From assembly GCA_021199375.1 (NCBI GenBank), contig JAJQIB010000032.1, positions 1 through 64,000 of the forward strand: DNA of 64,000 nucleotides. Reading direction: 5' to 3'. The translations under genes and the position numbers were made by a program. Below, one piece after another: positions 1-64,000 of the stretch (position 1 is the first letter of the stretch; each line of letters starts with the position of its first letter). Source of the stretch: Ruminococcus sp. (GTDB lineage: Bacteria > Bacillota > Clostridia > Oscillospirales > Ruminococcaceae). The notes beneath the pieces are model-generated. The model made no database searches and was not told the DNA's origin. It saw nothing but the letters and a program-made list of their open reading frames with translations.

Positions 1-55
1 AACCCCCGACCTGCTGATTACAAATCAGCTGCTCTACCAACTGAGCTACACCAGC
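1..55 (-). tRNA. tRNA-Thr (UGU), 3' end cut by the window edge
   Basis: Read on the minus strand, the segment begins with an acceptor strand GCTGGTG and a D-arm TAGCTCAGTTGGTAGAGC. An anticodon stem-loop follows: stem GCTGA/TCAGC around loop TTTGTAA, which gives anticodon UGT (Thr, ACA codons). The variable loop and the start of the T-arm are present; the rest of the T-arm and the acceptor 3' strand lie outside the window. Confidence 0.93.
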
Positions 56-243
56 GAAAGCGTTACAGCATCGACTTAGCAGCACAAGCATCAGTCTCGC
101 TCAACAGCTTTATAATTATAGCACAAAAATGAAAAGCTGTCAAGCACTTATTTTAAATTTGTTTGGTTGCACAAATTTAAACACTGATTTTTGTTTATTT
201 CGACAAAGAGCTGCCCTCTCGAACAGCTCTCGTCACTTCCCTG

Positions 244-1152
244 CTACTTACGTGTTGTAACCTTTTTCGCTTTACTCCAATCTCCATAAGACGTCTTGCC
301 GTTTGATTTTACATAAGCCTGCATTCTAAACCTATAAACGGTATCAGGCTTAAATCCCGTCATGCGGTATTCTGTCAGGCTTGATTTTAACAGCTTTTTG
401 GTTTTCCAGGATTTAGACTTCGTATCGTACTGCTGAAGCTTGTAGCCTGTACAGTCAACACCCTTCCATTTAAGCCTAATTGCCGTTGAGGTCTTTGCAG
501 CACCTAAAATGCTCACCTGCTCAGGCTCATCAGGCTCAAAGCCATTATATCCGCCCTTTTTTATCAGGCTCGGATAATCTACATACGCCCAGTCACGATC
601 TACATCCGAAGCTATGCCGCTTACATTTCCTGTAGATGTGTACTGCCACATACCGTAATCGCCGCTATAGTTTAGCGTATCTGAGTACTCGGCTATCCAT
701 AGTGCATAGCGACTTGCAACATCAGATGTTATATAGGATTGTAGGGGTGAGCGGCTCATATACAGTCCTGCGAAGTACCCATTGCCTTCCATTTCATCGC
801 AAAAGGCTTTAACAAGATTTGAGCAGAAGGTCTTGCCCCTTTTTAGCTGACTTTGCTCCTCAAGGTCGAAGTATATGGGATACTCTAAGGTTTTACCCTT
901 AATCGCCTCCATACAAACCTGAGCCTCAGCCCTCGCTTCATCTGCGCTTTCGGCATAGCTGTACCAGTAGGCGCCTACATCAAGCCCTGCGGCCTTAGCC
1001 GCCTTGTAATGCGACTCAAAAAGCGGATCCTTTTGCGAGATATACTCGCCAAAGCCTGCACGTATAATTACGAAGTCGATTCCCGAAGCTTTAACCTTAG
1101 CAAAGTCCACCTGCGTTTGGTATCTTGAAATATCAATACCCTTTACTGCCAT
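244..1152 (-). CDS. GH25-family phage lysozyme (endolysin) with C-terminal Fn3-like domain
   Basis: Glycoside hydrolase family 25 muramidase that would cut the glycan strands of peptidoglycan. The start GIDISRYQ carries the first conserved Asp, and YFDLEEQ near residue 95 matches the catalytic DxE of GH25. The hydrolase domain ends around residue 200. Residues about 212-302 form a fibronectin-III-like module, related in style to the Fn3 repeats of the C39 peptidase gene near 58 kb. There is no signal peptide, so export would depend on the adjacent holin, as for a phage endolysin. It is the last gene of the leftward lysis cassette and begins 4 nt after the holin stop. Confidence 0.93.
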   Translation of the reverse strand: MAVKGIDISRYQTQVDFAKVKASGIDFVIIRAGFGEYISQKDPLFESHYKAAKAAGLDVGAYWYSYAESADEARAEAQVCMEAIKGKTLEYPIYFDLEEQSQLKRGKTFCSNLVKAFCDEMEGNGYFAGLYMSRSPLQSYITSDVASRYALWIAEYSDTLNYSGDYGMWQYTSTGNVSGIASDVDRDWAYVDYPSLIKKGGYNGFEPDEPEQVSILGAAKTSTAIRLKWKGVDCTGYKLQQYDTKSKSWKTKKLLKSSLTEYRMTGFKPDTVYRFRMQAYVKSNGKTSYGDWSKAKKVTTRK

Positions 1153-1156
1153 CAGA

Positions 1157-1522
1157 TCAGTCCTCCTTTTTAAGCTTGCTGATTATTTTACTTATCCACA
1201 CAGCCTCCGGATTGATTTTGCCGTAGTTTTCTAAAATGCTCACAGCCTCCATCAAGGCTATGTAGACAAACACTGCCGTTGCCGTCATGGCTCCTGCAAG
1301 CTGAGATAGCTCGCAGCCTCCAAGGTAGCTGCCAAGCTTCTCAACGCCGATATCTAATCCACAGGCAACAAGCATGACTACAATCTCGGCTATCTTGTTT
1401 GCTCCGCCCTTGCGCATTCTGCTCGACTGTATACAGTCATTACAGTATGCTGAGATAAATCCCGTGATAAAGTCGGCAGCTGCAAGACCTATTACTATTA
1501 GCAGCATGATTATATATTGCAC
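1157..1522 (-). CDS. Phage holin, pfam05105-like (holin_4_1 / toxin-secretion type)
   Basis: A 121-residue protein with hydrophobic segments at residues about 1-25, 43-60 and 75-95 and a charged C-terminus ending KLKKED. The order of features (N-terminal helix ending AADFITGFISAY, basic loop with SSRMRKGGANK, then two helices) matches the phage_holin_4 family of clostridial and bacillar phages. The expected role is to permeabilise the membrane and let the endolysin out. It lies directly before the GH25 endolysin, the normal holin-lysin pairing. The family assignment is from memory of the pattern. Confidence 0.88.
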   Translation of the reverse strand: MQYIIMLLIVIGLAAADFITGFISAYCNDCIQSSRMRKGGANKIAEIVVMLVACGLDIGVEKLGSYLGGCELSQLAGAMTATAVFVYIALMEAVSILENYGKINPEAVWISKIISKLKKED

Positions 1523-1547
1523 ATAATCACCATTCCTTTCAGTTGTT

Positions 1548-2204
1548 TTATTTCACCGCAAGCATTCCGTTATAAGCGTACTGCGTGCCGTCTACCGAAA
1601 TTATTCCATCGTATATGTCACGATACTGGGCAAACGGTGTGAAGAAGAGGCTTTCACAGTAATCGCCATCAGAAAAGACTATCGGGGAAAGGGTCGTTTT
1701 GCCGCAGCCATTTACTACAAGCGATGATTTGATTGTCGAGAAGGTGGCGTCGCTGCTGCTGTTGTAGAAGGATGTCACCTGAGATGTGGTCGGGACGAAT
1801 GAGCGGACGTAAACACGGTCGCCATAGGTGCTGTCTGATGAGTAGACCATTGTAATCGCTGTATGTCCGTTTGCCGTTTTGGTGATGAACATATCACGAA
1901 TACAGGAGGTGTTGTAGTAGCCTGACATCATGAGCCCGCTGTCGGATTGGTACATTCCCGTGCCCACTGTGTAGCCTCGGTCGGCGTCAGCGTAGGAGGT
2001 GCCGTTTGAAAGGGCGACGGTGCGTATACCTGCCACTGAGCATTTAAATGCGGTTAAATCGTCTATCGTGCAGGTGATGCCGTTTGTGGCATCATAGGAA
2101 ATTGCATCGAAATAATCGGCGGCGTTAGCCTCCAGCCAGGTGCCAAGCTCGGCGATCATTTCGGATGTGGATGTTCCTGTGAATACTGTTTTAGTTACTG
2201 ACAT
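1548..2204 (-). CDS. Phage-type protein of unknown function in the lysis cassette
   Basis: A 218-residue protein without a signal peptide or membrane segment, rich in Ser, Thr, Tyr and Gly as tail appendage proteins often are. I recognise no domain. Its start ATG follows an AGGAGGAATAAA ribosome binding site that overlaps the stop codon of the BppU-like gene, so the two are translationally coupled. The position between a baseplate-like protein and the holin suggests a tail or receptor-binding accessory, as in the distal tail-lysis modules of siphophages. That is inference from position. Confidence 0.6.
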   Translation of the reverse strand: MSVTKTVFTGTSTSEMIAELGTWLEANAADYFDAISYDATNGITCTIDDLTAFKCSVAGIRTVALSNGTSYADADRGYTVGTGMYQSDSGLMMSGYYNTSCIRDMFITKTANGHTAITMVYSSDSTYGDRVYVRSFVPTTSQVTSFYNSSSDATFSTIKSSLVVNGCGKTTLSPIVFSDGDYCESLFFTPFAQYRDIYDGIISVDGTQYAYNGMLAVK

Positions 2205-2205
2205 T

Positions 2206-2895
2206 TTATTCCTCCTCTGCGTAGGATACGGTTGATGAAAGCCCAGCGGTGTAAAGATTTGCGTTGGAGGGGGTGCTACCGCTTGTTAGCTTTACAGAGC
2301 CTAGGTACTGAGTAACCGTGCCGCCTTGGGCATCTGTCACATAGTAGAGCGTGTCGCTGTCGGGCGTTAGAGCTTCATACTCCGTTTGTGTACACTTGAC
2401 TAGGCTGAGAGCTCCTAGGCGCACAGAAAGCTCGTCAGTGGCTGTCAAGAGGGCGTTTAGCTGCTCGGTAGAGTCGGCTTTGTAGGCTTCAAACTCGCTT
2501 ACAAAGGCTTGGTATTCATCGGTTGAGATTACTGCCTCATCGCCTACAGCGGCTGCGATTATAACAAGGTTTGCGGGTACGCTTGAAATAACCTCGCCGC
2601 TTGAGCCATAAAGCAGAAAATCAACGCTTGCATTACCGCTTTGAGTAAGGCTCTGATCGGTTAGTGGATAGGTCACAGAGCTTTCCCCAAGGCTGCCTTC
2701 GTTAACGGTGATTGTTCCATCGGGCTTTTTAACACGGATTTCGCTGCGATAGACATCCTCTAAATCAAGGCTTTCATTTTGGACAAAATAGCTAACCTCA
2801 ACAAAGCGAGAGTCACAATCGCCTTGCTTGGCGTAAATTGTCGATGGTGCGTGAGTGCAGGACAAATCAGTCGAAATTTGTGTTGTTACCACCAT
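2206..2895 (-). CDS. BppU-like phage baseplate upper protein
   Basis: Residues about 10-120 (STIYAKQGDCDSRFVEVSY, then KKPDGT and a strand-rich region ending SVPANLVII) resemble the N-terminal domain of lactococcal-type baseplate upper proteins (BppU_N). A short helical linker follows (EYQAFVSEFEAYKADSTEQL), then a C-terminal part with ALTPDSDTLYYVTDAQGG. The track ORF starts 38 codons upstream, but AAAGGAG placed 9 nt before ATGGTGGTAACA fixes the start at 2895. It is the first gene of the cassette and is preceded by a SOS-box promoter. No capsid, terminase, portal or integrase gene lies nearby. Confidence 0.72.
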   Translation of the reverse strand: MVVTTQISTDLSCTHAPSTIYAKQGDCDSRFVEVSYFVQNESLDLEDVYRSEIRVKKPDGTITVNEGSLGESSVTYPLTDQSLTQSGNASVDFLLYGSSGEVISSVPANLVIIAAAVGDEAVISTDEYQAFVSEFEAYKADSTEQLNALLTATDELSVRLGALSLVKCTQTEYEALTPDSDTLYYVTDAQGGTVTQYLGSVKLTSGSTPSNANLYTAGLSSTVSYAEEE

Positions 2896-2964
2896 TATAT
2901 TCATCTCCTTTGATTTTTGAGAAGGTATATCTCTAAAGGGCTTTTTTTCTTCCCTTCTAATTAT

Positions 2965-2993
2965 ATTATATCCGCAAAAGAACGTTTGTTCAA
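2965..2993 (-). promoter_or_regulatory. Promoter of the lysis cassette with overlapping LexA (SOS) box
   Basis: On the minus strand TTGAAC and TATAAT are separated by 17 nt. The -35 hexamer is embedded in GAACAAACGTTC (2980-2991), which matches the Gram-positive LexA/DinR core GAAC-N4-GTTC with RNRY-type central bases. A LexA dimer there would block RNA polymerase, so the cassette is probably induced by DNA damage. Seen directly; LexA binding is inferred. Confidence 0.75.
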
Positions 2994-3057
2994 GAGGTAG
3001 ATTGCACAATGTTTTTGGTGATTAAAAAGCTAAGTGTTGCATCGGTTTTTGATTTTT

Positions 3058-3103
3058 TTAAAAAAAATCCGCCAAAACAGCTCTTAATAAGCCATTTTGA
3101 CGG
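3058..3103 (-). terminator. Rho-independent terminator after the LysR gene
   Basis: On the minus strand CCGTCAAAATGGCT pairs imperfectly with AGCTGTTTTGGCGG around a TATTAAG loop and is followed by a run of T. It sits just after the LysR stop codon and before the lysis-cassette promoter. Confidence 0.8.
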
Positions 3104-3140
3104 AAAATCGTTTGATTTTTAGCGTTTTTTTCTCAAAAAG

Positions 3141-4034
3141 CTATTGTGCATTTTTTTCATCGGCTGAAAAATTCGGCTGATTTTTTAGCTCCTCGATTAA
3201 AATCCTTGCAATCGGTGTAAAAACCTGATATTTTTTCCAGATTACAAACAGCTTGGTTTCAAGCTTTGGATAGAGAGGAATAAAAGCAAGCTCTTCATCG
3301 TGGACAAGTCCGCCAAATGTAAGCATACCGCCTATGCCCTCCTTAACGAAAACTGAGCCATTGTAAAAAAGATTTGTATATCCGCAGTAACGGATTTTAT
3401 CAGCCTTGTCACCGCACCAGCGTGGAATATCAACGGCTATTGCCTGTTCAGAGCAAATTACTTCAATATCTGCTAAATCCTCAACAGTGATATTCTCTTT
3501 ATTAGCAAGAGGATTATCCTTTCTTACCACAAGTCCCCATAAATCCTTGTGCGGAATTTCAATGTAGTTATACTTTGAAAGATCCGGCGGTTCACAAATA
3601 ACAGCAAAATCAAGCAGTCCTCTATCAAGTCTTTCTGCAACCTGCTGCGTGTTTCCGCTGGTCAAGTGAAAATGCAGGTCGGGATAAGAGGGCTTTAGGC
3701 TTGCGACAGCCTTTGCAAGATAGGAAATCAAATATGACTCAGCACAGCCGATGTACACCTCGCCGCCTGTAATATCTCCGAGCGTGTCAAATTCAGCCTT
3801 TGTCTTGTCAACCATCGAAAGAATATCCTCCGCACGCTTACGCAAAAGCATCCCCTCATCTGTCAACACAATGCCGGTACTGACACGAGTAAACAGCTTC
3901 CTGCCAAGCTCATCCTCCAGCTCCTTCATCTGTTTAGAAAGCGATGATTGCGATGTATGAAGGTACTGTGCAGCTCTTGACATATTGCCCTCTCTTGCGA
4001 TTTCTATAAAATAACGTAAAACACGAATTTCCAT
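3141..4034 (-). CDS. LysR-family transcriptional regulator
   Basis: A 297-residue LysR-type regulator. Residues 1-60 hold the winged helix-turn-helix (MEIRVLRYFIEIAREGNMSR, then AAQYLHTSQSSLSKQMKELE). Residues about 90-290 form the periplasmic-binding-protein-like effector domain. It is divergent from a small protein, an iron alcohol dehydrogenase and a flavodoxin/aldo-keto reductase lipoprotein. An inverted repeat of LysR type (ATTATTC-N7-GAATAAT) overlaps its own -35 element, which fits negative autoregulation and control of the divergent operon. The inducer cannot be read from the sequence; a redox or carbonyl signal is a guess based on the targets. Confidence 0.95.
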   Translation of the reverse strand: MEIRVLRYFIEIAREGNMSRAAQYLHTSQSSLSKQMKELEDELGRKLFTRVSTGIVLTDEGMLLRKRAEDILSMVDKTKAEFDTLGDITGGEVYIGCAESYLISYLAKAVASLKPSYPDLHFHLTSGNTQQVAERLDRGLLDFAVICEPPDLSKYNYIEIPHKDLWGLVVRKDNPLANKENITVEDLADIEVICSEQAIAVDIPRWCGDKADKIRYCGYTNLFYNGSVFVKEGIGGMLTFGGLVHDEELAFIPLYPKLETKLFVIWKKYQVFTPIARILIEELKNQPNFSADEKNAQ

Positions 4035-4057
4035 AAATCTCAGCTCCTTTAATCATA

Positions 4058-4086
4058 AGTATACCACATTATATTATTCCTGTCAA
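4058..4086 (-). promoter_or_regulatory. Promoter of the LysR gene
   Basis: On the minus strand TTGACA and TATACT are 17 nt apart, about 25 nt upstream of the LysR start codon. The -35 element lies inside the LysR-type inverted repeat. Confidence 0.75.
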
Positions 4087-4093
4087 GAATAAT
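4073..4093. promoter_or_regulatory. Putative LysR operator (T-N11-A inverted repeat)
   Basis: A perfect 7-bp inverted repeat, ATTATTC-N7-GAATAAT, contains the T-N11-A core typical of LysR-regulator binding sites. It lies between the two divergent promoters and overlaps the -35 of the regulator gene. Binding is inferred. Confidence 0.6.
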
Positions 4094-4113
4094 GCTTTAT
4101 GAAATATATCTAT

Positions 4114-4142
4114 TTGACATTTTACTGAACATCGGTTACAAT
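4114..4142 (+). promoter_or_regulatory. Promoter of the small protein-alcohol dehydrogenase-flavodoxin/AKR operon
   Basis: TTGACA and TACAAT are spaced by 17 nt, 22 nt before the ATG at 4164. It is divergent from, and about 30 bp from, the LysR promoter. Confidence 0.75.
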
Positions 4143-4163
4143 AAAAACATAAGGAGGGATATC

Positions 4164-4400
4164 ATGGCTAGAGCAGATGATACTATGGGAATTCTTCAGC
4201 AAAACCTGATTGACGCAGGCTGTAGCGAACAGGAAATCAAATGCTGTTTAACACTTGCAGCAAATGATAATTGGACACAAATACTTCCTATTCTTCAAAA
4301 GCACAGAAATCGGCTGCTTGAAGGAATTCATAACGGACAAAATCGGCTCGATTGCCTTGATTTTCTCATTTACCAAATCTCAAAGGAACACACAAGCTAA
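4164..4400 (+). CDS. Small conserved protein of unknown function upstream of an alcohol dehydrogenase
   Basis: A 78-residue soluble protein beginning MARADDTMGILQQNLIDAGC and ending in a helical segment (LLEGIHNGQNRLDCLDFLIY). I have seen similar small helical proteins beside LysR and oxidoreductase genes in clostridia, but no function is known to me. The track ORF begins 24 codons earlier. The ATG at 4164 has AAGGAGGG 7 nt upstream and follows the promoter at a normal distance, so that start is chosen. The gene precedes the alcohol dehydrogenase by 23 nt in the same operon. Confidence 0.8.
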   Translation: MARADDTMGILQQNLIDAGCSEQEIKCCLTLAANDNWTQILPILQKHRNRLLEGIHNGQNRLDCLDFLIYQISKEHTS

Positions 4401-4423
4401 TTTTTTTTACAGGAGGAATTATC

Positions 4424-5599
4424 ATGAACATGAGCTTTAATTTCAACAATCCGACCAATCTTTTATTCGGTGTCGGCACACTTAATAAGCTTGGCGAGCA
4501 AAGGCTGCCAGGTAAAAAAGCGCTTCTTCTCATCTCAAATGGCAGGTCGACAAGAGAAAACGGCTACCTTGACAGAACCATTGACGGACTAACAAGGGCG
4601 GGCGCAGAATACGTAATCTTTGACAAAATCATGGAAAACCCTGTTAAAGAGGTTATCATGGAGGGAGCTAAGCATGCAAGAGAAAATCAGTGCGATTTTA
4701 TCGTTGCGCTCGGCGGCGGTGCCGTTATCGATTCGTCAGCCGCAATTGCTGCAATGGCAACCAATGACGGCGACCTTTGGGATTACGTTTTCGGCGGTAC
4801 GGGAAAATGTCAGCCGCTCAAAAACAATGGACTTCCGATTGTTGCAATTGCAACGACCTCGGGCACAGGATCTGAAATGAACGGCTTCGGTGTAATTTCG
4901 AATCTTGAAACAAACGAAAAAATCGGCTTTGGAGACCCATGCCTTACACCGGTTCTCGCAATAGTTGACCCTGAGCTAATGACGACCGTTCCGCCAAAAT
5001 ATACTGCATATCAAGGCTTTGATGCACTATTTCACAACACAGAGGTTATGATGTCAAACGGCGTGAACGTAATGAGCGAGGCACTTGCACTTTCGGCTAT
5101 CGAGAATATCGCTAAGTATCTTCCAAGAGCAGTTAAAGACGGCAAGGATATAGAGGCAAGAGAACACATAGCCTACGGAAGCACTATGGCAGGAATAACC
5201 ATGCAGCTTACCTCAACAACGGCACAGCACAGCATGGAGCATTCTATGAGCGCATATCATCACAATCTCCCTCACGGTGCAGGACTTATCATGATTTCCT
5301 ATGAATTTGCAAAATTCTTCATTGACAAGCACGCTTGTGACGGGCAGTTTATTAAAATGGCTAAGGCAATGGGAAAGCAAGACGCTGACAAGCCTGAGGA
5401 TTTTCTTACAGCGCTCAAAAGGCTTCAGGAGGAGTGTGGTGTTGACAGCCTTAGGATGAGCGATTACGGTTTTGATAAGAGCGAATGTATGACGCTTGCT
5501 GTCGGTGCAAGAACTATGCAGGGCGGACTTTTCCTTGCAAATCCCTGTGAATTCACTGACGAAGACTGCGCAGGAGTTTTTGAGCGTTCGTACCGATAA
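4424..5599 (+). CDS. Iron-containing alcohol dehydrogenase
   Basis: A 391-residue group III Fe-dependent alcohol dehydrogenase of the butanol dehydrogenase/YqhD type. The N-terminal domain carries the dinucleotide-binding GGGAVIDSSAAIA near residue 100. Metal-binding positions in the C-terminal helical domain include the His of MEHSMSAYHHNLPHGAG around residues 275-288. It probably interconverts aldehydes and alcohols with NAD(P)H in the cytoplasm. AGGAGGAATT stands 4-12 nt before ATGAACATG. It is the second gene of the LysR-divergent operon and is followed after 33 nt by an aldo-keto reductase fusion, so the operon looks devoted to carbonyl reduction. The substrate is unknown. Confidence 0.95.
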   Translation: MNMSFNFNNPTNLLFGVGTLNKLGEQRLPGKKALLLISNGRSTRENGYLDRTIDGLTRAGAEYVIFDKIMENPVKEVIMEGAKHARENQCDFIVALGGGAVIDSSAAIAAMATNDGDLWDYVFGGTGKCQPLKNNGLPIVAIATTSGTGSEMNGFGVISNLETNEKIGFGDPCLTPVLAIVDPELMTTVPPKYTAYQGFDALFHNTEVMMSNGVNVMSEALALSAIENIAKYLPRAVKDGKDIEAREHIAYGSTMAGITMQLTSTTAQHSMEHSMSAYHHNLPHGAGLIMISYEFAKFFIDKHACDGQFIKMAKAMGKQDADKPEDFLTALKRLQEECGVDSLRMSDYGFDKSECMTLAVGARTMQGGLFLANPCEFTDEDCAGVFERSYR

Positions 5600-5632
5600 C
5601 TTGGCATAATACTTACAGAAGGGAGCGTTAGC

Positions 5633-7147
5633 ATGAAGCGAGCTGCTTATATTTTAGTATTCTTATGTATAGCTGTGGCTCTGGTGGCTTGCAGCTCTGA
5701 AGGTAATGATTCTTCATCTGTTTTTGAAAGCAGCGCCGATTTAACAGAAAGCAGCCAAGCGCAGTCAAATGCTGAGAAGGAATCAGAAAAAAATGAGGAT
5801 GAAGGAAGCAATGAAGCTAATGATGCAGGCACTAATATACTTGTTGCATACTTCTCCTGCACCGGCACAACCGAACAAATTGCAAGCTATATCAATCTTG
5901 AGACGGACTCAGATATATACGAGATAATCCCGAAAATTCCGTACACGGAGGAGGATTTAGATTACACAAGCTCCGATTCGCGAACCACAATCGAGCAAAA
6001 TGACAGCACCGCACGTCCCGAAATTGAAGATCCGATTTCCGACATTGATGAGTATGACGTCATTTTCTTAGGGTATCCGATTTGGCATGGGCAAGCGCCG
6101 AGAATCATAAGCACATTTTTAGAGAGCTATGATTTTGCAGGAAAAACAATTATCCCGTTTTGCACCTCTCATAGCAGCGGAATCGGTTCAAGTGCCGAGA
6201 ATCTCCACGATCTCTGTGCTGATACAGCTACATGGAACGAAGGGCAAAGGTTCTCTTCAGATACGTCAGAAAATGAAATCGCTGAATGGATAAGCGATTT
6301 GGAACTACCGGAAGGTGAGGAATACGCTGTGGGTGAGTTTAACTTTGAAACAAAGACGGTTTTGCTAAACAGCGGCTATGAAATGCCGATTATGGGACTG
6401 GGAACATACAGTCTTACAGATGATGAGTGTGCTGTTTCTATTGAGGCGCTGCTTAAAGCAGGAGGCAGATTGATTGATACAGCTTATATGTATGGCAATG
6501 AGGCAGCTGTTGGACAAGCCATTCGGGACTCTGATGTGCCAAGAGAAGAGATATTTGTAATTACAAAGCTCTATCCCAGTCAATTCGATAATGCAGCTGA
6601 GGCAATTGATGAGGCGCTAGAAAAAATGGGGCTTGATTATATTGATATGATTTTACTGCACCATCCAGGAGACGGAGACGTAGAAGCCTACCTTGCGTTA
6701 GAACAGGCTGTTGCAGACGGCAAGGTGCATTCAATTGGTCTTTCCAACTGGTACATCGAGGAGCTCGAGGAATTTCTGCCTCAGGTGAATATTACTCCTG
6801 CACTTGTTCAAAATGAAATCCATCCATACTATCAGGAAAATGATGTGATTGAATATATACATTCATTAGGAATTGTAGTACAAGGCTGGTATCCGTTCGG
6901 CGGACGAGGTTATACAGCAGAGCTTCTTGGTGATGAAACAATTACTGCAATTGCTGAGAACCACGACGTCACAGCGGTGCAGGTCATACTGCGGTGGAAT
7001 CTGCAAAAGGGAGTCGTAGTAATTCCGGGCTCTAGCAATCCGGAGCATATCGAGGAAAATCTAGATCTATTTGATTTTGAACTATCCGCTGAGGAAATAG
7101 AGCAGATCAATGCGCTAGATCGCAACGAAAAGCACGATTGGTACTAA
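5633..7147 (+). CDS. Lipoprotein with flavodoxin domain fused to an aldo/keto reductase
   Basis: A 504-residue three-part protein. Residues 1-20 are a lipoprotein signal with lipobox ALVAC (Cys20), followed by a Ser/Glu/Asn-rich linker to about residue 65. Residues 66-225 are a flavodoxin-like domain with an FMN phosphate loop SCTGTTEQIA and the WHGQAPR loop. Residues 235-504 are an aldo/keto reductase barrel with all four catalytic residues: Asp282 and Tyr287 (DTAYMYG), Lys312 (TKLYP) and His343 (LLHHP). AKRs normally use cytosolic NADPH, so an exported version is odd. Electron delivery through the fused flavodoxin is possible but speculative. It is the last gene of the LysR-linked operon, with a terminator 46 nt downstream. 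Confidence 0.92.
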   Translation: MKRAAYILVFLCIAVALVACSSEGNDSSSVFESSADLTESSQAQSNAEKESEKNEDEGSNEANDAGTNILVAYFSCTGTTEQIASYINLETDSDIYEIIPKIPYTEEDLDYTSSDSRTTIEQNDSTARPEIEDPISDIDEYDVIFLGYPIWHGQAPRIISTFLESYDFAGKTIIPFCTSHSSGIGSSAENLHDLCADTATWNEGQRFSSDTSENEIAEWISDLELPEGEEYAVGEFNFETKTVLLNSGYEMPIMGLGTYSLTDDECAVSIEALLKAGGRLIDTAYMYGNEAAVGQAIRDSDVPREEIFVITKLYPSQFDNAAEAIDEALEKMGLDYIDMILLHHPGDGDVEAYLALEQAVADGKVHSIGLSNWYIEELEEFLPQVNITPALVQNEIHPYYQENDVIEYIHSLGIVVQGWYPFGGRGYTAELLGDETITAIAENHDVTAVQVILRWNLQKGVVVIPGSSNPEHIEENLDLFDFELSAEEIEQINALDRNEKHDWY

Positions 7148-7178
7148 ATTGGCTAACACACATCCTAAACGAGCTAAT

Positions 7179-7232
7179 GCTTTATAAACCAAAACCTGCA
7201 ATCCCGTCAATGTGAATTGGTGGGATTGCAGG
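7179..7232. repeat. 54-nt direct repeat containing a hairpin, copy 1
   Basis: This segment recurs at 9924-9977 with one mismatch (GCTTTATAAACC against GCTCTATAAACC, then identical through the hairpin). The two copies bracket the promoter and two genes of the LHH-nuclease unit. Confidence 0.85.
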
Positions 7233-7240
7233 TTATTTTG
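7193..7240 (+). terminator. Hairpin terminator after the flavodoxin/AKR gene
   Basis: AACCTGCAATCCC pairs perfectly with GGGATTGCAGGTT (13 bp) around a 16-nt loop and is followed by ATTTTG. It lies downstream of the last gene of the operon and forms the core of repeat copy 1. Confidence 0.75.
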
Positions 7241-7321
7241 CAGCTTCAATATTATTAACCATTGTGAATATTTCACAAATTTCCATGACTTATTTTGATG
7301 AAAATGCTGAATTTAAATTAA

Positions 7322-7350
7322 TTGAAAACATTTTCAAAATGTGGTATAAT
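7322..7350 (+). promoter_or_regulatory. Promoter of the surface protein / LHH-nuclease pair
   Basis: TTGAAA and TATAAT are separated by 17 nt. The spacer region contains small palindromes (TTGAAAACATTTTCAA and ACATTTTCAAAATGT) overlapping the -35 that could be an operator. The start codon is 93 nt further on. Confidence 0.7.
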
Positions 7351-7442
7351 GTAATTGTGAGAATCACGTGAACATATAAGCACAATATTTGATGGCTATG
7401 TATCAGCTTATATCATTATGCTTTATAATAGGAGAATGAGAA

Positions 7443-8699
7443 ATGAAAACAATTTTTAGAAGGATACTGACGGCTTCTGTTACATTTGTGATTTTGCTTT
7501 TTATGCCACTTAATTTAAATGGTAGTTGCGAGAGTACAACCAAATATTATCTAGGAGAAGTTGTGAATGCAGGAAAAGATACAGGATTTTCTGAATCAAA
7601 TAAAATAGAAGAGGATGATCCTCATTTTGGATGGGAGCTTGGTACCTTTTACGTTAGTGGATATACAAGCGTTACGGATACCAGTTCTAAATCCCCTGTC
7701 TTTTTAAAAAATGTCGGTGATACTGTGCAACTGAATTTTTGTCTTGATCAAGATATCTCAAAGTTAAATGGAGACTCTGCTTTGTCAATCTATAGTGACA
7801 AAAATGGATATGATGAATATTTCGGGATAGAAAAAACTAATTTCGGCAAGGGGACTCTAATTATACAAAAAACAGATTATGAAAACAAGAAAAGTGAACC
7901 TACTGTCTATACTGACTATTTAAAAGCACTGGAAGAGGGTGCTGATACACAAGTAGATGTATTTGAAGAAGGCGATTATGAGGTAGCACTTAACTATGAA
8001 ATACGTAACGATCCTAGAGTTGTTTTTGGAGTATCAATTATCCCTACATATACAAATTACCGCATATCATTTAAATTTTCTGTTAGGAATGGCAATTGCA
8101 TGGTTTTTCCTTTTGATGTTGAAACAGGAGGAGAGCTCACTAATACTTCAATTACCGAAAATGGATTTTACCTTGATTTAGCTAATTCCAGATACCTCGA
8201 CATCAATATTAAAAAAGAAGTTCTCGCTGAAGGAGCAAACGGTCTTGTTGAGGATACCAAATTTAACAAACCAGCTTCTGACGGGGAACAATATACAGAC
8301 GAAGGTATATATACTATAACAGTGAAAAACAAGTACACTAATGAAAAAACAACAAAAGTTATTTATGTTGGAACAAATGATATATTAAAAGCTTATGTCT
8401 CCACGGATTACTCAATTTCCGAAATAAATGATTACTTAGAAATGGGTGCGACCATAAATAGTGATGGCAGTATTAACGTGCCATCAGCTCAAAGTGACGA
8501 ATCTGATATTTCGAGTAGTGATGATGAAAGCGTAACATTTTCAGAAGAAAGCGATGTTTATGAAGACCAAGCAAACAAGTCCTCAACATCAAGTTTAATA
8601 CCGACTATTGTAGCTATTGTAGTGGTTTTAGCTCTCATTGTCATAATATTCATAGTTTGCAAATTTAGAAAAAAAGATAAAAGGGTGGAAAGGAAATAA
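7443..8699 (+). CDS. Membrane-anchored surface protein paired with the LHH-nuclease lipoprotein
   Basis: A 418-residue protein of unknown family. An N-terminal signal peptide (residues about 1-27) precedes an extracellular, acidic, beta-rich region. Residues about 340-385 are a Ser/Asp/Glu-rich stalk, and a C-terminal membrane helix (IPTIVAIVVVLALIVIIFIV) is followed by a basic tail KFRKKDKRVERK. That topology puts almost the whole protein outside the cell. The stop codon overlaps the start codon of the nuclease lipoprotein by 1 nt (TAATG), so the two are translationally coupled. It could be a receptor, presentation partner or immunity factor for the nuclease; none of these is shown. The region looks AT-richer than its neighbours. 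Confidence 0.85.
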   Translation: MKTIFRRILTASVTFVILLFMPLNLNGSCESTTKYYLGEVVNAGKDTGFSESNKIEEDDPHFGWELGTFYVSGYTSVTDTSSKSPVFLKNVGDTVQLNFCLDQDISKLNGDSALSIYSDKNGYDEYFGIEKTNFGKGTLIIQKTDYENKKSEPTVYTDYLKALEEGADTQVDVFEEGDYEVALNYEIRNDPRVVFGVSIIPTYTNYRISFKFSVRNGNCMVFPFDVETGGELTNTSITENGFYLDLANSRYLDINIKKEVLAEGANGLVEDTKFNKPASDGEQYTDEGIYTITVKNKYTNEKTTKVIYVGTNDILKAYVSTDYSISEINDYLEMGATINSDGSINVPSAQSDESDISSSDDESVTFSEESDVYEDQANKSSTSSLIPTIVAIVVVLALIVIIFIVCKFRKKDKRVERK

Positions 8700-9919
8700 T
8701 GAAAAAAATAATTCTTATATTATTAAGTGTTGTACTTGTTTTAAGTAGCTGTTCTCAGGCAAGCAAAGAAGCAGTTGACAGCGAAAATTCGGGTGACACA
8801 GTCGAAACAACTAATAATCTTACAACCCAAACTGAGATTTCTACAGAAGAAGAGGAGATCTCGTTTACTGGATTAGATGATGACGATCTTGCCAAGTATA
8901 TAGAAGAAACTGTATATAATAGTGCTATTGAAGCGCTTGACAGTGATGAATACTTTGTTGAAAGTGTATCAACAGTCTATATATCTCAGGAATATATTGA
9001 TGAGAAAGAATACAACTCGAAAGAAAATATATTTTTTGGCTACACGTTATCACAACTAGATGAAATATTTAATGGCGAAAAATATGTATTTACTCTCGAT
9101 GAAAACAATCAGACAACTGTAAAAGAATTTGAAGCCTATGATGATACCTATGATAAAGTGATTAAAAATGTAGCGATAGGTACAGGCGTCATTTTGATTT
9201 GCGTCACGGTTTCTGCGGTTACATCTACTGCCGCTCCCGCTGTAAGCATGATTTTTGCTGTTGGTGCAAAAAGTGGTACCATAGCAGGGTTATCTTCCGG
9301 TGCCATAGGAGGACTAGTCGCTGGTGTGACTACAGGTATAGAAACTAGAGATTTTGATGAGGCTATAAAAGCTGCAGCACTTGAAGGCAGTGAAAGCTTT
9401 AAATGGGGAGCAATAATAGGCTCGGCTACAGGTGCAGCTTCAGAAACGATAGCTTTAAAAAATGCAACGTTAAACGGATTAACCATGAATGAAGCGGCAT
9501 CGATTCAAAAAGAAACCAAATGGTCGCTTGAGGCAATCACGAGCTTACATTCATGGGATGAATATGAAATATACAGATCTGCGAATGTATCTCAAATTAG
9601 TCTTGAAAGTGGAGAATCTATTCTACTAAGTAGCGACATTGATTGGGATTTAATAGACGAGAATGGTCTGACAAATCTTCAAAGAGCTGCTAAGGGAAAT
9701 GCACCATTAGATTCATCGGGTAATTCTATAGAGTTACATCATGTAGGGCAAAAAACAGACTCTCCACTTGTTACTCTTACAAAAGAACAGCATCGCTCAT
9801 CAGGAAATAACACGATTCTCCATTATGCTGAAGAAGGAAAGGATATAACCAGTAATGAATGGAATAAGCAAAGAAATGATATTTGGAAATCGATAGCAGA
9901 TTATCTTTCAGCTAATTAA
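8699..9919 (+). CDS. Lipoprotein with C-terminal LHH-type HNH/EndoVII nuclease domain (putative polymorphic toxin)
   Basis: A 406-residue protein. Residues 1-18 form a lipoprotein signal with lipobox LSSC. Residues 19-155 are acidic and extracellular. Residues about 157-215 are a Gly/Ala/Ser-rich hydrophobic stretch (VILICVTVSAVTSTAAPAVS, then GAIGGLVAGV) like the membrane-entry segments of polymorphic toxins. Residues 320-406 match the LHH nuclease family of the HNH/EndoVII superfamily: LTNLQRAAKGNAP, LHH at 346-348, and a further His in TKEQHR at 365. Such domains cut DNA as toxin tips. No immunity-like gene follows; a hairpin and a convergent adhesin gene come next. The toxin role is inferred from domain architecture. 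Confidence 0.82.
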   Translation: MKKIILILLSVVLVLSSCSQASKEAVDSENSGDTVETTNNLTTQTEISTEEEEISFTGLDDDDLAKYIEETVYNSAIEALDSDEYFVESVSTVYISQEYIDEKEYNSKENIFFGYTLSQLDEIFNGEKYVFTLDENNQTTVKEFEAYDDTYDKVIKNVAIGTGVILICVTVSAVTSTAAPAVSMIFAVGAKSGTIAGLSSGAIGGLVAGVTTGIETRDFDEAIKAAALEGSESFKWGAIIGSATGAASETIALKNATLNGLTMNEAASIQKETKWSLEAITSLHSWDEYEIYRSANVSQISLESGESILLSSDIDWDLIDENGLTNLQRAAKGNAPLDSSGNSIELHHVGQKTDSPLVTLTKEQHRSSGNNTILHYAEEGKDITSNEWNKQRNDIWKSIADYLSAN

Positions 9920-9923
9920 AACC

Positions 9924-9977
9924 GCTCTATAAACCAAAACCTGCAATCCCGTCAATGTGAATTGGTGGGATTGCAGG
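9924..9977. repeat. 54-nt direct repeat containing a hairpin, copy 2 (also bidirectional terminator)
   Basis: Second copy of the repeat at 7179-7232, with one mismatch. It lies between the convergent LHH-nuclease and adhesin genes. The stem (CCTGCAATCCC with GGGATTGCAGG) is followed on the minus strand by TTTTGGTTT, so it can terminate the adhesin transcript as well as the nuclease transcript. Confidence 0.8.
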
Positions 9978-10011
9978 GTGTTTAGTCATTCTTTTTTAGC
10001 AGTGCTTTATT

Positions 10012-13000
10012 TTACTTTGAATGGTCATCATTCTTCTTCTTTGTCACAACTGCCATTGCTGCACTAATAAGTCCGGCAGCCAAAAGAGCTCCGTTTTTAG
10101 CACCTGTGCTAGGCGAATCGTCCTTAGCTGTAGTCGTTGTGGTGGTTATAGTGGTTGATGAAGATTCTGATGTGGTTGAAGAGCTATCTTCAGATGACGT
10201 CACTTCTTTGCTGGAATTTTCAGATGATCCGGTTTCCTCGCTAGAAGTGTCCGTTTCTGATGAGCTTTCTTCTTCTGACGAGCTTTCGCCTTCAGAAGAG
10301 CTTTCTTCATCCTCCGGAACTGCCTCGTCTATCATTTCAACATATGTAACCGAACCATCACTACTTACTGTGAATGTGATTGAATCGGCTATTAAATATC
10401 CATCAGGAGCGCTATCCTCTATAAGAGTGTAGCTTGCGCCTGCTGTAAGACCTGTAATTACATGAGCCTCACTTTCGGATATCCACTCATCAACAACGTT
10501 TTCTTCGCTGTCAACTAATCTTAAGCTTGCGCCCTCAAGCTCGTCACCACCTGTAACAGCTACCTTCGAAATTTCAACCTCAGGAATACGTGTGTTCGTG
10601 ATGTCAAACGAATTTGTATCGGAGTAGGTCGCTGTATACTTTTCGGGAACACTTTCTTCTACTGTGTAAACTATGTCTGTTCTCGAAACAACACCATTTG
10701 TGTCCTTTGTATATGTATACCTTGCAAGGTCTTTGTAACTGTAGCTCCATACTGTCGAGTCAGTGTCTGTCCATAACGGTTCAGCATTAACTACATTACC
10801 ATCTGCATACAGTATAAGTTCTACACTGTCGGGTCTGTATTCACTGCTGTCGCCTACCCAGGTTTTTGTTCCGCTTACTTCTACATATTCCTCAGTGTAC
10901 GTGTTCTCAATGTCGAATCCATAAACTACCGAGCTGTATCCCAAAGGCACATCCTCTTCTACAACAGAATAGGTGATGATGTTACCATACTCATCACGAG
11001 TCGGAATGTCGTTTATAACATAGCTCCATATATCGGAATCGGTATTGCTCCACTCAACTGTATAAGTAAAGTCGGCAGGCTTATCATTTGCATAGAGCAC
11101 AATCTCAATGCTGTCAGGACGTGTATTGTCCTTGCAATCTGAATCATTTATCCATGTCTTTGTGCCTTCAATGTAGGTTAGAGGCACTTCATAATTGTTT
11201 GTGATACTAAGCTTATTAGCAGAATATTCAGGAGTGTAACCCTCTGCTACGTTTTCTTCAACAATAGTATAAACTATCTCTTCGCCAGTAGAAGACGAAT
11301 ACTTAGGCAAATCGCTAATTGTATAGGTCCAATTGTCAGGGTCAGTTGTCTTATCCCAAATCACATCATAGCTATAGGCGTAGGGGACACCATCAGCATA
11401 AAGAGTAATCTCAATGTCATCGGGGCGGACGTTATCATTGTCGTTTGACCATGACTTTGTGCCAGCGATTGAAGTCTTTTCAAACATGTTTGTTACAGCA
11501 AACTGTCTTTCAATTACTACGCTACCTGAATATATATCAGTCAAATCTGTTGAGGATGCGTATCCATTTACTGTTAGCTCCTCAATGGTGTAAGTGAATG
11601 TGCTACCATACGTATCATACATAGGAAGACCTTCAACTAGCTTTGTCCAGCCTTCTGCCTCAGTGAGTGTGTAGGTTGCAGCTTCTTCCTTTACTACGTT
11701 TGACGACTCTCTATAAAGTGTTACATTTACATCATTTTGATACTCGTCCTCAAATCCAGTGTCATTTGCCCATGTCTTAGTGATGTTAACATTCATCGTA
11801 TCAAATGTATTTGTAATAGTATACGCAATATTCGTGATGTCACCATTAATATCTGCGGTTTCAACCTTTGTAGAATTTGTAGTGTAGCCCGCCACATTGG
11901 TTTCACTGATTGAATAGGTGTAATCATTTCCAGCATCATCATACGCACGCAGATTTCCAACTGTTAGTGTCCAGTTGTCAGCTGCTGTAATGTTGTATGT
12001 ATCAACTGCTTCCCTATTTACGGCTAATGATTCTCTGTAGAGAGTAACCTCTATTGAGTCGGGACGGTATTCGCCGGAGTAGTTGGTGTCACCGCTCCAT
12101 TCCTTAGTAAAGCTAATGCTTACAGATTTATAGTTCTCGTAGGTGATTGTCACGCTTGAAGAAAGTGGATCAAACATATCAATGCCGGCAGTCGAAATCG
12201 TCTCTCCATCGAACGTTATTGTTGAGGGAAGAGTTATTCCGCTGTTACCCTCAAGAACAAAATAATAATCCTCACCGGCTATGTAACCATCCGGAGCCTC
12301 AATCTCTACAAGCTTATATAGTCTATCAAGAGCTAGGTCTTCTATCTTAATGGTTCCATTTGTAGTAATTTCTATTGAATCACTTACCAGATAATCAGAA
12401 TCGCTGGCTGTATATGTCTTGCCGTTATTATCATAAACGGTGTATAGAGCAAACTTTGCGCCATCAAGAGCAGTTTGTGTGCCACCATTATTCCAATATT
12501 TGAATAATGTAATGTCGGCATTTGTCTGATATGACCAAACATATCTATAGCTGTTATTGTCTTGCGCCGTTGCTGATGAATAGCTGGATTCATAAACACC
12601 ATCCGAAATAACGGCAGTGTTTGTCATGTTTTCATACCAGTAGTATTCGCCATCGTAATATGCTCTCGAAATATCTACACTATAATAGATTATAATATAG
12701 GTTTGATCTGGTACAGTGAAGCTAATTACATTCGTTGAAGCATCATAGGATGTTGTAATACTAACATTATTGCCTGTAGATGCATTCACAGCTTTAACCG
12801 AGCTTTCATCAAGCGTAAAGCCTGATGGCAGCGTATCAGTTATTGTAATCGTGTCACCGCTTGTGTTGTAAATCTGAGCAAGCGGATTAACCTCAATTTC
12901 AAAGTCTGCCGTTGCACTTATCTTTGAAGTGTTTGAAATTGACCAATCGACACTTAGATCGGTTGAGTCCTTTGTTATTGGATTAGTAACGGTGGTTGTT

Positions 13001-16000
13001 ATGGTCTTTGTGGCAGATGAAGAATCTGTCAGTCCATTCTTTTCTGCAATTGCAGTATTACTAAATGTATACCTGCCTCCATTGTTCACCATTGTGGTGT
13101 AATAATCGTCATTTATCTGACTCTGAAAATAGAGGTACAAATAATTATACGAAATCTTAGAAGTGATAGTAACAGTAAATGTTATAGTACGAGTTGCACT
13201 GTCGTAATCCGTTACAACGGTAGCATAGTCGCTCAAACTCTTATATCCATTGCTTGCAAAGCTAGAGCTGCTTAAACTACTGGTGTATCCAATTACGCTT
13301 CCTGTAGTATAAGTCATATTCTCAGGCAGGGTGTCTGTGATAGTGATTACATCTCCTACAGCAAGCTTACTTGCAGAGCTGTATCTTAAGCCCCAGCCTA
13401 TATGATTGTCATCTGTATACTCGTATGTAGTATCGCCAAGTGTTACAGAATCATAGTTATACTTATTCAGTGAAAAATAGTTTGGATTACTCTCGTTTAG
13501 CATTACATAGTCATAGTCGGTGTATGTTTCAGAACCAATTGTATAGTCTAGAGTAACCTTGTTCCTATAAGTAACCGATGAAGATGATGCATTCGAGCTA
13601 AGATCCATCTGTAGAGCGTTATAGCTTATGACAAAATCGCAGCCTGTGGAAAAATAATCCACTAATATCATTTTGCCAAGGGAATATCCGGAAGGTAATG
13701 TAAGTGTCCAAGTATACCTTGAAACCTCTAGGCTTCCATATAAATAGGCTGATAAACTATATGAATTTGCAATAGAGTAGCTATAGCTGCTTCCGGATGG
13801 ATAAACCTGTGTTACCGAGAAATTTCTCAAAAACTCACGCAAGGTGTCATACTTCGAATCAGAGTATTCGCTGCTTTTATTCATAATACCCTGCAAATTG
13901 CTGCTTGTCACCGTGAAGGTTTCATCTGAATCAACAAACATCGCTGTTTTTGTATCCTCTAGGCTATCGGAAATAACAATCGAAGAAGTATTGGACGAAT
14001 AATAGCTATACTTGCTTTGACTGTCTATACCTGACAAATCAAGGGTGGCTGAATAAGGAATCTCAAGGTCATAGTCAGCCGTTACTTCTACATCAAGATC
14101 GTCATAATCAGCAGTATCATCATAATTTGTAATCTTTGCACGATAGGTCAAAACATAGGTTACACCCGTTTCACCATAAAGCTCAATATCAAATGATGTA
14201 TAGGTAGGCACATACGATTCAGTTGAATAGTATAGAACATACGAACCTACAGGATATGCATCTGACGAGTAGGGAGACGGATAAGTAATATAATCAGCTA
14301 CGTTTGTTATTCCTTTAGTAGTTCCATTGCTCGTAAGAGCTGCTGAATTTGCAACATAAGTTAGCCCATCTGGCAGGTCTACCGATAAATCAATGTTTGA
14401 AACAGGAACATTTGTCGGAGTAGTTACTGTTACAGTGTATTCCTTATAGTAATAATCATTAGTGGTATCATACGAAACGCCAGAAACCTCGCTTTGTGTA
14501 ACTGTAACATCCTCATAATTAAATGAAACTGAGTTAGAGCCGCTGCTCTGATTATATGGGTCAAAAGAGGATGACTTATCAATGCTAAACGGCTCGGTAT
14601 CGTATTCTACAATAGCAGTATCAGTATAGTCATTGCCATTTATTTCAATACCTATTATGTTTTGAACATAATCAATACTTATTCCCCAAACTCCATAGCT
14701 GTATAGTGGATAGGAAACAAAATAGGTCAACGAATAGGTTCCGTCAGTGTTTTTAGTGAAAAAGCAAGTGCCATAATCATCTAAATCATAGTCATAAAGA
14801 CTAACAGAGCTGCCATAATACAAGAATACAGTAGCATAATCCACAACAGATGTTGTGCTGTCATAAGGAGCCCAGCCTGAAATATCAGTAAGAGTTCCAG
14901 AAGTGGTATGATATTGAGTTGATTCTGTAAAGTAGCTAGCGTAAAGCAGTGCTTCAACCTCCTCATCGGTAAGGGAAAGCCCAAGCGTTCCAAAATCTAC
15001 TGTTATTGTCCAGCTAAAAGAATCATATGTATTACTCGTGGCTGCAGCTGTTCCTTCATAGCTGCCCGTCTTAGAAATCGAAGGAGCCTCTGGCTCTATC
15101 GTAACATCGTCAGAATCTGTGCCGGGATCTCCCTGCGGGTCAGTATATGTTATATCAACATTGTTAGTAACCGATGTGAGATCTGTAACCACAGCATCAT
15201 CTACCTTTGCTCTAAAGGTAACGGTGTATGTGCCGGTTTCAAACCTTGTACCATCCTCTAATTCAATGGTTATGGTATTGTTGTCTGTGTTGATGGATTT
15301 ACAGTTAAAGTCTGTTGCAACGGAATCCGCTATAAGAGTAAGACCGTTAGGCATAGCATCTGTAAGCGTTATATCTGTACATTTACCCGAAACCGTAACC
15401 TTAATCTTGTAATCCTGATAGTAGTAGCCTTCTGTACTGTCATAGCTAATATCTCCAACAGACGACTTATCAACCGTCGCTGTGCCCGTATCTGTGGGAG
15501 GTGTAGTAGTAGCGGTGGAAGTAGAAGTCTTTACCTCGCCATTTGAATCGGTGTAATTAATTGTAGCGGTGTTTTCGATTTTTTCGCCACTATCAAGTGC
15601 ATCATCGGTAAGCTTCGCTGTGTATGTGACAGTATAGCTAGCCGTACCATTTTTTGTCGTGCCATCGGGGACTGTAACGGTGATAACACCATTGTCATAG
15701 CTTGCGGCAGCGTCTGTATCAGCCGAAAGCGAGCCGTCAACATATGTAAGACCTGTAGGCAGCGGATCACTCACGCTAATACCCGTAGCCTTTCCGCTTA
15801 CAGATACTACAAGCTCGTAATCCTGAGTATAGGTTCCATCAGTCTGCTTCGTAACACTTCCGGAGGTCGATTTCTTGATTGTTGCCGTACCCGTGTCGCT
15901 CTTCGAATCAAATGTAACCTTGTAGGTCTTGTTTGCGATACCAAGAACCTGTTCTGAGTTATCATCAAGTGTATCGTTCGCATCAAGGCTTACAACACCC

Positions 16001-16479
16001 TCGATATATGCTCCGCCGCCAATGTTAGACTTATTTGCGGTTGCTGTCTCATCAAGAGTTATTGTAAATACATTATTTTCTAATTTGTATTCACCTATAG
16101 TTGTTCCATCATAGGAATCAACTACATCACCTGAGTCAGTGAGCGCAATTCCACTCGGTTCAAGATCTACTGAGTAGACAAGAACCTTATTTCCTTGACC
16201 GTCAACAACGTTGTTTACAATTGACCAATCAAATGAAATTGTTACTTTGTCCCCATCAGAAACTGTGACCTGAGACGAATCTCCGTCCTCACTAAGTAAA
16301 ACATCGTTTACATAAACGGCTAAATTAGCAAGGTCAAGTACCCCCCCCTGATCTGTTTCAGCTAGGGCAGACATTTGATTAAACATTCCTGTGTTTGTAA
16401 AAATCAACGATACAAACATAGCAATGCAGGTAAGCATCCAAATTATTCGCATTGAAATCGGATGTCTTACTTCTTTCAT
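10012..16479 (-). CDS. Giant cell-wall adhesin with DUF11-like, SpaA-like and Cna-B repeats
   Basis: A 2155-residue surface protein. Residues 1-40 are a signal peptide (hydrophobic WMLTCIAMFVSLIF). Several beta-sandwich repeats of the DUF11/isopeptide type follow, such as SDPLPTGLTYVDGSL, TDAMPNGLTL and TDTLPSGFTL. Around residues 1400-1500 there is a SpaA-like domain (ALDGAKFALY ... EIEAPDGYIAGEDY). Then come five Cna-B stalk repeats (KEWSGD, KTWAND, KSWSND, KTWIND, KTWVGD), a last SpaA-like domain (LEGASLRLVD ... EDSAPDGYLI), a Ser/Thr/Glu linker, and a sorting signal: SPSTG variant of LPxTG, hydrophobic helix, KKK tail. Isopeptide cross-links are expected. A G8 tract lies just after the signal peptide. 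No sortase is in the window. The start follows AAGGAG. Confidence 0.95.
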   Translation of the reverse strand: MKEVRHPISMRIIWMLTCIAMFVSLIFTNTGMFNQMSALAETDQGGVLDLANLAVYVNDVLLSEDGDSSQVTVSDGDKVTISFDWSIVNNVVDGQGNKVLVYSVDLEPSGIALTDSGDVVDSYDGTTIGEYKLENNVFTITLDETATANKSNIGGGAYIEGVVSLDANDTLDDNSEQVLGIANKTYKVTFDSKSDTGTATIKKSTSGSVTKQTDGTYTQDYELVVSVSGKATGISVSDPLPTGLTYVDGSLSADTDAAASYDNGVITVTVPDGTTKNGTASYTVTYTAKLTDDALDSGEKIENTATINYTDSNGEVKTSTSTATTTPPTDTGTATVDKSSVGDISYDSTEGYYYQDYKIKVTVSGKCTDITLTDAMPNGLTLIADSVATDFNCKSINTDNNTITIELEDGTRFETGTYTVTFRAKVDDAVVTDLTSVTNNVDITYTDPQGDPGTDSDDVTIEPEAPSISKTGSYEGTAAATSNTYDSFSWTITVDFGTLGLSLTDEEVEALLYASYFTESTQYHTTSGTLTDISGWAPYDSTTSVVDYATVFLYYGSSVSLYDYDLDDYGTCFFTKNTDGTYSLTYFVSYPLYSYGVWGISIDYVQNIIGIEINGNDYTDTAIVEYDTEPFSIDKSSSFDPYNQSSGSNSVSFNYEDVTVTQSEVSGVSYDTTNDYYYKEYTVTVTTPTNVPVSNIDLSVDLPDGLTYVANSAALTSNGTTKGITNVADYITYPSPYSSDAYPVGSYVLYYSTESYVPTYTSFDIELYGETGVTYVLTYRAKITNYDDTADYDDLDVEVTADYDLEIPYSATLDLSGIDSQSKYSYYSSNTSSIVISDSLEDTKTAMFVDSDETFTVTSSNLQGIMNKSSEYSDSKYDTLREFLRNFSVTQVYPSGSSYSYSIANSYSLSAYLYGSLEVSRYTWTLTLPSGYSLGKMILVDYFSTGCDFVISYNALQMDLSSNASSSSVTYRNKVTLDYTIGSETYTDYDYVMLNESNPNYFSLNKYNYDSVTLGDTTYEYTDDNHIGWGLRYSSASKLAVGDVITITDTLPENMTYTTGSVIGYTSSLSSSSFASNGYKSLSDYATVVTDYDSATRTITFTVTITSKISYNYLYLYFQSQINDDYYTTMVNNGGRYTFSNTAIAEKNGLTDSSSATKTITTTVTNPITKDSTDLSVDWSISNTSKISATADFEIEVNPLAQIYNTSGDTITITDTLPSGFTLDESSVKAVNASTGNNVSITTSYDASTNVISFTVPDQTYIIIYYSVDISRAYYDGEYYWYENMTNTAVISDGVYESSYSSATAQDNNSYRYVWSYQTNADITLFKYWNNGGTQTALDGAKFALYTVYDNNGKTYTASDSDYLVSDSIEITTNGTIKIEDLALDRLYKLVEIEAPDGYIAGEDYYFVLEGNSGITLPSTITFDGETISTAGIDMFDPLSSSVTITYENYKSVSISFTKEWSGDTNYSGEYRPDSIEVTLYRESLAVNREAVDTYNITAADNWTLTVGNLRAYDDAGNDYTYSISETNVAGYTTNSTKVETADINGDITNIAYTITNTFDTMNVNITKTWANDTGFEDEYQNDVNVTLYRESSNVVKEEAATYTLTEAEGWTKLVEGLPMYDTYGSTFTYTIEELTVNGYASSTDLTDIYSGSVVIERQFAVTNMFEKTSIAGTKSWSNDNDNVRPDDIEITLYADGVPYAYSYDVIWDKTTDPDNWTYTISDLPKYSSSTGEEIVYTIVEENVAEGYTPEYSANKLSITNNYEVPLTYIEGTKTWINDSDCKDNTRPDSIEIVLYANDKPADFTYTVEWSNTDSDIWSYVINDIPTRDEYGNIITYSVVEEDVPLGYSSVVYGFDIENTYTEEYVEVSGTKTWVGDSSEYRPDSVELILYADGNVVNAEPLWTDTDSTVWSYSYKDLARYTYTKDTNGVVSRTDIVYTVEESVPEKYTATYSDTNSFDITNTRIPEVEISKVAVTGGDELEGASLRLVDSEENVVDEWISESEAHVITGLTAGASYTLIEDSAPDGYLIADSITFTVSSDGSVTYVEMIDEAVPEDEESSSEGESSSEEESSSETDTSSEETGSSENSSKEVTSSEDSSSTTSESSSTTITTTTTTAKDDSPSTGAKNGALLAAGLISAAMAVVTKKKNDDHSK
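16341..16348 (-). repeat. G8 homopolymer tract in the 5' part of the adhesin gene
   Basis: Eight consecutive C on the plus strand encode GGGGGGGG in the adhesin coding strand, within codons for QGGV around residue 45, just after the signal peptide. Gain or loss of one base would truncate the protein, a typical slipped-strand phase-variation arrangement. In this assembly the gene is in frame (ON). Confidence 0.85.
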
Positions 16480-16590
16480 AGAATACCATCTCCTTATATT
16501 TTTTCAAAGATAAAATAGCGATGAAATACCATCAGTTGCCAAAATGTTAAGCACCCGAAACTATTTCATCTTAGATTCATCTCCTTTATA
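16480..16590 (-). promoter_or_regulatory. 5' leader of the adhesin gene with a 9-bp stem; unassigned
   Basis: Between the promoter and the ribosome binding site, GATGAAATA (plus 16520-16528) pairs perfectly with TATTTCATC (16562-16570), closing a 33-nt loop. Within the loop short nested pairs AGTT/AACT and TGC/GCA can form. It does not match any riboswitch consensus I can recall, including c-di-GMP-I and -II. It may be a small RNA switch or only an mRNA-stabilising hairpin. Confidence 0.4.
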
Positions 16591-16619
16591 ATTATATCAT
16601 CTAACCTTCACTTTGTCAA
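16591..16619 (-). promoter_or_regulatory. Promoter of the adhesin gene
   Basis: On the minus strand TTGACA and TATAAT are separated by 17 nt, about 110 nt before the adhesin start codon. Confidence 0.85.
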
Positions 16620-16639
16620 CAAAAAATATATATAAAATC

Positions 16640-16682
16640 AAAAAACATCCTGATATCTCATAAAATCTGAAATATCAGGATG
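16640..16682 (-). terminator. Terminator after the acidic lipoprotein gene
   Basis: On the minus strand CATCCTGATATTTCA pairs with TGAGATATCAGGATG around a short AT loop (one mismatch) and is followed by TTTTTTG. Confidence 0.85.
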
Positions 16683-16713
16683 CACAATTATTAAGCTTTA
16701 AATTACAAAAATT

Positions 16714-17514
16714 TTATTCCTCAGTCTCCTCCTCAGTGTCTTCTTCAGTCTCCTCTTCAGTCTCTTCCTCTTCCTCTGCCTCGGGGAGTACAATGGTGCC
16801 TACCATAGATTCATATGTTTCAACCACCATATCGAAGGAGTCGTCGGTATCTAGTGAGTTTATAATTACAGAATAGGAATTATCACCGTCAGAGATGATG
16901 TAACGTGTGCGGAAGCCCTCTTCGGTGTCGTTTCCGTCATCGTCAGTTGTTTCGTAATACGCCGTAATGTCATAGTACTTTGTAGCATTACCGTCAATTG
17001 CGGTACCTTCGCCTGAATCGGTAAGCTCATACGAGGTGTAGTAGCCCTCTTCAATAAGCTCGTCAAAATAGCTTGTAACTATATCATCGGGATATGTTCC
17101 ATCCTCATCTGACTCAAATACATAGCTTGTGGGCAGAATGGTTATAACCTCATCATAGTTATAATCATCCTCTGAATCAATAAACATGGTTGGCGCACCA
17201 TACGAATCATCTACATACCAGCCATCGGGAATTTCGAAGTAGAGTCCGTCAACATCATACTCATCGTAAATGTATGTGACCTCTTCCTCCTCCTCGTCCT
17301 CATATGCGTATAGAATCATCTTTGTGCCATCCTCGGTGTAATAGTAGGGATAGCCATCATCATCAAGATAGATATCAACCGTGCTTTCGGTTTCCTCAGA
17401 GGCTTCTGATTCAGCAGATGTTGTTGCATCGTCAGTATCTGAACAGCCTGTGCATAATGAGCAGGCTGCAACGCTAAATGCCGCAGCAAGTGCAAGTGTT
17501 TTCTTAAAATCCAT
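16714..17514 (-). CDS. Very acidic lipoprotein of unknown function
   Basis: A 266-residue predicted lipoprotein. The signal peptide (MDFKKTLALAAAFSVAACSL) ends at a Cys in CTGCSDTDD. The mature part is rich in Asp, Glu and Tyr and carries a YFEIPDGWYVDD segment like the PsbP/DUF-type folds of small Firmicute lipoproteins. The C-terminus is a Glu/Thr repeat (ETEEETEEDTEEETEE). The track ORF starts 18 codons earlier, but GAAAGGATG lies 7 nt before the ATG at 17514, which also gives a proper signal peptide. It has its own promoter and terminator, so it is monocistronic. Function unknown. Confidence 0.82.
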   Translation of the reverse strand: MDFKKTLALAAAFSVAACSLCTGCSDTDDATTSAESEASEETESTVDIYLDDDGYPYYYTEDGTKMILYAYEDEEEEEVTYIYDEYDVDGLYFEIPDGWYVDDSYGAPTMFIDSEDDYNYDEVITILPTSYVFESDEDGTYPDDIVTSYFDELIEEGYYTSYELTDSGEGTAIDGNATKYYDITAYYETTDDDGNDTEEGFRTRYIISDGDNSYSVIINSLDTDDSFDMVVETYESMVGTIVLPEAEEEEETEEETEEDTEEETEE

Positions 17515-17558
17515 AGGTTTACATCCTTTCATACCTTCGTGTCTTTGCGTACCACTAT

Positions 17559-17587
17559 ATTTTATCACAATACAAAGGGTTTGTCAA
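17559..17587 (-). promoter_or_regulatory. Promoter of the acidic lipoprotein gene
   Basis: On the minus strand TTGACA and TAAAAT are 17 nt apart, 45 nt before the start codon. The -35 overlaps the stop codon of the preceding membrane-protein gene. Confidence 0.7.
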
Positions 17588-18030
17588 GTATCGCTGTCGC
17601 TCGAAGTCATTTTTTCATCATGCCGTTCACCTGACGCTGCGCTGGCTATTATCTGCGCAAGCACACCTACACAGGCAAATATTATTCCTGCCAAAAAATA
17701 GATATATACAAGCCTGCTTGTGGTGCCGTAAATATCCAGCACTCCCTTAACTATGCTTCCTACTGTAAGCGCCGCAATTGCCGAATGCCACAGATATCTT
17801 GTTCCAATTGACGGCATGGGACAGCGCTTTGAGAGTGCAAGAAGAATTGAGGGAAGTGCGCCGCCTATAAGCGGAAAACCAAAGGCATATATCATATAGT
17901 AGGAATAAACCTCATGAGAGAAAATCTCATAGATGAATCCAAACAATGCACAAAAGGCAGAAATAATTAGATAGACCCTGCATAGCCTCATGGCTAAGCC
18001 TCTGCGCTGATTAATATCCGATATAGACAA
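17584..18030 (-). CDS. Small multi-spanning membrane protein
   Basis: A 148-residue protein with four predicted membrane helices (residues about 15-35, 42-65, 80-103 and 110-133) and a hydrophilic C-terminus. I recognise no family. The start is TTG, overlapping the end of the phosphodiester glycosidase gene by 20 nt. GAGGAG lies 11 nt upstream of that TTG, and translational coupling would explain the weak start. It is the last gene of the glycosyltransferase-phosphodiester glycosidase operon, so a role in surface glycan work is possible but unproven. Confidence 0.72.
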   Translation of the reverse strand: MSISDINQRRGLAMRLCRVYLIISAFCALFGFIYEIFSHEVYSYYMIYAFGFPLIGGALPSILLALSKRCPMPSIGTRYLWHSAIAALTVGSIVKGVLDIYGTTSRLVYIYFLAGIIFACVGVLAQIIASAASGERHDEKMTSSDSDT

Positions 18031-19057
18031 TGTCGCTCACACTCCTCTCCTTTATTCTGTTGCCGCTTGTTGTGGGATTGTTTATCACTTCACCGTCAAA
18101 ATACATGGTTGATGAGCCTCCGCCATCTAGGTTATAGGCGGTATTCGCCCCAAGTGACTGGATAAACTCGGCAAGCTCGTAAAGCGAAAGACCCTCGCTC
18201 TCGTCCGTTCGTCCGTCTGATACAACAAATGCATAGTGAAGTGTGTCATAGCATACAATTGCCGTGCGAGGATTGCTTGCCATCGCCTTTCCAACCTCAT
18301 CACTGCTGTCAACCGAAATAGAACCATCCTCTAAAAGTGCAGGACCAAACGAAAGCACCTGCCATGCGCCCATAGATACAAGCTCGTCTGCTGTCACATC
18401 ATCCTCATTAAATATATAAAAGCTTCCGTCAGTAAGTATCGCTAAATCCTCATTGCCGCTTGATTCATCACGATATACCACGCCGTTTCTTAAAACATAG
18501 CCTTCTGACTGTGCGCCGTAAAAGTCTCCGTTTATCGCAAGAATTGCTCCTACCTCCTCGGCAATCTCAGAGGTTTTCTCCTTGATGTTTCGTCCATAGG
18601 TGCCCTCAGCAAATGCAGCCTTTATGTACTCAGGCGAGCTAACCACAATATCCGCCACGTAAATTGTAGTGTCATACTCACGGTATTCCTCAACGGTTAT
18701 AGTTATATTTTCATCACTATAGCTATTTTCTGTCGAAACAGCAGAGGGTGTCTGTTCGCTATCCTCATCCTCTTGACCTTCAGTACTCGTATCATCTTCA
18801 GATAAGCCTTCGCTTTCAGTCGCTTCATCCTGTTGATCTTCTTCAGACCCAGCACCTACATCCTGTGAGCCTTCATCTGAGCTTGAGCTATCGTGAAAGC
18901 TTGAAAACAAGCTGGATGTGTCTACTTCGTTTTGCTGAGCTGTATCGTCTAAATTTCTTGCTATAACAAAGGTGTCAAGCAGCGCATAGGCGGTAAAGCC
19001 TGTAAGCGCAAGTCCATATAATACAGGATATATCAAACGCTTTTTAGATTTGCTCAT
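18011..19057 (-). CDS. Phosphodiester glycosidase (NAGPA-type) family protein, membrane-anchored
   Basis: A 348-residue protein. An N-terminal membrane helix (residues about 8-28) is followed by a Ser/Asp/Glu-rich linker and a pfam09992-type domain (also annotated as exopolysaccharide biosynthesis protein). Recognisable motifs are ILAINGDFYG, SNPRTAIVCYD, the FVVSDGR strand and NLDGGGSSTMYFDG near the C-terminus. Family members cleave phosphodiester-linked sugars such as GlcNAc-1-P caps. The start is placed at MSKSKKR, because GGAAAGGGGAG lies 5 nt upstream. It overlaps the 3' end of the glycosyltransferase gene by 14 nt. Acting outside the membrane on teichoic-acid-like or glycolipid phosphodiesters is a reasonable guess. 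Confidence 0.9.
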   Translation of the reverse strand: MSKSKKRLIYPVLYGLALTGFTAYALLDTFVIARNLDDTAQQNEVDTSSLFSSFHDSSSSDEGSQDVGAGSEEDQQDEATESEGLSEDDTSTEGQEDEDSEQTPSAVSTENSYSDENITITVEEYREYDTTIYVADIVVSSPEYIKAAFAEGTYGRNIKEKTSEIAEEVGAILAINGDFYGAQSEGYVLRNGVVYRDESSGNEDLAILTDGSFYIFNEDDVTADELVSMGAWQVLSFGPALLEDGSISVDSSDEVGKAMASNPRTAIVCYDTLHYAFVVSDGRTDESEGLSLYELAEFIQSLGANTAYNLDGGGSSTMYFDGEVINNPTTSGNRIKERSVSDIVYIGY

Positions 19058-20090
19058 GTGTCTCCCCTTTCCTTGCAAAGACCACCCGGCGCTGAACAAG
19101 CCAGCTAAATACAAATAGTATAAGCTCTACAAAAATCTTTGCAATATAGACATTTATTAAAATAACACTTGTAAGCAGCCACAACAACGCCGTGTTTAGT
19201 GCAAGTATTACCGCCGCTAAGGCAAAATACTTAACAGCACTTTTAGCAAGTGATTCCTCGGATTTAAATACCAGCCGCTTGTTAATAGTAAAATTAACGC
19301 TCGCACTTACTACTCTAGCAAGAATATTTGCCACAAAGATAAGATTAGTACCAATAAGTGCTACAAGCAAGCTGTACATAGCGTAATCAACCAGAAATCC
19401 CGTAAATGACGATGCTGAAAACTTGAGTATCTCCTTGTAAATAACAGCAGAATCCTTAATAGGATTAAAATGAGAGCCACTATTGCCATCAATGTATATC
19501 GTTTCAATTGGTATCTCATGCATAGGCGTTTTATCTCTCGAAAGCTCCATAAGCACATTCATCTCAAACTCATACCTGTCGCCTGAAATGTCAAGAAGCC
19601 TATTAAGATATTCTCCGCTAAACGCTCTAAGCCCGCTTTGAGTATCATAGATACTACATCCGGTAACAAGCTTAAACACCTTGCGTGTGACCGAGTTTCC
19701 GAAGCGCGACCTAAGAGGAGATGCGCTCGACTGACTGCGACTTCCTATTACAAGCTCGCCATCAAGTCTCTGAGACTCCTCACAGCATCTCAATGCGTCC
19801 TCCGCTCTATGCTGTCCATCGCTGTCAAGCGTAACCACCGTACAATCACAGCCGTAGCTTTCTAATATAAACTCAAAGGCTGTTTTTAGTGCATATCCCT
19901 TGCCATGATTTTCAGGATAAGATATCACCCTAGCATACTCGCTCGCCTGCTTAAAAAGCTCAGCATATTCGCTGCCGCTTCCGTCATCAACAAGCACCAC
20001 ATCAAAGCCATGCTCGCTAACGCTTTTTACCGTATCAATCATCCGTTCATCAGGCTCATAAGCCGGAATAACCGCAACCAGTCTTGCCAT
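19044..20090 (-). CDS. Glycosyltransferase family 2 fused to a GtrA-like membrane domain
   Basis: A 348-residue fusion. Residues 1-215 form a GT-A fold of the dolichol-phosphate mannosyltransferase type (VIPAYEPDE, VLVDDGSGS, the DSDGQH metal motif and an SGLRAF segment). Residues about 225-345 are a GtrA-like unit with four membrane helices. Such proteins make and help flip polyprenyl-phosphate-linked sugars used to decorate surface polymers. It is the first gene of a three-gene overlapping operon with the phosphodiester glycosidase and a membrane protein. The RBS is GAAGGGGGC before the ATG. Confidence 0.93.
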   Translation of the reverse strand: MARLVAVIPAYEPDERMIDTVKSVSEHGFDVVLVDDGSGSEYAELFKQASEYARVISYPENHGKGYALKTAFEFILESYGCDCTVVTLDSDGQHRAEDALRCCEESQRLDGELVIGSRSQSSASPLRSRFGNSVTRKVFKLVTGCSIYDTQSGLRAFSGEYLNRLLDISGDRYEFEMNVLMELSRDKTPMHEIPIETIYIDGNSGSHFNPIKDSAVIYKEILKFSASSFTGFLVDYAMYSLLVALIGTNLIFVANILARVVSASVNFTINKRLVFKSEESLAKSAVKYFALAAVILALNTALLWLLTSVILINVYIAKIFVELILFVFSWLVQRRVVFARKGETHEQI

Positions 20091-20248
20091 AAAATCGCCC
20101 CCTTCGGGTCAGATGCCATCACAGATACATCTAAAGTCAAAAGCTTTACTTTTTTTAATTCTATCATAACAAGCCTAGTTTTAGCTAAAATAGTTTAGTA
20201 AACCGGTTAAAAATCAAGCGAAATTTTAGTGACAAATAAAAGATAAAC

Positions 20249-20275
20249 GGCACACCTATAAAAAAGGTATGCCGC
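20249..20275 (-). terminator. Terminator after the anchored coiled-coil protein gene
   Basis: On the minus strand CGGCATACC and GGTGTGCCG pair (one G-T) around a T-rich loop, followed by TTTATCTTTT. Confidence 0.7.
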
Positions 20276-20287
20276 ATAAAAATCCGT

Positions 20288-21325
20288 TTATTCTCCGCTC
20301 GACTGATTGTCTTCGTCCTCGCTCTCGTCATCATCGCTGTCTGCGTATGCAGTCGTAATTCCTGTGACCTCCTCGGGATCGCTCGGCTCAGTCGAAAGTC
20401 CGGGATCATCGCACGCCTGCGCCTCCTCAGCAAGACCATTTGCAATATCCTTGAAAATCTCAAGAGCTGTATCGTAATTTTCCTGCATATCCTCAAGTGA
20501 ATCGTCAAGAGTAGTTACAGGACGGCGCAGACACAGATGCACATCATTTGGAAGAGATGAGCACTCTATTTCATCAGCCAGAAACTGCATATTTAGTGAA
20601 AGTCCGTACTCGTCAATATATGGATTGTCAGGAAGCTCCTCTTCAAGATTATCTACCATCAGCGCCTGATAATCGGGATCTGTATTCGAGTCAGTAAGCA
20701 CCATTATAATCTGCCCCTGCTGCAAATTAGCATAGAATTTCTGACTGTTTGTGGTATAATAGCTGTCGCTGCTGTACTCATTGAGCGGACAGCATATAAT
20801 CTGAACGCAAACCTCTCCATCCTCATTAAGGTCAGGAGTGTACTCCTCAAGCTTTTGCTCCAGCAGCTCGCACGATTGATCCGCCTGAAGAGCGTTATCG
20901 CATATGAGCAGTATACTTATATCAGGGTCTTCACGCAGTAGGGTGTCGATAACCATGATTGCCACGACTACAGCTATAAATACGCCGAAGCAAATCCAAA
21001 GCTTGTCGTGATACCATATGTTAGCAACCTTTTCCATTCCATGTAGCTCACGCTTTTCGGAATGCTCCTCCTTGATTTCCTCCGATTCATCGGCAACGCC
21101 TGCCTTCATCTTCATAAGGTCTAGCTTATCCTGCGCAATTTTTCTGTCTCTTTCTCGCTGAGCCTCACGCTCAAGGCGCCTCTGCTCATCCTCGGCATCC
21201 TTAACACGCTGCTCATACTCCTCACGCTCCTTGCGCTCCTTTTCGGCAAGCTCACGCTCAAACTCGGCATCCTCATCAGGAACAAGGCTTTCGCCCTCTA
21301 TATCGGTATTTATTCCCTTGCTCAT
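20288..21325 (-). CDS. Single-pass membrane protein with N-terminal charged coiled coil
   Basis: A 345-residue protein. Residues about 20-75 are a dense Glu/Arg/Lys coiled coil (ELAEKERKEREEYEQRVKDA). One membrane helix spans about 112-131 (ICFGVFIAVVVAIMVIDTLL), and an outside domain of about 200 residues ends in an acidic tail (DSDDDESEDEDN). The outer part includes an ISILLICDNAL strand and a QIIMVLTDSN segment that look like an alpha/beta fold. I do not recognise the family. It has its own terminator; the next gene upstream is rpsT. A role in envelope function is all that can be inferred. Confidence 0.82.
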   Translation of the reverse strand: MSKGINTDIEGESLVPDEDAEFERELAEKERKEREEYEQRVKDAEDEQRRLEREAQRERDRKIAQDKLDLMKMKAGVADESEEIKEEHSEKRELHGMEKVANIWYHDKLWICFGVFIAVVVAIMVIDTLLREDPDISILLICDNALQADQSCELLEQKLEEYTPDLNEDGEVCVQIICCPLNEYSSDSYYTTNSQKFYANLQQGQIIMVLTDSNTDPDYQALMVDNLEEELPDNPYIDEYGLSLNMQFLADEIECSSLPNDVHLCLRRPVTTLDDSLEDMQENYDTALEIFKDIANGLAEEAQACDDPGLSTEPSDPEEVTGITTAYADSDDDESEDEDNQSSGE

Positions 21326-21447
21326 TGTCTAAAATCCTTTCTTTACATGTTGTTTTCATGACTTATTTAATTCTAACACATTATTATTAACTTACCATTA
21401 ACAAAACGATGAAAATGCGGTGAAAAGCGTCATTAAGCTAGAAAAAC

Positions 21448-21477
21448 TCCGTCCGCTTCGGGTTAAAAGCGGACGGA
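21448..21477 (-). terminator. Terminator after rpsT
   Basis: TCCGTCCGCTT pairs perfectly with AAGCGGACGGA around an 8-nt loop, followed on the minus strand by a T run (GTTTTTC). Confidence 0.9.
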
Positions 21478-21484
21478 AGAAAAA

Positions 21485-21739
21485 TTACTGTGCTATAGTC
21501 TTAGCCAAAGCTGATTTCTTGCGAGAAGCGTTGTTCTTGTGGATAACGCCCTTTGAGCAAGCCATATCTACCTTCTTGATAGCATCTCTTACAAGAGCCT
21601 CTTTGTTGTCGGCATCATTTGCAACAGCATTGTTAGCCTTCTTGATTGCAGTCTTGAGATCCGACTTAATAGCCTTGTTTCTAAGAGCCTTAGTGTCGTT
21701 AACCTTGACTCTCTTCTTTGCTGACTTAATGTTTGGCAT
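21485..21739 (-). CDS. rpsT: 30S ribosomal protein S20
   Basis: An 84-residue basic helical protein typical of S20: [20 protein letters not shown] at the start, then a helical hairpin ending [19 protein letters not shown]20 binds 16S rRNA early in 30S assembly. The RBS is GGGAGG. It is divergent from gpr; rpsT and gpr are neighbours in many spore formers, which supports both calls. It has its own promoter, a leader hairpin and a strong terminator. Confidence 0.98.
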
Positions 21740-21789
21740 AACCTAACCTCCCTGTCAAATTGAATAATTTGCACTTATTCGGATAAACT

Positions 21790-21817
21790 AGACGTGTACT
21801 GAGAGGGAAACACATCT
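21790..21817 (-). promoter_or_regulatory. Hairpin in the rpsT leader
   Basis: On the minus strand AGATGTGT pairs with ACACGTCT (one wobble) around a 12-nt loop, between the rpsT promoter and its RBS. A site for S20 autoregulation is possible; I cannot match it to a named leader family. Confidence 0.45.
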
Positions 21818-21843
21818 GGCCCATTTAAACAAGCATTGTGAAT

Positions 21844-21872
21844 ATTATACCACATCTTAAATCAAAATGCAA
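21844..21872 (-). promoter_or_regulatory. Promoter of rpsT
   Basis: On the minus strand TTGCAT and TATAAT are 17 nt apart, with a leader of about 100 nt to the start codon. Confidence 0.7.
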
Positions 21873-21947
21873 GCCCTTTTGCAAAAAAAATCCCACTATC
21901 ACATATAAACTTTTTCGCATATAAAAATAAAAGAAAGGAAGGCTAAA

Positions 21948-22766
21948 ATGTCACTCAATACAGATCTCGCCGTTGAACTATACAGAGATGAAATAAATGC
22001 AGATAAGCTAAGCGGTGTCGCATGCAGCGAACGAAGGGACAGGCTCACAGGACTTAGAATTACCGAGATAGACATTCTAAATGATGAAAGCGCAGTACGT
22101 CTTCAAAAGCCGATCGGCAAATACATCACAATTGAGGGTGATGAACCGCTTTACGAATATTCGCCCGTATTTAATGAAAGGTGTAAGCTTTTGGCTGGCG
22201 AAATTAAAAAGGTGTGCCGCTCATTCGACAGCGTGCTTTTTTTAGGACTTGGAAACCGCAGGATTACTCCTGATAGCATAGGTGCCTTAACAGCCGACAG
22301 AGTTTTTGCAACTCGGCACATTAAACGCTTAGCTCGTGAGATCGATTCATCAGAGCTTTCAGAGCTTTCGTGTGTGGCAGCCGGAGTCATGGCTCAAACC
22401 GGAGTTGAATCAGCTCAGCTTGCGCTTGCTATAGTAAATGAAATAAAACCGCATCAGGTCGTAGTGTGTGACGCTTTAGCTTGCTCTGAGCCTAGCCATA
22501 TGGGAAGAGCAATACAGATATGCTCAAGCGGAATTTCTCCTGGAAGCGGTGTCGAAAATTCTCGTGCCGAAATAAGCGAAGCCACGCTGAGTGTTCCTAC
22601 TATGGCAATTGGAGTGCCCACCGTTTCGAGAATGCTTGATGGACTTATCGTGACACCGAAGCCCATAGACCGGCTGGTCGAGCGTGCCTCGGTAATGATA
22701 GCAAGGGCTGTAAATCTTTGCTTTCATCCAACGCTAACACCCGATGAGGTCGATTCTCTCATGTAA
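21948..22766 (+). CDS. gpr: Germination protease GPR
   Basis: A 272-residue aspartic-type endopeptidase that degrades small acid-soluble spore proteins during germination, expected in the forespore and spore core. Family landmarks are TDLAVELYRDE at the start (after which the zymogen is normally processed), the FLGLGNRRITPDSIG segment, and DALACSEPSHMGRAIQICSSGISPGSG. It is shorter than the Bacillus enzyme (about 370 residues) but of usual clostridial length. The RBS is GAAAGGAAGG. I see no strong sigma-A promoter upstream, consistent with sporulation control (sigma G in relatives), but no clear sigma-G site can be claimed. This gene is the best evidence that the host forms endospores. Confidence 0.95.
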   Translation: MSLNTDLAVELYRDEINADKLSGVACSERRDRLTGLRITEIDILNDESAVRLQKPIGKYITIEGDEPLYEYSPVFNERCKLLAGEIKKVCRSFDSVLFLGLGNRRITPDSIGALTADRVFATRHIKRLAREIDSSELSELSCVAAGVMAQTGVESAQLALAIVNEIKPHQVVVCDALACSEPSHMGRAIQICSSGISPGSGVENSRAEISEATLSVPTMAIGVPTVSRMLDGLIVTPKPIDRLVERASVMIARAVNLCFHPTLTPDEVDSLM

Positions 22767-22822
22767 GCTTTATAACAATAAAATCTAGTAAAAGTTTTGT
22801 GAATTAGTTTTGTTAATGATAC

Positions 22823-22834
22823 GAAAACGTTTTC
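22823..22834. promoter_or_regulatory. LacI/CcpA-type operator candidate
   Basis: GAAAACGTTTTC is a perfect 12-bp palindrome with the central CG typical of LacI-family and cre sites. It lies about 85 bp upstream of the promoter of the sugar-binding lipoprotein. A second half-site GAAAACGT follows 5 nt later. The binding protein is not in the window. Confidence 0.5.
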
Positions 22835-22916
22835 TGAAAACGTATTCCTTTAATTTGTCACAAATCTATCGTCAAATTCACCAAAAAAATAGTCGGGATA
22901 TATTGCAAATTGCCTA

Positions 22917-22945
22917 TTGAAAAGATTTCGTTTATTTGGTATAAT
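22917..22945 (+). promoter_or_regulatory. Promoter of the solute-binding lipoprotein gene
   Basis: TTGAAA and TATAAT separated by 17 nt, about 60 nt before the ATG at 23008. Confidence 0.85.
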
Positions 22946-23007
22946 GTAATAAGTTAAGTGACGAACCATGTATATTCTTATACAATTTCATTAGGAGGTT
23001 TATACAC

Positions 23008-24435
23008 ATGAAAACAATGAAGAGACTTCTAGCGGGCACGCTAGCTCTTACAATGTCATTTGCGCTTGCATCCTGCACAAGCGGATCTAGCGATGACACT
23101 TCATCCGAAAACACAGGTAAGGAGCTTAGCGATGAAGCTAAGGACGAAATTTCCGAGCTGCAAGATCAGCTTCCTGACATCGAGCTTGAGAACACCACCA
23201 TTAAGTGGATGGCTCACTACGACATCAACCCATCTGAGGGTTCGGTTAAGTCGCCTGCACTTGAGCTTTTTGAGCAAAAGTACAACGGTGTAATCGAATA
23301 TGTTCAGACCACCTGGGATACAAGATATGACGACCTTGCTTCAGCAGTTATGAGTAACGATTCGCCTGACTTCTTCCCTGCATCCGATATGGACACCTTC
23401 CCGAAGGGTGCTATAAAGGGAATGTTTGACCCGATTGACGACGTTATCGACCTCGACAGCGAGCTTTGGGCATCAACCAAAGAAGCAAGCGACGAGTTTG
23501 TATTTAACGGCAGCCACTATATCGCAGTAATCGATGTATCGCCTAACTACGTTTGCGTATATAATACAACTACAATCGAGCAGAACGGACTTGACGATCC
23601 CGCTGAGCTGTTTGCTAATGACGAGTGGGATTGGGATGCATTTGCAGATATGTGCATCCAGTTTACCGATGCTGAGAACGACCTTTACGGTCTTGATGGT
23701 TATTGGTATGTTAAGGCTATCTCCGAGTCCTCTGGTGTTCCTATGATCGGACTTGAGGACGGACTTCTTGTAAACAACATGGACGATCCTTCAATCGAAA
23801 AGGCTCAGAACTTCATGTATGAGCTTGCTAAGGACAACGTAATGTTCGATAGATCTTCCAACAACTGGTCGACAAGAGGCGATGGTACAACAGGCTATGG
23901 TCTGGGTACATATCAGACTCTGTTCATCCCTGTAGGACTTTGGGGAATCGAGGTTCCGAAGGAAAGCTCAGCTGTATTTGGTGATGTAGATGCAGGCGAA
24001 ATCATGTTCGTTCCTATGCCTAGAGATCCCGACAGCGACACCTACTACATCTCCTCACGTGTTGAAGGATACAACCTCTGCAAGAATGCTCCAAACCCCG
24101 AAGGATTTGCAGCATACATGAACTGCTTGATGGTTTGCAAGGAAAACACCTCAGACATTACTGAGGATACTCTTGTAAACGAGTATGGCTGGAATCAGGA
24201 TATGATCGACATGCGTACTCAGATTTATGAGATGGCAGCTGAAAACCCTGTATTCGATCTTCAGGCTGGTATTTCGTCTGAGATGGATACCGTTATGGAA
24301 ACCGTATCTCAGGGTACTATGATCACCGGTGGTGGAGCTACCACATGGACTCAGATCGTATCAGAGTATAAGACCCAGGTTGATTACCTCGTTGAAGAGG
24401 CTAACACCAAGATCTCAGATACTCCTACAAACTAA
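23008..24435 (+). CDS. ABC transporter solute-binding lipoprotein (sugar type), orphan
   Basis: A 475-residue extracellular solute-binding protein of the family 1 (carbohydrate, COG1653) kind. The signal peptide ends in a lipobox (LASC), followed by a Ser/Asp/Glu linker and a two-lobed binding domain. The region with EQKYNGVIEYVQTTWDTRYD and the Trp/Tyr-rich stretch near the hinge fit a sugar pocket. RBS AGGAGG. It is transcribed alone: a strong promoter stands before it and a terminator right after it, and no permease or ATPase gene is in the window. Such orphan binding proteins use permeases encoded elsewhere. The LacI-type palindrome upstream points to control by sugar. Ligand unknown. Confidence 0.92.
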   Translation: MKTMKRLLAGTLALTMSFALASCTSGSSDDTSSENTGKELSDEAKDEISELQDQLPDIELENTTIKWMAHYDINPSEGSVKSPALELFEQKYNGVIEYVQTTWDTRYDDLASAVMSNDSPDFFPASDMDTFPKGAIKGMFDPIDDVIDLDSELWASTKEASDEFVFNGSHYIAVIDVSPNYVCVYNTTTIEQNGLDDPAELFANDEWDWDAFADMCIQFTDAENDLYGLDGYWYVKAISESSGVPMIGLEDGLLVNNMDDPSIEKAQNFMYELAKDNVMFDRSSNNWSTRGDGTTGYGLGTYQTLFIPVGLWGIEVPKESSAVFGDVDAGEIMFVPMPRDPDSDTYYISSRVEGYNLCKNAPNPEGFAAYMNCLMVCKENTSDITEDTLVNEYGWNQDMIDMRTQIYEMAAENPVFDLQAGISSEMDTVMETVSQGTMITGGGATTWTQIVSEYKTQVDYLVEEANTKISDTPTN

Positions 24436-24468
24436 GTTAGATCTTTCTTCTATATGTTTTAGCAGATT

Positions 24469-24494
24469 GCCCGCTCTTAATGAGCGGGCTTTTT
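24469..24494 (+). terminator. Terminator after the solute-binding protein gene
   Basis: GCCCGCTC pairs with GAGCGGGC around a 5-nt loop, followed by TTTTT. Confidence 0.92.
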
Positions 24495-24524
24495 GTTGCC
24501 GAATTTCAGAATGTTTAAAAGCAA

Positions 24525-24554
24525 AAGGAGTGCAGGAACAGTCCTACACTCCTT
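24525..24554 (-). terminator. Terminator after the ClpX-like gene
   Basis: AAGGAGTGCAGGA pairs with TCCTACACTCCTT (one wobble) around a 4-nt loop. On the minus strand it is followed by TTTTGCTTTT. Confidence 0.8.
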
Positions 24555-24573
24555 AGTATATTTTATTACAATA

Positions 24574-26316
24574 TTACTCTTCAGCTTTGCAGTCATTTCT
24601 GCTGCTTTTGGTGCGTACAATTTTAGCAGTGCTTTCAGAGGTGATTAACACCATTTCATTCTCATAATCTATGCCTCTGCTAAAGAAAACCTCCGCCACA
24701 GCATTATCCGAAAGCTCCTTGATAATATTGAGCGGTGTGCGAAGCCCCATAGGTCCATAGGCAAGCTCAAGCAGACGATTTGCTGCCTTGGGTGATAGAG
24801 TGATGCCGATTCCACGAGATTTTGCTATCTCCTCAGTTTTATCAAACAGAAGATCTAGCATATCCTTTCTGTTAAGGCGGTGAAAATTTATCACACGCTG
24901 CATTCTGCCCGCAAGCTCATAGATCATACCATAGTCAATAATCTCTTCAATGGTTACATCCTCATAGAAGTCAACAGGCGATGTGCTTTCAGACGTAGTT
25001 CCAAAGCCAAGCGTTTTAACCGAGTCCTTGCTCTTTTGCTCACGAATGTCCTCAAAGGCACCCATTAGAACAAACATAGTTTTAGTGGTGTCATACGCTA
25101 CCTCTCTATCAAATACCTCAACGTTGACCGTTGTTCCCTCAATAAGTGTCAGAAGATTGCCCTGAACGGCGGCATTTATATTGCCTCCCCTTGAGGCGTA
25201 GCTTGGCTGACATTTTTTGTCGGCTTCATCAAGAAAGCATATTGCATACTGTTTCTTACTGGTAGGTCTTTCAGCTACTATGCGTGAAACTATGGTATTT
25301 GCGTCATCTCCCTTAAAGCCTGTTTCGGTTATATTGCTAAGATCTACCTGCACCACAGGAATAGGAATCCTCTTTTGCTTAAAGAAGTCTTTTATTGTGC
25401 GATAAAACTCGGTTTTACCCGCCCCGCTTGGTGCTGTAAGAATCCAGTTGTCGGCAACAAAATCCTCACCGTTCGACGCAAGCTCAAGATAGTGATAAAT
25501 CAAATAGAGCGCCTTCTTAAGCTCGTCATCCTGTCCCTGAACACGCTTGCGACAAAATTCAAACAGCTCTGATGGCTTGATAAAATCCTCATCATGTTTA
25601 TTTGTATCAAGCTTCTCTTCCCTCTTGGGTTCCTCTTCAGTGCTTTCTATTTTTGCTATATCCTCCTGCTCGTCATTTAAAATCTCTCTCATGGTATCAA
25701 AGCCCAGACAATCCACCACAGACCAATCGTGAAGACATAAAGCAAGGTCACTGCTTGTTATCGGCTCAGAGCAGTTAGTTAAGCCTAAAACGCTCATATC
25801 ATCAGGTGAATTTAGACAGCGAATCGACTTGTCATTATTGATTTCAAGCATCAGCTCGAAATATTTTTTGAAATCGGTGGTTTTATTAAGAAAATCTCTT
25901 GCCGGTAAAACCCTTGACCTTTCAAACAAAAGATTGACAGAGTCCTTATGCTTTTCAAGCAAAATGTCATAATGCTCGCCAAGCTCCTTCACAAAATCAG
26001 AAACGCTCATGCTCTTTGGCTTAATCGTACGTATGTACGGTATCATGCATTCGCTATATGCCGCCTGAAAGCAGCAATCCTTCAACGCCATTACATTATT
26101 GTAATTTATTGTTGTGTAGCAATGCTTTTTTATATAGACGTATGTACGTAGCTTCTTTTTCTTGCAAAGCTCACGGTCATTAGCCAAAAGCCTGCCATAG
26201 CATTCGGCACAGTAGTATTCCTGCTCTCCTGTCGCTTTATAAACCTTATCCTCCTGCATAAATTCCTTTCCACATTCAGAGCAATATGGTGACTTAAGCT
26301 TAAACCTGTATTTCAT
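24574..26316 (-). CDS. ClpX-like AAA+ unfoldase with N-terminal Cys4 zinc finger
   Basis: About 580 residues (track numbering 1-582). A Cys4 finger (C14, C17, C38, C41) opens the protein. A long helical region of unknown type spans 50-250, followed by an AAA+ module: Walker A APSGAGKT (297-304), Walker B ICFLDEAD (361-368), a sensor-2 segment GLRTPL near 535, and a ClpX-like C-terminal subdomain. At 438-440 the tripeptide LGF sits exactly where ClpX has the IGF loop that docks on ClpP. It is much longer than ClpX (about 420) and has a different N-terminal region, so it is a paralogue rather than ClpX itself. The start is set at MKYRF because GGGAGAGG sits too close to the first ATG. Monocistronic. 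Confidence 0.85.
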   Translation of the reverse strand: MKYRFKLKSPYCSECGKEFMQEDKVYKATGEQEYYCAECYGRLLANDRELCKKKKLRTYVYIKKHCYTTINYNNVMALKDCCFQAAYSECMIPYIRTIKPKSMSVSDFVKELGEHYDILLEKHKDSVNLLFERSRVLPARDFLNKTTDFKKYFELMLEINNDKSIRCLNSPDDMSVLGLTNCSEPITSSDLALCLHDWSVVDCLGFDTMREILNDEQEDIAKIESTEEEPKREEKLDTNKHDEDFIKPSELFEFCRKRVQGQDDELKKALYLIYHYLELASNGEDFVADNWILTAPSGAGKTEFYRTIKDFFKQKRIPIPVVQVDLSNITETGFKGDDANTIVSRIVAERPTSKKQYAICFLDEADKKCQPSYASRGGNINAAVQGNLLTLIEGTTVNVEVFDREVAYDTTKTMFVLMGAFEDIREQKSKDSVKTLGFGTTSESTSPVDFYEDVTIEEIIDYGMIYELAGRMQRVINFHRLNRKDMLDLLFDKTEEIAKSRGIGITLSPKAANRLLELAYGPMGLRTPLNIIKELSDNAVAEVFFSRGIDYENEMVLITSESTAKIVRTKSSRNDCKAEE

Positions 26317-26374
26317 ATTCATCCTCTCCCTTCGTTGGGGTTAATCTTTATTATTATAGCTTTATCATGCATCT

Positions 26375-26403
26375 ATTATACACCATTAACCCTTTCGTGT
26401 CAA
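26375..26403 (-). promoter_or_regulatory. Promoter of the ClpX-like gene
   Basis: On the minus strand TTGACA and TATAAT are separated by 17 nt, about 55 nt before the start codon. Confidence 0.85.
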
Positions 26404-26499
26404 ATAAAAAAATCTGCGAGGGACAAGGTATTTGCAGCAGTCTAAGAGCTACGCTATGTCAAACTATATGAAAAAAATTTGAAAAATATCGAAAAGCAC

Positions 26500-26528
26500 T
26501 TGAATTTCCAAGCAATATGATGTATAAT
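26500..26528 (+). promoter_or_regulatory. Promoter of the IscU-like / GGGtGRT operon
   Basis: TTGAAT and TATAAT separated by 17 nt, about 60 nt before the first gene, which has GAGAGGAG as RBS. Confidence 0.85.
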
Positions 26529-26590
26529 AGAATAGGAATGCAGTAGATTTTTCATGCTGCATCAGATTAACGAGAGGAGTTATGTAAAAA

Positions 26591-27283
26591 ATGGTTTATT
26601 CTCATGAAGTTGAAACGATGTGCCCCGTGGCTCAGGGTGTAGCTCACGGTGCTGCGCCTATCCCCGAAGAAGCTAAGTGGGTTAAAGCAAAGGAAATCAA
26701 GGATATTTCAGGCTTTACACACGGTATTGGTTGGTGCGCTCCACAGCAGGGAACTTGTAAGCTAACGCTTAACGTCAAGGAGGGCGTTATCCAAGAATGC
26801 TTGGTTGAAACCATCGGATGTTCGGGTATGACACACTCGGCAGCTATGGCATCAGAAATTCTCCCCGGAAGAACTATTCTTGAGGCTCTTAACACAGACC
26901 TCGTTTGCGATGCTATTAACACCGCTATGAGAGAGCTTTTCCTACAAATTGTTTACGGACGTTCACAGAGTGCTTTCTCGGAGGACGGACTTGTAATCGG
27001 TGCTGGACTAGAGGATCTCGGTAAGGGACTTCGCTCGCAGGTTGGTACAATGTACGGAACACTTGCAAAGGGTCCTAGATACCTCGAAATGACAGACGGA
27101 TACGTTACAGGCATTGCTCTTAACGAGGATGACGAAATCATCGGATACCAGTTTGTAAACTTCGGTAAGATGATGGACTTCATCAAGGGCGGCGATGATG
27201 CAAATACCGCTTTTGAGAAGGCTAAGGGTCAGTACGGCAGAGTCGCAGACGCTGTTAAGATTATCGACCCAAGAAAAGAATAA
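26591..27283 (+). CDS. IscU/NifU-like scaffold-type protein partnered with GGGtGRT protein
   Basis: A 230-residue soluble protein. Its central part (GTCKLTLNVKEGVIQECLVE, then TIGCSGMTHSAAMASEIL) resembles the N-terminal domain of NifU/IscU iron-sulfur scaffolds, with Cys residues in GWCAPQQGTC and IGCSG as possible cluster ligands. The C-terminal about 60 residues are unlike IscU. It is encoded 17 nt upstream of a GGGtGRT protein; I recall this pair being conserved in anaerobic Firmicutes and some other anaerobes. Cluster assembly or a cluster-bearing enzyme subunit are both possible; the true role is not known to me. Confidence 0.78.
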   Translation: MVYSHEVETMCPVAQGVAHGAAPIPEEAKWVKAKEIKDISGFTHGIGWCAPQQGTCKLTLNVKEGVIQECLVETIGCSGMTHSAAMASEILPGRTILEALNTDLVCDAINTAMRELFLQIVYGRSQSAFSEDGLVIGAGLEDLGKGLRSQVGTMYGTLAKGPRYLEMTDGYVTGIALNEDDEIIGYQFVNFGKMMDFIKGGDDANTAFEKAKGQYGRVADAVKIIDPRKE

Positions 27284-27300
27284 TAGGGAGGATAGGTACA

Positions 27301-28299
27301 ATGGCTTTATTTGAATCATATGAAAGAAGAGAAAAGCAGATTCTCGCTGTTTTAGCAAATTACGATATCAAGACAATTGAAGAATGTGCTGACATCTGCA
27401 AGGCTAAGGGTCTTGACATATACAAGCTCGTAGAGGGCATTCAGCCTATCTGCTTTGAAAACGCTAAGTGGGCTTATACTGTTGGCTGCGCTATTGCTAT
27501 CAAGAAGGGCTGCACAAGAGCTGCTGACGCTGCTGCTGCAATCGGTGAAGGACTTCAGGCATTCTGCATTCCCGGATCTGTTGCAGATCAGAGAAAGGTA
27601 GGTTTAGGTCACGGTAATCTTGGCAAGATGCTTCTTGAAGAGGACACCGAGTGCTTTGCATTCCTAGCAGGTCACGAGTCGTTTGCTGCTGCTGAGGGTG
27701 CAATCGGTATTGCTGAGAAGGCTAACAAGGTTAGACAGAAGCCCCTAAGAGTTATTCTTAACGGTCTTGGAAAGGATGCCGCTCAGGTTATTGCTAGAAT
27801 CAATGGCTTTACATATGTTGAGACCGAGATGGACTACTACACAGGCGAGGTTAAGGAGGTATTCCGCAAGGCTTATTCCGATGGACTTCGTGCAAAGGTA
27901 AACTGCTACGGTGCTAACGATGTTACTGAGGGCGTTGCTATCATGTGGAAGGAAAATGTTGATGTTTCAATCACAGGTAACTCAACCAACCCGACAAGAT
28001 TCCAGCATCCTGTTGCAGGTACATATAAGAAGGAGCGCCTTGACGCTGGCAAGAAGTATTTCTCTGTTGCTTCAGGTGGTGGTACAGGACGTACACTTCA
28101 TCCTGATAACATGGCAGCTGGTCCTGCTTCCTATGGTATGACTGATACAATGGGAAGAATGCACAGTGATGCACAGTTCGCAGGCTCATCCTCAGTTCCC
28201 GCTCACGTTGAGATGATGGGACTCATCGGAATGGGCAACAACCCGATGGTTGGCGCAACGGTTGCTTGTGCAGTTGCAGTTGAAGAGGCTATGAAGTAA
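27301..28299 (+). CDS. GGGtGRT protein (pfam14057)
   Basis: A 332-residue protein carrying the family signature SGGGTGRTLHPDN near residue 262 and conserved flanks (GMTDTMGRMHSDAQFAG, GLIGMGNNPMVGA). The N-terminal region has FESYERREKQILAVLANY and an IGEGLQAFCIPGSVADQ stretch. The family is widespread in anaerobes and uncharacterised as far as I know. Strong codon bias towards common codons suggests high expression. It is second in a two-gene operon with the IscU-like protein and ends at a clear terminator. Confidence 0.95.
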   Translation: MALFESYERREKQILAVLANYDIKTIEECADICKAKGLDIYKLVEGIQPICFENAKWAYTVGCAIAIKKGCTRAADAAAAIGEGLQAFCIPGSVADQRKVGLGHGNLGKMLLEEDTECFAFLAGHESFAAAEGAIGIAEKANKVRQKPLRVILNGLGKDAAQVIARINGFTYVETEMDYYTGEVKEVFRKAYSDGLRAKVNCYGANDVTEGVAIMWKENVDVSITGNSTNPTRFQHPVAGTYKKERLDAGKKYFSVASGGGTGRTLHPDNMAAGPASYGMTDTMGRMHSDAQFAGSSSVPAHVEMMGLIGMGNNPMVGATVACAVAVEEAMK

Positions 28300-28321
28300 T
28301 ACAATTTCTCAAGCATAATTT

Positions 28322-28357
28322 AAACCCCTTTTGCAAAACGCAAGAGGGGTTTGTTTT
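28322..28357 (+). terminator. Terminator after the GGGtGRT gene
   Basis: AAACCCCTT and AAGAGGGGTTT pair around a short loop and are followed by GTTTTG. Confidence 0.88.
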
Positions 28358-28364
28358 GTATAAA

Positions 28365-28396
28365 GGCAGCACTGTACAATAAACGCAGGTGCTGCC
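28365..28396 (-). terminator. Terminator after ribU
   Basis: GGCAGCAC pairs with GTGCTGCC around a 16-nt loop. On the minus strand it is followed by TTTATAC, a short T run. Located about 37 nt downstream of the ribU stop. Confidence 0.65.
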
Positions 28397-28433
28397 TATA
28401 GAAATTTGGTTTAATAGCAAAATATCCTTGGTT

Positions 28434-29054
28434 TTAGAATTTACCCTTAATCACAGGTGAAAGCGGTTTATACAAAAGCACCGTCACCAATGCGCACAGC
28501 ACACCTTTTATAAATGTAAAGGGCAGATTAAATATACAAAGTGCAGCAAAAATGCTGTCAACACTCGGCATAAGCTCTTGGTACATTCCCAAAATTGCAG
28601 CTTCACCGCCGAAAGCCTTGAAGTATATCGGGTAAACAATGAAGTAGTTAAGCGGAAGGCTTATAATTGTGAACACAAGTGTTCCAACAATGCAAGCTAT
28701 CATTGCACCCTTTTTTGTTCTATTCCTCTTGTAGATGATTGCAGCAGTAAGTACAAAGGTTACACTTGTTACGAAATCGAAGATATCTCCAATTCCCATT
28801 GTCGTACCCATTCCCTTAATAACAAGATGTATTACATTCTTGATAAGGCACACGGTAGCTCCCGCCGCAGGTCCTAATGAAAATCCCGTCAAAAGCGAAA
28901 TTACATTTGAAAGATCCAGCTTTATAAAGCTAGGCATGAGCGGTACAGGAAAATCAAGATAATATATCACCGTAGCGAGCGCACTCATCACGGCTATCAC
29001 CGCCATATTTCTTGTTGTGAAAAGCTTCTTTTTTGCTATTACAGCATCAGTCAT
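28434..29054 (-). CDS. ribU: Riboflavin ECF transporter substrate-binding subunit RibU
   Basis: A 206-residue membrane protein with about six helices and the ECF S-component features of RibU: FPVPLMPSFIKLDLSNVISL near residues 50-70 and GPAAGATVCLIKNVIHLVI. It captures riboflavin and works with a shared energising module (EcfA-EcfA'-EcfT) that is not in the window. An FMN riboswitch with terminator precedes it, which settles the substrate class. RBS AGGAGGAATATTT. Monocistronic with a terminator downstream. Confidence 0.95.
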   Translation of the reverse strand: MTDAVIAKKKLFTTRNMAVIAVMSALATVIYYLDFPVPLMPSFIKLDLSNVISLLTGFSLGPAAGATVCLIKNVIHLVIKGMGTTMGIGDIFDFVTSVTFVLTAAIIYKRNRTKKGAMIACIVGTLVFTIISLPLNYFIVYPIYFKAFGGEAAILGMYQELMPSVDSIFAALCIFNLPFTFIKGVLCALVTVLLYKPLSPVIKGKF

Positions 29055-29068
29055 AAATATTCCTCCTT

Positions 29069-29197
29069 CTAGAAACTAGATATTCAGAGACCAGAGACTA
29101 GATTTCAGCGCAGCTTAACGGTTAATCAGAGACTTTTAATAATAGTTTAAACTACTACCTCTAGTCTACAGCCGCTAGTCTCTAGCTTCTAGCAGCA
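29069..29197. repeat. Inverted clusters of CTAG-rich heptamers in the ribU leader
   Basis: On the minus strand one cluster reads CTAGAAG, CTAGAGA, CTAGCGG, CTGTAGA, CTAGAGG in 7-nt steps. About 60 nt later the opposite sense appears (CTAGTCT, CTGGTCT, CTGAATA, CTAGTTT, CTAG). The two clusters can pair as a long imperfect hairpin between the riboswitch terminator and the ribU RBS. Confidence 0.6.
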
Positions 29198-29204
29198 GAA
29201 AAAT

Positions 29205-29236
29205 AACGCAAAAACGCCCCGAAAAAAATCGGGGCG
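29205..29236 (-). terminator. Riboswitch-controlled terminator upstream of ribU
   Basis: On the minus strand CGCCCCGA pairs with TCGGGGCG around a T loop, followed by TTTTTGCG. It lies about 25 nt after the FMN aptamer, the usual place for a transcription-attenuating expression platform. Confidence 0.88.
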
Positions 29237-29261
29237 ACTGAAATTTTGCAAAATCAATCTG

Positions 29262-29386
29262 TTGCTTCTTCCATCCGGACTATACCGTCGGTATCGGAAT
29301 TTCACCGATTCGGCAGATCTTGCGCTTTTGAAAGATCTGTTAGCGGACTTTAACCGCCGGTGTGGAATTTCACCACCCCTTGAAAC
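29262..29386 (-). promoter_or_regulatory. FMN riboswitch (RFN element)
   Basis: On the minus strand the conserved RFN blocks occur in order: AAGGGGTGGTGAAATTCC, ACCGGCGGT, AAAGTCCGC, GGTGAAATTCCGATACCGAC, GGTATAGTCCGGATG and GAAGAAG. It precedes a terminator and ribU, so FMN binding should switch riboflavin uptake off. Confidence 0.97.
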
Positions 29387-29430
29387 AAATATTGTATTAA
29401 ACCAAATTTTCTAGCTATGTAATTGTGAGC

Positions 29431-30039
29431 TTAAAACTCAAACTCTAAATATGCTCCGCACAGTGGGCAGCTTGCAGATCCAGCCTTAACCTGGTCTGCT
29501 GTCAGCGGAAATGTTCTGCCACATACGGGACAAGGGCACTCATAAGATACGTCATCCGGTGCTGTGGATTCGGGCATCTCATGCTCTCCCTTCATGAATT
29601 CGTTGTTGCTCGGGATCTGATTTTCTATAATCACGCCAGCATCCTGATTTTGAGCCGTAAAGGGCTCGTCATTGGTCGGTGCCTTATCCGCATCAATCTC
29701 CTGCTCAGCAGCATATTGCTCCTCTAGCTCGTTAGAAATTCTGTCGAGCTCTTTGAGCTCATCCTCGCTCATCACCTCGTCATCAGCGAAGGGATCTTCA
29801 TCAAATTCCTGAGCTTTAACATCGTCGCAATCATCGCAACAATCACACTCGAAATCCTCGCCCTCGTCGATGCACTCACAGATGGTGTCAATAATCTCAG
29901 CATTAATCTCAATCTCTTCTGCCATTTCCTCTAAAAGCTCAGCCATTGCATTAAGCACCTGACCTTCAGGAGTGGAATCATCGATTTTTAATCCTGCCAT
30001 AAGACCCTTGATGTAGCCTACCTTTTTAGAAAGATCCAT
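29431..30039 (-). CDS. CD1247-like protein with C-terminal zinc ribbon
   Basis: A 202-residue acidic protein. Residues 1-60 (MDLSKKVGYIKGLMAGLKID, then a helical EEMAEEIEIN segment) match the CD1247 N-terminal domain found across clostridia. A Cys-rich acidic patch (CDCCDDCDD) and a long disordered linker follow. The C-terminus has two CxxC pairs (CPCPVCGRTF and CPLCGAYLEF) as a zinc ribbon. It follows efp by 21 nt on the same strand and probably shares its promoter. The association with efp suggests a translation-related role; this is inference. Confidence 0.85.
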   Translation of the reverse strand: MDLSKKVGYIKGLMAGLKIDDSTPEGQVLNAMAELLEEMAEEIEINAEIIDTICECIDEGEDFECDCCDDCDDVKAQEFDEDPFADDEVMSEDELKELDRISNELEEQYAAEQEIDADKAPTNDEPFTAQNQDAGVIIENQIPSNNEFMKGEHEMPESTAPDDVSYECPCPVCGRTFPLTADQVKAGSASCPLCGAYLEFEF

Positions 30040-30060
30040 TTAAACCTCTCCTTTCGTGTG

Positions 30061-30618
30061 TTAAGCACGCTCCATGTACTCACAGGTTCTTGTGTCAATT
30101 CTGATCTTGTCGCCGGTGTTGATGAAAAGCGGAACCTTTATTTCTGCTCCGGTTTCAACGGTTGCAGGCTTAGTAGCATTAGTAGCTGTATCTCCCTTAA
30201 CACCGGGCTCGGTGTCTGTAACCTCAAGGTCAACAAAGAAAGGAGGCTCTACTCCGAAAACCTTGCCTTTGTAGGACAAAATCTTGCAAACCATGTTTTC
30301 CTTAACAAACTTGAAGTTATCGGAAAGCTCATCTGCATTTACAGGTACCATATCATATGTTTCAGGATCCATAAAATAGTACAGGTCGCCATCATTATAG
30401 CTGTACTCCATGTCCTTTCTCTCAACAAAAGCGGTCGGGAACTTTGCGGTAGGATTGTATGTCTTTTCAACTACAGATCCCGTAATAACGTTTTTTACCT
30501 TCGTTCTTACGAAAGCTGCACCCTTTCCGGGCTTAACGTGCTGAAACTCGATAACCTGCATTACGTTACCGTCCTCTTCAAAAGTCATGCCATTTCTGAA
30601 ATCTCCGGCTGTTACCAT
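30061..30618 (-). CDS. efp: Elongation factor P
   Basis: A 185-residue EF-P, the three-domain factor that relieves ribosome stalling at proline stretches. The tip loop reads [14 protein letters not shown], with the Lys at the usual modifiable position. The middle and C-terminal OB domains include [13 protein letters not shown] and the end [19 protein letters not shown]. No modification enzyme is nearby. It is cotranscribed with the CD1247-like gene downstream, and an Xaa-Pro peptidase lies upstream, the common efp neighbourhood in Firmicutes. Confidence 0.97.
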
Positions 30619-30673
30619 TATTTTATACCTCCATAATTAATCATTATTACAAACTGTCACACAGTCTCTTTCT

Positions 30674-30702
30674 ATTATATCTCATTTTGCGAAGTTTTGC
30701 AA
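30674..30702 (-). promoter_or_regulatory. Promoter of the efp operon
   Basis: On the minus strand TTGCAA and TATAAT are 17 nt apart, about 55 nt before the efp start. Confidence 0.75.
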
Positions 30703-30739
30703 GTGCTTTTTTATCTTTTTTCGTGAGTTAATACTTTGT

Positions 30740-31810
30740 TTACAAGATAATAAGCTGTTTAGGTGCCTGGGTCATGTTTTCGCATCCGTCATCTCGAATA
30801 ACCACAAAGTCCTCAATACGAACTCCGAATTCACCTTCGAGGTAAATTCCGGGCTCAACGGTTACAATCATAGAATCCTCAAGAACATTGTCGCATGTAG
30901 GTGATGCAGTAGGCGCCTCATGAATCTCCATTCCTACACCATGTCCCAGCGAATGACCAAAGCTATCGCCATAGCCATTTGCCGCAATTACATCACGAGC
31001 AATTCTATCAAGCTCGCTTCCCGTAATACCTGCTCTAGCCGCTTCAAGCGCCCTTGTCTGTGCCTCAAGTACAATCGAGTAAACCTCACGCATCTTATCA
31101 CTCGGCTCACCCACACAAACGGTGCGTGTCATGTCGCTATGCCAGCCATCCACTACAGCACCAAAGTCCATAAGCACAAACTCACCGCTCTTAACCGTCC
31201 TATCGCTCGGAACACCGTGTGGAAGGGATGTGTTGCTGCCACTTAGCGCAATGGTATCAAAGGACAGCGCCTCCGCTCCGTGACTTAGCATAAAAAAGTC
31301 AAGCTCAAGCGCAATTTCACGCTCAGAAACTCCCTCATGAATGTACTCAAGCATATGCTCAAAGCCCTGCTCTGCTATTCGCTGAGCTGCAATGATTTTT
31401 TCTATCTGCTCCGGCGTTTTAATCACTCTTATCTCGCCGATAAGCTCGCTTAAGCAGTCGCTGTCGTCTATATTTAAGTCCACTTTTTTGGACAGTTGTC
31501 TGCATTCAGAAAGTGTCATGCTTGAGGCTTCTACCGATATAGTTTTTACTGCATGACGCAAGCAAAGCTCGTTAATCTGAGCATACAGCTTGCCACTCTG
31601 CTGTAAAATCACCTCACAATCAGTAACAACCGCCCTTGCCTTTTCTATGTACCTAAAGTCAATGATCAGATATGCTTTATCGGGAAAAACCAAAAGCGTT
31701 CCTGCACTTGACTTCATTTTTGTAAAGTAGCGGCGATTTATATCTGAGGTAATAAGAGCACACTCGATTTTTCCTGCTATAGTCTGCTGTAAAAGCTCAA
31801 TTGAGGTCAT
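30740..31810 (-). CDS. Xaa-Pro aminopeptidase / proline dipeptidase (M24B)
   Basis: A 356-residue cytoplasmic metallopeptidase. Residues 1-125 form the creatinase-type N-terminal domain. The pita-bread catalytic domain supplies the metal ligands: Asp in MDFGAVVDGWHSDMTRT (two Asp), His in HSLGHGVGMEIHE, Glu in VEPGIYLEGE and Glu in VRIED. It cleaves the X-Pro bond in dipeptides or N-termini. ATGA overlap with aroQ upstream shows coupling. The aroQ-pepQ-efp order is conserved in Firmicutes. Confidence 0.95.
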   Translation of the reverse strand: MTSIELLQQTIAGKIECALITSDINRRYFTKMKSSAGTLLVFPDKAYLIIDFRYIEKARAVVTDCEVILQQSGKLYAQINELCLRHAVKTISVEASSMTLSECRQLSKKVDLNIDDSDCLSELIGEIRVIKTPEQIEKIIAAQRIAEQGFEHMLEYIHEGVSEREIALELDFFMLSHGAEALSFDTIALSGSNTSLPHGVPSDRTVKSGEFVLMDFGAVVDGWHSDMTRTVCVGEPSDKMREVYSIVLEAQTRALEAARAGITGSELDRIARDVIAANGYGDSFGHSLGHGVGMEIHEAPTASPTCDNVLEDSMIVTVEPGIYLEGEFGVRIEDFVVIRDDGCENMTQAPKQLIIL

Positions 31811-32256
31811 TTACAATCACTTCCATCCAAAATAGCCTTTAGCGCATCAAGTCCAAGCAGGTATGAATTCTTGCCAAAGCCTGCAATCTGTCCCGCACAC
31901 ACAGGAGCTATAACCGACTTGTGTCTAAACTCATCCCTTGCATGTATGTTTGACATATGCACCTCAACAACAGGGATTTTTATTGCGGCAATTGCGTCAC
32001 GAATAGCATAGCTATAGTGGGTATACGCTCCGGCATTGATCACTACTCCGGCACAATCAAGACGTGCGACATGAAGCTTATCTATAATCTTGCCCTCACC
32101 GTTCGACTGAAAAATCTCGCAGTCAAATCCAAGCGCCTTAGCCTTTTTTATAATCTCGGCATTCACCGAATCAAAGCTATCCTTGCCATAGTAGCCCGGC
32201 TCACGCTCGCCAAGCAAATTAAGATTTGGTCCATGTATAACAAGTATTTTACTCAT
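31807..32256 (-). CDS. aroQ: Type II 3-dehydroquinate dehydratase
   Basis: A 149-residue enzyme of the shikimate pathway that dehydrates 3-dehydroquinate to 3-dehydroshikimate. Type II signatures are complete: GPNLNLLGEREPGYYG with the catalytic Tyr, INAGAYTHYSYAIRDA, EVHMSNIHARDEFRH with the catalytic His, and AGQIAGFG. Length is normal for the dodecameric class. It overlaps the start of the Xaa-Pro peptidase by 4 nt and follows the endonuclease IV-like gene by 13 nt. Confidence 0.97.
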   Translation of the reverse strand: MSKILVIHGPNLNLLGEREPGYYGKDSFDSVNAEIIKKAKALGFDCEIFQSNGEGKIIDKLHVARLDCAGVVINAGAYTHYSYAIRDAIAAIKIPVVEVHMSNIHARDEFRHKSVIAPVCAGQIAGFGKNSYLLGLDALKAILDGSDCK

Positions 32257-32269
32257 AAAATAACTCCTC

Positions 32270-33124
32270 TCATAAAAAGCTACAATACGACTTCTTCATT
32301 CTGAGTGCATCAATGTCCTGTGTTCCCGCACTTTCACAAATAAAGGTCGGTGAAAGATTTTTCTTTGCCACAAGCTCCATAAGCGGCTCGTAGTCAGGTC
32401 CATACCCCTGATTGTCGTCAAATGTCAGGTGCTTTTTCTCACCGCCTGGAATAGTAAACATTATCTTTGAAAAATGGCTATGAAAGCACCTTAATCTGTC
32501 ACCTCCGAGTGCATTTTCCACCTCGTCAAGCATACGCTCATAGTCAGATTTATCCTTTATGCTTCCGAAGTCTCTGGCATTTAGATGACCAAAGTCTATG
32601 CACGGAATAAAGCTGTCATCAAGCTTGCAAAGCTCAAGCACCTCGGTTAGGTTGCCAAGCTGATTTACCTTACCCATAGTTTCAGGACAAAAATGTATAT
32701 CCTCAAACCCCTGCTCAATAGCCTGTCTTCTTGCCCGAATAAGTGTATCCTTTGCAAGCTCAAGAGCCTCCTCACGGCTTATTTTAGCACAGCTGCCGCT
32801 GTGTATAATAATTCTATCAGCACCCATTCTCTTTGCCGCATCGCACGACTGGATTATGTAATTAATCGAATTATCACGCTTCTCAGGCTCGATACTTGAA
32901 AGCGAAATAAAATACGGAGCGTGTATCGAGAGGCTAATTCCGTGTTCGCTAGACTTAGTACGCATAGCTGATGCTACCTTATCGCTCACACGCACTCCGC
33001 GTCCGCACTGATACTCATAGTGATCCAGTCCCATTTCGCTTAGGTACCTTGGAGCGTCTATTGTCGATTTATATTTTGCCGAGAATGCTTCACTGTTTCC
33101 CGCAGGTCCAAATTTTGCAGACAT
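32270..33124 (-). CDS. nfo: Endonuclease IV-like TIM-barrel protein
   Basis: A 284-residue xylose-isomerase-like TIM barrel of the AP endonuclease 2 / deoxyribonuclease IV type. Likely metal ligands are the His in SIHAPYF, the His of IIHSG, the Glu in FCPETMG, Asp and His in CIDFGHLNA, the His in FHSHFSK and the Glu in FICESAG. The expected role is incision at abasic sites in base excision repair. The C-terminal QDIDALRMKKSY is atypical, so a sugar-phosphate isomerase function is a minor alternative. It lies between a small LSm-like protein and aroQ. Confidence 0.85.
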   Translation of the reverse strand: MSAKFGPAGNSEAFSAKYKSTIDAPRYLSEMGLDHYEYQCGRGVRVSDKVASAMRTKSSEHGISLSIHAPYFISLSSIEPEKRDNSINYIIQSCDAAKRMGADRIIIHSGSCAKISREEALELAKDTLIRARRQAIEQGFEDIHFCPETMGKVNQLGNLTEVLELCKLDDSFIPCIDFGHLNARDFGSIKDKSDYERMLDEVENALGGDRLRCFHSHFSKIMFTIPGGEKKHLTFDDNQGYGPDYEPLMELVAKKNLSPTFICESAGTQDIDALRMKKSYCSFL

Positions 33125-33128
33125 AAGC

Positions 33129-33362
33129 TTAGTCCTCCGTCATATTATTTTTACGCTTAAAGAGCCCCGATTTCTTTGCTGAAGCTGTATCCTCAACAGG
33201 TGTAATGCTTCTGACCTTGTAGGAATTAAGATAAATCGTCTCATCATCCTCTTCAACAACAATCCAGTCGCCTTTAATATCCTTTATAACTGCTTCGTAG
33301 TAATTATCCTCGCATTCTATTTCACAGCTTTTTCCAACTAAATTCGTAATTGCATTATTCAT
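33129..33362 (-). CDS. Small DUF6897-like protein
   Basis: A 77-residue protein with an SH3/LSm-like pattern: NAITNLVGKSCEIE, EAVIKDIKGDWIVVEE and IYLNSYKVRSITPV. I associate it with DUF6897, of unknown function. The start is set at the second Met because AGGAG is 8 nt from it and only 2 nt from the first. It overlaps the end of yqeG by 8 nt and precedes the endonuclease IV-like gene by 4 nt, so it belongs to the same transcript. Confidence 0.8.
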   Translation of the reverse strand: MNNAITNLVGKSCEIECEDNYYEAVIKDIKGDWIVVEEDDETIYLNSYKVRSITPVEDTASAKKSGLFKRKNNMTED

Positions 33363-33849
33363 ATTCATTTCTCCTCATTTTGGGTAGGAATGGCTTTTCA
33401 CACGCACGCTTAAATCTAAAGGGCAAGCTCGTTTCAGGCTCAATCGGAAATACGAAAATTGAACGAATGCCCTTAAGATTAGAGCCTAACACATCTGTAA
33501 AAATCTGATCTCCCACCGTTGCCACATTTTTCTTGTCAAGTCCTAATCTTTTTATTGCACGGGTATACCCAAATGTTAGCGGTTTTTTGCCCTCCGGCAC
33601 AAAGTCAACACCTAGCTGATTAGCAAAGGGCGTGACCCTTGGTGCATGGTTGTTTGAAACTATCATAAGCTTTATTCCAGCCGACCTCATGGTATTAAGC
33701 CAGTCAAGACTTGATTGAGGCGCAATGGGATTGTTGTGTGTGGTAAGGGTGTTATCCAAATCCAAAAGCAAGCCCTTTATATGGTGACGCTTTAAAAACT
33801 CCGGAGTGATTTCACCCACCTTATCAAAAACATATGTCGGTTTAAACAT
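33355..33849 (-). CDS. YqeG-family HAD IIIA phosphatase
   Basis: A 164-residue HAD-superfamily protein. Motif I is LLLDLDNTLTTHN, motif II is MIVSNN, and the Lys of motif III and the acidic motif IV (VGDQIFTDVLGSN) are present. The family acts on phosphorylated small molecules; relatives include phosphatidylglycerophosphate phosphatases. It opens a leftward run through the endonuclease IV, aroQ and peptidase genes. In Bacillus yqeG stands near yqeK-nadD-yhbY, which also appear here a few kb away. Confidence 0.9.
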   Translation of the reverse strand: MFKPTYVFDKVGEITPEFLKRHHIKGLLLDLDNTLTTHNNPIAPQSSLDWLNTMRSAGIKLMIVSNNHAPRVTPFANQLGVDFVPEGKKPLTFGYTRAIKRLGLDKKNVATVGDQIFTDVLGSNLKGIRSIFVFPIEPETSLPFRFKRACEKPFLPKMRRNEYE

Positions 33850-33874
33850 ATATAACTCCTAAAATTAAAAAATA

Positions 33875-33904
33875 AAAAGCGGACACAAGAAAATGCCCGC
33901 TTTA
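33875..33904 (-). terminator. Terminator after rpsU
   Basis: On the minus strand AAAGCGGGCA pairs with TGTCCGCTTT around a short T-rich loop (one mismatch), followed by TTATTTTTT. Confidence 0.82.
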
Positions 33905-33913
33905 AACCTAAAA

Positions 33914-34087
33914 TCAATATTTGCGCTTACGAGCAGCTTCGGACTTCTTCTTACGCTTTACCGAAGGCTTTTCGTAGTGTTCTCTTTTACGAACCTCAGC
34001 GATAACGCCATCCTTAGCGCAGGATCTCTTGAAACGCTTGAGAGCGGTATCTAAGCTTTCGTTCTTTCCAACACGAATTTCTGCCAA
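33914..34087 (-). CDS. rpsU: 30S ribosomal protein S21 (TTG start, too short for the ORF track)
   Basis: A 57-residue basic protein read from a TTG start: [20 protein letters not shown], then [20 protein letters not shown] and the basic tail [17 protein letters not shown]. This is S21, which sits near the mRNA exit/anti-Shine-Dalgarno platform of the 30S subunit. GGGAGGGAA lies about 6 nt upstream of the TTG, and no in-frame ATG is available. The gene has its own promoter, a 240-nt structured leader and a terminator. Confidence 0.96.
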
Positions 34088-34094
34088 AATTATT

Positions 34095-34325
34095 CCCTCC
34101 CTTTGCCGCCATTGACAGAGACAGCTATGTAAAATCGGTATTCATAACGGTGATAGTGAAGGGTATTGCCTGTGTTCGTACTAATTCTTAAAGCTATTTT
34201 GTCAGCTAACGCAAACCCAAAATATCCTTTCGATATTAGTTCACTACGGCAATCCTTTTATGCGAGCAGCGAGCGCTCACTCTCTGCCAAATTCAAATAC
34301 CGTTTTATCTATCATAGCTACTCTT
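34095..34325 (-). promoter_or_regulatory. Long structured leader of rpsU, possible pseudoknot
   Basis: About 240 nt separate the promoter from the rpsU start and no credible ORF lies between. Complementary pairs on the plus strand are TAGTGAA (34154-34160) with TTCACTA (34240-34246), ATTGCC (34165-34170) with GGCAAT (34248-34253), and ACTAAT with ATTAGT. A local TATTTTG/CAAAATA stem is also present. The first two pairs are interleaved, as in a pseudoknot or as alternative folds. It may be an autoregulatory ribosomal-protein leader. Confidence 0.45.
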
Positions 34326-34328
34326 ATC

Positions 34329-34357
34329 ATTATACTACACTTCTTATCAAATGTCAA
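34329..34357 (-). promoter_or_regulatory. Promoter of rpsU
   Basis: On the minus strand TTGACA and TATAAT are separated by 17 nt: a perfect sigma-A promoter. Confidence 0.9.
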
Positions 34358-34392
34358 TAGCTTTTTTGAAATTTTCTAAAATTTTTGCAAAA

Positions 34393-36801
34393 TCACTTTA
34401 CAACAATATTAACCAGCTTGTTGGGTACCACTATTTCCTTGACCACGCTCTTATCACCGATAGCGTCTGACATCTCCTGCTGTGCCTTTACCATTGAAAG
34501 AACCTCATCCTTCGGACAATCCTTCGGAATGCTTAGCCTGCACTTGATCCTGCCGTTCACCTGACAAACGATCTCAACTGTAGCGTCTATACAAAGTGCT
34601 TCGTCCCAGGTTACCCACTCCTGCTCATCGAGTACGCCATCGCAGCCTATAAGCTGATACATCTCTTCAGCTATATGCGGTGCGAATGGATATAGAATTA
34701 TCAGATAGTCACGCAGCTCACGCTTGTTGATTCTGCCAACTGAATAGATATCATTTAGCAGTGTCATCATTGCGGCAATCGCAGTGTTAAACTTCATGCT
34801 TTCAATATCCTCAGATACCTTCTTTATCGTTTTGTGCATTGAGCTCTTTAGCTCCTCACTGTACTCGTCACCGTCAACAAGCTTATCCTGTAATGCCCAA
34901 ACTCTGTCGATAAAGCGCTTGCAGCCCTTAACACTGCTGTCGCTCCACGGTGCAGCCTTTTCATAGTCACCCATGAACAGTACATACAGTCTTAGCACAT
35001 CTGCTCCATAAACCTTTACAACGTCGTTAGGATCTACAACATTTCCTCTCGACTTAGACATCTTCTCGCCGTCAGGTCCTAGGATAAGTCCCTGAGCCGT
35101 TCTCTTTGCATATGGCTCAGAGGTCGGCACTAAGCCAAGATCGTATAGGAATTTATGCCAGAAGCGTGAATAAATCATATGGCGAGTAACATGCTCCATG
35201 CCACCATTATACCAATCTACCGGCATCCAGTATTCAAGAGCTTCTTTTGATGCAAATTCTTCATTGTTGTGCGGATCGCAGTAGCGCAGAAAATACCATG
35301 AAGATCCCGCCCACTGAGGCATCGTATCGGTTTCACGCTTAGCATCGCCACCACACTTAGGACACTTACAGTTTACAAACGAATCAATCTTAGCAAGCGG
35401 ACTCTCTCCGTTTTGACCCGGCTCAAAATTCTCAACCGGCGGAAGCTTTAATGGAAGCTCGTCATACGGCACTGCAACCATTCCACAATTAGGACAATGC
35501 ACAATCGGAATAGGCTCGCCCCAATATCTTTGGCGGTTAAAAGCCCAATCCTTCATCTTATACTGAACGCCCTTTTCTCCACAGCCGAGTCTATCAAGAA
35601 TCTCAAGCATTTTTTCAATTGCGTCCTTTTTCTTTGTAATGCCGTTTAGCTCACCTGAATTTACCATCTCGCCATCGCCTGTGTAAGCCTCCTTCGAGAT
35701 GTCGCCACCCTTAATTACTTCGATTATATCAATGCCAAACTTCTTTGCAAACTCGTAGTCACGAGTGTCGTGTGCAGGCACCGCCATTATTGCTCCCGTG
35801 CCGTATCCCATCATTACATAATCAGAAATGTATATCGGAATTTCCTTGTTCGTAATAGGATTTATTGCTGTAAGTCCGTCGATTTTAACTCCAGTCTTAT
35901 CCTTTACAAGCTGTGTTCTTTCAAACTCGCTCTTTTTAGCACACTCAGCCTTGTAGTCGTCAAGGTCGGATATATTTTTAATACTGTCACGGTACTTGTC
36001 GATTATTGGATGCTCTGGAGCTATAACCATAAATGTAACGCCATAAAGCGTATCAGGACGTGTAGTGTAAATTCTAAGACTTTCGTCATACTCCTTAATT
36101 TTGAAGTTTACAAATGCTCCCGTTGACTTGCCAATCCAGTTTTGCTGCTGCAACTTAACTGTCGGAAGATAATTAACCTCCTCAAGCCCTTCAAGCAGCT
36201 TATCGGCATACTCGGTTATGCGCAGATACCAAACCTCTTTTGTCTTTTGAACAATGTCTGTATGACATACGTCACACTTGCCACCCTGTGAATCCTCATT
36301 TGAAAGTACAACCTTACAGCTTGGGCAATAGTTTACAAGCGTTTTATCTCTAAATACAAGTCCGTTTTCAAACATCTTGAGGAAAATCCACTGTGTCCAC
36401 TTATAGTAATCCTCATCTGTAGTGTCAATTACCCTTGACCAATCGAATGAAAAGCCTACCTTCTTTAGCTGACCAGTAAACTTAACTATGTTATCGTCCG
36501 TTACCTTTCTTGGGTGAACGCCCGTCTTTATTGCCGTATTTTCTGTGGGAAGTCCGTATGCGTCAAAGCCTATCGGAAAAAGCACATTGTATCCCTGCAT
36601 ACGTCTTTTGCGGCTTACTACCTCAAGTCCTGAGTATGCCTTTATGTGACCTACATGCATACCATGTCCCGATGGATACGGGAACTCAACTAACGAGTAG
36701 AACTTCTTCTTTGTGTGGTCATCACTCGCCTTAAAGGTTTCGTGTTCCTCCCAATACCTTTGCCACTTTTGCTCAACAGCGGCGAAATCGTAATTTTTCA
36801 T
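34393..36801 (-). CDS. leuS: Leucyl-tRNA synthetase
   Basis: About 802 residues; class I synthetase that charges tRNA-Leu. The HIGH-type motif is GHGMHVGH within PYPSGHGMHVGHIKAYSG, the KMSKS motif is GEKMSKSRGN, and a CP1 editing domain with TTRPDTLYG and the GTGAIMAVPAHD region lies between. A zinc-binding Cys cluster (CPSCKVVLS ... CDVCHTD) and a second (CPNCGM ... CKCPKCGG) are present. AAAGGA is 9 nt from the ATG at 36801, so this start is preferred over the ATGA-overlapping ATG at 36810. No T-box precedes it because the upstream sequence is coding. Confidence 0.98.
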   Translation of the reverse strand: MKNYDFAAVEQKWQRYWEEHETFKASDDHTKKKFYSLVEFPYPSGHGMHVGHIKAYSGLEVVSRKRRMQGYNVLFPIGFDAYGLPTENTAIKTGVHPRKVTDDNIVKFTGQLKKVGFSFDWSRVIDTTDEDYYKWTQWIFLKMFENGLVFRDKTLVNYCPSCKVVLSNEDSQGGKCDVCHTDIVQKTKEVWYLRITEYADKLLEGLEEVNYLPTVKLQQQNWIGKSTGAFVNFKIKEYDESLRIYTTRPDTLYGVTFMVIAPEHPIIDKYRDSIKNISDLDDYKAECAKKSEFERTQLVKDKTGVKIDGLTAINPITNKEIPIYISDYVMMGYGTGAIMAVPAHDTRDYEFAKKFGIDIIEVIKGGDISKEAYTGDGEMVNSGELNGITKKKDAIEKMLEILDRLGCGEKGVQYKMKDWAFNRQRYWGEPIPIVHCPNCGMVAVPYDELPLKLPPVENFEPGQNGESPLAKIDSFVNCKCPKCGGDAKRETDTMPQWAGSSWYFLRYCDPHNNEEFASKEALEYWMPVDWYNGGMEHVTRHMIYSRFWHKFLYDLGLVPTSEPYAKRTAQGLILGPDGEKMSKSRGNVVDPNDVVKVYGADVLRLYVLFMGDYEKAAPWSDSSVKGCKRFIDRVWALQDKLVDGDEYSEELKSSMHKTIKKVSEDIESMKFNTAIAAMMTLLNDIYSVGRINKRELRDYLIILYPFAPHIAEEMYQLIGCDGVLDEQEWVTWDEALCIDATVEIVCQVNGRIKCRLSIPKDCPKDEVLSMVKAQQEMSDAIGDKSVVKEIVVPNKLVNIVVK

Positions 36802-36806
36802 TTCTA

Positions 36807-37148
36807 TCATTCCTTTGTGTTATTATTTTCAAAACATGATTTTATGTCCTTGTTTAAAATAAGCATCACGGCACAAACGACATCCACAATCCCTTCTGCA
36901 AGGTAAAACCAGTGATGCCCGCTTATGTTGGTCTTTACATTTACCAAGAAAACCAACACCAATACTGCAGCTGTGATGTAATTTAAAAACGGTCTTTGAG
37001 AATAAAGTGCATACGCTAAAGCAATATTTACAACCAGCCATACAAGGTTTGAAATTCCAAATCCGAGCAACAGGTTTACAATGCTCTTTATTATCATGTA
37101 TATGCCAATTATTGCACAATACCTCTTGCCCTTAACAGTATCTCCCAT
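36807..37148 (-). CDS. Small four-helix membrane protein
   Basis: A 113-residue protein with four predicted membrane helices (residues about 10-30, 33-50, 55-75 and 80-98) and a short polar C-terminus. I recognise no family. It is sandwiched between rsfS and leuS in a tight leftward operon: its start is 3 nt after the rsfS stop, and its stop overlaps an alternative leuS ATG. Such DUF-type small membrane proteins are common in clostridial genomes; function unknown. Confidence 0.75.
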   Translation of the reverse strand: MGDTVKGKRYCAIIGIYMIIKSIVNLLLGFGISNLVWLVVNIALAYALYSQRPFLNYITAAVLVLVFLVNVKTNISGHHWFYLAEGIVDVVCAVMLILNKDIKSCFENNNTKE

Positions 37149-37151
37149 AGC

Positions 37152-37517
37152 TTAATCCTCCAGATACAAGCTAGAATCGATAAACTCTCCGTCGTTCCAG
37201 AGCTTTTCAAGGTTATAAAACTCACGAGTTTCCTTATAGAATACGTGAACCACCACATCACCATAGTCAAGAATTATCCATGTAGCTGATGAGTAGCCCT
37301 CTACTCTCTTTGGTTCAACGCCCTGCTGCTTTAACAAAAACTCCGCTTCGTCAGCAAGTGCTTTTGTGTGTGTATTTGACATTCCGTTGCATATAACAAA
37401 ATAGTCTGCAACAATTGTCAAATCTCTTATCTTTATAATCTGAATATCTTCGGCACGCTTAGAATCAAGTGCCTTCACCAGTGTCTTTAGCATCTGCTCC
37501 TGTGAAATATTACTCAT
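37152..37517 (-). CDS. rsfS: Ribosome silencing factor RsfS
   Basis: A 121-residue protein that binds L14 on the 50S subunit and blocks subunit joining under nutrient limitation. Family features: IIKIRDLTIVADYFVICNG, the TKALADEAEFLLKQQG helix, GYSSATWIILDYGDVVVHVF and the C-terminal YNLEKLW. The start overlaps the end of yqeK by 8 nt. The yhbY-nadD-yqeK-rsfS order is the same as in Bacillus. Confidence 0.97.
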   Translation of the reverse strand: MSNISQEQMLKTLVKALDSKRAEDIQIIKIRDLTIVADYFVICNGMSNTHTKALADEAEFLLKQQGVEPKRVEGYSSATWIILDYGDVVVHVFYKETREFYNLEKLWNDGEFIDSSLYLED

Positions 37518-38121
37518 TTGTATTCTCCTTTTTTTCTTTAGCCTGTGCTTTTATAACAGCAGCATACTCGTTGTATGCCTCTATAGTGGATATAGGAATA
37601 AGACTTCCCTTCTCGGTTAAATCAGATACCGAAAACCTTAGTGCCTCATACATTCCCTTTTCTAGGCTTGTATGTGCGTGCTTTCGCATTTTCTTTACAT
37701 CCTTATAATCACGATCTATTGAAATAAGATCTGCAAGATAGACAATCTGTGCAAGCCTGCTCATACCACCTGCCGCTACCGTATGATACCTTACAGCAAG
37801 AAGTATTTCCTTATCCTCAATGCCAAACCTTTCCTTAAGCAGCTGCGCACCGGCAATTGCATGAAGAAGTGCGGAGGTGTTAAGCTCAATTTCGCTTACA
37901 TCATATTCATTTCTCTTTGCAAGCTCGTACTGCTCGTCCTTACCAAGCTCCTTAGCAATATCGTGTATCATTCCCGCAAAGTAAGCCCTCTGCTCATCCT
38001 CGCCAAAAAGCTGTGCCAATTCTTTAGCTGCCGCTGCAACATTCATCGAATGCGTGTAACGCTTTTTTGACAAGTTTTCTTTTAAGTACGCCGCTATTTC
38101 CTTTTGAACATTCTTTTTCAA
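37510..38121 (-). CDS. yqeK: YqeK-type HD domain phosphohydrolase
   Basis: A 203-residue HD protein. Metal-binding residues are His in YTHSMNVA, HD in GMIHDIAKELG, His in LLHAIAG, the RYHT motif and Asp in IVYLADLIS. Members hydrolyse symmetrical diadenosine tetraphosphate (bis(5'-nucleosyl)-tetraphosphatase). It lies 26 nt after nadD and overlaps rsfS, so it is translated from the same operon. Confidence 0.95.
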   Translation of the reverse strand: MKKNVQKEIAAYLKENLSKKRYTHSMNVAAAAKELAQLFGEDEQRAYFAGMIHDIAKELGKDEQYELAKRNEYDVSEIELNTSALLHAIAGAQLLKERFGIEDKEILLAVRYHTVAAGGMSRLAQIVYLADLISIDRDYKDVKKMRKHAHTSLEKGMYEALRFSVSDLTEKGSLIPISTIEAYNEYAAVIKAQAKEKKENTNE

Positions 38122-38147
38122 ATAACCACCATCTATCTTTTACCATT

Positions 38148-38747
38148 TTAAAGATAAAGCCTATTTTCCTCAATATATTTTACTACATTTTCATTTAAAT
38201 AGCAACTAAGCTTTGTAAACTTTCTTTGTGCGACAAGTGAGCGTATTTGTGTTGAGCTTATATCAAGCGGCTCTGTATGAGCTATCTCAATATCGCCGCC
38301 TATGCTATTAAGACGCTCGGCACATGGCTTGATTCTCTCGGTATCCTCATCACTTCTTGAAACGCAAACAAGCGCTGAAAGACGTAAAATTTCCTCATAG
38401 CAATACCATTTGTCAAATGAAAGCAGCATATCGCTTCCCATGATAAAATACAGCTTATCGCTCGGATAAATCTCACGAAAATGTCTAAGGGTTATTACTG
38501 TATAGCTTCTGCCCTCGCCTTTAAGCTCCCAATCGCTGCACTCGCAGCTTTCGCTTTCAAATGCAAGCCTGCACATATTAAGCCTATCGGACTCTGTAGC
38601 CAGGTTTTCCGCCTGCTTGTGTGGCGGAAGCTTGTCGGGCATTACTATCAGCTTATCAAGCTCAAGAGCCGACTGTACACTTTTTATGCAATTTTCATGA
38701 CCTAAATGCGGCGGATTAAAGGTTCCTCCAAATATTGCTATTCTCAT
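38148..38747 (-). CDS. nadD: Nicotinate-nucleotide adenylyltransferase
   Basis: A 199-residue nucleotidyltransferase that adenylates nicotinate mononucleotide in NAD synthesis. The GTFNPPHLGH motif near the start holds the HxGH-type catalytic site, MPDKLPPHK is the conserved second loop, and ISSTQIRSLV is the C-terminal SxTxxR motif. It overlaps yhbY by 4 nt. Confidence 0.97.
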   Translation of the reverse strand: MRIAIFGGTFNPPHLGHENCIKSVQSALELDKLIVMPDKLPPHKQAENLATESDRLNMCRLAFESESCECSDWELKGEGRSYTVITLRHFREIYPSDKLYFIMGSDMLLSFDKWYCYEEILRLSALVCVSRSDEDTERIKPCAERLNSIGGDIEIAHTEPLDISSTQIRSLVAQRKFTKLSCYLNENVVKYIEENRLYL

Positions 38748-39037
38748 TTTACAAGCTTAATCTTAGGCTCCTTAGGATTTGCCTTATACAAAATAGCCTT
38801 TGAACCTATGCACGAAACCACATCTGCACCTATTCTGTCGGCAATGTCCTGCGAAGCCTCTCTTGCGCTTAAAAGAGAATTCTCCAGCACTGTGATTTTC
38901 ACTATCTCGTGTACTCTTAGATAATCGTCTATCTGTGCCGCCTGTGCGTCACCTACTCCGCCCTTTCCTACCTGAAAGGCAGAATCTATCGAATTAGCCA
39001 GCGATTTTAGCTGAGCTCTTTGCTTTGATGTTAGCAT
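38744..39037 (-). CDS. yhbY: YhbY-family RNA-binding protein (CRM domain)
   Basis: A 97-residue CRM-domain protein: MLTSKQRAQLKSLANSID, then FQVGKGGVGDAQAAQIDDYL with the conserved GxxG loop, and CIGSKAILYKANPKEPKI at the end. Relatives associate with pre-50S particles. It overlaps rdgB upstream (7 nt) and nadD downstream (4 nt), so all are translated from one transcript. Confidence 0.95.
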   Translation of the reverse strand: MLTSKQRAQLKSLANSIDSAFQVGKGGVGDAQAAQIDDYLRVHEIVKITVLENSLLSAREASQDIADRIGADVVSCIGSKAILYKANPKEPKIKLVK

Positions 39038-39624
39038 ATACTGCTCCTTTGCTTTAATTTATCAGCAAGCTCTCTTAATGCCCTTCCTCGGTGAGAGATT
39101 GCGTTTTTTTCCTCGTCGTGCATTTGCGCTATTGTTCTGCCATCTACACAAAAAATCGGGTCATAGCCAAAGCCATTATCTCCATACGGCTCACAGCCTA
39201 TTTTGCCTTCACAAACACCTGACGCTGTGATTTCCTCGCCATTTTCATATATAAAGCTTATCGCACAGACAAACCTTGCAGTACGCTTTATACCAGGCAC
39301 TCCTTCAAGGCGGCGAATAATCTCTGCATTCTTTTCATCATCATTCTCAATACCGAGCCAGCGTGCGGAATAAACTCCCGGCTCACCATCAAGTGCATCT
39401 ACTACAAGTCCGCTGTCGTCAGCAATACACGCACATCCGCTAAGCTCATGTAATGCCCTTGCCTTAATTGCCGCATTCTCCTCAAAGGTGTCACCCGTTT
39501 CCTCGGGCTCACATTTTATCCTTGCCTCGTTAAGAGAAAGCACCTCATCAAATCCATTTTCCTTTAAAAGCTGCTTGTATTCCTTGATTTTACCCTTATT
39601 ATTGCTTGCTATAATTATTTTCAT
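39031..39624 (-). CDS. rdgB: Non-canonical purine NTP pyrophosphatase (RdgB/HAM1)
   Basis: About 197 residues; hydrolyses XTP, dITP and ITP to monophosphates to protect nucleic acids. Motifs: IIASNNKGKIKEY, the FEENAAIKARAL helix, IADDSGLVVDALDGEPGVYSA (metal site), GFGYDPIF and ISHRGRAL. AGAGGA is 6 nt from the ATG at 39624, which is preferred over the ATG two codons upstream. It sits between the cysteine-hydrolase-like gene and yhbY. Confidence 0.96.
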   Translation of the reverse strand: MKIIIASNNKGKIKEYKQLLKENGFDEVLSLNEARIKCEPEETGDTFEENAAIKARALHELSGCACIADDSGLVVDALDGEPGVYSARWLGIENDDEKNAEIIRRLEGVPGIKRTARFVCAISFIYENGEEITASGVCEGKIGCEPYGDNGFGYDPIFCVDGRTIAQMHDEEKNAISHRGRALRELADKLKQRSSIC

Positions 39625-39663
39625 TATCATTCCTCTATTAATGTCTTGTATTTTTTGCTTAAT

Positions 39664-40164
39664 TTAATGCTTATACGTCACCCTCGTTTTTCTCAGCTTA
39701 TCACGGTATTTTCCCGCCTTTTCGGGAGCCATCATAACCATGCAAAGCTCGTTGTAAACTACCTTGAGATCTAAATCCTCAGTAGCGGTGTAGGCACTCA
39801 TACCGATTTCCGCACCCGTATCAACGCCTACAAACTCTATTTCCTTAACACCACGAGAGCACATAAGGTCGGCAAGAGCGTCATTTGCAAAGCAATCAGG
39901 CTTGTTTTTTTCATAAATATTTTTGGAGCGTACCTTAAGATCCCTTGCAAAGTCCGAATCACGTGAGTCCTTTGCTGGCATTGAGCCCTTAAAAAGCCCC
40001 TTGCCAATGCTTACGATATAGAAAACCTCTTCGGGCTGGTACTCCATAATTCTCTGGTTAACTCTTTGAGTGAGTCCATCTGCATCGAATGAAAATTTGT
40101 CCTTGTTTCTGTTCTTTCCAACATACATCTCCTGCATATTGAAAACAAAAAGTACATTATCCAT
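39664..40164 (-). CDS. Isochorismatase/cysteine-hydrolase-like protein with lost catalytic residues
   Basis: A 166-residue alpha/beta protein that follows the cysteine hydrolase (isochorismatase-like) pattern: an opening strand VLFVFNMQEMY, a central IYEKNKPDCFANDALADLM (Lys and the F/N-region), and VEFVGVDTGAEIGMSAYTA. In active members the first motif has Asp (VDMQ) and the last has Cys (GVxTxxCV). Here these are Asn and Glu, so it is probably not a cysteine hydrolase. It may be a regulatory or binding protein. It lies between ftsY and rdgB in the same direction. Confidence 0.7.
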   Translation of the reverse strand: MDNVLFVFNMQEMYVGKNRNKDKFSFDADGLTQRVNQRIMEYQPEEVFYIVSIGKGLFKGSMPAKDSRDSDFARDLKVRSKNIYEKNKPDCFANDALADLMCSRGVKEIEFVGVDTGAEIGMSAYTATEDLDLKVVYNELCMVMMAPEKAGKYRDKLRKTRVTYKH

Positions 40165-40191
40165 ATCCTAATAACCCCCAAAATTTAGTAT

Positions 40192-41097
40192 TTATTCAAA
40201 CAGCGCATTAACAAAGCTCTTAGCTTCAAATGGCTGAAGATCGTCAATCTTTTCTCCTACGGTAACAAGCTTTACGGGAATGCTTAGCTCATCCGAAATC
40301 GTTATTACAATTCCACCCTTTGCGGTGCCATCAAGCTTAGTTAGGATTATGCCCGTAATATCGCACGCCTCATTAAACAGCTTAGCTTGACTTACAGCAT
40401 TTTGTCCCGTAGTAGCATCAAGTGCAAGCAAAACCTCAAGCGAGCAATCCTCAGCCTGCTCATGAACTATACGTGAGATTTTCTTTAGCTCGTTCATAAG
40501 ATTCTTTTTATTATGAAGTCTGCCTGCCGTGTCGCAAAGTACAACATCAGCTCCCCTTGCCTTAGCGGCTGTAAGCGCATCAAACACAACTGCGGCGGGA
40601 TCACTTCCCTCGTTATGTTTAATTATATCACATCCTGCACGATTTGTCCATACCTCAAGCTGATCTATTGCCGCAGCTCTGAAGGTATCCGCTGCTGCTA
40701 CTATAACCTTCTTGCCCTGCTGCTCCAGCAAATAAGCGAGCTTACCTATGGTAGTGGTCTTTCCCGCACCGTTTACTCCGATTACAAGCACCACACTCGG
40801 CTTAGTCGAGGTGTCGAGCTGCTGATCCTCTCCCATCATCTCAATTATAACATCCTTTAGCTCGTCCTTTATCAGCATCGGATCTGTTATACCCTTTACC
40901 TTTACTCGCTCTCTTAAATCGTCGCAAATCTTAACCGATGTATTTACACCGATATCGCACATGATAAGCGTTTCCTCAAGCTCCTCAAAAAGCTCCTCGT
41001 CTATCTTAGTAAACGAGCCCAGAAGATGCTCGATTTTGCCCATCATTGAGTCCTTTGTCTTTTTTAGTCCTGCTTTAAGCTTCTCGAAAAATCCCAT
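40192..41097 (-). CDS. ftsY: Signal recognition particle receptor FtsY
   Basis: A 301-residue SRP GTPase that docks ribosome-SRP complexes at the membrane. The N domain is residues 1-90. The G domain has the P-loop GVNGAGKTTTIGKLA, the insertion box with AADTFRAAAIDQLE, DTAGRLHNK and TKLDGTAKGG. The long acidic A domain of enterobacteria is absent, as is usual in Firmicutes. smc directly upstream (20 nt) is the conserved Firmicute order. Confidence 0.98.
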   Translation of the reverse strand: MGFFEKLKAGLKKTKDSMMGKIEHLLGSFTKIDEELFEELEETLIMCDIGVNTSVKICDDLRERVKVKGITDPMLIKDELKDVIIEMMGEDQQLDTSTKPSVVLVIGVNGAGKTTTIGKLAYLLEQQGKKVIVAAADTFRAAAIDQLEVWTNRAGCDIIKHNEGSDPAAVVFDALTAAKARGADVVLCDTAGRLHNKKNLMNELKKISRIVHEQAEDCSLEVLLALDATTGQNAVSQAKLFNEACDITGIILTKLDGTAKGGIVITISDELSIPVKLVTVGEKIDDLQPFEAKSFVNALFE

Positions 41098-41117
41098 TTT
41101 CTCTCTCCTTACTTATA

Positions 41118-44100
41118 TTACTGTTCGCCTGCTTCAAGCGATTTTGTATCCTCCATACTCATCTTCAAAAGCCTCGATACGCCCTTTTCCTGCATGGTCA
41201 CTCCGTAGAGAACATCCGCCTCCTCCATTGTACCGCGCCTATGAGTTATGGCTATAAACTGCGTCTTGTCAGTAAACTTGTGAAGATATGCCGCATATTT
41301 GCTAACATTTACATCGTCAAGTGCCGCCTCGATTTCGTCAAGCAGACAAAATGGAGAAGGACGCACCGTCAAAATTGCAAAGTATATGCACACTGCAACA
41401 AATGCAATCTCGCCGCCTGAAAGGCTCATAAGGCTCTTGCCAACCTTTCCCGGAGGGGCAGCGTTAATTTCTATTCCGCTTTCAAGCACATTATCTTCGT
41501 CAGTCAGCGAAAGACTAGCCTTTCCTCCGCCAAAAAGCTCAGTAAATATTTCTGAAAAGCTTTTGTTTATCTTCTCAAAGCTCTCGGTGAAAATCGACTT
41601 CATGCTTTCGGTAAGGCTGTCTATAAGCTGGCAAAGCTCAAGCTTTGATTTGTTTACATCCTCAAGCTGTGAGCTCATAAACTCATACCTTTGCGAAACC
41701 TCTTCGTATTCCTCAATCGCTCCAAGATTTACATTTCCGAGTGACTTTATCTGCGCTCTAAGCTCATTCAGTCGCATACGTGATTCCTTTGCATCCTCAG
41801 GCTCAGGATAGCTTTCTCCCGCCTCGGTGCGCGTTAGACCATACTCGTCCCAAAGCTGTCCCGTAAGCTTGTCAAACTCCTGCGTTACACTTGTCGTTCT
41901 CTCGGTAAGCCTTGTCACCTCTTCTGCAAGCGTTTCACGCTCGTTCATCTTGTTTTTCTGCTCTTGCCTTTGCTTTTCTGCATTAAGGTTTATACGAACC
42001 TGTTCGGCTTGTGCCAGCTCAATTTTCTTCTCAAGTGCTTTTGTTCTCTCACCTGAATCACTTACGCTCTCAGCAATTGCCAGGATCTCCTCATGCTTTT
42101 TATCGATCTCGCCCTTACAAGCATCAATCTCCTTGTAAAAGCGCTGCTCATCACCGCTACCCTCGCTTATTGAGGTGTTAAGTCTTTCAATTTCGCTCCT
42201 TACAGCATCTATATCCTTTTGATTTTCAGCACTCTTAACCCTCATCTCAGAAAGCTCTGCTGAAAGCCTTGCTCCCTCATCCAAGCGGCGTGTGTTTTCA
42301 TCGCTCAGCTTAGTACGCTTCTCCTCACGCTGTGATATATCCTTTTCAAGCCTCGAAAGCTGCTCACTTGCTTCATTTGTCTGCTGCTCGGCTTGGTTTA
42401 TCTGATCATTGTATTTTTCTATACTCTCATTAAGCTTCTGCTCGCCGCCGTCAAGCTCATCAATCATCTGCTCGACACGCTTAAGCTCCATGTCGCTTCT
42501 TAAGATGTCCTCTCCCACACCTGATAGATTTTCCTTTACTCCGTCAAGCTGTGCCGATAGGTTTTGCACCTCCTGCATCAGACTCTCACGAGTATGTCTA
42601 AGCTCATCTCTTTTGCCGTCAAGCTTTTGTTGCTTGCTCTCAAGCTCAGAAATCTCGTTTTTACGGGTTAGTATTCCGGTGCTCTTTGATGTGCTTCCGC
42701 CCGTATACGAGCCTCCTGCGTTAACCACCTGACCATCAAGAGTGACAATCTTAAATTTATATCCATGCCTTTTTGCAATCTCGGATGCACTGTCAATATC
42801 CTCAGCAACTGCCGTTCTTCCCAGCAGATTTTTTACCAGCCCTGTAAATTTTTCATCACTTTCTACAAGCTCGCTTGCGAGTGCTATAAAGCCCTCCTCA
42901 CCTACAGGAGGATTTTCAAGCGTTCTCGCCTTAACAGAGGTTAGCGGCAAAAATGTCGCACGTCCTGCCTTGTTATCCTTAAGCAGCCTTATGCACCTCT
43001 TAGCGGCTGCCTCATCCCTTACCGCTATGTTTTGCAATGCTCCGCCAAGTGCCGTTTCAACCGCTGTCGAGTATTTGCTTGGCACCTCAATAAGCTGTGC
43101 TACAGATCCAAACACGCCCGACAGCATACCGCTTGATGAAGCCTTCATGATATACTTAACGCTATATGCAAATCCCTCCATAGCGTTCTCTAGATCTCTT
43201 AAAATTCCAAGCCGCTGTGCAATGCCCTTAAGCTCATTTTCATTATCAGAATAAGTCTGCTGTGCCGATTCAAGCTTTTTTTGCTTGCCTTCCCAAAGCT
43301 TTGAGTAGCCTACGCTCTTGTTTTCAAGCTCCTGCTTTTGCCCCTTAAGCTGCTGGCTTTTTTTGACAATTTTATCCTTTTCGCTTTCAAACAGCCTTCT
43401 GCGATCTTCACGCTCTGCCCGATCTAAAGCAAGCTCCTCAAGCGACTGTCTAGCCGTAAAATCTAAGTTCTTCGCCGATTCAAGCTTAAATGTAGCGTTA
43501 GACTTTTCCAGATAAAGCTCGTTAATCTCACGCTCAAGCCTGTCAAGCTCGCCCTCTCTTGCACTCTGCTCATTTTGAGAGCCCTTTAGTCTGCCTTCAA
43601 GCTCATCAATGCTCATTTCAAGCGCTTCACCCTCAGCTATTCTCTGCTGCAGCTCACTCTGCTTTTGCTCAAGCTGATTCTGAAGAAAATAAGCGCTGCT
43701 GCGTGACTGGTCAATGCTGTCATTTATCTGCTCGATTTTCTCTTCTAAATGCTTTATATCATTTTCGAGCACTGCTGTTTTAGCGCCCGAATTTGATTTT
43801 TCAAGCTCTATCTGATGAATATTTTCCTTTAGCTCTGCTGCAATCTCGCCCTGCTTTGCAGCCTTAGCAAATTCATTTTCAATTTCCTTTTCAATCTGTT
43901 CAAGCTCATTCGATAAGGCTTCATACTGATCCTTTAACAAGCTAAGCCTATGCTCATACTCCGTAGATTTATCCATAAGCTCGTTTAGGCGCATCACCCA
44001 TAGCGAAACCTCAAGCCCACGCTTTTCGTCATCAAGCACTCTAAAACGCTTTGCCTTTTCACACTGCTTTTTAAGCGGTGTAAGTCTGCCCTCAAGCTCT

Positions 44101-44687
44101 GAAAGAATGTCGGTAAGCCTGCTTATGTTATCCTCAGCTCTTGCAAGCTCGTTTTCCGTTTCACGCTTCTTGCTCCTAAACTTCGAAATTCCCGCTGCCT
44201 CATCAAAAATCATTCGACGATCCGTCGACTTGCTCGAAACAATTTCGCCTATTTTGCCCTGTCCGATAATAGCATAGCCATCCTTGCCAAGACCTGTATC
44301 CATAAATAGCTCTTCAATGTCCTTCAAGCGCACATTAGAACCATTTAGCATATATTCACTATCGCCATTTCGATAAAGCTTTCTCGATACGCTAACTATA
44401 TCGGCATCATTTTTTAGCGCATGATCGCAATTGTCGATGGTCAGCGTCACCTGTGCAAAATTAGCCTTAGGACGTGTAACAGAGCCGTAGAAAATAACAT
44501 CCTCCATTTTTTCACCACGAAGGCTTTTCCACGACTTTTCACCCAAAACCCAACGCATAGCATCGCCTATATTGCTCTTGCCGCTGCCGTTAGGTCCGAC
44601 TACTGCCGATATTCCCTTTGTAAATTCAAGCTTCGTTTTATCGGGAAACGATTTGAATCCCTGAAGCTCAAGTGATCTTAAATACAT
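41118..44687 (-). CDS. smc: Chromosome segregation protein SMC
   Basis: A 1189-residue SMC ATPase for chromosome condensation and segregation. The N-terminal head has Walker A GPNGSGKSN near residue 32. Two long coiled-coil arms flank a hinge around residues 510-670 (LGGALQNIAVRDEAAAKRCI and the GGSYTGGS region). The C-terminal head has the signature SLSGGE near 1090 and Walker B LLDEIEAALDD. Length is normal. The start overlaps the radical SAM gene by 10 nt. scpA and scpB are not in the window. Confidence 0.98.
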   Translation of the reverse strand: MYLRSLELQGFKSFPDKTKLEFTKGISAVVGPNGSGKSNIGDAMRWVLGEKSWKSLRGEKMEDVIFYGSVTRPKANFAQVTLTIDNCDHALKNDADIVSVSRKLYRNGDSEYMLNGSNVRLKDIEELFMDTGLGKDGYAIIGQGKIGEIVSSKSTDRRMIFDEAAGISKFRSKKRETENELARAEDNISRLTDILSELEGRLTPLKKQCEKAKRFRVLDDEKRGLEVSLWVMRLNELMDKSTEYEHRLSLLKDQYEALSNELEQIEKEIENEFAKAAKQGEIAAELKENIHQIELEKSNSGAKTAVLENDIKHLEEKIEQINDSIDQSRSSAYFLQNQLEQKQSELQQRIAEGEALEMSIDELEGRLKGSQNEQSAREGELDRLEREINELYLEKSNATFKLESAKNLDFTARQSLEELALDRAEREDRRRLFESEKDKIVKKSQQLKGQKQELENKSVGYSKLWEGKQKKLESAQQTYSDNENELKGIAQRLGILRDLENAMEGFAYSVKYIMKASSSGMLSGVFGSVAQLIEVPSKYSTAVETALGGALQNIAVRDEAAAKRCIRLLKDNKAGRATFLPLTSVKARTLENPPVGEEGFIALASELVESDEKFTGLVKNLLGRTAVAEDIDSASEIAKRHGYKFKIVTLDGQVVNAGGSYTGGSTSKSTGILTRKNEISELESKQQKLDGKRDELRHTRESLMQEVQNLSAQLDGVKENLSGVGEDILRSDMELKRVEQMIDELDGGEQKLNESIEKYNDQINQAEQQTNEASEQLSRLEKDISQREEKRTKLSDENTRRLDEGARLSAELSEMRVKSAENQKDIDAVRSEIERLNTSISEGSGDEQRFYKEIDACKGEIDKKHEEILAIAESVSDSGERTKALEKKIELAQAEQVRINLNAEKQRQEQKNKMNERETLAEEVTRLTERTTSVTQEFDKLTGQLWDEYGLTRTEAGESYPEPEDAKESRMRLNELRAQIKSLGNVNLGAIEEYEEVSQRYEFMSSQLEDVNKSKLELCQLIDSLTESMKSIFTESFEKINKSFSEIFTELFGGGKASLSLTDEDNVLESGIEINAAPPGKVGKSLMSLSGGEIAFVAVCIYFAILTVRPSPFCLLDEIEAALDDVNVSKYAAYLHKFTDKTQFIAITHRRGTMEEADVLYGVTMQEKGVSRLLKMSMEDTKSLEAGEQ

Positions 44688-45685
44688 TTATATACGTCCC
44701 TTTTTATGCGAATTTCGTTTGGTAAAAGCGATGTATCACTCTTTATCTCAAGCTGAATTCCTTTTTTGCAAAAGTACAATTTATTGGACTGTTTGTGTCC
44801 TACTGCAGCGCTCACCATACTTTTTCCAGCATATACCGTTATCTCGGTGTCGCAAGACTCAAGCCGCTTATCTATAATATCTCGCACAACAGCAGACTTG
44901 ACAATCTCGCCAAGTGCTGGATGATAAAATCCTGCTACAAGATTTTTTTCAACATCCTTTGAAGCGTGCAAGCCTATTCTCAAAATTCTAATATCATTAT
45001 CCAAAAAGGCTCGAACCATCTCGGCGCAAATCTCGACTGCCCTTTCAAAGCTAAAAAGCTTATATTCGCCGCTTTCATAAAGCTCTGCAAGCCTTGTGCC
45101 CTTTAGTACACAAACAGGATAAATTCTTATCGTGTCAGGATGAATTTTAAGCACCTCATCAAGCGTTTTTTTCTCACAAGCCTCGCTTGACCTATAGAGT
45201 CCCACCATAACCTGTAAACCCAGCTCAAAGCCATAGCTTTTTATAAGCTCAGATGCGGTTATAACATCCTTAGCGGTGTGCCCTCTATCGTTAGCATCAA
45301 GAACCTCATCTACCATAGACTGCGCACCAAGCTCAATTGATGTCACACCATATTCCTTAAGAAGTCTTAATATCTCATCGTCTATACAGTCGGGTCGGGT
45401 AGATATTCTTATTCCTTTAAATCCGCCTGCTCCAATAAAGGGCTGTGCAGCATTTAAAAGCTCAAGCATATACTCTCGCTCAATTGCGGTAAAGCTTCCT
45501 CCAAAAAATGCTATTTCGGTATCGCTCGGATTGTTTACCTCACCTAAAGCCTGAGTACATACCCGCTCTACATCCTCCTTGTGAGGAGCCTCGCTTGAGG
45601 ATGTTATTGTGCGCTGATTGCAAAATGCACAGCTGCAAGGACAGCCTAGATGCGGCACAAAAAACGAAATGTTGCTGTGACTCAC
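44678..45685 (-). CDS. Elp3-like radical SAM protein
   Basis: A 335-residue radical SAM protein with the cluster motif CPCSCAFCNQR near residue 15 and FFGGSFTAIE, ISTRPDCIDDE and SIELGAQSMVDEVL typical of the Elp3/COG1243 branch. The C-terminal acetyltransferase domain of true Elp3 is missing; the end (DTEITVYAGKSM ... LPNEIRIKRDVY) is short. In clostridia this protein is commonly found between rnc and smc. The substrate is unknown; tRNA modification is plausible from the family. Overlaps rnc by 4 nt. Confidence 0.9.
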   Translation of the reverse strand: MSHSNISFFVPHLGCPCSCAFCNQRTITSSSEAPHKEDVERVCTQALGEVNNPSDTEIAFFGGSFTAIEREYMLELLNAAQPFIGAGGFKGIRISTRPDCIDDEILRLLKEYGVTSIELGAQSMVDEVLDANDRGHTAKDVITASELIKSYGFELGLQVMVGLYRSSEACEKKTLDEVLKIHPDTIRIYPVCVLKGTRLAELYESGEYKLFSFERAVEICAEMVRAFLDNDIRILRIGLHASKDVEKNLVAGFYHPALGEIVKSAVVRDIIDKRLESCDTEITVYAGKSMVSAAVGHKQSNKLYFCKKGIQLEIKSDTSLLPNEIRIKRDVYKCI

Positions 45686-46380
45686 TTATCCTCACCTATA
45701 CGCTTTAACAGCTCGTGTGCAGCTGCTTGCTCGGCACTCTTTTTAGATCTGCCCTCGCCTTCACCTAAAACCTTGCCATTTATAAGCACCTCAACTACAA
45801 ATCTCTTGTCGTGATCGGGTCCTGACTCTCCCTTTAGGCGATACTCAATTCTTTCGTCAGGATTTCGCTGTACCACCTCTTGAAGTGCGGTTTTATAGTC
45901 GTGAAAGCTCTCATTTCCTGTAGGCTTAATGTTCTTTGGAATAAACGACAGAACATATTCTCTTGCCGCTTCGATTCCGCCATCTAGGTAAACTGCCGCA
46001 ATCACTGCCTCAAATGCGTCTGAAACAATCGACGGACGTTCTCTTCCTCCGGTTTGGTCCTCGCCCTTACCAAGAAAAATATGCTCGCCTAAATGTATAC
46101 GCTTTGAAAACTCATACAACGCAGTTTCGCAAACAAGCGATGCTCTGAGCTTTGTAAGCTCTCCCTCAGGAATTGACTTAAAATGCTTAAATATATAGTC
46201 AGAAACAACAATCGACAGCACTGAGTCACCTAAAAATTCCAGTCGCTCGTTGCTGTGTCTTGCCTTTTTGTTTTCATTTGCAAATGAAGAATGTGACAGT
46301 GCCTCATAAAGCAGGCTCTCATCCTTAAACTCGTATCCCATCAGACTCTGTAAATCCTTCATAGACTCCTTTTCGTTCAT
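45682..46380 (-). CDS. rnc: Ribonuclease III
   Basis: A 232-residue dsRNA endonuclease used in rRNA and mRNA processing. The catalytic domain carries the signature NERLEFLGDSVLSIVVSDYI and the second acidic site SDAFEAVIAAVYLDGG. Residues about 155-230 are the dsRNA-binding domain (YKTALQEVVQ ... GEGEGRSKKSAEQAAAHELL). plsX lies 2 nt upstream; the acpP gene often found between them is absent. Confidence 0.98.
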   Translation of the reverse strand: MNEKESMKDLQSLMGYEFKDESLLYEALSHSSFANENKKARHSNERLEFLGDSVLSIVVSDYIFKHFKSIPEGELTKLRASLVCETALYEFSKRIHLGEHIFLGKGEDQTGGRERPSIVSDAFEAVIAAVYLDGGIEAAREYVLSFIPKNIKPTGNESFHDYKTALQEVVQRNPDERIEYRLKGESGPDHDKRFVVEVLINGKVLGEGEGRSKKSAEQAAAHELLKRIGEDK

Positions 46381-46382
46381 TT

Positions 46383-47399
46383 TTATTGCTCCTTGATTTT
46401 TTGACTTTCCTTCATCTGTGCTAAAGCCTTTGTCGTTTCATCAATCACGCCTGTTTCGGTAAACGCCTTTGCCTGTCTTACAGCATTATAAAACGCCTTT
46501 GCATTTGAGCTGCCGTGTGCCTTGATTACCGGCTTTGCTGCTCCTAATAGCGGTGCTCCGCCGTACTCAGTATAATCGACCTTCTTTTTAAAGTCCTTTA
46601 CCGATGGCATAATCATAAGTGCTGCAAGCTTGTTTTTAAATCCTGAGGTAAGCATATCCTTAAGCTCAGTTGTAAAGAACTTGCCCATTCCCTCATACAG
46701 CTTTAGCATTATATTTCCTGTAAATCCATCTGTAACCACAACGTCAGCTTCTCCGAGCGGCACATGCCTTGCCTCAATATTTCCGATAAAGTTTACAGGC
46801 GCTTCCTTTAATCTTGAATATGTTTCCAGTTCAAGCTCTCTGCCCTTTGACTCTTCTGTGCCTATGTTTACAAGCGCAACCCTTGGTGAGGTCACCTCCA
46901 TGATTTTGTTCATGTATATCGAGCCCATCATTGCAAACTGTGTCAGCATTTCAGGACGACAGTCGGCATTTGCTCCGCTGTCTAAAAGCATTACGGGATC
47001 TGATGCAGTCGGCAGTATTGTTGCAAGCGCAGGACGCTTTATTCCCTTTATGCGCTTTACAATCATAGTAGCTCCAACTACAAGTGCGCCGGTAGAGCCC
47101 GCCGAAAGAAAAGCATCTCCCTGCCCATCAGCTAGCATCTTCATTCCCACAGCCATCGAGCAATCCTTCTTGCCCTTGATTACCTCAGTCGGCTCCTCAC
47201 AAACATCTATCACAGTCGCAGCATGGCGTATTTTAAGTCCGCTTATATCGAGAGCATTTTCTTTAGCACAGGATTTAATCCTTTGCTCATCGCCAACAAG
47301 CGTTATATCCACTCCAAAATCTCTCTTTGCGTCAATTGCTCCCTTTATAACCTCAAGTGGAGCATTATCTCCGCCAAATGCGTCCATTACTATATTCAT
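46383..47399 (-). CDS. plsX: Phosphate acyltransferase PlsX
   Basis: A 338-residue enzyme that converts acyl-ACP to acyl-phosphate for phospholipid synthesis. Family features: MNIVMDAFGGDNAPLEVIKG at the start, SAGSTGALVVGA, the LLDSGANADCRPEML region and VVTDGFTGNIMLK. It overlaps trmFO by 4 nt and is followed 2 nt later by rnc. Confidence 0.97.
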   Translation of the reverse strand: MNIVMDAFGGDNAPLEVIKGAIDAKRDFGVDITLVGDEQRIKSCAKENALDISGLKIRHAATVIDVCEEPTEVIKGKKDCSMAVGMKMLADGQGDAFLSAGSTGALVVGATMIVKRIKGIKRPALATILPTASDPVMLLDSGANADCRPEMLTQFAMMGSIYMNKIMEVTSPRVALVNIGTEESKGRELELETYSRLKEAPVNFIGNIEARHVPLGEADVVVTDGFTGNIMLKLYEGMGKFFTTELKDMLTSGFKNKLAALMIMPSVKDFKKKVDYTEYGGAPLLGAAKPVIKAHGSSNAKAFYNAVRQAKAFTETGVIDETTKALAQMKESQKIKEQ

Positions 47400-48727
47400 A
47401 TTATTTCCTCCGATTTTATAGCTGTGCTAAGATCGCTGAGTCCTCTCATTGAAATAGCCTCATAGCGTTTTCTTTTGTCACGAATTTTCTCATCAAGTGG
47501 TGGCAAAAGTCCCATGTTGCATCCCATAGGCTGAAATTTTTCAACGGTTTGGTCACTTATATAGGCTGACAGCGCTCCAAGCATTGTCGTTCTCGGTAAA
47601 GTGATATACGATTCTCCCCGTATGCTTCTCGCCATGTTAAGTCCTGCCATAATACCGCTTGCGGCAGATTCTATATACCCCTCAACGCCGGTAATCTGTC
47701 CAGCAAAGTAAATATTTGGATTATCTCTCATGAAAAACTGCGGCGACAACAGCTTGGGCGAATTTATAAACGTATTTCTGTGCATAACACCATAGCGTAC
47801 AAATTCGGCATTTTCAAGTCCGGGTATTAATGAGAACACTCGCTTTTGCTCGCCAAATTTAAGATTGGTCTGAAAGCCTACTATGTTGTACATACTACCC
47901 TCGTTATTCTCATTTCTCAGCTGAACTACAGCATAGTAGCGCTCATGCGTCACTGGGTGATATATACCGACAGGCTTTAGCGGACCGTATCTCATGGTAT
48001 CCGCTCCACGCTTTGCAAGAACCTCTATTGGCATACATCCCTCATATACAGAAAAATCATCCTTTGTCTTTCCACGGTCAAACTCATGAAGAGGTGCTGA
48101 CTCGGCATTTACAAGCTCATTATAAAAGCGCTCATATTCCTCCCTTTTCATAGGGCAATTTATATAGTCTGCATCCCCACGTCCATAGCGAGAAGCATAA
48201 AACACCTTGCTCATATCAAGGCTTTCTCTTGTGACAATCGGTGCGGCAGCATCATGAAAATGCAGGTATTCTCCGCCAACAAGCTTGCTCAAGCTCTCGC
48301 TCAGCGCATCAGAGGTAAGTGGACCCGTTGCAATAATCACTCTGCCCTCAGGCAGACTCGTCACCTCACAGCTCTTGATCTCAATTTTAGCGCTTGATTT
48401 TATTCTATTAGTGACAAGATCCGAAAACCTCTCACGGTCTACCGCAAGAGCACCTCCTGCCGACACCCTTGATTTCTCGGCACACTGCATTGTAAGTGAG
48501 CCAAGTCTGCGCATTTCCTCTTTAAGCATTCCTGCCGCAGAGCCTATTCTCTGCGCCTTAAGAGAATTTGAGCATACAAGCTCTGCAAAGCCCGTGTACT
48601 TATGTGCAGGAGTGTATTTTTTCGGCTTCATCTCAAACAGCTCTACGTCTATTCCTGCTTGTGCAAGCTGCCATGCAGCCTCACATCCAGCGAGACCTGC
48701 GCCTATAACCTTTACCTTTTCTGCCAT
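47396..48727 (-). CDS. trmFO: tRNA (uracil-54-C5)-methyltransferase TrmFO (folate-dependent)
   Basis: A 443-residue flavoprotein that makes T54 in tRNA using methylene-tetrahydrofolate. The N-terminal FAD-binding motif is VIGAGLAGCEAAWQLA, followed by CSNSLKAQRIGSAAGMLKEE and CPMKREEYERFYNEL. The C-terminal part has YFAGQITGVEGYIESAASG and the ending region with PPLDEKIRDKRKRYE. Gene order dprA-topA-trmFO matches Bacillus. It starts 4 nt after topA. Confidence 0.97.
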   Translation of the reverse strand: MAEKVKVIGAGLAGCEAAWQLAQAGIDVELFEMKPKKYTPAHKYTGFAELVCSNSLKAQRIGSAAGMLKEEMRRLGSLTMQCAEKSRVSAGGALAVDRERFSDLVTNRIKSSAKIEIKSCEVTSLPEGRVIIATGPLTSDALSESLSKLVGGEYLHFHDAAAPIVTRESLDMSKVFYASRYGRGDADYINCPMKREEYERFYNELVNAESAPLHEFDRGKTKDDFSVYEGCMPIEVLAKRGADTMRYGPLKPVGIYHPVTHERYYAVVQLRNENNEGSMYNIVGFQTNLKFGEQKRVFSLIPGLENAEFVRYGVMHRNTFINSPKLLSPQFFMRDNPNIYFAGQITGVEGYIESAASGIMAGLNMARSIRGESYITLPRTTMLGALSAYISDQTVEKFQPMGCNMGLLPPLDEKIRDKRKRYEAISMRGLSDLSTAIKSEEII

Positions 48728-48731
48728 TTTA

Positions 48732-50822
48732 TTATTCGCTTTCGCTCAAATCCTTTTCGTATCCACAGCCCTCTTTGTGACAAACAAGCTTTCCGTTCTT
48801 GCCGCCCTTTCTGAAGAGAGTTGAGCCACACTGCGGGCATTTTTCCTCAAGCGGAACATCCCATGTCATAAATTTACAGTTAGGATTATCCTCACAGCCG
48901 TAGTATTTTCTGCCCTTCTTTGACTTTTTGAGCAGCACTCGCTTTCCACAGTATGGACAATATCCTCCCGTTTCCTCGACTACAGCCTTAGTGAAGGTAC
49001 AATCGGGAAAACCGCTGCAAGCCATAAACTTGCCATATCTTCCGATTTTTATAACCATCGGCTTTCCGCAAACCTCACAAATTTCGTTCGTTTCCTCAGC
49101 AGGAACCTTTACACGCTTGCCGTCCATTGCCCTTTCAGCCTCTTCAAGCTCGTTTTCAAACTCGCCATAAAAATCCTTGAGAGTGTCTGTCCACTTTATC
49201 TGTCCGTTTTCAACCTTATCCAGGTCATTTTCCATGTTTGCAGTGAATTTGAGATCTACAATCTTATCAAAATGCTCACTCATCACCTGATTTGTAACCT
49301 CGCCTAATGCCGTAGGCTTTAGCTGCTTGCCGTCACGCTCAACATAGTTTCTTGCTAGTATTGTCGTGATGGTCGGCACATAGGTTGAAGGTCTGCCGAT
49401 ACCGGTTTCCTCAAACGCCTTGACAAGCGTCGCCTCGGTGTAGCGTGCGGGAGGCTGAGTAAAATGCTGATTCCCCTCAAGCTCCTGAAGCTTAAGCAGA
49501 TCACCCTTCTTTACATCCGTAAGATCGTTTTTAGGCTCTGCATCATCGTCTCTAGTTTCCTCATAAAGCGCTGTAAATCCATCAAACCTAATCGAGTAGC
49601 CCGATGCCTTAAAAACGCATCCATTTGACTCAATGCTCGCCGAGATGGTATTCATAACGCACTTAGACATCTGACTTGAGATAAATCTCTCCCATATCAG
49701 CTTATAAAGCCTGTACTGATCCGAAGTGACTCCGCTTTCCTTGACCTCGCTAGGCGTAAGCTCCGGGTGTGAGGGACGAATAGCCTCATGTCCGTCCTGT
49801 GCATTGCCCTTTACCTTGTATTTGTTCGGCTTTTCGGGAACATATTCATCTCCGAAATGAGCCTTGATATATTCATATGCCTGCGCTCTTGATTCCTCTG
49901 ATATACGCTGGCTGTCTGTACGCATATAAGTGATAAGACCTGTGGGTCCTAAGCCCTTGATATCAACACCCTCATAAAGCTCCTGAGCCACCTTCATTGT
50001 ACGGCGTGCCTGAAATGACAAGCGTCTTGAAGCCTCCTGCTGGAGCGTCGAGGTCGTAAACGGTGTAGCGGGAGATTTTCTTCTCACGCTCTTTTTTACC
50101 TCTGCTACCTCAAACTGTGCATCATTAAGGCGTGATAAAATCTCGTCAGCCTGCTCCTTGCTGTTAAGCTGTGCCTTTTCACCATCTATGCTTTCAAGCT
50201 TTGCAGAAAAGGTTCGATTTGAATCCTTAGCTGAAAATCTGGCATCAATCGACCAATATTCGGTCGTTACAAACCTGCGGATTTCCTCCTCTCGGTCGCA
50301 TATCATCTTAACAGCAACCGACTGAACTCTTCCTGCTGAAAGTCCTCTGCGAACCTTTCTCCAAAGAAACGGCGAGAGCTTGTAGCCTACAATTCTGTCT
50401 AAAACACGTCTTGCCTGCTGAGCATCTACAAGATTCATGTCTATCCTTCGAGGATGCTCCATACCCTCCTTGATTCCTGATTCCGTAAGCTCCTTAAAGG
50501 TCACACGGTTGTCATCATTTAAATCAAGTCCTAAAATCTGAGCTAAATGCCATGATATAGCCTCTCCCTCACGGTCGGGGTCTCCTGCCAGATAAACCTT
50601 GTCACAGCCCTTAGCCTTTTTCTTTATTTCCTTAATTACCGGTTCCTTTTCCTTAATGTTTATATACTGCGGTTCAAAGCTATTTTCTATATCTACTCCC
50701 AGCTTTGATTTAGGAAGGTCACGCAAATGTCCCTTGGATGCTATGACCTCATAATCACCGCTTAAATATCTTTTTATCGTCTTAACTTTCGTTGGAGACT
50801 CAACAATTATAAGATTTGACAA
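48732..50822 (-). CDS. topA: DNA topoisomerase I
   Basis: A 696-residue type IA topoisomerase that relaxes negative supercoils. The Toprim domain opens with SNLIIVESPTKVKTIKRYL and has DPDREGEAISWHL. The active-site Tyr is in GLITYMRTDSQRIS. Three C-terminal zinc ribbons follow (CEVCGKPM, CPYCGKRVLL and CPQCGSTLFR sets). It is flanked by dprA and trmFO, the usual Firmicute order. Confidence 0.98.
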   Translation of the reverse strand: MSNLIIVESPTKVKTIKRYLSGDYEVIASKGHLRDLPKSKLGVDIENSFEPQYINIKEKEPVIKEIKKKAKGCDKVYLAGDPDREGEAISWHLAQILGLDLNDDNRVTFKELTESGIKEGMEHPRRIDMNLVDAQQARRVLDRIVGYKLSPFLWRKVRRGLSAGRVQSVAVKMICDREEEIRRFVTTEYWSIDARFSAKDSNRTFSAKLESIDGEKAQLNSKEQADEILSRLNDAQFEVAEVKKSVRRKSPATPFTTSTLQQEASRRLSFQARRTMKVAQELYEGVDIKGLGPTGLITYMRTDSQRISEESRAQAYEYIKAHFGDEYVPEKPNKYKVKGNAQDGHEAIRPSHPELTPSEVKESGVTSDQYRLYKLIWERFISSQMSKCVMNTISASIESNGCVFKASGYSIRFDGFTALYEETRDDDAEPKNDLTDVKKGDLLKLQELEGNQHFTQPPARYTEATLVKAFEETGIGRPSTYVPTITTILARNYVERDGKQLKPTALGEVTNQVMSEHFDKIVDLKFTANMENDLDKVENGQIKWTDTLKDFYGEFENELEEAERAMDGKRVKVPAEETNEICEVCGKPMVIKIGRYGKFMACSGFPDCTFTKAVVEETGGYCPYCGKRVLLKKSKKGRKYYGCEDNPNCKFMTWDVPLEEKCPQCGSTLFRKGGKNGKLVCHKEGCGYEKDLSESE

Positions 50823-50873
50823 ATAATCTTCTCCTTTTCAAATGTACTTTCCCCTTTTGCACCATACCATACA

Positions 50874-52100
50874 TCATTTTAATCGGTACTGCTTTCCCGA
50901 TATTTCCTCTACACTTCCCGAAATCTGCATCAGCATAAGCTCGCTAAGTACATCGTTTACAGATATTTCGAGCATTTCGGCAAGCTGATTTAGGTGCAAT
51001 ATGCCATTTTCCTTGAGCGCTGTATAAATTTTTTGCTGAATAGGATTTAATGCACTCATATCTATTGTAACAGACATTTTTGATTTATGCAAGTCCTCTT
51101 GCTCATTTTTTTGAAATTTTTTAATTTTTTTTGCCCGAATTTTATTATTCGAGCCTGTTTTCTCCTCTTTCTTTACCTTTACATCGTCATAATTAACCAC
51201 TCCGACGTTCTGTGAAACACTGCCGGGCTTTAGCACACGAAGAATATCTCCCGCATCAAACACTGGCTGCGCTCCGTTTCGTATAAGATTACGCTGACCG
51301 AAAAATCTGCGATCGGTTATATCAGCCGGAGGAACTGCAAAAATCGGACGACCCAGCTGTTGTGCATGACGCACGTTGTTCAAGCTATGTCCATCCGCTG
51401 CACACTCAATAAAAAGCACACAATCGGCAAGTGCGCACATTATTCTGTTTCGACAATCGTACTTTACCTTTCCAAAGTCCTCGCTGTCGGTATATTCGGC
51501 AATCATCGCTCCATTCTTAGCAATTGCGTCACTTAGCTCGCCCTGCGACAGCTCGTCACAAATTCCACGTCCGCATACCGCCGCCGTCTCGGCTCCTGCA
51601 TTTAAAGCTGCGCTGTTAGCATATGTGTCTATGCCCTCCTCAAAGCCTGAAATAACAAGAGCTCCTGCATTCGCAAGCTGTGTGCAAATTTCATTTGTCA
51701 CCTCAAGCGAGTAATCGCACGCTTTGCGTGAGCCCGCTACAGCCACAACAGCAGGTGCATCAAACACCCTAGTGCTTCCTCTGACAAACAAAACAGGAGG
51801 AGGATTGGGAGTGCGTTTTAAACGCATAGGATAGCCCTCACTTCTTAAAGTAAGCACTGTGATTCCCTGCTGCTCGCAGCTGTCGATAATTTTCTTCGCC
51901 TGTTCAAGTATTTTCTCGTTTACACGCTTTAGCTGACCTGCTGTAAGTCCCTCAACTTTTCCGGATTTTATATCCATACAAAGCTCGTGCACCTGTCTAT
52001 AGTCTTTTGCTGTATTCCAAAAGCTCTCATTCGCCACTCCGAATACCATTTCGAGCCATACCCAGTAAACACGTCTGTCGCCGTAAATTATCTCACTCAC
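50874..52100 (-). CDS. dprA: DNA-processing protein DprA
   Basis: A 408-residue protein with an N-terminal helical region, a Rossmann-like DprA fold (residues about 95-290: AVAGSRKACDYSLEV, ISGFEEGIDTYANSAAL, RNRIMCALADCVLFIE) and a C-terminal winged helix (LNPIQQKIYTALKENG). DprA loads RecA on single-stranded DNA during transformation and recombination. The canonical SGxARGID motif reads SGFEEGID here, a change worth noting. It overlaps the SpoU-type methyltransferase gene by 8 nt. Confidence 0.93.
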   Translation of the reverse strand: MSEIIYGDRRVYWVWLEMVFGVANESFWNTAKDYRQVHELCMDIKSGKVEGLTAGQLKRVNEKILEQAKKIIDSCEQQGITVLTLRSEGYPMRLKRTPNPPPVLFVRGSTRVFDAPAVVAVAGSRKACDYSLEVTNEICTQLANAGALVISGFEEGIDTYANSAALNAGAETAAVCGRGICDELSQGELSDAIAKNGAMIAEYTDSEDFGKVKYDCRNRIMCALADCVLFIECAADGHSLNNVRHAQQLGRPIFAVPPADITDRRFFGQRNLIRNGAQPVFDAGDILRVLKPGSVSQNVGVVNYDDVKVKKEEKTGSNNKIRAKKIKKFQKNEQEDLHKSKMSVTIDMSALNPIQQKIYTALKENGILHLNQLAEMLEISVNDVLSELMLMQISGSVEEISGKQYRLK

Positions 52101-52887
52101 CCTTACTCATCTCCCACAATAAAATAGTGCCGGCAATTGCCGCATTAAGCGACTGCACATTTCCTCTCATCTGAATAGTTATTTTTTCGTCACATTCAGC
52201 CGTCACGCTATCGCTAAGTCCCCTGCCCTCATTTCCGATTACAACAGCACATCCGCCCGAAAAATCAAACTCACGTGCATTTTTTCCGCCGCTTACAACA
52301 GCAGCACAGGTTTTAACTGATGCATAGCGCAGCACATCTAAGGCTGTCTGTACGTCCCTTTCGATAAATAGATCTATATATGGCATACTTCCCATAGCCG
52401 AGCGCACTACCTTAGGATTATACAAATCCACCGTGTTGTCTGTCATGATAACGCCGTCTAATCCAACAGCTGCAGCAGTTCTGAGCATAGTTCCAAGATT
52501 TCCGGGATCCTGCAAATTCACCGTCACAAGATACCTTCCGCTTGAGCTTAAAGCCTCAACACAAAATGGCTTATCAAGCCTATGCGCTATAGCAAACATA
52601 CCCTGAGTATTATCGACACTGCTCATTCTATCAGCTACCTCATCGGTAATAATATGCCTTTTTTCAGCATCGACCCGCTCAAGGGCATTCATATCAAGCG
52701 TTTTACTGTATCTATCCCATGCTTTTTCGGTGTAAAAAACTGCCTCAAGCTCAGCAGATTCAGCAATATCTGTGCATCCTCTTGCCCCTTCAACAACAAA
52801 AAGTCCCGATTCATCTCTTGCTTTTTTGCTTGCTGAAAGCTTTATATATTGCTTGATCCTTGGATTTTCCTTACTTGAGATAAACAT
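52093..52887 (-). CDS. SpoU/TrmH-family RNA 2'-O-methyltransferase
   Basis: A 264-residue SPOUT methyltransferase. An N-terminal substrate-binding domain (SKENPRIKQYIKLSASKKAR) precedes the knotted catalytic domain with VNLQDPGNLGTMLRTAAAVG, VIGNEGRGLSD and MRGNVQSLNAAIAGTILLWE, the three SpoU motifs. It would methylate a ribose in rRNA (23S in related proteins); the site is unknown. It lies downstream of rplT, separated by a terminator. Confidence 0.93.
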   Translation of the reverse strand: MFISSKENPRIKQYIKLSASKKARDESGLFVVEGARGCTDIAESAELEAVFYTEKAWDRYSKTLDMNALERVDAEKRHIITDEVADRMSSVDNTQGMFAIAHRLDKPFCVEALSSSGRYLVTVNLQDPGNLGTMLRTAAAVGLDGVIMTDNTVDLYNPKVVRSAMGSMPYIDLFIERDVQTALDVLRYASVKTCAAVVSGGKNAREFDFSGGCAVVIGNEGRGLSDSVTAECDEKITIQMRGNVQSLNAAIAGTILLWEMSKGE

Positions 52888-52910
52888 TACTTTACACCCT
52901 ACCTATACGA

Positions 52911-52945
52911 AAAAACGCACAGCTTTTGAGGCTATGCGTTTTTGG
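52911..52945 (-). terminator. Terminator after rplT
   Basis: On the minus strand AAAAACGCATAGC pairs with GCTGTGCGTTTTT (one wobble) around a CTCAAAA loop and ends in a T run. Confidence 0.9.
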
Positions 52946-52953
52946 TTTTGCGA

Positions 52954-53307
52954 TTAAAGAGCAGCCTTAGCCTGCTGAACAATAGCTGTAAAGCCTGCGG
53001 GATCGTTGATTGCGATTTCCGAAAGCATCTTTCTGTTAAGTCCGATTCCTGCCTTCTTGCAGCCATTCATGAATGTTGAATAGTTCATTCCGTTAAGCTG
53101 TGCAGCTGCCGAAATTCTTGTGATCCATAGTCTTCTGAAGTCTCTTTTCTTCTGCTTTCTTCCGATGTAAGCATATTGTCCCGACTTCATTACTGCCTGC
53201 TTTGCCATCTTAAAGTGCTTGCTCTTTGCACCAAAATAGCCCTTAGCAAGCTTAAGAGTTTTATTTCTTCTCTTACGAGTCATAGTTGCGCCCTTAATAC
53301 GAGCCAT
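52954..53307 (-). CDS. rplT: 50S ribosomal protein L20
   Basis: A 117-residue L20: a basic N-terminal extension ([20 protein letters not shown]) and a globular end ([20 protein letters not shown]). L20 is needed early in 50S assembly and represses its own operon by binding the infC leader in Firmicutes. Last gene of the infC-rpmI-rplT operon. Confidence 0.98.
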
Positions 53308-53361
53308 GATAATTACCTCCTAGTTTTTCTTTTCCTCAAGCTTAGCCTTCACGGCTCGTTT

Positions 53362-53559
53362 TTACTTATACGGAATTAGCTTCTTAACGTTCTTTACGTT
53401 GCTTTCATCAGCGTAGCCCGCACCACGCAAAATTCTCTTGCGCTTGTGATCCTTTTGGGTCAGTCTGTGTCTTTTGTTGGTATGCTGATACTTTACCTTG
53501 CCGCTTCCGGTAACCGAAAAGCGCTTCTTTGCACCGGAATGTGTCTTAATCTTAGGCAT
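53362..53559 (-). CDS. rpmI: 50S ribosomal protein L35
   Basis: A 65-residue basic protein with the L35 pattern: MPKIKTHSGAKKRFSVTGSG, HTNKRHRLTQKDHKRKR and the end VKNVKKLIPYK. Second gene of the infC operon, 24 nt after infC. Confidence 0.98.
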   Translation of the reverse strand: MPKIKTHSGAKKRFSVTGSGKVKYQHTNKRHRLTQKDHKRKRILRGAGYADESNVKNVKKLIPYK

Positions 53560-53583
53560 AAATTTATCCTCCTTGTGTTTGAT

Positions 53584-54102
53584 TTACTTAGTGGATTTTG
53601 GCGAAATGTACATTACGTAGCTTCTGCCCTCCATCTTGGGCTGCTTATCAACAACTCCGATTTCACTAACTTCCTCCGCAAATTTCTTAAGCAGCTCCTC
53701 GCCAAACTGAGGATGCGCTACTGTTCTCTTACGAAAACGAACCTCGACCTTGATTCTGTCGCCGCTCTTCAAAAACTTTGACGCCTGATTTACCTTGGTT
53801 TCAAAATCGTGCTTTTCGATGGTTGAGGACATCTTAACTTCCTTTACGTCCATAACCCTTTGATTCTTCTTCGCTTCCTTTTCGCGCTTGGACTGCTCAA
53901 AGCAGAATTTACCGAAATCCATGATTTTGCATACAGGCGGCTTTGCATTAGGTGCGATCATAACTAGATCTTCATCCTGATCATATGCCTTTGCGAGTGC
54001 ATCTCTTGTTGACATTACTCCAAGCTGATTTCCTTCAGAATCAACAACTCTGATTTCCTTTTCACGGATATCTTCGTTAATCTTGTAATCCTTATTGTTA
54101 AT
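53584..54102 (-). CDS. infC: Translation initiation factor IF-3 (rare ATT start)
   Basis: A 172-residue IF-3: N domain from residue 1 (NNKDYKINEDIREKEIRVVD), a linker helix and the C domain (MDVKEVKMSSTIEKHDFETK). The track ORF begins 33 codons upstream, but the frame before the protein has no ATG, GTG or TTG near the Shine-Dalgarno sequence. GGAGG is 9 nt from ATT-AAC-AAT-AAG. IF-3 genes characteristically use ATT or another rare start so that IF-3 represses its own translation, which fits here. First gene of infC-rpmI-rplT. Confidence 0.96.
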   Translation of the reverse strand: MNNKDYKINEDIREKEIRVVDSEGNQLGVMSTRDALAKAYDQDEDLVMIAPNAKPPVCKIMDFGKFCFEQSKREKEAKKNQRVMDVKEVKMSSTIEKHDFETKVNQASKFLKSGDRIKVEVRFRKRTVAHPQFGEELLKKFAEEVSEIGVVDKQPKMEGRSYVMYISPKSTK

Positions 54103-54119
54103 AACAGTACACCTCCATA

Positions 54120-54285
54120 ACAATATAAAACGGATGCAGAAAATCAAGCTTTCCGCATCCGTAAAATAAACCGCATTTAATACACACCAATCTTGGTGCA
54201 ACGGGATGAAATCCTACGTAACCTTTTTACTTCTCGAAGCTCGAGTGCTGAAGGTGAGAGCGGAAGCTTTGCTCTGCTTATGTTT
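54120..54285 (-). promoter_or_regulatory. L20-type leader of the infC operon
   Basis: The leader starts after the promoter and has GCTTCCGCTCTCACCTT, resembling the Firmicute infC-rpmI-rplT (L20) leader. It ends in an attenuator: GGATGCGGAAA pairs with TTTTCTGCATCC and is followed by TTTTATATT just before the infC RBS. L20 binding would favour termination. Match to the named family is from memory. Confidence 0.75.
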
Positions 54286-54292
54286 CCTAAAT

Positions 54293-54321
54293 ATTATACA
54301 CTATATTTCATTCCGTGTCAA
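54293..54321 (-). promoter_or_regulatory. Promoter of the infC operon
   Basis: On the minus strand TTGACA and TATAAT are 17 nt apart, about 190 nt before the ATT start of infC. Confidence 0.88.
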
Positions 54322-54361
54322 TCGCTAAAGCTGTAAATTTTTTATGAACATAGGATATCAA

Positions 54362-55906
54362 TTAATATCCGCCATTCTTCATGTACCTTGCTCTTGGATC
54401 TTCTACGGTGTAGTCAATTTTAACGTCATCAAAATGGCTATAGTCTGCCTGAGGAATATTACCTGTGGGATCTCCCATAAACTCCTCAAAGCCGTACTCC
54501 TTGATAAATTTAACAGCATTTGAGTTCATAGCGAGCGTATTGAATACTGTAGCAAGCTCCTCACCAATTCCATAAACCTCAATTACAAAGAGAATCATGT
54601 TAAAGAATACCGAAACAGCTCCCTGAGCTATTCCCTTGACCTCCTTAACCTTTTCATCAAACATCTGCATAACCATTAGTATCGCACGACGATTATCTCT
54701 AGCATCGGTTGTGGCATCAAGATAATGCTCAAGGTGGTGGATTATCCATCTCTCTACCTTCTTGTTAGATGCACTGATTACACGAGCTGTGATTTGCTTT
54801 TCTAGCTCCTTTTGACGGCGCATAATATGCTGTGAAAATACCTCACGGTTTGAGAAGCCCTCACCCAAGCGCTCAACCGAATCCTGAAGTATCGGCTGCA
54901 TTTCCTTTAAAAGCCTTGTAGTTTCACGGCTATACTGCATTGCGCCTGCTGCCTCAGCTGTAAGTACATCAAGCAGTATCGCCTTTTCCTCCTTGCCGGC
55001 AGCCTTAGCATTCTGCTTAATCTCGTCAGAAGCGTTTCCTGAAAGAATAGTATCGATCTTATAAGCGTCCTTAACCTCATTGTAATAATTATAGAAATCA
55101 TTAAAATCAAAGGCAATATCGTGGTTTTGTATGTACTGCTCAATAAGGATAAGGTCTACAGGCACTCCGCCCTCCTCATGAAGCTTCATCATGTCAGACA
55201 TATCCTCCCATGCACGGGCGGTAACAAACGACTGATTACCCTCATCTGCGCAAGCTACACCATAGAAATTCTCAGGAAACTCGGTCAGATAGGTAATTAT
55301 TGATGTATGAAGCTGTGCTTTAAGTGCGAATTCCTTCCAGCAGTTAAAGTCCGCAACGCAGTCTACCTTCTTAAGACGGTCGAGTGTTGCGATATCAAAC
55401 TCGGTTACAGCGTGGTTATACTCTGAAGGGTTACCCGCAGTGGTAACTACCCATCCCTCAGGGATCTGGTGCTTACCAAAAATCTTATACTGCAAAAACT
55501 GAAGCATCATAGGTGCAATTGTTTGGTCAACGCAGTTAATTTCATCGAGGAAGAGTATTCCCTCTTTAATGCCGGTTTCCTCCATAGTTTCATAGATGTT
55601 AGCGATAACCTCACTCATTGTACTCTCAGAAACCTTAACCTCACGTCCGATGAAGTTTTTCTCAACAATCATCGGCTGACCGATAGCCGATTCTCTAGTC
55701 TGGTGTGTCATTGCGTAGGACACAAGGTTTACGTGCATCTCCTGTGCAATCTGATCCATAATAGCGGTCTTTCCGATTCCGGGAGGGCCCATTAGAAATA
55801 CAGGACGCTGACGCTCCAGTGGAATAAGATAATCGCCATACTCGTCCTTCAAAAGATAAGAACGTATAGCATGCTCTATCTGCTCTTTTGCTTCTTTAAT
55901 ATTCAT
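54362..55906 (-). CDS. MoxR-like AAA+ ATPase
   Basis: A 514-residue AAA+ ATPase. Walker A is GPPGIGKTAIMDQ near residue 41, Walker B is GILFLDEIN near residue 118, and an ATLDRLKK arginine-finger region follows. The C-terminal half (200-514) is helical with no domain I know. MoxR ATPases usually work with a von Willebrand A protein in the assembly of complexes, but no VWA gene adjoins it here. It has its own promoter (55973-56001) and a GGAGG RBS and appears to be transcribed alone. Confidence 0.88.
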   Translation of the reverse strand: MNIKEAKEQIEHAIRSYLLKDEYGDYLIPLERQRPVFLMGPPGIGKTAIMDQIAQEMHVNLVSYAMTHQTRESAIGQPMIVEKNFIGREVKVSESTMSEVIANIYETMEETGIKEGILFLDEINCVDQTIAPMMLQFLQYKIFGKHQIPEGWVVTTAGNPSEYNHAVTEFDIATLDRLKKVDCVADFNCWKEFALKAQLHTSIITYLTEFPENFYGVACADEGNQSFVTARAWEDMSDMMKLHEEGGVPVDLILIEQYIQNHDIAFDFNDFYNYYNEVKDAYKIDTILSGNASDEIKQNAKAAGKEEKAILLDVLTAEAAGAMQYSRETTRLLKEMQPILQDSVERLGEGFSNREVFSQHIMRRQKELEKQITARVISASNKKVERWIIHHLEHYLDATTDARDNRRAILMVMQMFDEKVKEVKGIAQGAVSVFFNMILFVIEVYGIGEELATVFNTLAMNSNAVKFIKEYGFEEFMGDPTGNIPQADYSHFDDVKIDYTVEDPRARYMKNGGY

Positions 55907-55972
55907 ACAGTCATTCCTCCGTCACTTGCAATCGAATGTTTTAATACAACATTCACAAAATCTCATATTTCT

Positions 55973-56001
55973 ATTATAAACTATTGCTAAAATTTTGTCA
56001 A
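55973..56001 (-). promoter_or_regulatory. Promoter of the MoxR-like ATPase gene
   Basis: On the minus strand TTGACA and TATAAT are separated by 17 nt, 66 nt before the start codon. Confidence 0.88.
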
Positions 56002-56160
56002 CCTTCATTTAAAGCTTTGTAGGATTGTATAAACTTTTACCCGAAAATTTGTACAAATTGCGAATGAAAAAGCCAACAATGACTGTGCTTTATTTTTTTA
56101 TATTGTGTCGACAGCCTAAATGCTACATCACTAGCAGAATCGCATCTGTCCCAGTCAGCA

Positions 56161-56208
56161 AAGGGTGCAGGGTGTGGGTTAAAAAACACCCGCACCCTGC
56201 ACCCTTTA
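56161..56208. repeat. Near-perfect 20-bp palindromic hairpin
   Basis: AAAGGGTGCAGGGTGTGGGT pairs with ACCCGCACCCTGCACCCTTT (one G-T wobble) around an 8-nt loop. It is GC-rich in an AT-rich gap and lacks a T run on either strand, so it is a REP-like element rather than a clean terminator. The intergenic stretch 56002-56277 holds nothing else I can support. Confidence 0.75.
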
Positions 56209-56277
56209 GAGATAGATTAGGGGTATGTGTGAGAAGGGTTGGGACGGGAATGATTTTAAAAGCTAAAAATTGTCAGA

Positions 56278-57003
56278 TTAATTTGGAATCACCCTGTACT
56301 TCATATGTCTTGCTTTAAAATAGCAATATTCGCCTTTTTTTATATCATCGATTGTCAAATCATCCTCATCTGCCAAATATACAAATCCATCCTGCAATAT
56401 AACGGTTGAACCAAACCAATATGGATCATAATATTCAGGGTCTCTACTGGAAGTATCATATTCGATATCGCCCCAGAACCATACTTCAATTTTGCAGCCC
56501 CATGTGCCATCAAATTTCAGATGAAGTATTCCGTCGTGTAATTCCTCTTTTACTATTCTAGCATCATGGAATCTACCAGAAACGCATTCTAAATCCTCAA
56601 TATCTTTACCAGTTTTAATTTCTGTAGTTTCCTCGTAAATATATCCTTCGTCCATAGCACGGCATTGATTAAGAATATCTTCCGGTTGTTTTTCCATAGC
56701 TATAAAGGAATCTATCAATTCTCTATTTAAAAAATCAACGCAGCCCACACCATTTTCGTCGATATTCCAATTATCGTGTTCGATATCCACTATCAAAATC
56801 TGAGGAATTATATACCTTGTATTAGGAACCATATTCAGCCATTTAATCAATCTTTTCTTTGCAGGATCCCAAACAATCCAATATGGATTATGTATGCTTT
56901 CTAAATATCTATCATACTCATCAGTTGCTGATATATCTTCGTAATAACCAAACACGGCAGAAATATAATATTTTCCATTTCCCTGTCGAATAATTGCGTG
57001 CAT
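56278..57003 (-). CDS. Hypothetical acidic soluble protein, immunity-like
   Basis: A 241-residue soluble protein. The C-terminal half (RFHDARIVKEEL, then LHLKFDGTWGCKIEVWFWGD and YWFGSTVILQDGFVYLADED) has the Trp-, Asp- and Glu-rich beta pattern common among polymorphic-toxin immunity proteins and related DUFs. I cannot name the family. No toxin gene is adjacent; the nearest toxin-like genes are the DUF4474/DUF5104 array 4 kb away. It has its own promoter at 57099-57127. The role is unproven. Confidence 0.6.
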   Translation of the reverse strand: MHAIIRQGNGKYYISAVFGYYEDISATDEYDRYLESIHNPYWIVWDPAKKRLIKWLNMVPNTRYIIPQILIVDIEHDNWNIDENGVGCVDFLNRELIDSFIAMEKQPEDILNQCRAMDEGYIYEETTEIKTGKDIEDLECVSGRFHDARIVKEELHDGILHLKFDGTWGCKIEVWFWGDIEYDTSSRDPEYYDPYWFGSTVILQDGFVYLADEDDLTIDDIKKGEYCYFKARHMKYRVIPN

Positions 57004-57098
57004 CTGTTTAACCTACCTTCAAACTTGTTTCAACTGCAAATTCCGATTTATTAATTTGCTTTGTTCGTTTCCTCCTGCTCATAATGCGCCATAATTTT

Positions 57099-57127
57099 AT
57101 TATACAGTTTTTTGAATTATTTGTCAA
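57099..57127 (-). promoter_or_regulatory. Promoter of the immunity-like gene
   Basis: On the minus strand TTGACA and TATAAT are 17 nt apart, about 95 nt before the start codon. Apart from this and the next terminator, the gap 57004-57319 shows nothing. Confidence 0.85.
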
Positions 57128-57271
57128 TAATATGATAAATAACACCTGGTGATTCGTCAGCTAACTAAACACAACGTTTTCATTTATCCTGGTTTCTTTT
57201 TACTTGCTAATAAGAAATCAGTTGAATTCAGTTAATTACAATCAGGCATAATCATCAAAAAATAGCGAAAT

Positions 57272-57313
57272 AAAAATCCGTGTCCTTAAATTTTGAAAAA
57301 GGCACGGATTTTT
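57272..57313 (-). terminator. Terminator after the C39-type peptidase gene
   Basis: On the minus strand AAAAATCCGTGCC pairs with GGACACGGATTTTT with a mismatch around an AT-rich loop and ends in a T run. Confidence 0.85.
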
Positions 57314-57319
57314 GCTTGT

Positions 57320-59569
57320 TTAATTAAGAATAATCATAGTTCTAGGCTCTCCTGTTGCATTAGCAATTGAGGACACAAGCACCTGAGAACTTACACGTCT
57401 CAGACTTCTAGGTCCATTTCCATAATAGGGATCAGCATAGTAAAAATAAAGGGTGGAATTTATTACTTCATATCCACAAACCACAACAAAATGTCTTCCG
57501 CCACCGCTAGTAATAACTGAGCTTCTATAACAGGTTAAAACTAATACTCTGTGAGAATTATCAATTTGAGACTTGAGCTCGGCGCTTCTGTTTTGTGTAG
57601 AAGAGTAAATATTCTTTGCACTGTATTTGCCGTTAGAATATCCACTTATCAAAGTTAAAAGCTTTGGTGCGGTCATTCCTCCGCCTCCTCTTAAGCTACC
57701 CTGATCATTCAAATTATGCGATTCTGAATATAGAATCAGTTCATCCTTACTCCATCCGGCATTCTTCTCACTGTTTAATAGAATTGCTACAGCAGTAGGA
57801 CCGCAAGCTGAATACCCCGCAATTTTTCCACCATATTGCCCTATAGCACCAGTTTGTAAAACCTTTGCATTGCTGCGTTTAATTGCATTTGTTTGCTTAA
57901 TAAGCTTTTCTGATGACTGATAATTAATTATATAATAGCCTTCATAATGTGGGTCATAATATCCGGTATAGTAAGATGAACCCGATACGGCACCACTGTA
58001 ATTGTAGGATGTATCGTAAACATTACTATAGCTTGTAATATAATACAGAGTATCATCAGATTTTGTTCCCGCCTCTATTACTGAGCTCGACTTGCCCCAA
58101 TACTTTGTTCCTTTTAACGTTTTGTAGGCTTTCACCTTGTATTTATAGGTTTTTCCTGAGCTAAGTGATGAATCCCTATAGGTTGTTTTGCTGCCGTCTG
58201 AAATGGTTTTTACAGTTGTCCATTTTTTAGTCGATGAATCGTAACGATAGATCCTATAACCGCTTGCTCCACTTACCTTATTCCAATTTATACGGATAGC
58301 TGACGATGTACACGTGTAGCTTGTTTTTATACTAACCTTGTCAGGCTTTGTAACAGCAGTAATATATGTGCTTGTTTCTCCCCAATACTTTGTTCCTTTT
58401 AACGTTTTGTAGGCTTTCACCTTGTATTTATAGGTTTTTCCTGAGCTAAGTGATGAATCCCTATAGGTTGTTTTGCTGCCGTCTGAAATGGTTTTTACAG
58501 TTGTCCATTTTTTAGTCGATGAATCGTAACGATAGATCCTATAACCGCTTGCTCCACTTACCTTATTCCAATTTATACGGATAGCTGACGATGTACACGT
58601 GTAGCTTGTTTTTATACTAACCTTGTCAGGCTTTGTAACAGCAGTAATATATGTGCTTGTTTCTCCCCAATACTTTGTTCCTTTTAACGTTTTGTAGGCT
58701 TTCACCTTGTATTTATAGGTTTTTCCTGAGCTAAGTGATGAATCCCTATAGGTTGTTTTGCTGCCGTCTGAAATGGTTTTTACAGTTGTCCATTTTTTAG
58801 TCGATGAATCATAGCGATAAATCCTATAACCGCTTGCACCGTTTACCTTATTCCAATTTATGCGAATGGCTGAAGCAGTTGAAGAAAACTCAGATTTAAG
58901 CTCTACTTTTGAAGGATCTGTCGTAGTTATAATTACCGAGCTATATGTACCGTAATAATTACTGCCGTTTTCAGTCACAAATGCTCTGATCCTATATTTA
59001 TATGTCGTACCTGATTCAAGATCACTATCTCTAAAGGTTACAATAGACCCACTATTAATAGTCTTGATATCAGTCCATTTTTTTGTACTTAAATCATAAC
59101 GCTGAATCTGATAACCATTTGCCACGCTTACTTTTGTCCAATTTATTCTTACAGCTGAGTCTGTAGCAGAAAAGTCTGATTTTAAGCTTACACTTGGTAC
59201 AGTTTTTACATCAGTATAATTATCCTTATAGCTGTAACCACACCTGGTGCAGGTGTGTAATGTGTATCCTTTTTCACTATAGGTCGCTGCCACAGTAGTT
59301 GTTTTGTAGCTATGACCAATTGCAGGAATGGCTATTGTATAGCTATCACCACATTCACAGGAAAGTGTAGCTTCTCCTGCTTGTGTACAAGTGGACTCCT
59401 TTGTAACTTCATATGTGTAGACATGTGTATGCTCACTACCATCGTTTGTAGTAGCTTCTTCTGCATAAACAGTACTAACGTTTAATGCCCAACTACTTCG
59501 AGAAATAAAGGAAGCTGTGCAAAAAATCGCAAGCAAAACCATCATCCTCAATACAACCTTGTTCTTCAT
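57320..59569 (-). CDS. Secreted C39-like cysteine peptidase with four Fn3 repeats
   Basis: A 749-residue secreted protein. A signal peptide (residues 1-36) precedes a Cys/His-rich region with two treble-clef-like pieces (CTQAGEATLSCECGD, then HTCTRCGYSYKD), and then four fibronectin III domains at about 130-505. The last two and part of the second are nearly identical to each other (95 residues, 285-bp period). The C-terminus is a papain-like C39-type peptidase: Cys in YSACGPTAVAIL, His in GGRHFVVVCGYE and Asp in YYADPYYG. Fn3 domains suggest cell-wall or glycan attachment; the substrate is unknown. It begins 13 nt after the transporter gene, so the two may be cotranscribed. Confidence 0.92.
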   Translation of the reverse strand: MKNKVVLRMMVLLAIFCTASFISRSSWALNVSTVYAEEATTNDGSEHTHVYTYEVTKESTCTQAGEATLSCECGDSYTIAIPAIGHSYKTTTVAATYSEKGYTLHTCTRCGYSYKDNYTDVKTVPSVSLKSDFSATDSAVRINWTKVSVANGYQIQRYDLSTKKWTDIKTINSGSIVTFRDSDLESGTTYKYRIRAFVTENGSNYYGTYSSVIITTTDPSKVELKSEFSSTASAIRINWNKVNGASGYRIYRYDSSTKKWTTVKTISDGSKTTYRDSSLSSGKTYKYKVKAYKTLKGTKYWGETSTYITAVTKPDKVSIKTSYTCTSSAIRINWNKVSGASGYRIYRYDSSTKKWTTVKTISDGSKTTYRDSSLSSGKTYKYKVKAYKTLKGTKYWGETSTYITAVTKPDKVSIKTSYTCTSSAIRINWNKVSGASGYRIYRYDSSTKKWTTVKTISDGSKTTYRDSSLSSGKTYKYKVKAYKTLKGTKYWGKSSSVIEAGTKSDDTLYYITSYSNVYDTSYNYSGAVSGSSYYTGYYDPHYEGYYIINYQSSEKLIKQTNAIKRSNAKVLQTGAIGQYGGKIAGYSACGPTAVAILLNSEKNAGWSKDELILYSESHNLNDQGSLRGGGGMTAPKLLTLISGYSNGKYSAKNIYSSTQNRSAELKSQIDNSHRVLVLTCYRSSVITSGGGRHFVVVCGYEVINSTLYFYYADPYYGNGPRSLRRVSSQVLVSSIANATGEPRTMIILN
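58095..58949. repeat. Three tandem 285-bp Fn3-coding repeats
   Basis: The junction CCCCAATACTTTGTTCC recurs at 58095, 58380 and 58665, a period of 285 bp (95 codons). The first two units appear identical by eye over nearly the whole length, and the third diverges only towards its end (encoding VNGASGYRIYRYD instead of VSGASGYRIYRYD). Confidence 0.85.
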
Positions 59570-59582
59570 TACAAATTCTCCT

Positions 59583-60434
59583 TTACCAAATTAGATTTAT
59601 AACAAATCCTGAAACCGCGGCGGCGGCGTAGAGTATGCCCATTATTGTTAGATTTTCCTTAATGCTGTGATTGGTGCGAAACAGTACAATAAGTCCAACA
59701 CCGGCGCCGGTACAAAGTCCTGCCACACACGAGCCAAACGAAAGAACACCCTCAATGTAAAGCTCAGTGATGATAACCGATGCAGCACAATTTGGAATGA
59801 ATCCAAACAAGGCTGTAATAAGGGGCTGGATTGGTGAGTCCTTCATCATAAAGCCTGAAATAGTGTCTGCTCCAGCAAATTCGAAGGCTACGCCAAGTAC
59901 TAAATTAATTATCAGTATAAAAAGTGAAATTTGAGCAGTGTGTATTAGCGCACTAACCGCTATATGGTGATGCTCGCAGTCACAATCCTGGCAAAGCCTG
60001 TCGATATCAGGCTCGTCATTGTTCTTCTTTAGCAGTCTCATTATAAGATCTACTCCAAAGCCTACAACAACTGCTATTATAACCTTGATTAGGATAAGCC
60101 GCCATATATCGCTTGCATGCTCAGGATTTGAGATTAGCAGTGGTATTGCCTCGTCACTAGTTGCAATGTACACAGACAGCAGCGTGCCAAGGCTTATGAG
60201 TCTGCCTGAGTAGAGGTTAGACACCGCTGCTGAAAATCCACACTGAGGAATACAGCCTAACACCGCTCCTCCGAGTGAGCCCAAAGGACCGAGCCTTTGC
60301 AAAGCATGCGGCAGCTTTTCGGCATGATGCTTTTCTAGGTATTCAATTAAAAGATACACAGCATACAAAAAAGGGATTACCTTTAATGTATCAAGCAGTG
60401 CATCCAAAACTACATCTAAAATAATTTCTGACAT
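59583..60434 (-). CDS. Putative manganese exporter (ArsP_2-like family)
   Basis: A 283-residue membrane protein with about ten hydrophobic segments in two halves. Each half carries a Cys-bearing motif of the family: GCIPQCGFSAAVSN near residue 60 and GFIPNCAASVIITELY near 210. A cytoplasmic loop has CQDCDCEHHH, a likely metal-binding patch. This matches the pfam11449 putative manganese transporter. The promoter TTGCAA-N17-TATAAT is at 60472-60500. The RBS is AAAAGGAGAG. No yybP-ykoY-type riboswitch is visible upstream. The C39 peptidase follows after 13 nt. Confidence 0.85.
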   Translation of the reverse strand: MSEIILDVVLDALLDTLKVIPFLYAVYLLIEYLEKHHAEKLPHALQRLGPLGSLGGAVLGCIPQCGFSAAVSNLYSGRLISLGTLLSVYIATSDEAIPLLISNPEHASDIWRLILIKVIIAVVVGFGVDLIMRLLKKNNDEPDIDRLCQDCDCEHHHIAVSALIHTAQISLFILIINLVLGVAFEFAGADTISGFMMKDSPIQPLITALFGFIPNCAASVIITELYIEGVLSFGSCVAGLCTGAGVGLIVLFRTNHSIKENLTIMGILYAAAAVSGFVINLIW

Positions 60435-60471
60435 TCCGTAAAATTACTCTCCTTTTAATGTGATATATGTT

Positions 60472-60500
60472 ATTATAACACACTTCAAAGTAATTTGCAA
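60472..60500 (-). promoter_or_regulatory. Promoter of the transporter-C39 peptidase pair
   Basis: On the minus strand TTGCAA and TATAAT are 17 nt apart, about 40 nt before the start codon. Confidence 0.75.
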
Positions 60501-60522
60501 GTGGTTGATAACTTTCTGAACA

Positions 60523-60557
60523 AAAAAAGCTCCCAAGCCTGATAAGTCTGGGAGCGG
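60523..60557 (-). terminator. Terminator of the DUF5104 operon
   Basis: On the minus strand GCTCCCA pairs with TGGGAGC around a 13-nt loop and is followed by TTTTTTTG. It closes the lipoprotein array. Confidence 0.85.
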
Positions 60558-60659
60558 TGATTGATATTGTCAAAAACAGAGAGTAACGTCTTATTCTGAC
60601 ATAGTAATATATCAAGTCTAATTAATCTTCTACATTTTTCGCCAATAAGATATACATTT

Positions 60660-61217
60660 TCATCCCCAATTTTCGCCAATATATACAGCTGTGTTATGAT
60701 TTAAATCTTCGTTATCATAAGTCGTATATTCCCTATTTTCGTAAGCTTTACAAATAATAATATTCTGTATTCCTTCTTTGTCAGGTTCATTAGCGTTCGT
60801 AAGATATATCCCAAATGTAATTTCATAATTTGAGCCAGTTGCTGTTCTTGCGTTTTCAACAAATCTAACTAGATATTGTACTTGGGGCTGTCCTTCTTCC
60901 CAACTTTCACTTTTGGTTCCTGATATATGTTCGTCATGAGAAATAATCTCTCCATCTAAAAGCTCATATGCCGCTTGGATATCATCATCTATGTTAGAAT
61001 CATGCTTTAGCGTATATTCCGAAAGAAGGGATTTTAGTCCCTCTGTGTCCTCATCATTTAAGTAACTAATAGCTTGAAGTGCAATATCGTTTGCGGTACC
61101 TTCAGCGTCAGCTTTATCAAAATAAGTGACAAATTTTTCTTTGTAATTAGAAATCTTAGAACACGAAGTCAAGAGTATCATCATTGCTGTCAATAAAGCT
61201 ATTGCAATTTTTTTCAA
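60660..61217 (-). CDS. DUF5104-type lipoprotein, copy 3
   Basis: A 185-residue lipoprotein (signal MKKIAIALLTAMMILLTSC, read from a TTG start). The mature part follows the pattern of its two paralogues: about 50 residues of helix, then AYELLDGEIISHDEHISGT and a beta half with YEITFGIYLTNANEPDKEG. The start is TTG at 61217, and a GGGGGG stretch that belongs to DUF4474 fragment C lies about 10 nt upstream and probably serves as its Shine-Dalgarno sequence. Family name is from memory. The conserved xxDGEII motif is shared by all three copies. Confidence 0.8.
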   Translation of the reverse strand: MKKIAIALLTAMMILLTSCSKISNYKEKFVTYFDKADAEGTANDIALQAISYLNDEDTEGLKSLLSEYTLKHDSNIDDDIQAAYELLDGEIISHDEHISGTKSESWEEGQPQVQYLVRFVENARTATGSNYEITFGIYLTNANEPDKEGIQNIIICKAYENREYTTYDNEDLNHNTAVYIGENWG

Positions 61218-61229
61218 ATAAACTAACCC

Positions 61230-61308
61230 CCCACCATGGTCAAATCGTGAACGTCAACCTCGCCAACATACTCAGGGTTAAACCCTGTTATCCACCATTG
61301 CTGTTGGC
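61230..61308 (-). pseudogene. Degenerate fragment C of the DUF4474-like tail
   Basis: A 73-nt stretch (61230-61302) is identical by eye to positions 62934-63006 of fragment A but carries a 5-nt deletion at its upstream junction (ACAGCAATGG against ACCACAAAGCAATGG), shifting the frame. The end after ACCATGGTGGG is also lost. It cannot encode the DUF4474 peptide. It directly follows the stop codon of DUF5104 copy 2 and supplies the G-rich RBS of copy 3. Confidence 0.85.
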
Positions 61309-61310
61309 AA

Positions 61311-61850
61311 CTACCAAGTAAGTGTATCAACAATTTCTCCTGTGTAAGGATCAATGTTTTTTCCTATTTTATAAATTTCGTCTAAATCATCGTTGCTTTG
61401 TATTACTATTAAATATACCCCCAAAGCGTTACTATCAGCTTCACATACTGAAATACTTAGTATATAAATATTATAAACTTTTCCGGCATCAGTTTTCACC
61501 TCCTCTATACATGATCTATTATGCTTTTGAACTAATGTTCCGCTTTCTACAGTTTCTCCACCAGAACCATCGAGAATATATCCATGTTCAATAATCTCGC
61601 CATTTATAAAATCAAATGATTCATTAATTTGTTTTGTGAGATTGCAAGCATCATTTGCTTTCTTAGAAAATAGTTCGATGAGCGTTTCAACATCGTGATC
61701 AACTAATGCTTGATATACAATCTCACAAGTCTCCTTAGCGCTTAATTGATTGTCTTCTGTTAAAGATGATATAGTATCAAATGGACGGCAGCTACTGAAA
61801 AGCAACATGGCTGTGAAAAAAATCAAACATACACGTAACTCTTTAATCAT
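61311..61850 (-). CDS. DUF5104-type lipoprotein, copy 2
   Basis: A 179-residue lipoprotein (lipobox FSSC in LLFSSCRPF). Its pattern matches the other copies: a helical start, SFDFINGEIIEHGYILDGSG, then a beta half with VYNIYILSISVCEADSNAL. The start is set at MIKELRV because GGGGAG, which lies inside the end of fragment B, is placed correctly and the fragment B stop ends 1 nt before the ATG. The longer track start would overlap fragment B heavily. Confidence 0.8.
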   Translation of the reverse strand: MIKELRVCLIFFTAMLLFSSCRPFDTISSLTEDNQLSAKETCEIVYQALVDHDVETLIELFSKKANDACNLTKQINESFDFINGEIIEHGYILDGSGGETVESGTLVQKHNRSCIEEVKTDAGKVYNIYILSISVCEADSNALGVYLIVIQSNDDLDEIYKIGKNIDPYTGEIVDTLTW

Positions 61851-61851
61851 A

Positions 61852-62238
61852 TTATTCTCCCCACAAAATCCAAACCATATGAGAAATTTCATCAAAATAC
61901 ATATACTTATTCTCAGCATACTGTTCTTTCAATTTTTCAAATAATTCTTGGTCACACACATCTTTTTTATTATTAGAAACATTATCTGACATATCAATGC
62001 ATCCCACCATGGTCAAATCGTGGACATCTACTTCGCCAACATACTCAGGGTTAAACCCTGTTATCCACCATTGCTTTGTGGCAGGCTCCCATGAAAATAC
62101 GTTGTCGATACTGCCATCATCATTACTATTGTAAAGATATAGCGTCATGGGCATAGATAAATCACTATCTACAAAATAATGGTCTAACTTATCGGAGTCT
62201 TGAGATAAAAGTTTTGAACGATAATATATTCCTATCAT
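61852..62238 (-). CDS. DUF4474-like C-terminal fragment B (128 aa)
   Basis: A 128-residue protein that begins MIGIYYRSKLLSQDSDKLDH and includes FVDSDLSMPMTLYLYNSNDD and ATKQWWITGFNPEYVGEVDV, then a variable tail. It looks like the second half of a DUF4474 domain, here without a signal or the first half. It starts in an ATGA overlap with the end of DUF5104 copy 1 and ends 1 nt before copy 2, so it is translationally coupled on both sides. The GFNPEYVGEVDVHDLTMVGC block is nearly identical to fragment A. Confidence 0.75.
   Translation of the reverse strand: MIGIYYRSKLLSQDSDKLDHYFVDSDLSMPMTLYLYNSNDDGSIDNVFSWEPATKQWWITGFNPEYVGEVDVHDLTMVGCIDMSDNVSNNKKDVCDQELFEKLKEQYAENKYMYFDEISHMVWILWGE
61988..62081. 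repeat. DUF4474-tail repeat, unit B (94 nt)
   Basis: Second unit of the repeated segment, inside the coding region of fragment B. It differs from unit A at about four to five positions, clustered in the VDVHD codons. Confidence 0.9.
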
Positions 62239-62786
62239 TTATCTTCCCATCTTCCAATAACGTATCTAAAATCATTTATATCTACTTCATCCTCACCATA
62301 AAGTTCAATTGCCGATTCATACGATGTTTCATCAATTATATCGATGTCAAGAAGTCCTTCTATATCCTTTTCTTCTTCATCAACCATTTGATATCCTAAA
62401 TATATATTGTATTCATATCCTGTATCAGTTATTACTTCATAGATATCTACCTCAACATGATACCTTACAACTTTAAATCTACGATAGCTTGCAGATTCCG
62501 AACCAGTTTTTATTTCACCACAAGAAATTATCTCACCATCAATAAATTCATAAGCACCTTCTATTTCTGCTGTTAAATCATTAAGCAAATCAGATTTTTC
62601 GCAGAAAAGTTCTTTTAACTCTCTGGTTTCTTGGTTTTTTAAATATTTATACACCTGTTTTGACTGATGTATTGCTCTTTGATCTATAGTAAAATCGTTA
62701 TTGATTATAATGTTATCACAACTCGTAAGAGAAAGAGTTGTTACTAACAATATTATGACAAGCGAAAATAGTCTAGGTTTTTTCAT
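62235..62786 (-). CDS. DUF5104-type lipoprotein, copy 1
   Basis: A 183-residue lipoprotein (signal MKKPRLFSLVIILLVTTLSL, lipobox LTSC). The mature part has the family pattern: a helix region to about residue 75, AYEFIDGEIISCGEIKTGSE, then YEYNIYLGYQMVDEEEKD. GGGGAG lies 7 nt before the ATG at 62786, which overlaps the stop of fragment A (ATGA). Sequence identity with copies 2 and 3 looks low apart from the xxDGEII block. In this arrangement it may be an immunity protein; no direct evidence. Confidence 0.8.
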   Translation of the reverse strand: MKKPRLFSLVIILLVTTLSLTSCDNIIINNDFTIDQRAIHQSKQVYKYLKNQETRELKELFCEKSDLLNDLTAEIEGAYEFIDGEIISCGEIKTGSESASYRRFKVVRYHVEVDIYEVITDTGYEYNIYLGYQMVDEEEKDIEGLLDIDIIDETSYESAIELYGEDEVDINDFRYVIGRWEDK

Positions 62787-63019
62787 GACTGATCTCCCCA
62801 GCAAATCCAAAAACAATGTGAGGTTTCATCTATACACACATTTTCCCAATCAGAGTGATTATCTATATTTATATTTTGATATTGTTTGACAAAGTAATTA
62901 AACAATTCTTCATTTCCCGACATATCAATGCATCCCACCATGGTCAAATCGTGAACGTCAACCTCGCCAACATACTCAGGGTTAAACCCTGTTATCCACC
63001 ATTGCTTTGTGGTAGGCAT
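62783..63019 (-). CDS. DUF4474-like C-terminal fragment A (78 aa)
   Basis: A 78-residue protein starting MPTTKQWWITGFNPEYVGEV and ending in a tail (DNHSDWENVCIDETSHCFWI) different from that of fragment B. AAAGGAGGG lies 8 nt upstream of the ATG, so it is translated in its own right. It is the first gene of the operon, and its stop overlaps the start of DUF5104 copy 1. The 94-nt segment 62919-63012 is repeated at 61988-62081 with four to five differences. Confidence 0.7.
   Translation of the reverse strand: MPTTKQWWITGFNPEYVGEVDVHDLTMVGCIDMSGNEELFNYFVKQYQNINIDNHSDWENVCIDETSHCFWICWGDQS
62919..63012. repeat. DUF4474-tail repeat, unit A (94 nt)
   Basis: Repeated at 61988-62081 (unit B, a handful of substitutions), and 73 nt of it identically at 61230-61302 (unit C). 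Each unit contains the 15-nt palindrome CAGGGTTAAACCCTG. The units lie just upstream of each DUF5104 gene in transcription order. Confidence 0.9.
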
Positions 63020-63066
63020 AGGCTTTGCCCTCCTTTGAAAATTTTAACAAAACTAATCTGTTATAT

Positions 63067-63095
63067 ATTATATCATATTTATCCATAATTGTCAA
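63067..63095 (-). promoter_or_regulatory. Promoter of the DUF4474-tail/DUF5104 operon
   Basis: On the minus strand TTGACA and TATAAT are separated by 17 nt, about 50 nt before fragment A. From here the genes run with 4-nt or near-zero spacing to the terminator at 60.5 kb. Confidence 0.85.
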
Positions 63096-63287
63096 TGCTT
63101 CTGTATAAATTTTTTCAGCTCATGTTTATATTTCAAATAAAAGCTTTAAGCCTTATTGAATTTAAATCAAAAGAGGTTTTCTCAAAATATTGCACTAACT
63201 AATGGATGGGATTTTGTATTATTATACAAAAATTATACTTTATTTAAAGAGATTATTGTCGAATAATACAAAAATGCCATTTTCTTA

Positions 63288-63316
63288 TTGACATTTACTA
63301 ATAATCATGATATAAT
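63288..63316 (+). promoter_or_regulatory. Promoter of the small secreted protein gene
   Basis: TTGACA and TATAAT separated by 17 nt, about 85 nt before the ATG at 63402. The gap 63020-63401 otherwise holds only the divergent operon promoter and AT-rich sequence. Confidence 0.85.
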
Positions 63317-63401
63317 AATGAAAATTAAACGAAAATATGACTTAATGATGATTTATATGTTTTTTGAAAATCTTAGGATATTATAAAAGGAGGTGAGATA
63401 T

Positions 63402-63839
63402 ATGCTGAAATTAAAAAAATCTATTATTTCCTTGGGAGCATCAGTTGTAATGATTGCCAACATAACCAGCTTGAGTGCAAATGCTTTTTCTGCCACATAT
63501 TATAAAAAAGCAACTGGTGGATCAATTACAAATGCTTATGTTTCTTGTTATGTTACTGGTTCACGAACCAGTAACACTGTATCTGGCACAGCATGGACTA
63601 AAACATCAAGTAATAATTCTAACGTTTACAATCCAAATGTAGCCTACAAAGGAAGTACTAGCGTTGTAGTTACTGTCGGAGGAGTTAGTTGTGGTTCAAA
63701 AACAACATCAACAGGAAGTGCAACAAAAACTTTTTCTTTATCAGGATGCACGTCATCAAAAACTGTAAAAACAACTCATATTTTTGATAGTGATGAGTAT
63801 GGTAGTTGCAGTAAAGCTTTGTCAGTTAGTAGTGACTGA
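63402..63839 (+). CDS. Small secreted Ser/Thr-rich protein of unknown function
   Basis: A 145-residue protein with an N-terminal signal peptide (MLKLKKSIISLGASVVMIAN, cleavage likely after SANA) and a mature part of about 115 residues rich in Ser, Thr, Gly and Val with four Cys, no recognisable domain. Alternating Val/Thr/Ser strands suggest a small beta sandwich. AAGGAGGTGAG is 7 nt from the ATG at 63402, so that start is preferred over the ATG three codons earlier. It has its own promoter and terminator, and another signal-bearing gene follows. Confidence 0.8.
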   Translation: MLKLKKSIISLGASVVMIANITSLSANAFSATYYKKATGGSITNAYVSCYVTGSRTSNTVSGTAWTKTSSNNSNVYNPNVAYKGSTSVVVTVGGVSCGSKTTSTGSATKTFSLSGCTSSKTVKTTHIFDSDEYGSCSKALSVSSD

Positions 63840-63850
63840 TAATTGTATAA

Positions 63851-63885
63851 TCTACAGCAGCAAGCAAATGTTGCTGTAGATTTTT
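63851..63885 (+). terminator. Terminator after the small secreted protein gene
   Basis: TCTACAGCA pairs with TGCTGTAGA around a 12-nt loop, followed by TTTTT. Confidence 0.88.
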
Positions 63886-63922
63886 GCATAAGTTCTTTGA
63901 TATGTTTGAAAGGACAACATTG

Positions 63923-64000
63923 ATGAAAAAAATATCAAAAAAAGGATTATGTTTAATATTAGGAGTTATTATAGTAATAGCTTTAATCTTAGCTATGTTT
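63923..64000 (+). CDS. Start of a membrane or secreted protein gene (cut by the window edge)
   Basis: Only 26 codons are visible: MKKISKKGLCLILGVIIVIA and a continuing hydrophobic stretch (LILAMF). GAAAGGAC stands before the ATG. The basic start and hydrophobic helix indicate a signal peptide or membrane anchor. The product cannot be named. Confidence 0.7.
   Translation, partial: MKKISKKGLCLILGVIIVIALILAMF

What the first reader, a model, noticed from the sequence alone, without database searches (positions are those of the whole stretch)
244..2993. SOS-controlled phage lysis cassette without a phage
A BppU-like protein, an unknown tail-type protein, a holin and a GH25 endolysin form one coupled operon. 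Its promoter has GAACAAACGTTC overlapping the -35. That is the Gram-positive LexA core. No capsid, portal, terminase, integrase or repressor gene is within the window, and a LysR operon follows directly. DNA damage would thus trigger host lysis from a stand-alone module, perhaps to release a tailocin, bacteriocin or vesicles encoded elsewhere, or as an altruistic suicide device. A decayed prophage is the simple alternative.
Basis: partly seen in the sequence, partly recalled or inferred. Interest (0 to 1): 0.75.

Follow-up and report, generated by a model that had tools for sequence, protein, structure and literature searches.

The report
SOS-controlled phage lysis operon, no phage
A gut bacterium of the Ruminococcus group keeps a four-gene piece of a phage (two tail-tip-type proteins, a membrane-hole maker and a wall-cutting enzyme) as a free-standing operon with a DNA-damage switch; similar free-standing operons occur across its genus and two carry the same switch in a second genus, so it looks like a captured self-lysis device rather than debris, but whether it lyses cells and what it releases is untested.

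Summary
Four intact minus-strand genes (window 244-2895: BppU-type tail protein, unknown tail-type protein, PF05105 holin, GH25 muramidase with fn3) form one transcription unit between the LysR terminator and tRNA-Thr. GAACAAACGTTC overlaps its -35. No prophage lies on either side: the contig beyond the left edge is joined by a 54-base overlap and carries housekeeping genes. In about 85% of the genome, 345 phage ORFs found no virion gene outside the cassette.
It is not a one-off remnant. All 13 held genomes of the genus have a cassette-type GH25 with no prophage seen beside it; seven carry the BppU gene with their own promoter. Prophages carry the same module at the end of the late operon.
SOS control is supported but patchy. 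The site is absent from seven orthologous congener promoters, including the closest species. It is present, perfect and beside the promoter, in two species of another genus, one with the identical 12-mer. The host's Y-family polymerase promoter has paired boxes of the same type.
Best reading: a domesticated phage tail-tip/lysis operon, LexA-repressed here, lysing damaged cells. Cargo is unknown. It resembles operon II of the Faecalibacterium gene transfer agent, but no head operon was found. No experiment exists.

The parts
2206..2895 (-). gene 1: BppU-type baseplate/tail-tip protein, 229 aa
   Evidence: Phage_tail_C E=6e-8, BppU_N E=3e-4; orthologues 42-48% identical in stand-alone cassettes of six congeners; BppU_N-positive homologue in phage L092
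1548..2204 (-). gene 2: unknown tail/receptor-binding-type protein, 218 aa
   Evidence: no Pfam/PHROG hit; homologue upstream of the holin in prophage contig L304, E=2e-15; 24% identical to the L092 gene at the same position; AlphaFold model unusable, pLDDT 37
1157..1522 (-). gene 3: holin, 121 aa, GTG start
   Evidence: PF05105 E=4.5e-15, only copy in the genome; 57-59% identical to L064/L065 holins, 49-62% to most of 26 viral-contig holins
244..1152 (-). gene 4: GH25 muramidase (endolysin) with fn3 domain, 302 aa; catalytic D7/D96/E98 in place
   Evidence: PF01183 E=2e-32, fn3 E=1e-6; 71% identical in the catalytic domain to G011 GH25-fn3 and 65% to phage L092; invariant residues
2980..2991 (-). 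LexA-type box GAACAAACGTTC overlapping the -35
   Evidence: identical 12-mer at the L065 cassette promoter
2965..2993 (-). promoter TTGAAC-N17-TATAAT
   Evidence: orthologous promoters in congeners
3068..3104 (-). intrinsic terminator of the upstream LysR gene, isolating the cassette
   Evidence: -22 kcal/mol, z=-4.8
201..235 (-). hairpin just after the endolysin gene, probable 3' boundary (no strict U-tract)
   Evidence: -20.6 kcal/mol, z=-4.0
1..55 (-). 5' part of a tRNA-Thr (TGT) gene cut by the contig end; its own promoter at 143-115
   Evidence: 54-base overlap with contig C14, which continues tRNA-Thr, tRNA-Tyr, then housekeeping genes

Best explanation
This is a domesticated, free-standing 3' end of a tailed-phage late operon (tail-tip protein, receptor-binding-type protein, holin, GH25 endolysin). 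In this species it is repressed by LexA through a site on its -35. When RecA filaments on damaged DNA trigger LexA self-cleavage, the operon is read as one mRNA; the holin opens the membrane, the muramidase cuts peptidoglycan, and the damaged cell lyses, releasing its contents together with the tail-type proteins. Shown by sequence: gene content, intactness, a self-contained transcription unit, absence of neighbouring prophage, recurrence in relatives, a box of the host's own SOS type, and the same kind of box at a related cassette in another genus. Inferred: LexA binding, inducibility, lysis, and any benefit (population-level release, as in type 10 secretion or gene transfer agents, or removal of damaged cells).
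For: Families and intact frames. Bounded unit: LysR terminator, own promoter, 3' hairpin, separate tRNA promoter. No prophage left or right; no virion gene outside the cassette in about 85% of the genome; no tape-measure protein (its two weak hits are metabolic/transport proteins). Cassettes in non-phage settings across the genus: BppU in seven genomes, cassette-type GH25 in all 13. Same module at the end of late operons in prophage-like viral contigs. SOS: lexA and recA present; paired boxes at the Y-family polymerase promoter; a second promoter flanked by two boxes and sharing TCTACCTCTTGA with the cassette promoter; perfect boxes GAACAGATGTTC (L064) and GAACAAACGTTC (L065) beside the promoter of the cassette in another genus, arms kept while the centre differs. 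About 12 promoters x 100 bp predict 0.017 such sites; three seen, two if the sister species count once (P about 1e-4). GAACN4GTTC is the published B. subtilis SOS box and one of the motifs used for C. difficile LexA (PMC4234289).
Against: The box is missing from orthologous promoters of G001, G002, G004-G007 and of G011. lexA and recA themselves show no box (lexA sits behind a mur-ligase gene in most congeners checked), so the regulon is only partly anchored. The promoter set for the chance estimate was assembled after the first site was seen, and L064/L065 share a genus. A lysis-only device has no obvious need for two tail-type genes. No expression or lysis data.
Confidence: 0.6

Rival explanations
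1. The cassette is the second (tail/lysis) operon of a gene transfer agent or other particle whose head genes lie elsewhere, like FpGTA II of Faecalibacterium; SOS control times particle release.
For: FpGTA II (5.5 kb: baseplate, tail fibre, RBP, holin, endolysin) lies about 125 kb from the head operon FpGTA I in one strain, and Ruminococcus callidus shows GTA-like 4.6-kb packaging (PMC12946183). Two tail-type genes are kept intact next to the lysis genes in several species. A 12-kb cluster in the same order (L029) carries terminase, P22-like portal, scaffold, capsid, BppU, XhlA-like holin and lysin with no integrase seen.
Against: No head gene found in about 85% of this genome with L029 or 345 phage ORFs, nor by a P-loop screen; the sampling and single-sequence searches could miss a divergent operon. 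In G007 the lysis part lacks a visible holin and in G011 only GH25 is left.
Confidence: 0.25
2. The box is fortuitous. The cassette is kept for stationary-phase or stress lysis under another regulator; TTGAAC merely resembles half a LexA site.
For: GAACN4GTTC is at chance frequency genome-wide. The closest congener has the orthologous promoter TTGACA-N17-TATGAT without the box, so a few changes suffice to create it.
Against: Perfect boxes at the promoter of the L064 and L065 cassettes with differing centres; GAACAAAYGTTC is over-represented in this genome (4 vs 0.8; P 0.008, chosen post hoc).
Confidence: 0.17
3. A slowly decaying prophage remnant: the lysis end of a late operon left at host loci with no present function.
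For: Module and order match prophage late-operon ends; G009 and G011 copies are reduced.
Against: All four frames and GH25 catalytic residues intact here. Five congeners share one locus (downstream of MBOAT/DHHW genes), each with an orthologous promoter directly before gene 1. An unused holin-endolysin pair behind a good promoter should be quickly lost.
Confidence: 0.12
4. An antagonism device: the lysin with tail-type binding proteins is released by a few lysing cells to kill rivals, like a bacteriocin-release operon.
For: Gene 2 and the gene 1 C-terminus vary strongly between species while the GH25 catalytic core is kept.
Against: No signal peptide or toxin domain; the tail proteins would need a particle to act at a distance; same genes in ordinary prophages.
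Confidence: 0.06

Closest known systems
Type 10 secretion systems / holin-endolysin lysis cassettes outside phages (Serratia ChiWXYZ, Yersinia entomophaga; PMC10847048)
   Same: Phage-derived holin plus wall hydrolase kept outside a prophage and thought to release contents by lysis of a subpopulation
   Different: Gram-positive without spanins; two phage tail-tip-type genes in the operon; no cargo gene; LexA-type box, whereas the Y. entomophaga T10SS is described as SOS-insensitive
FpGTA operon II of Faecalibacterium prausnitzii (PMC12946183)
   Same: Same bacterial family; separate operon of baseplate, RBP-type, holin and endolysin genes away from any prophage
   Different: FpGTA II is 5.5 kb and accompanied by a head operon with particles seen; here 2.7 kb, no head operon found; SOS box not reported there; sequences not compared
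Late-operon 3' end of rumen/gut prophages with PF05105 holin (e.g. IMG/VR contigs L092, L290-L310)
   Same: Same gene types and order: tail/RBP, holin, GH25 or other lysin
   Different: There it ends a long late operon with tape measure and Tal genes and has no promoter-linked LexA box; here it has its own promoter and box
SOS-driven release operons such as C. perfringens uviAB-bcn and colicin lysis genes (from general knowledge, not tested)
   Same: DNA damage couples to host lysis or release
   Different: Those carry a bacteriocin gene and are often on plasmids; none here

Membership tests
Prophage | virion, integration and repressor genes contiguous with the lysis genes | tested here: not met
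   64 kb to the right and 40 kb beyond the inferred left junction hold host genes only
LexA/SOS regulon member | GAACN4GTTC site placed to block the promoter | tested here: met
   2980-2991 overlaps the -35; lexA and recA present
LexA/SOS regulon member | same site type at a known SOS gene of the same genome | tested here: met
   Y-family polymerase promoter: GAACGTATGTTT and GAACATTTGTTC
LexA/SOS regulon member | site conserved at orthologous promoters | tested here: inconclusive
   absent in seven congener promoters, present in two species of another genus
LexA/SOS regulon member | induction by DNA damage or LexA binding | not testable with these tools
   no expression or binding data
Holin-endolysin lysis system | multi-TM holin plus peptidoglycan hydrolase with intact active site in one operon | tested here: met
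   PF05105, hydrophobic segments, GH25 with D7/D96/E98
Holin-endolysin lysis system | lyses cells when expressed | not testable with these tools
   needs bench work
Type 10 secretion system | lysis cassette outside a phage | tested here: met
Type 10 secretion system | cargo genes transcriptionally coupled to the cassette | tested here: not met
   the unit holds only the four genes
Gene transfer agent (FpGTA-like) | tail/RBP/holin/endolysin operon separate from prophages | tested here: met
Gene transfer agent (FpGTA-like) | head operon (terminase, portal, capsid) elsewhere in the genome | tested here: inconclusive
   none found in about 85% of the genome with single-sequence searches and a P-loop screen
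Gene transfer agent (FpGTA-like) | particles packaging host DNA | not testable with these tools
   reported for R. callidus (PMC12946183), not for this strain
Siphovirus-type tailocin | tape-measure and tail-tube genes | tested here: not met
   no phrog_58 tape measure in the genome; same search finds them in G005, G007, G008, G009

The most novel reading that the evidence does not exclude
Ruminococcaceae carry a split, domesticated phage-particle system whose tail-tip and lysis genes form a small separate operon under direct LexA control, so that DNA damage alone decides when a cell bursts and sheds particles (a gene transfer agent or tail-tip complex). The window would show the first SOS-switched version of the FpGTA-II type of operon.
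Probability: 0.25. Interest if true: 0.75.

Novelty: new variant of a known kind. Interest (0 to 1): 0.55.

Why it matters
Programmed lysis outside prophages is known mainly from Gram-negative type 10 secretion and is not known to answer to SOS. A phage-derived lysis operon widespread in a major gut/rumen genus, with a damage switch in at least three species of two genera, would link antibiotics and other DNA-damaging agents directly to lysis, release of cell contents and possibly DNA transfer in abundant gut bacteria. It would also give a handle on the GTA-like packaging reported for Ruminococcus callidus, whose genes are not yet identified.

Tried and rejected
Prophage past the left edge: rejected via the C14 overlap and its housekeeping genes. 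Lone chance box: weakened by L064/L065. Genome-wide enrichment of GAACN4GTTC: none. lexA promoters as LexA-motif reference: unhelpful, because lexA sits behind a mur-ligase gene without a box in most congeners. Most Y-polymerase promoters of congeners are uninformative too. Tailocin in the genome: no tape measure; weak hits are acetolactate synthase and an AI-2E transporter. GTA head operon: not found with L029 proteins, 345 phage ORFs, a Walker motif screen or a PHROG scan of 127 ORFs, whose family list is cut at 25 of 58. AlphaFold of gene 2: pLDDT 37, no fold search made. PADLOC: no defence family. Direct relatives of genes 1 and 2 in viral contigs by single-sequence scan: none confirmed; profile or co-location with the holin was needed.
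Full report
1. What is there. Window 244-2895 (minus strand) holds four intact genes in the order 5' BppU-type tail protein (2206-2895), unknown 218-aa protein (1548-2204), PF05105 holin (1157-1522, GTG start), GH25 muramidase with an fn3 domain (244-1152) 3'. Gaps are 1, 25 and 4 nt and each gene has a ribosome-binding site. The first gene passes Phage_tail_C (6e-8) and sits just below the BppU_N cut-off; its phage homologue in L092 passes it. GH25 catalytic acids D7, D96 and E98 are invariant in the family alignment. The unit is self-contained: LysR, upstream on the same strand, ends in a strong terminator at 3104-3068 (z -4.8); the promoter TTGAAC-N17-TATAAT is at 2993-2965; a stable hairpin follows the endolysin at 235-201; tRNA-Thr downstream has its own promoter at 143-115.

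2. The box. GAACAAACGTTC (2980-2991) overlaps the -35 and is unique in the genome. GAACN4GTTC is the published B. subtilis SOS box and among the motifs used for the C. difficile LexA regulon (PMC4234289). Genome-wide the 8-base motif is exactly at chance (31 seen, 31.7 expected), so position is what matters. lexA and recA are present. The Y-family polymerase promoter of the same genome carries GAACGTATGTTT and GAACATTTGTTC around its -10. A second promoter (L038) is flanked by GAACATTTGTTC and GAACATATGTTC and shares TCTACCTCTTGA with the cassette promoter. GAACAAAYGTTC, the form at the cassette and the polymerase, occurs 4 times against 0.8 expected (P 0.008, core chosen after the fact).

3. 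No phage. The window is the start of contig C39. Its first 54 bases equal the start of contig C14 in reverse complement, as two contigs sharing a k-mer end do; C14 continues tRNA-Thr, tRNA-Tyr, then groESL, arginine-synthesis and other housekeeping genes for 40 kb. The adjacency is inferred from the overlap. To the right the window is host genes. PF05105 occurs only here. A tape-measure profile that finds prophages in four congeners finds none in this genome (two weak hits are acetolactate synthase and a transporter). Of about 1.97 Mb of the genome sampled in stretches, 345 phage ORFs hit integrases, recombinases, regulators and repeat-rich surface proteins, but the only virion-type hits are the four cassette genes. 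About 15% was not seen and single-sequence searches miss divergent genes.

4. Relatives. BppU orthologues (42-48% identical) occur in six congeners in non-phage settings: G002, G004, G005, G006 and G007 all directly downstream of MBOAT/DHHW genes, G001 (Ruminococcus sp. YE71) downstream of clpB. A GH25 search finds a cassette-type enzyme in all 13 held genomes of the genus. Their neighbourhoods show variable middle and holin genes (XhlA-like plus a small TM protein in G001, G002, G008 and G010; a different one-TM protein in G004; none visible in G007). Some contigs end inside the cassette, so gene content there is a lower bound. In the closest congener tested, G011, a GH25-fn3 71% identical in the catalytic domain stands alone beside the tmRNA gene behind an orthologous promoter. 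The -35/-10 and spacer are recognisably homologous across the genus, but none of the seven other promoters has the box.

5. The second genus. In family genus g96, L064 (G113) and L065 (G406) carry tail protein - 213-aa protein - holin (57-59% identical) - GH25 in the same order, with a host zinc-ribbon gene divergent upstream (L064). Each promoter TTGACA-N17-TAGCAT is followed 10-11 nt later by a perfect box: GAACAGATGTTC and GAACAAACGTTC, the latter identical to the window's. Arms are kept while centres differ, as expected for a used operator. With a background of 1.4e-5 per base (same rate in viral and congener loci), about 12 promoters x 100 bp predict 0.017 sites; three are seen, two if the sister species count once (P about 1e-4). 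The promoter set was gathered during the study, so this is a guide, not a formal test. A third g96 genome (L066) has a different lysin and no box. The box position differs between genera (on the -35 versus after the -10), which suggests SOS control was gained more than once or moved.

6. Origin. Viral contigs with 49-62% identical holins (26 loci, many with tape measure, Tal, integrase and repressor nearby) show the same order - tail/RBP genes, holin, GH25 or other lysin - at the end of the late operon, without a promoter-linked box. L304 has a homologue of gene 2 (2e-15). L092/L093 carry BppU, a gene-2-like protein, holins and a 65-68% identical GH25. So the cassette is a captured late-operon end.

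7. How it most likely works. Shown: the parts and the damage-type operator. Inferred: LexA represses; RecA-dependent LexA cleavage releases the operon; holin and muramidase lyse the cell. What this buys the population is open. Two tail-type genes are kept intact next to the lysis genes, which fits release of a particle. The closest published case is the Faecalibacterium GTA, whose second operon holds baseplate, fibre, RBP, holin and endolysin apart from the head operon, and the same study reports GTA-like packaging in Ruminococcus callidus (PMC12946183). L029, in the same order, shows a compact 12-kb cluster with terminase, P22-like portal, capsid, BppU, holin and lysin and no integrase seen. 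No head genes were found here, so membership in a GTA is not claimed. Compared with type 10 secretion systems, this unit has no coupled cargo gene and carries an SOS box, whereas the Yersinia system is described as SOS-insensitive (PMC10847048).

8. Verdict. Observation confirmed; interpretation partly supported and strengthened by a second genus, weakened by absence of the box within its own genus. A new variant of a known kind.

Noticed in passing
L038/L039 (G000:C12, sites 27569 and 27630): Promoter TTGACT-N17-TATAAT flanked on both sides by perfect LexA boxes, driving a 93-aa ORF and a small sigma-r4/HTH protein: probable uncharacterised SOS operon.
   Followed up: partly
L029:6613-18745 (G082:C37): 12-kb podovirus/GTA-like cluster TerS, TerL, P22-like portal, scaffold, capsid, internal virion protein, BppU, XhlA-like, amidase, flanked by host-type genes; no integrase or replication genes seen.
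   Followed up: partly
L028:8905-10695 (G012): Another free-standing group of tail-type genes without lysis genes, behind a TTGACT-N16-TATGAT promoter.
   Followed up: partly
G000 C4, C11, C13, C17 and others; also upstream of lexA (L045): A short repeated element (ORF MLVVRACSYQSHELTAAFAK...) carries some of the GAACN4GTTC matches and a similar repeat sits directly upstream of lexA.
   Followed up: no
L112 (G011:C20), Y-family polymerase promoter: Two copies of GAATCATATGTTC, a 13-nt variant of the box, suggesting a shifted LexA motif in the closest congener; the LexA recognition helix also differs (STSTAHHIITSL vs STSTAYRAVKNL).
   Followed up: partly
L031/L110 (G000:C4:50382): Perfect box just after an antisense TATAAT at the 3' end of an ABC transporter gene, possible SOS-controlled antisense transcript.
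   Followed up: no
L034/L111 and L101 (G000 C9, C21): GAACAATTGTTC directly abuts TGTTCCACGTGGAACA, a parS-like palindrome, in two places.
   Followed up: no
window 8699-9919: Lipoprotein-like gene ending in an LHH-type nuclease-like motif (ELHHVGQ...); possible polymorphic toxin, seen only in the ORF list.
   Followed up: no
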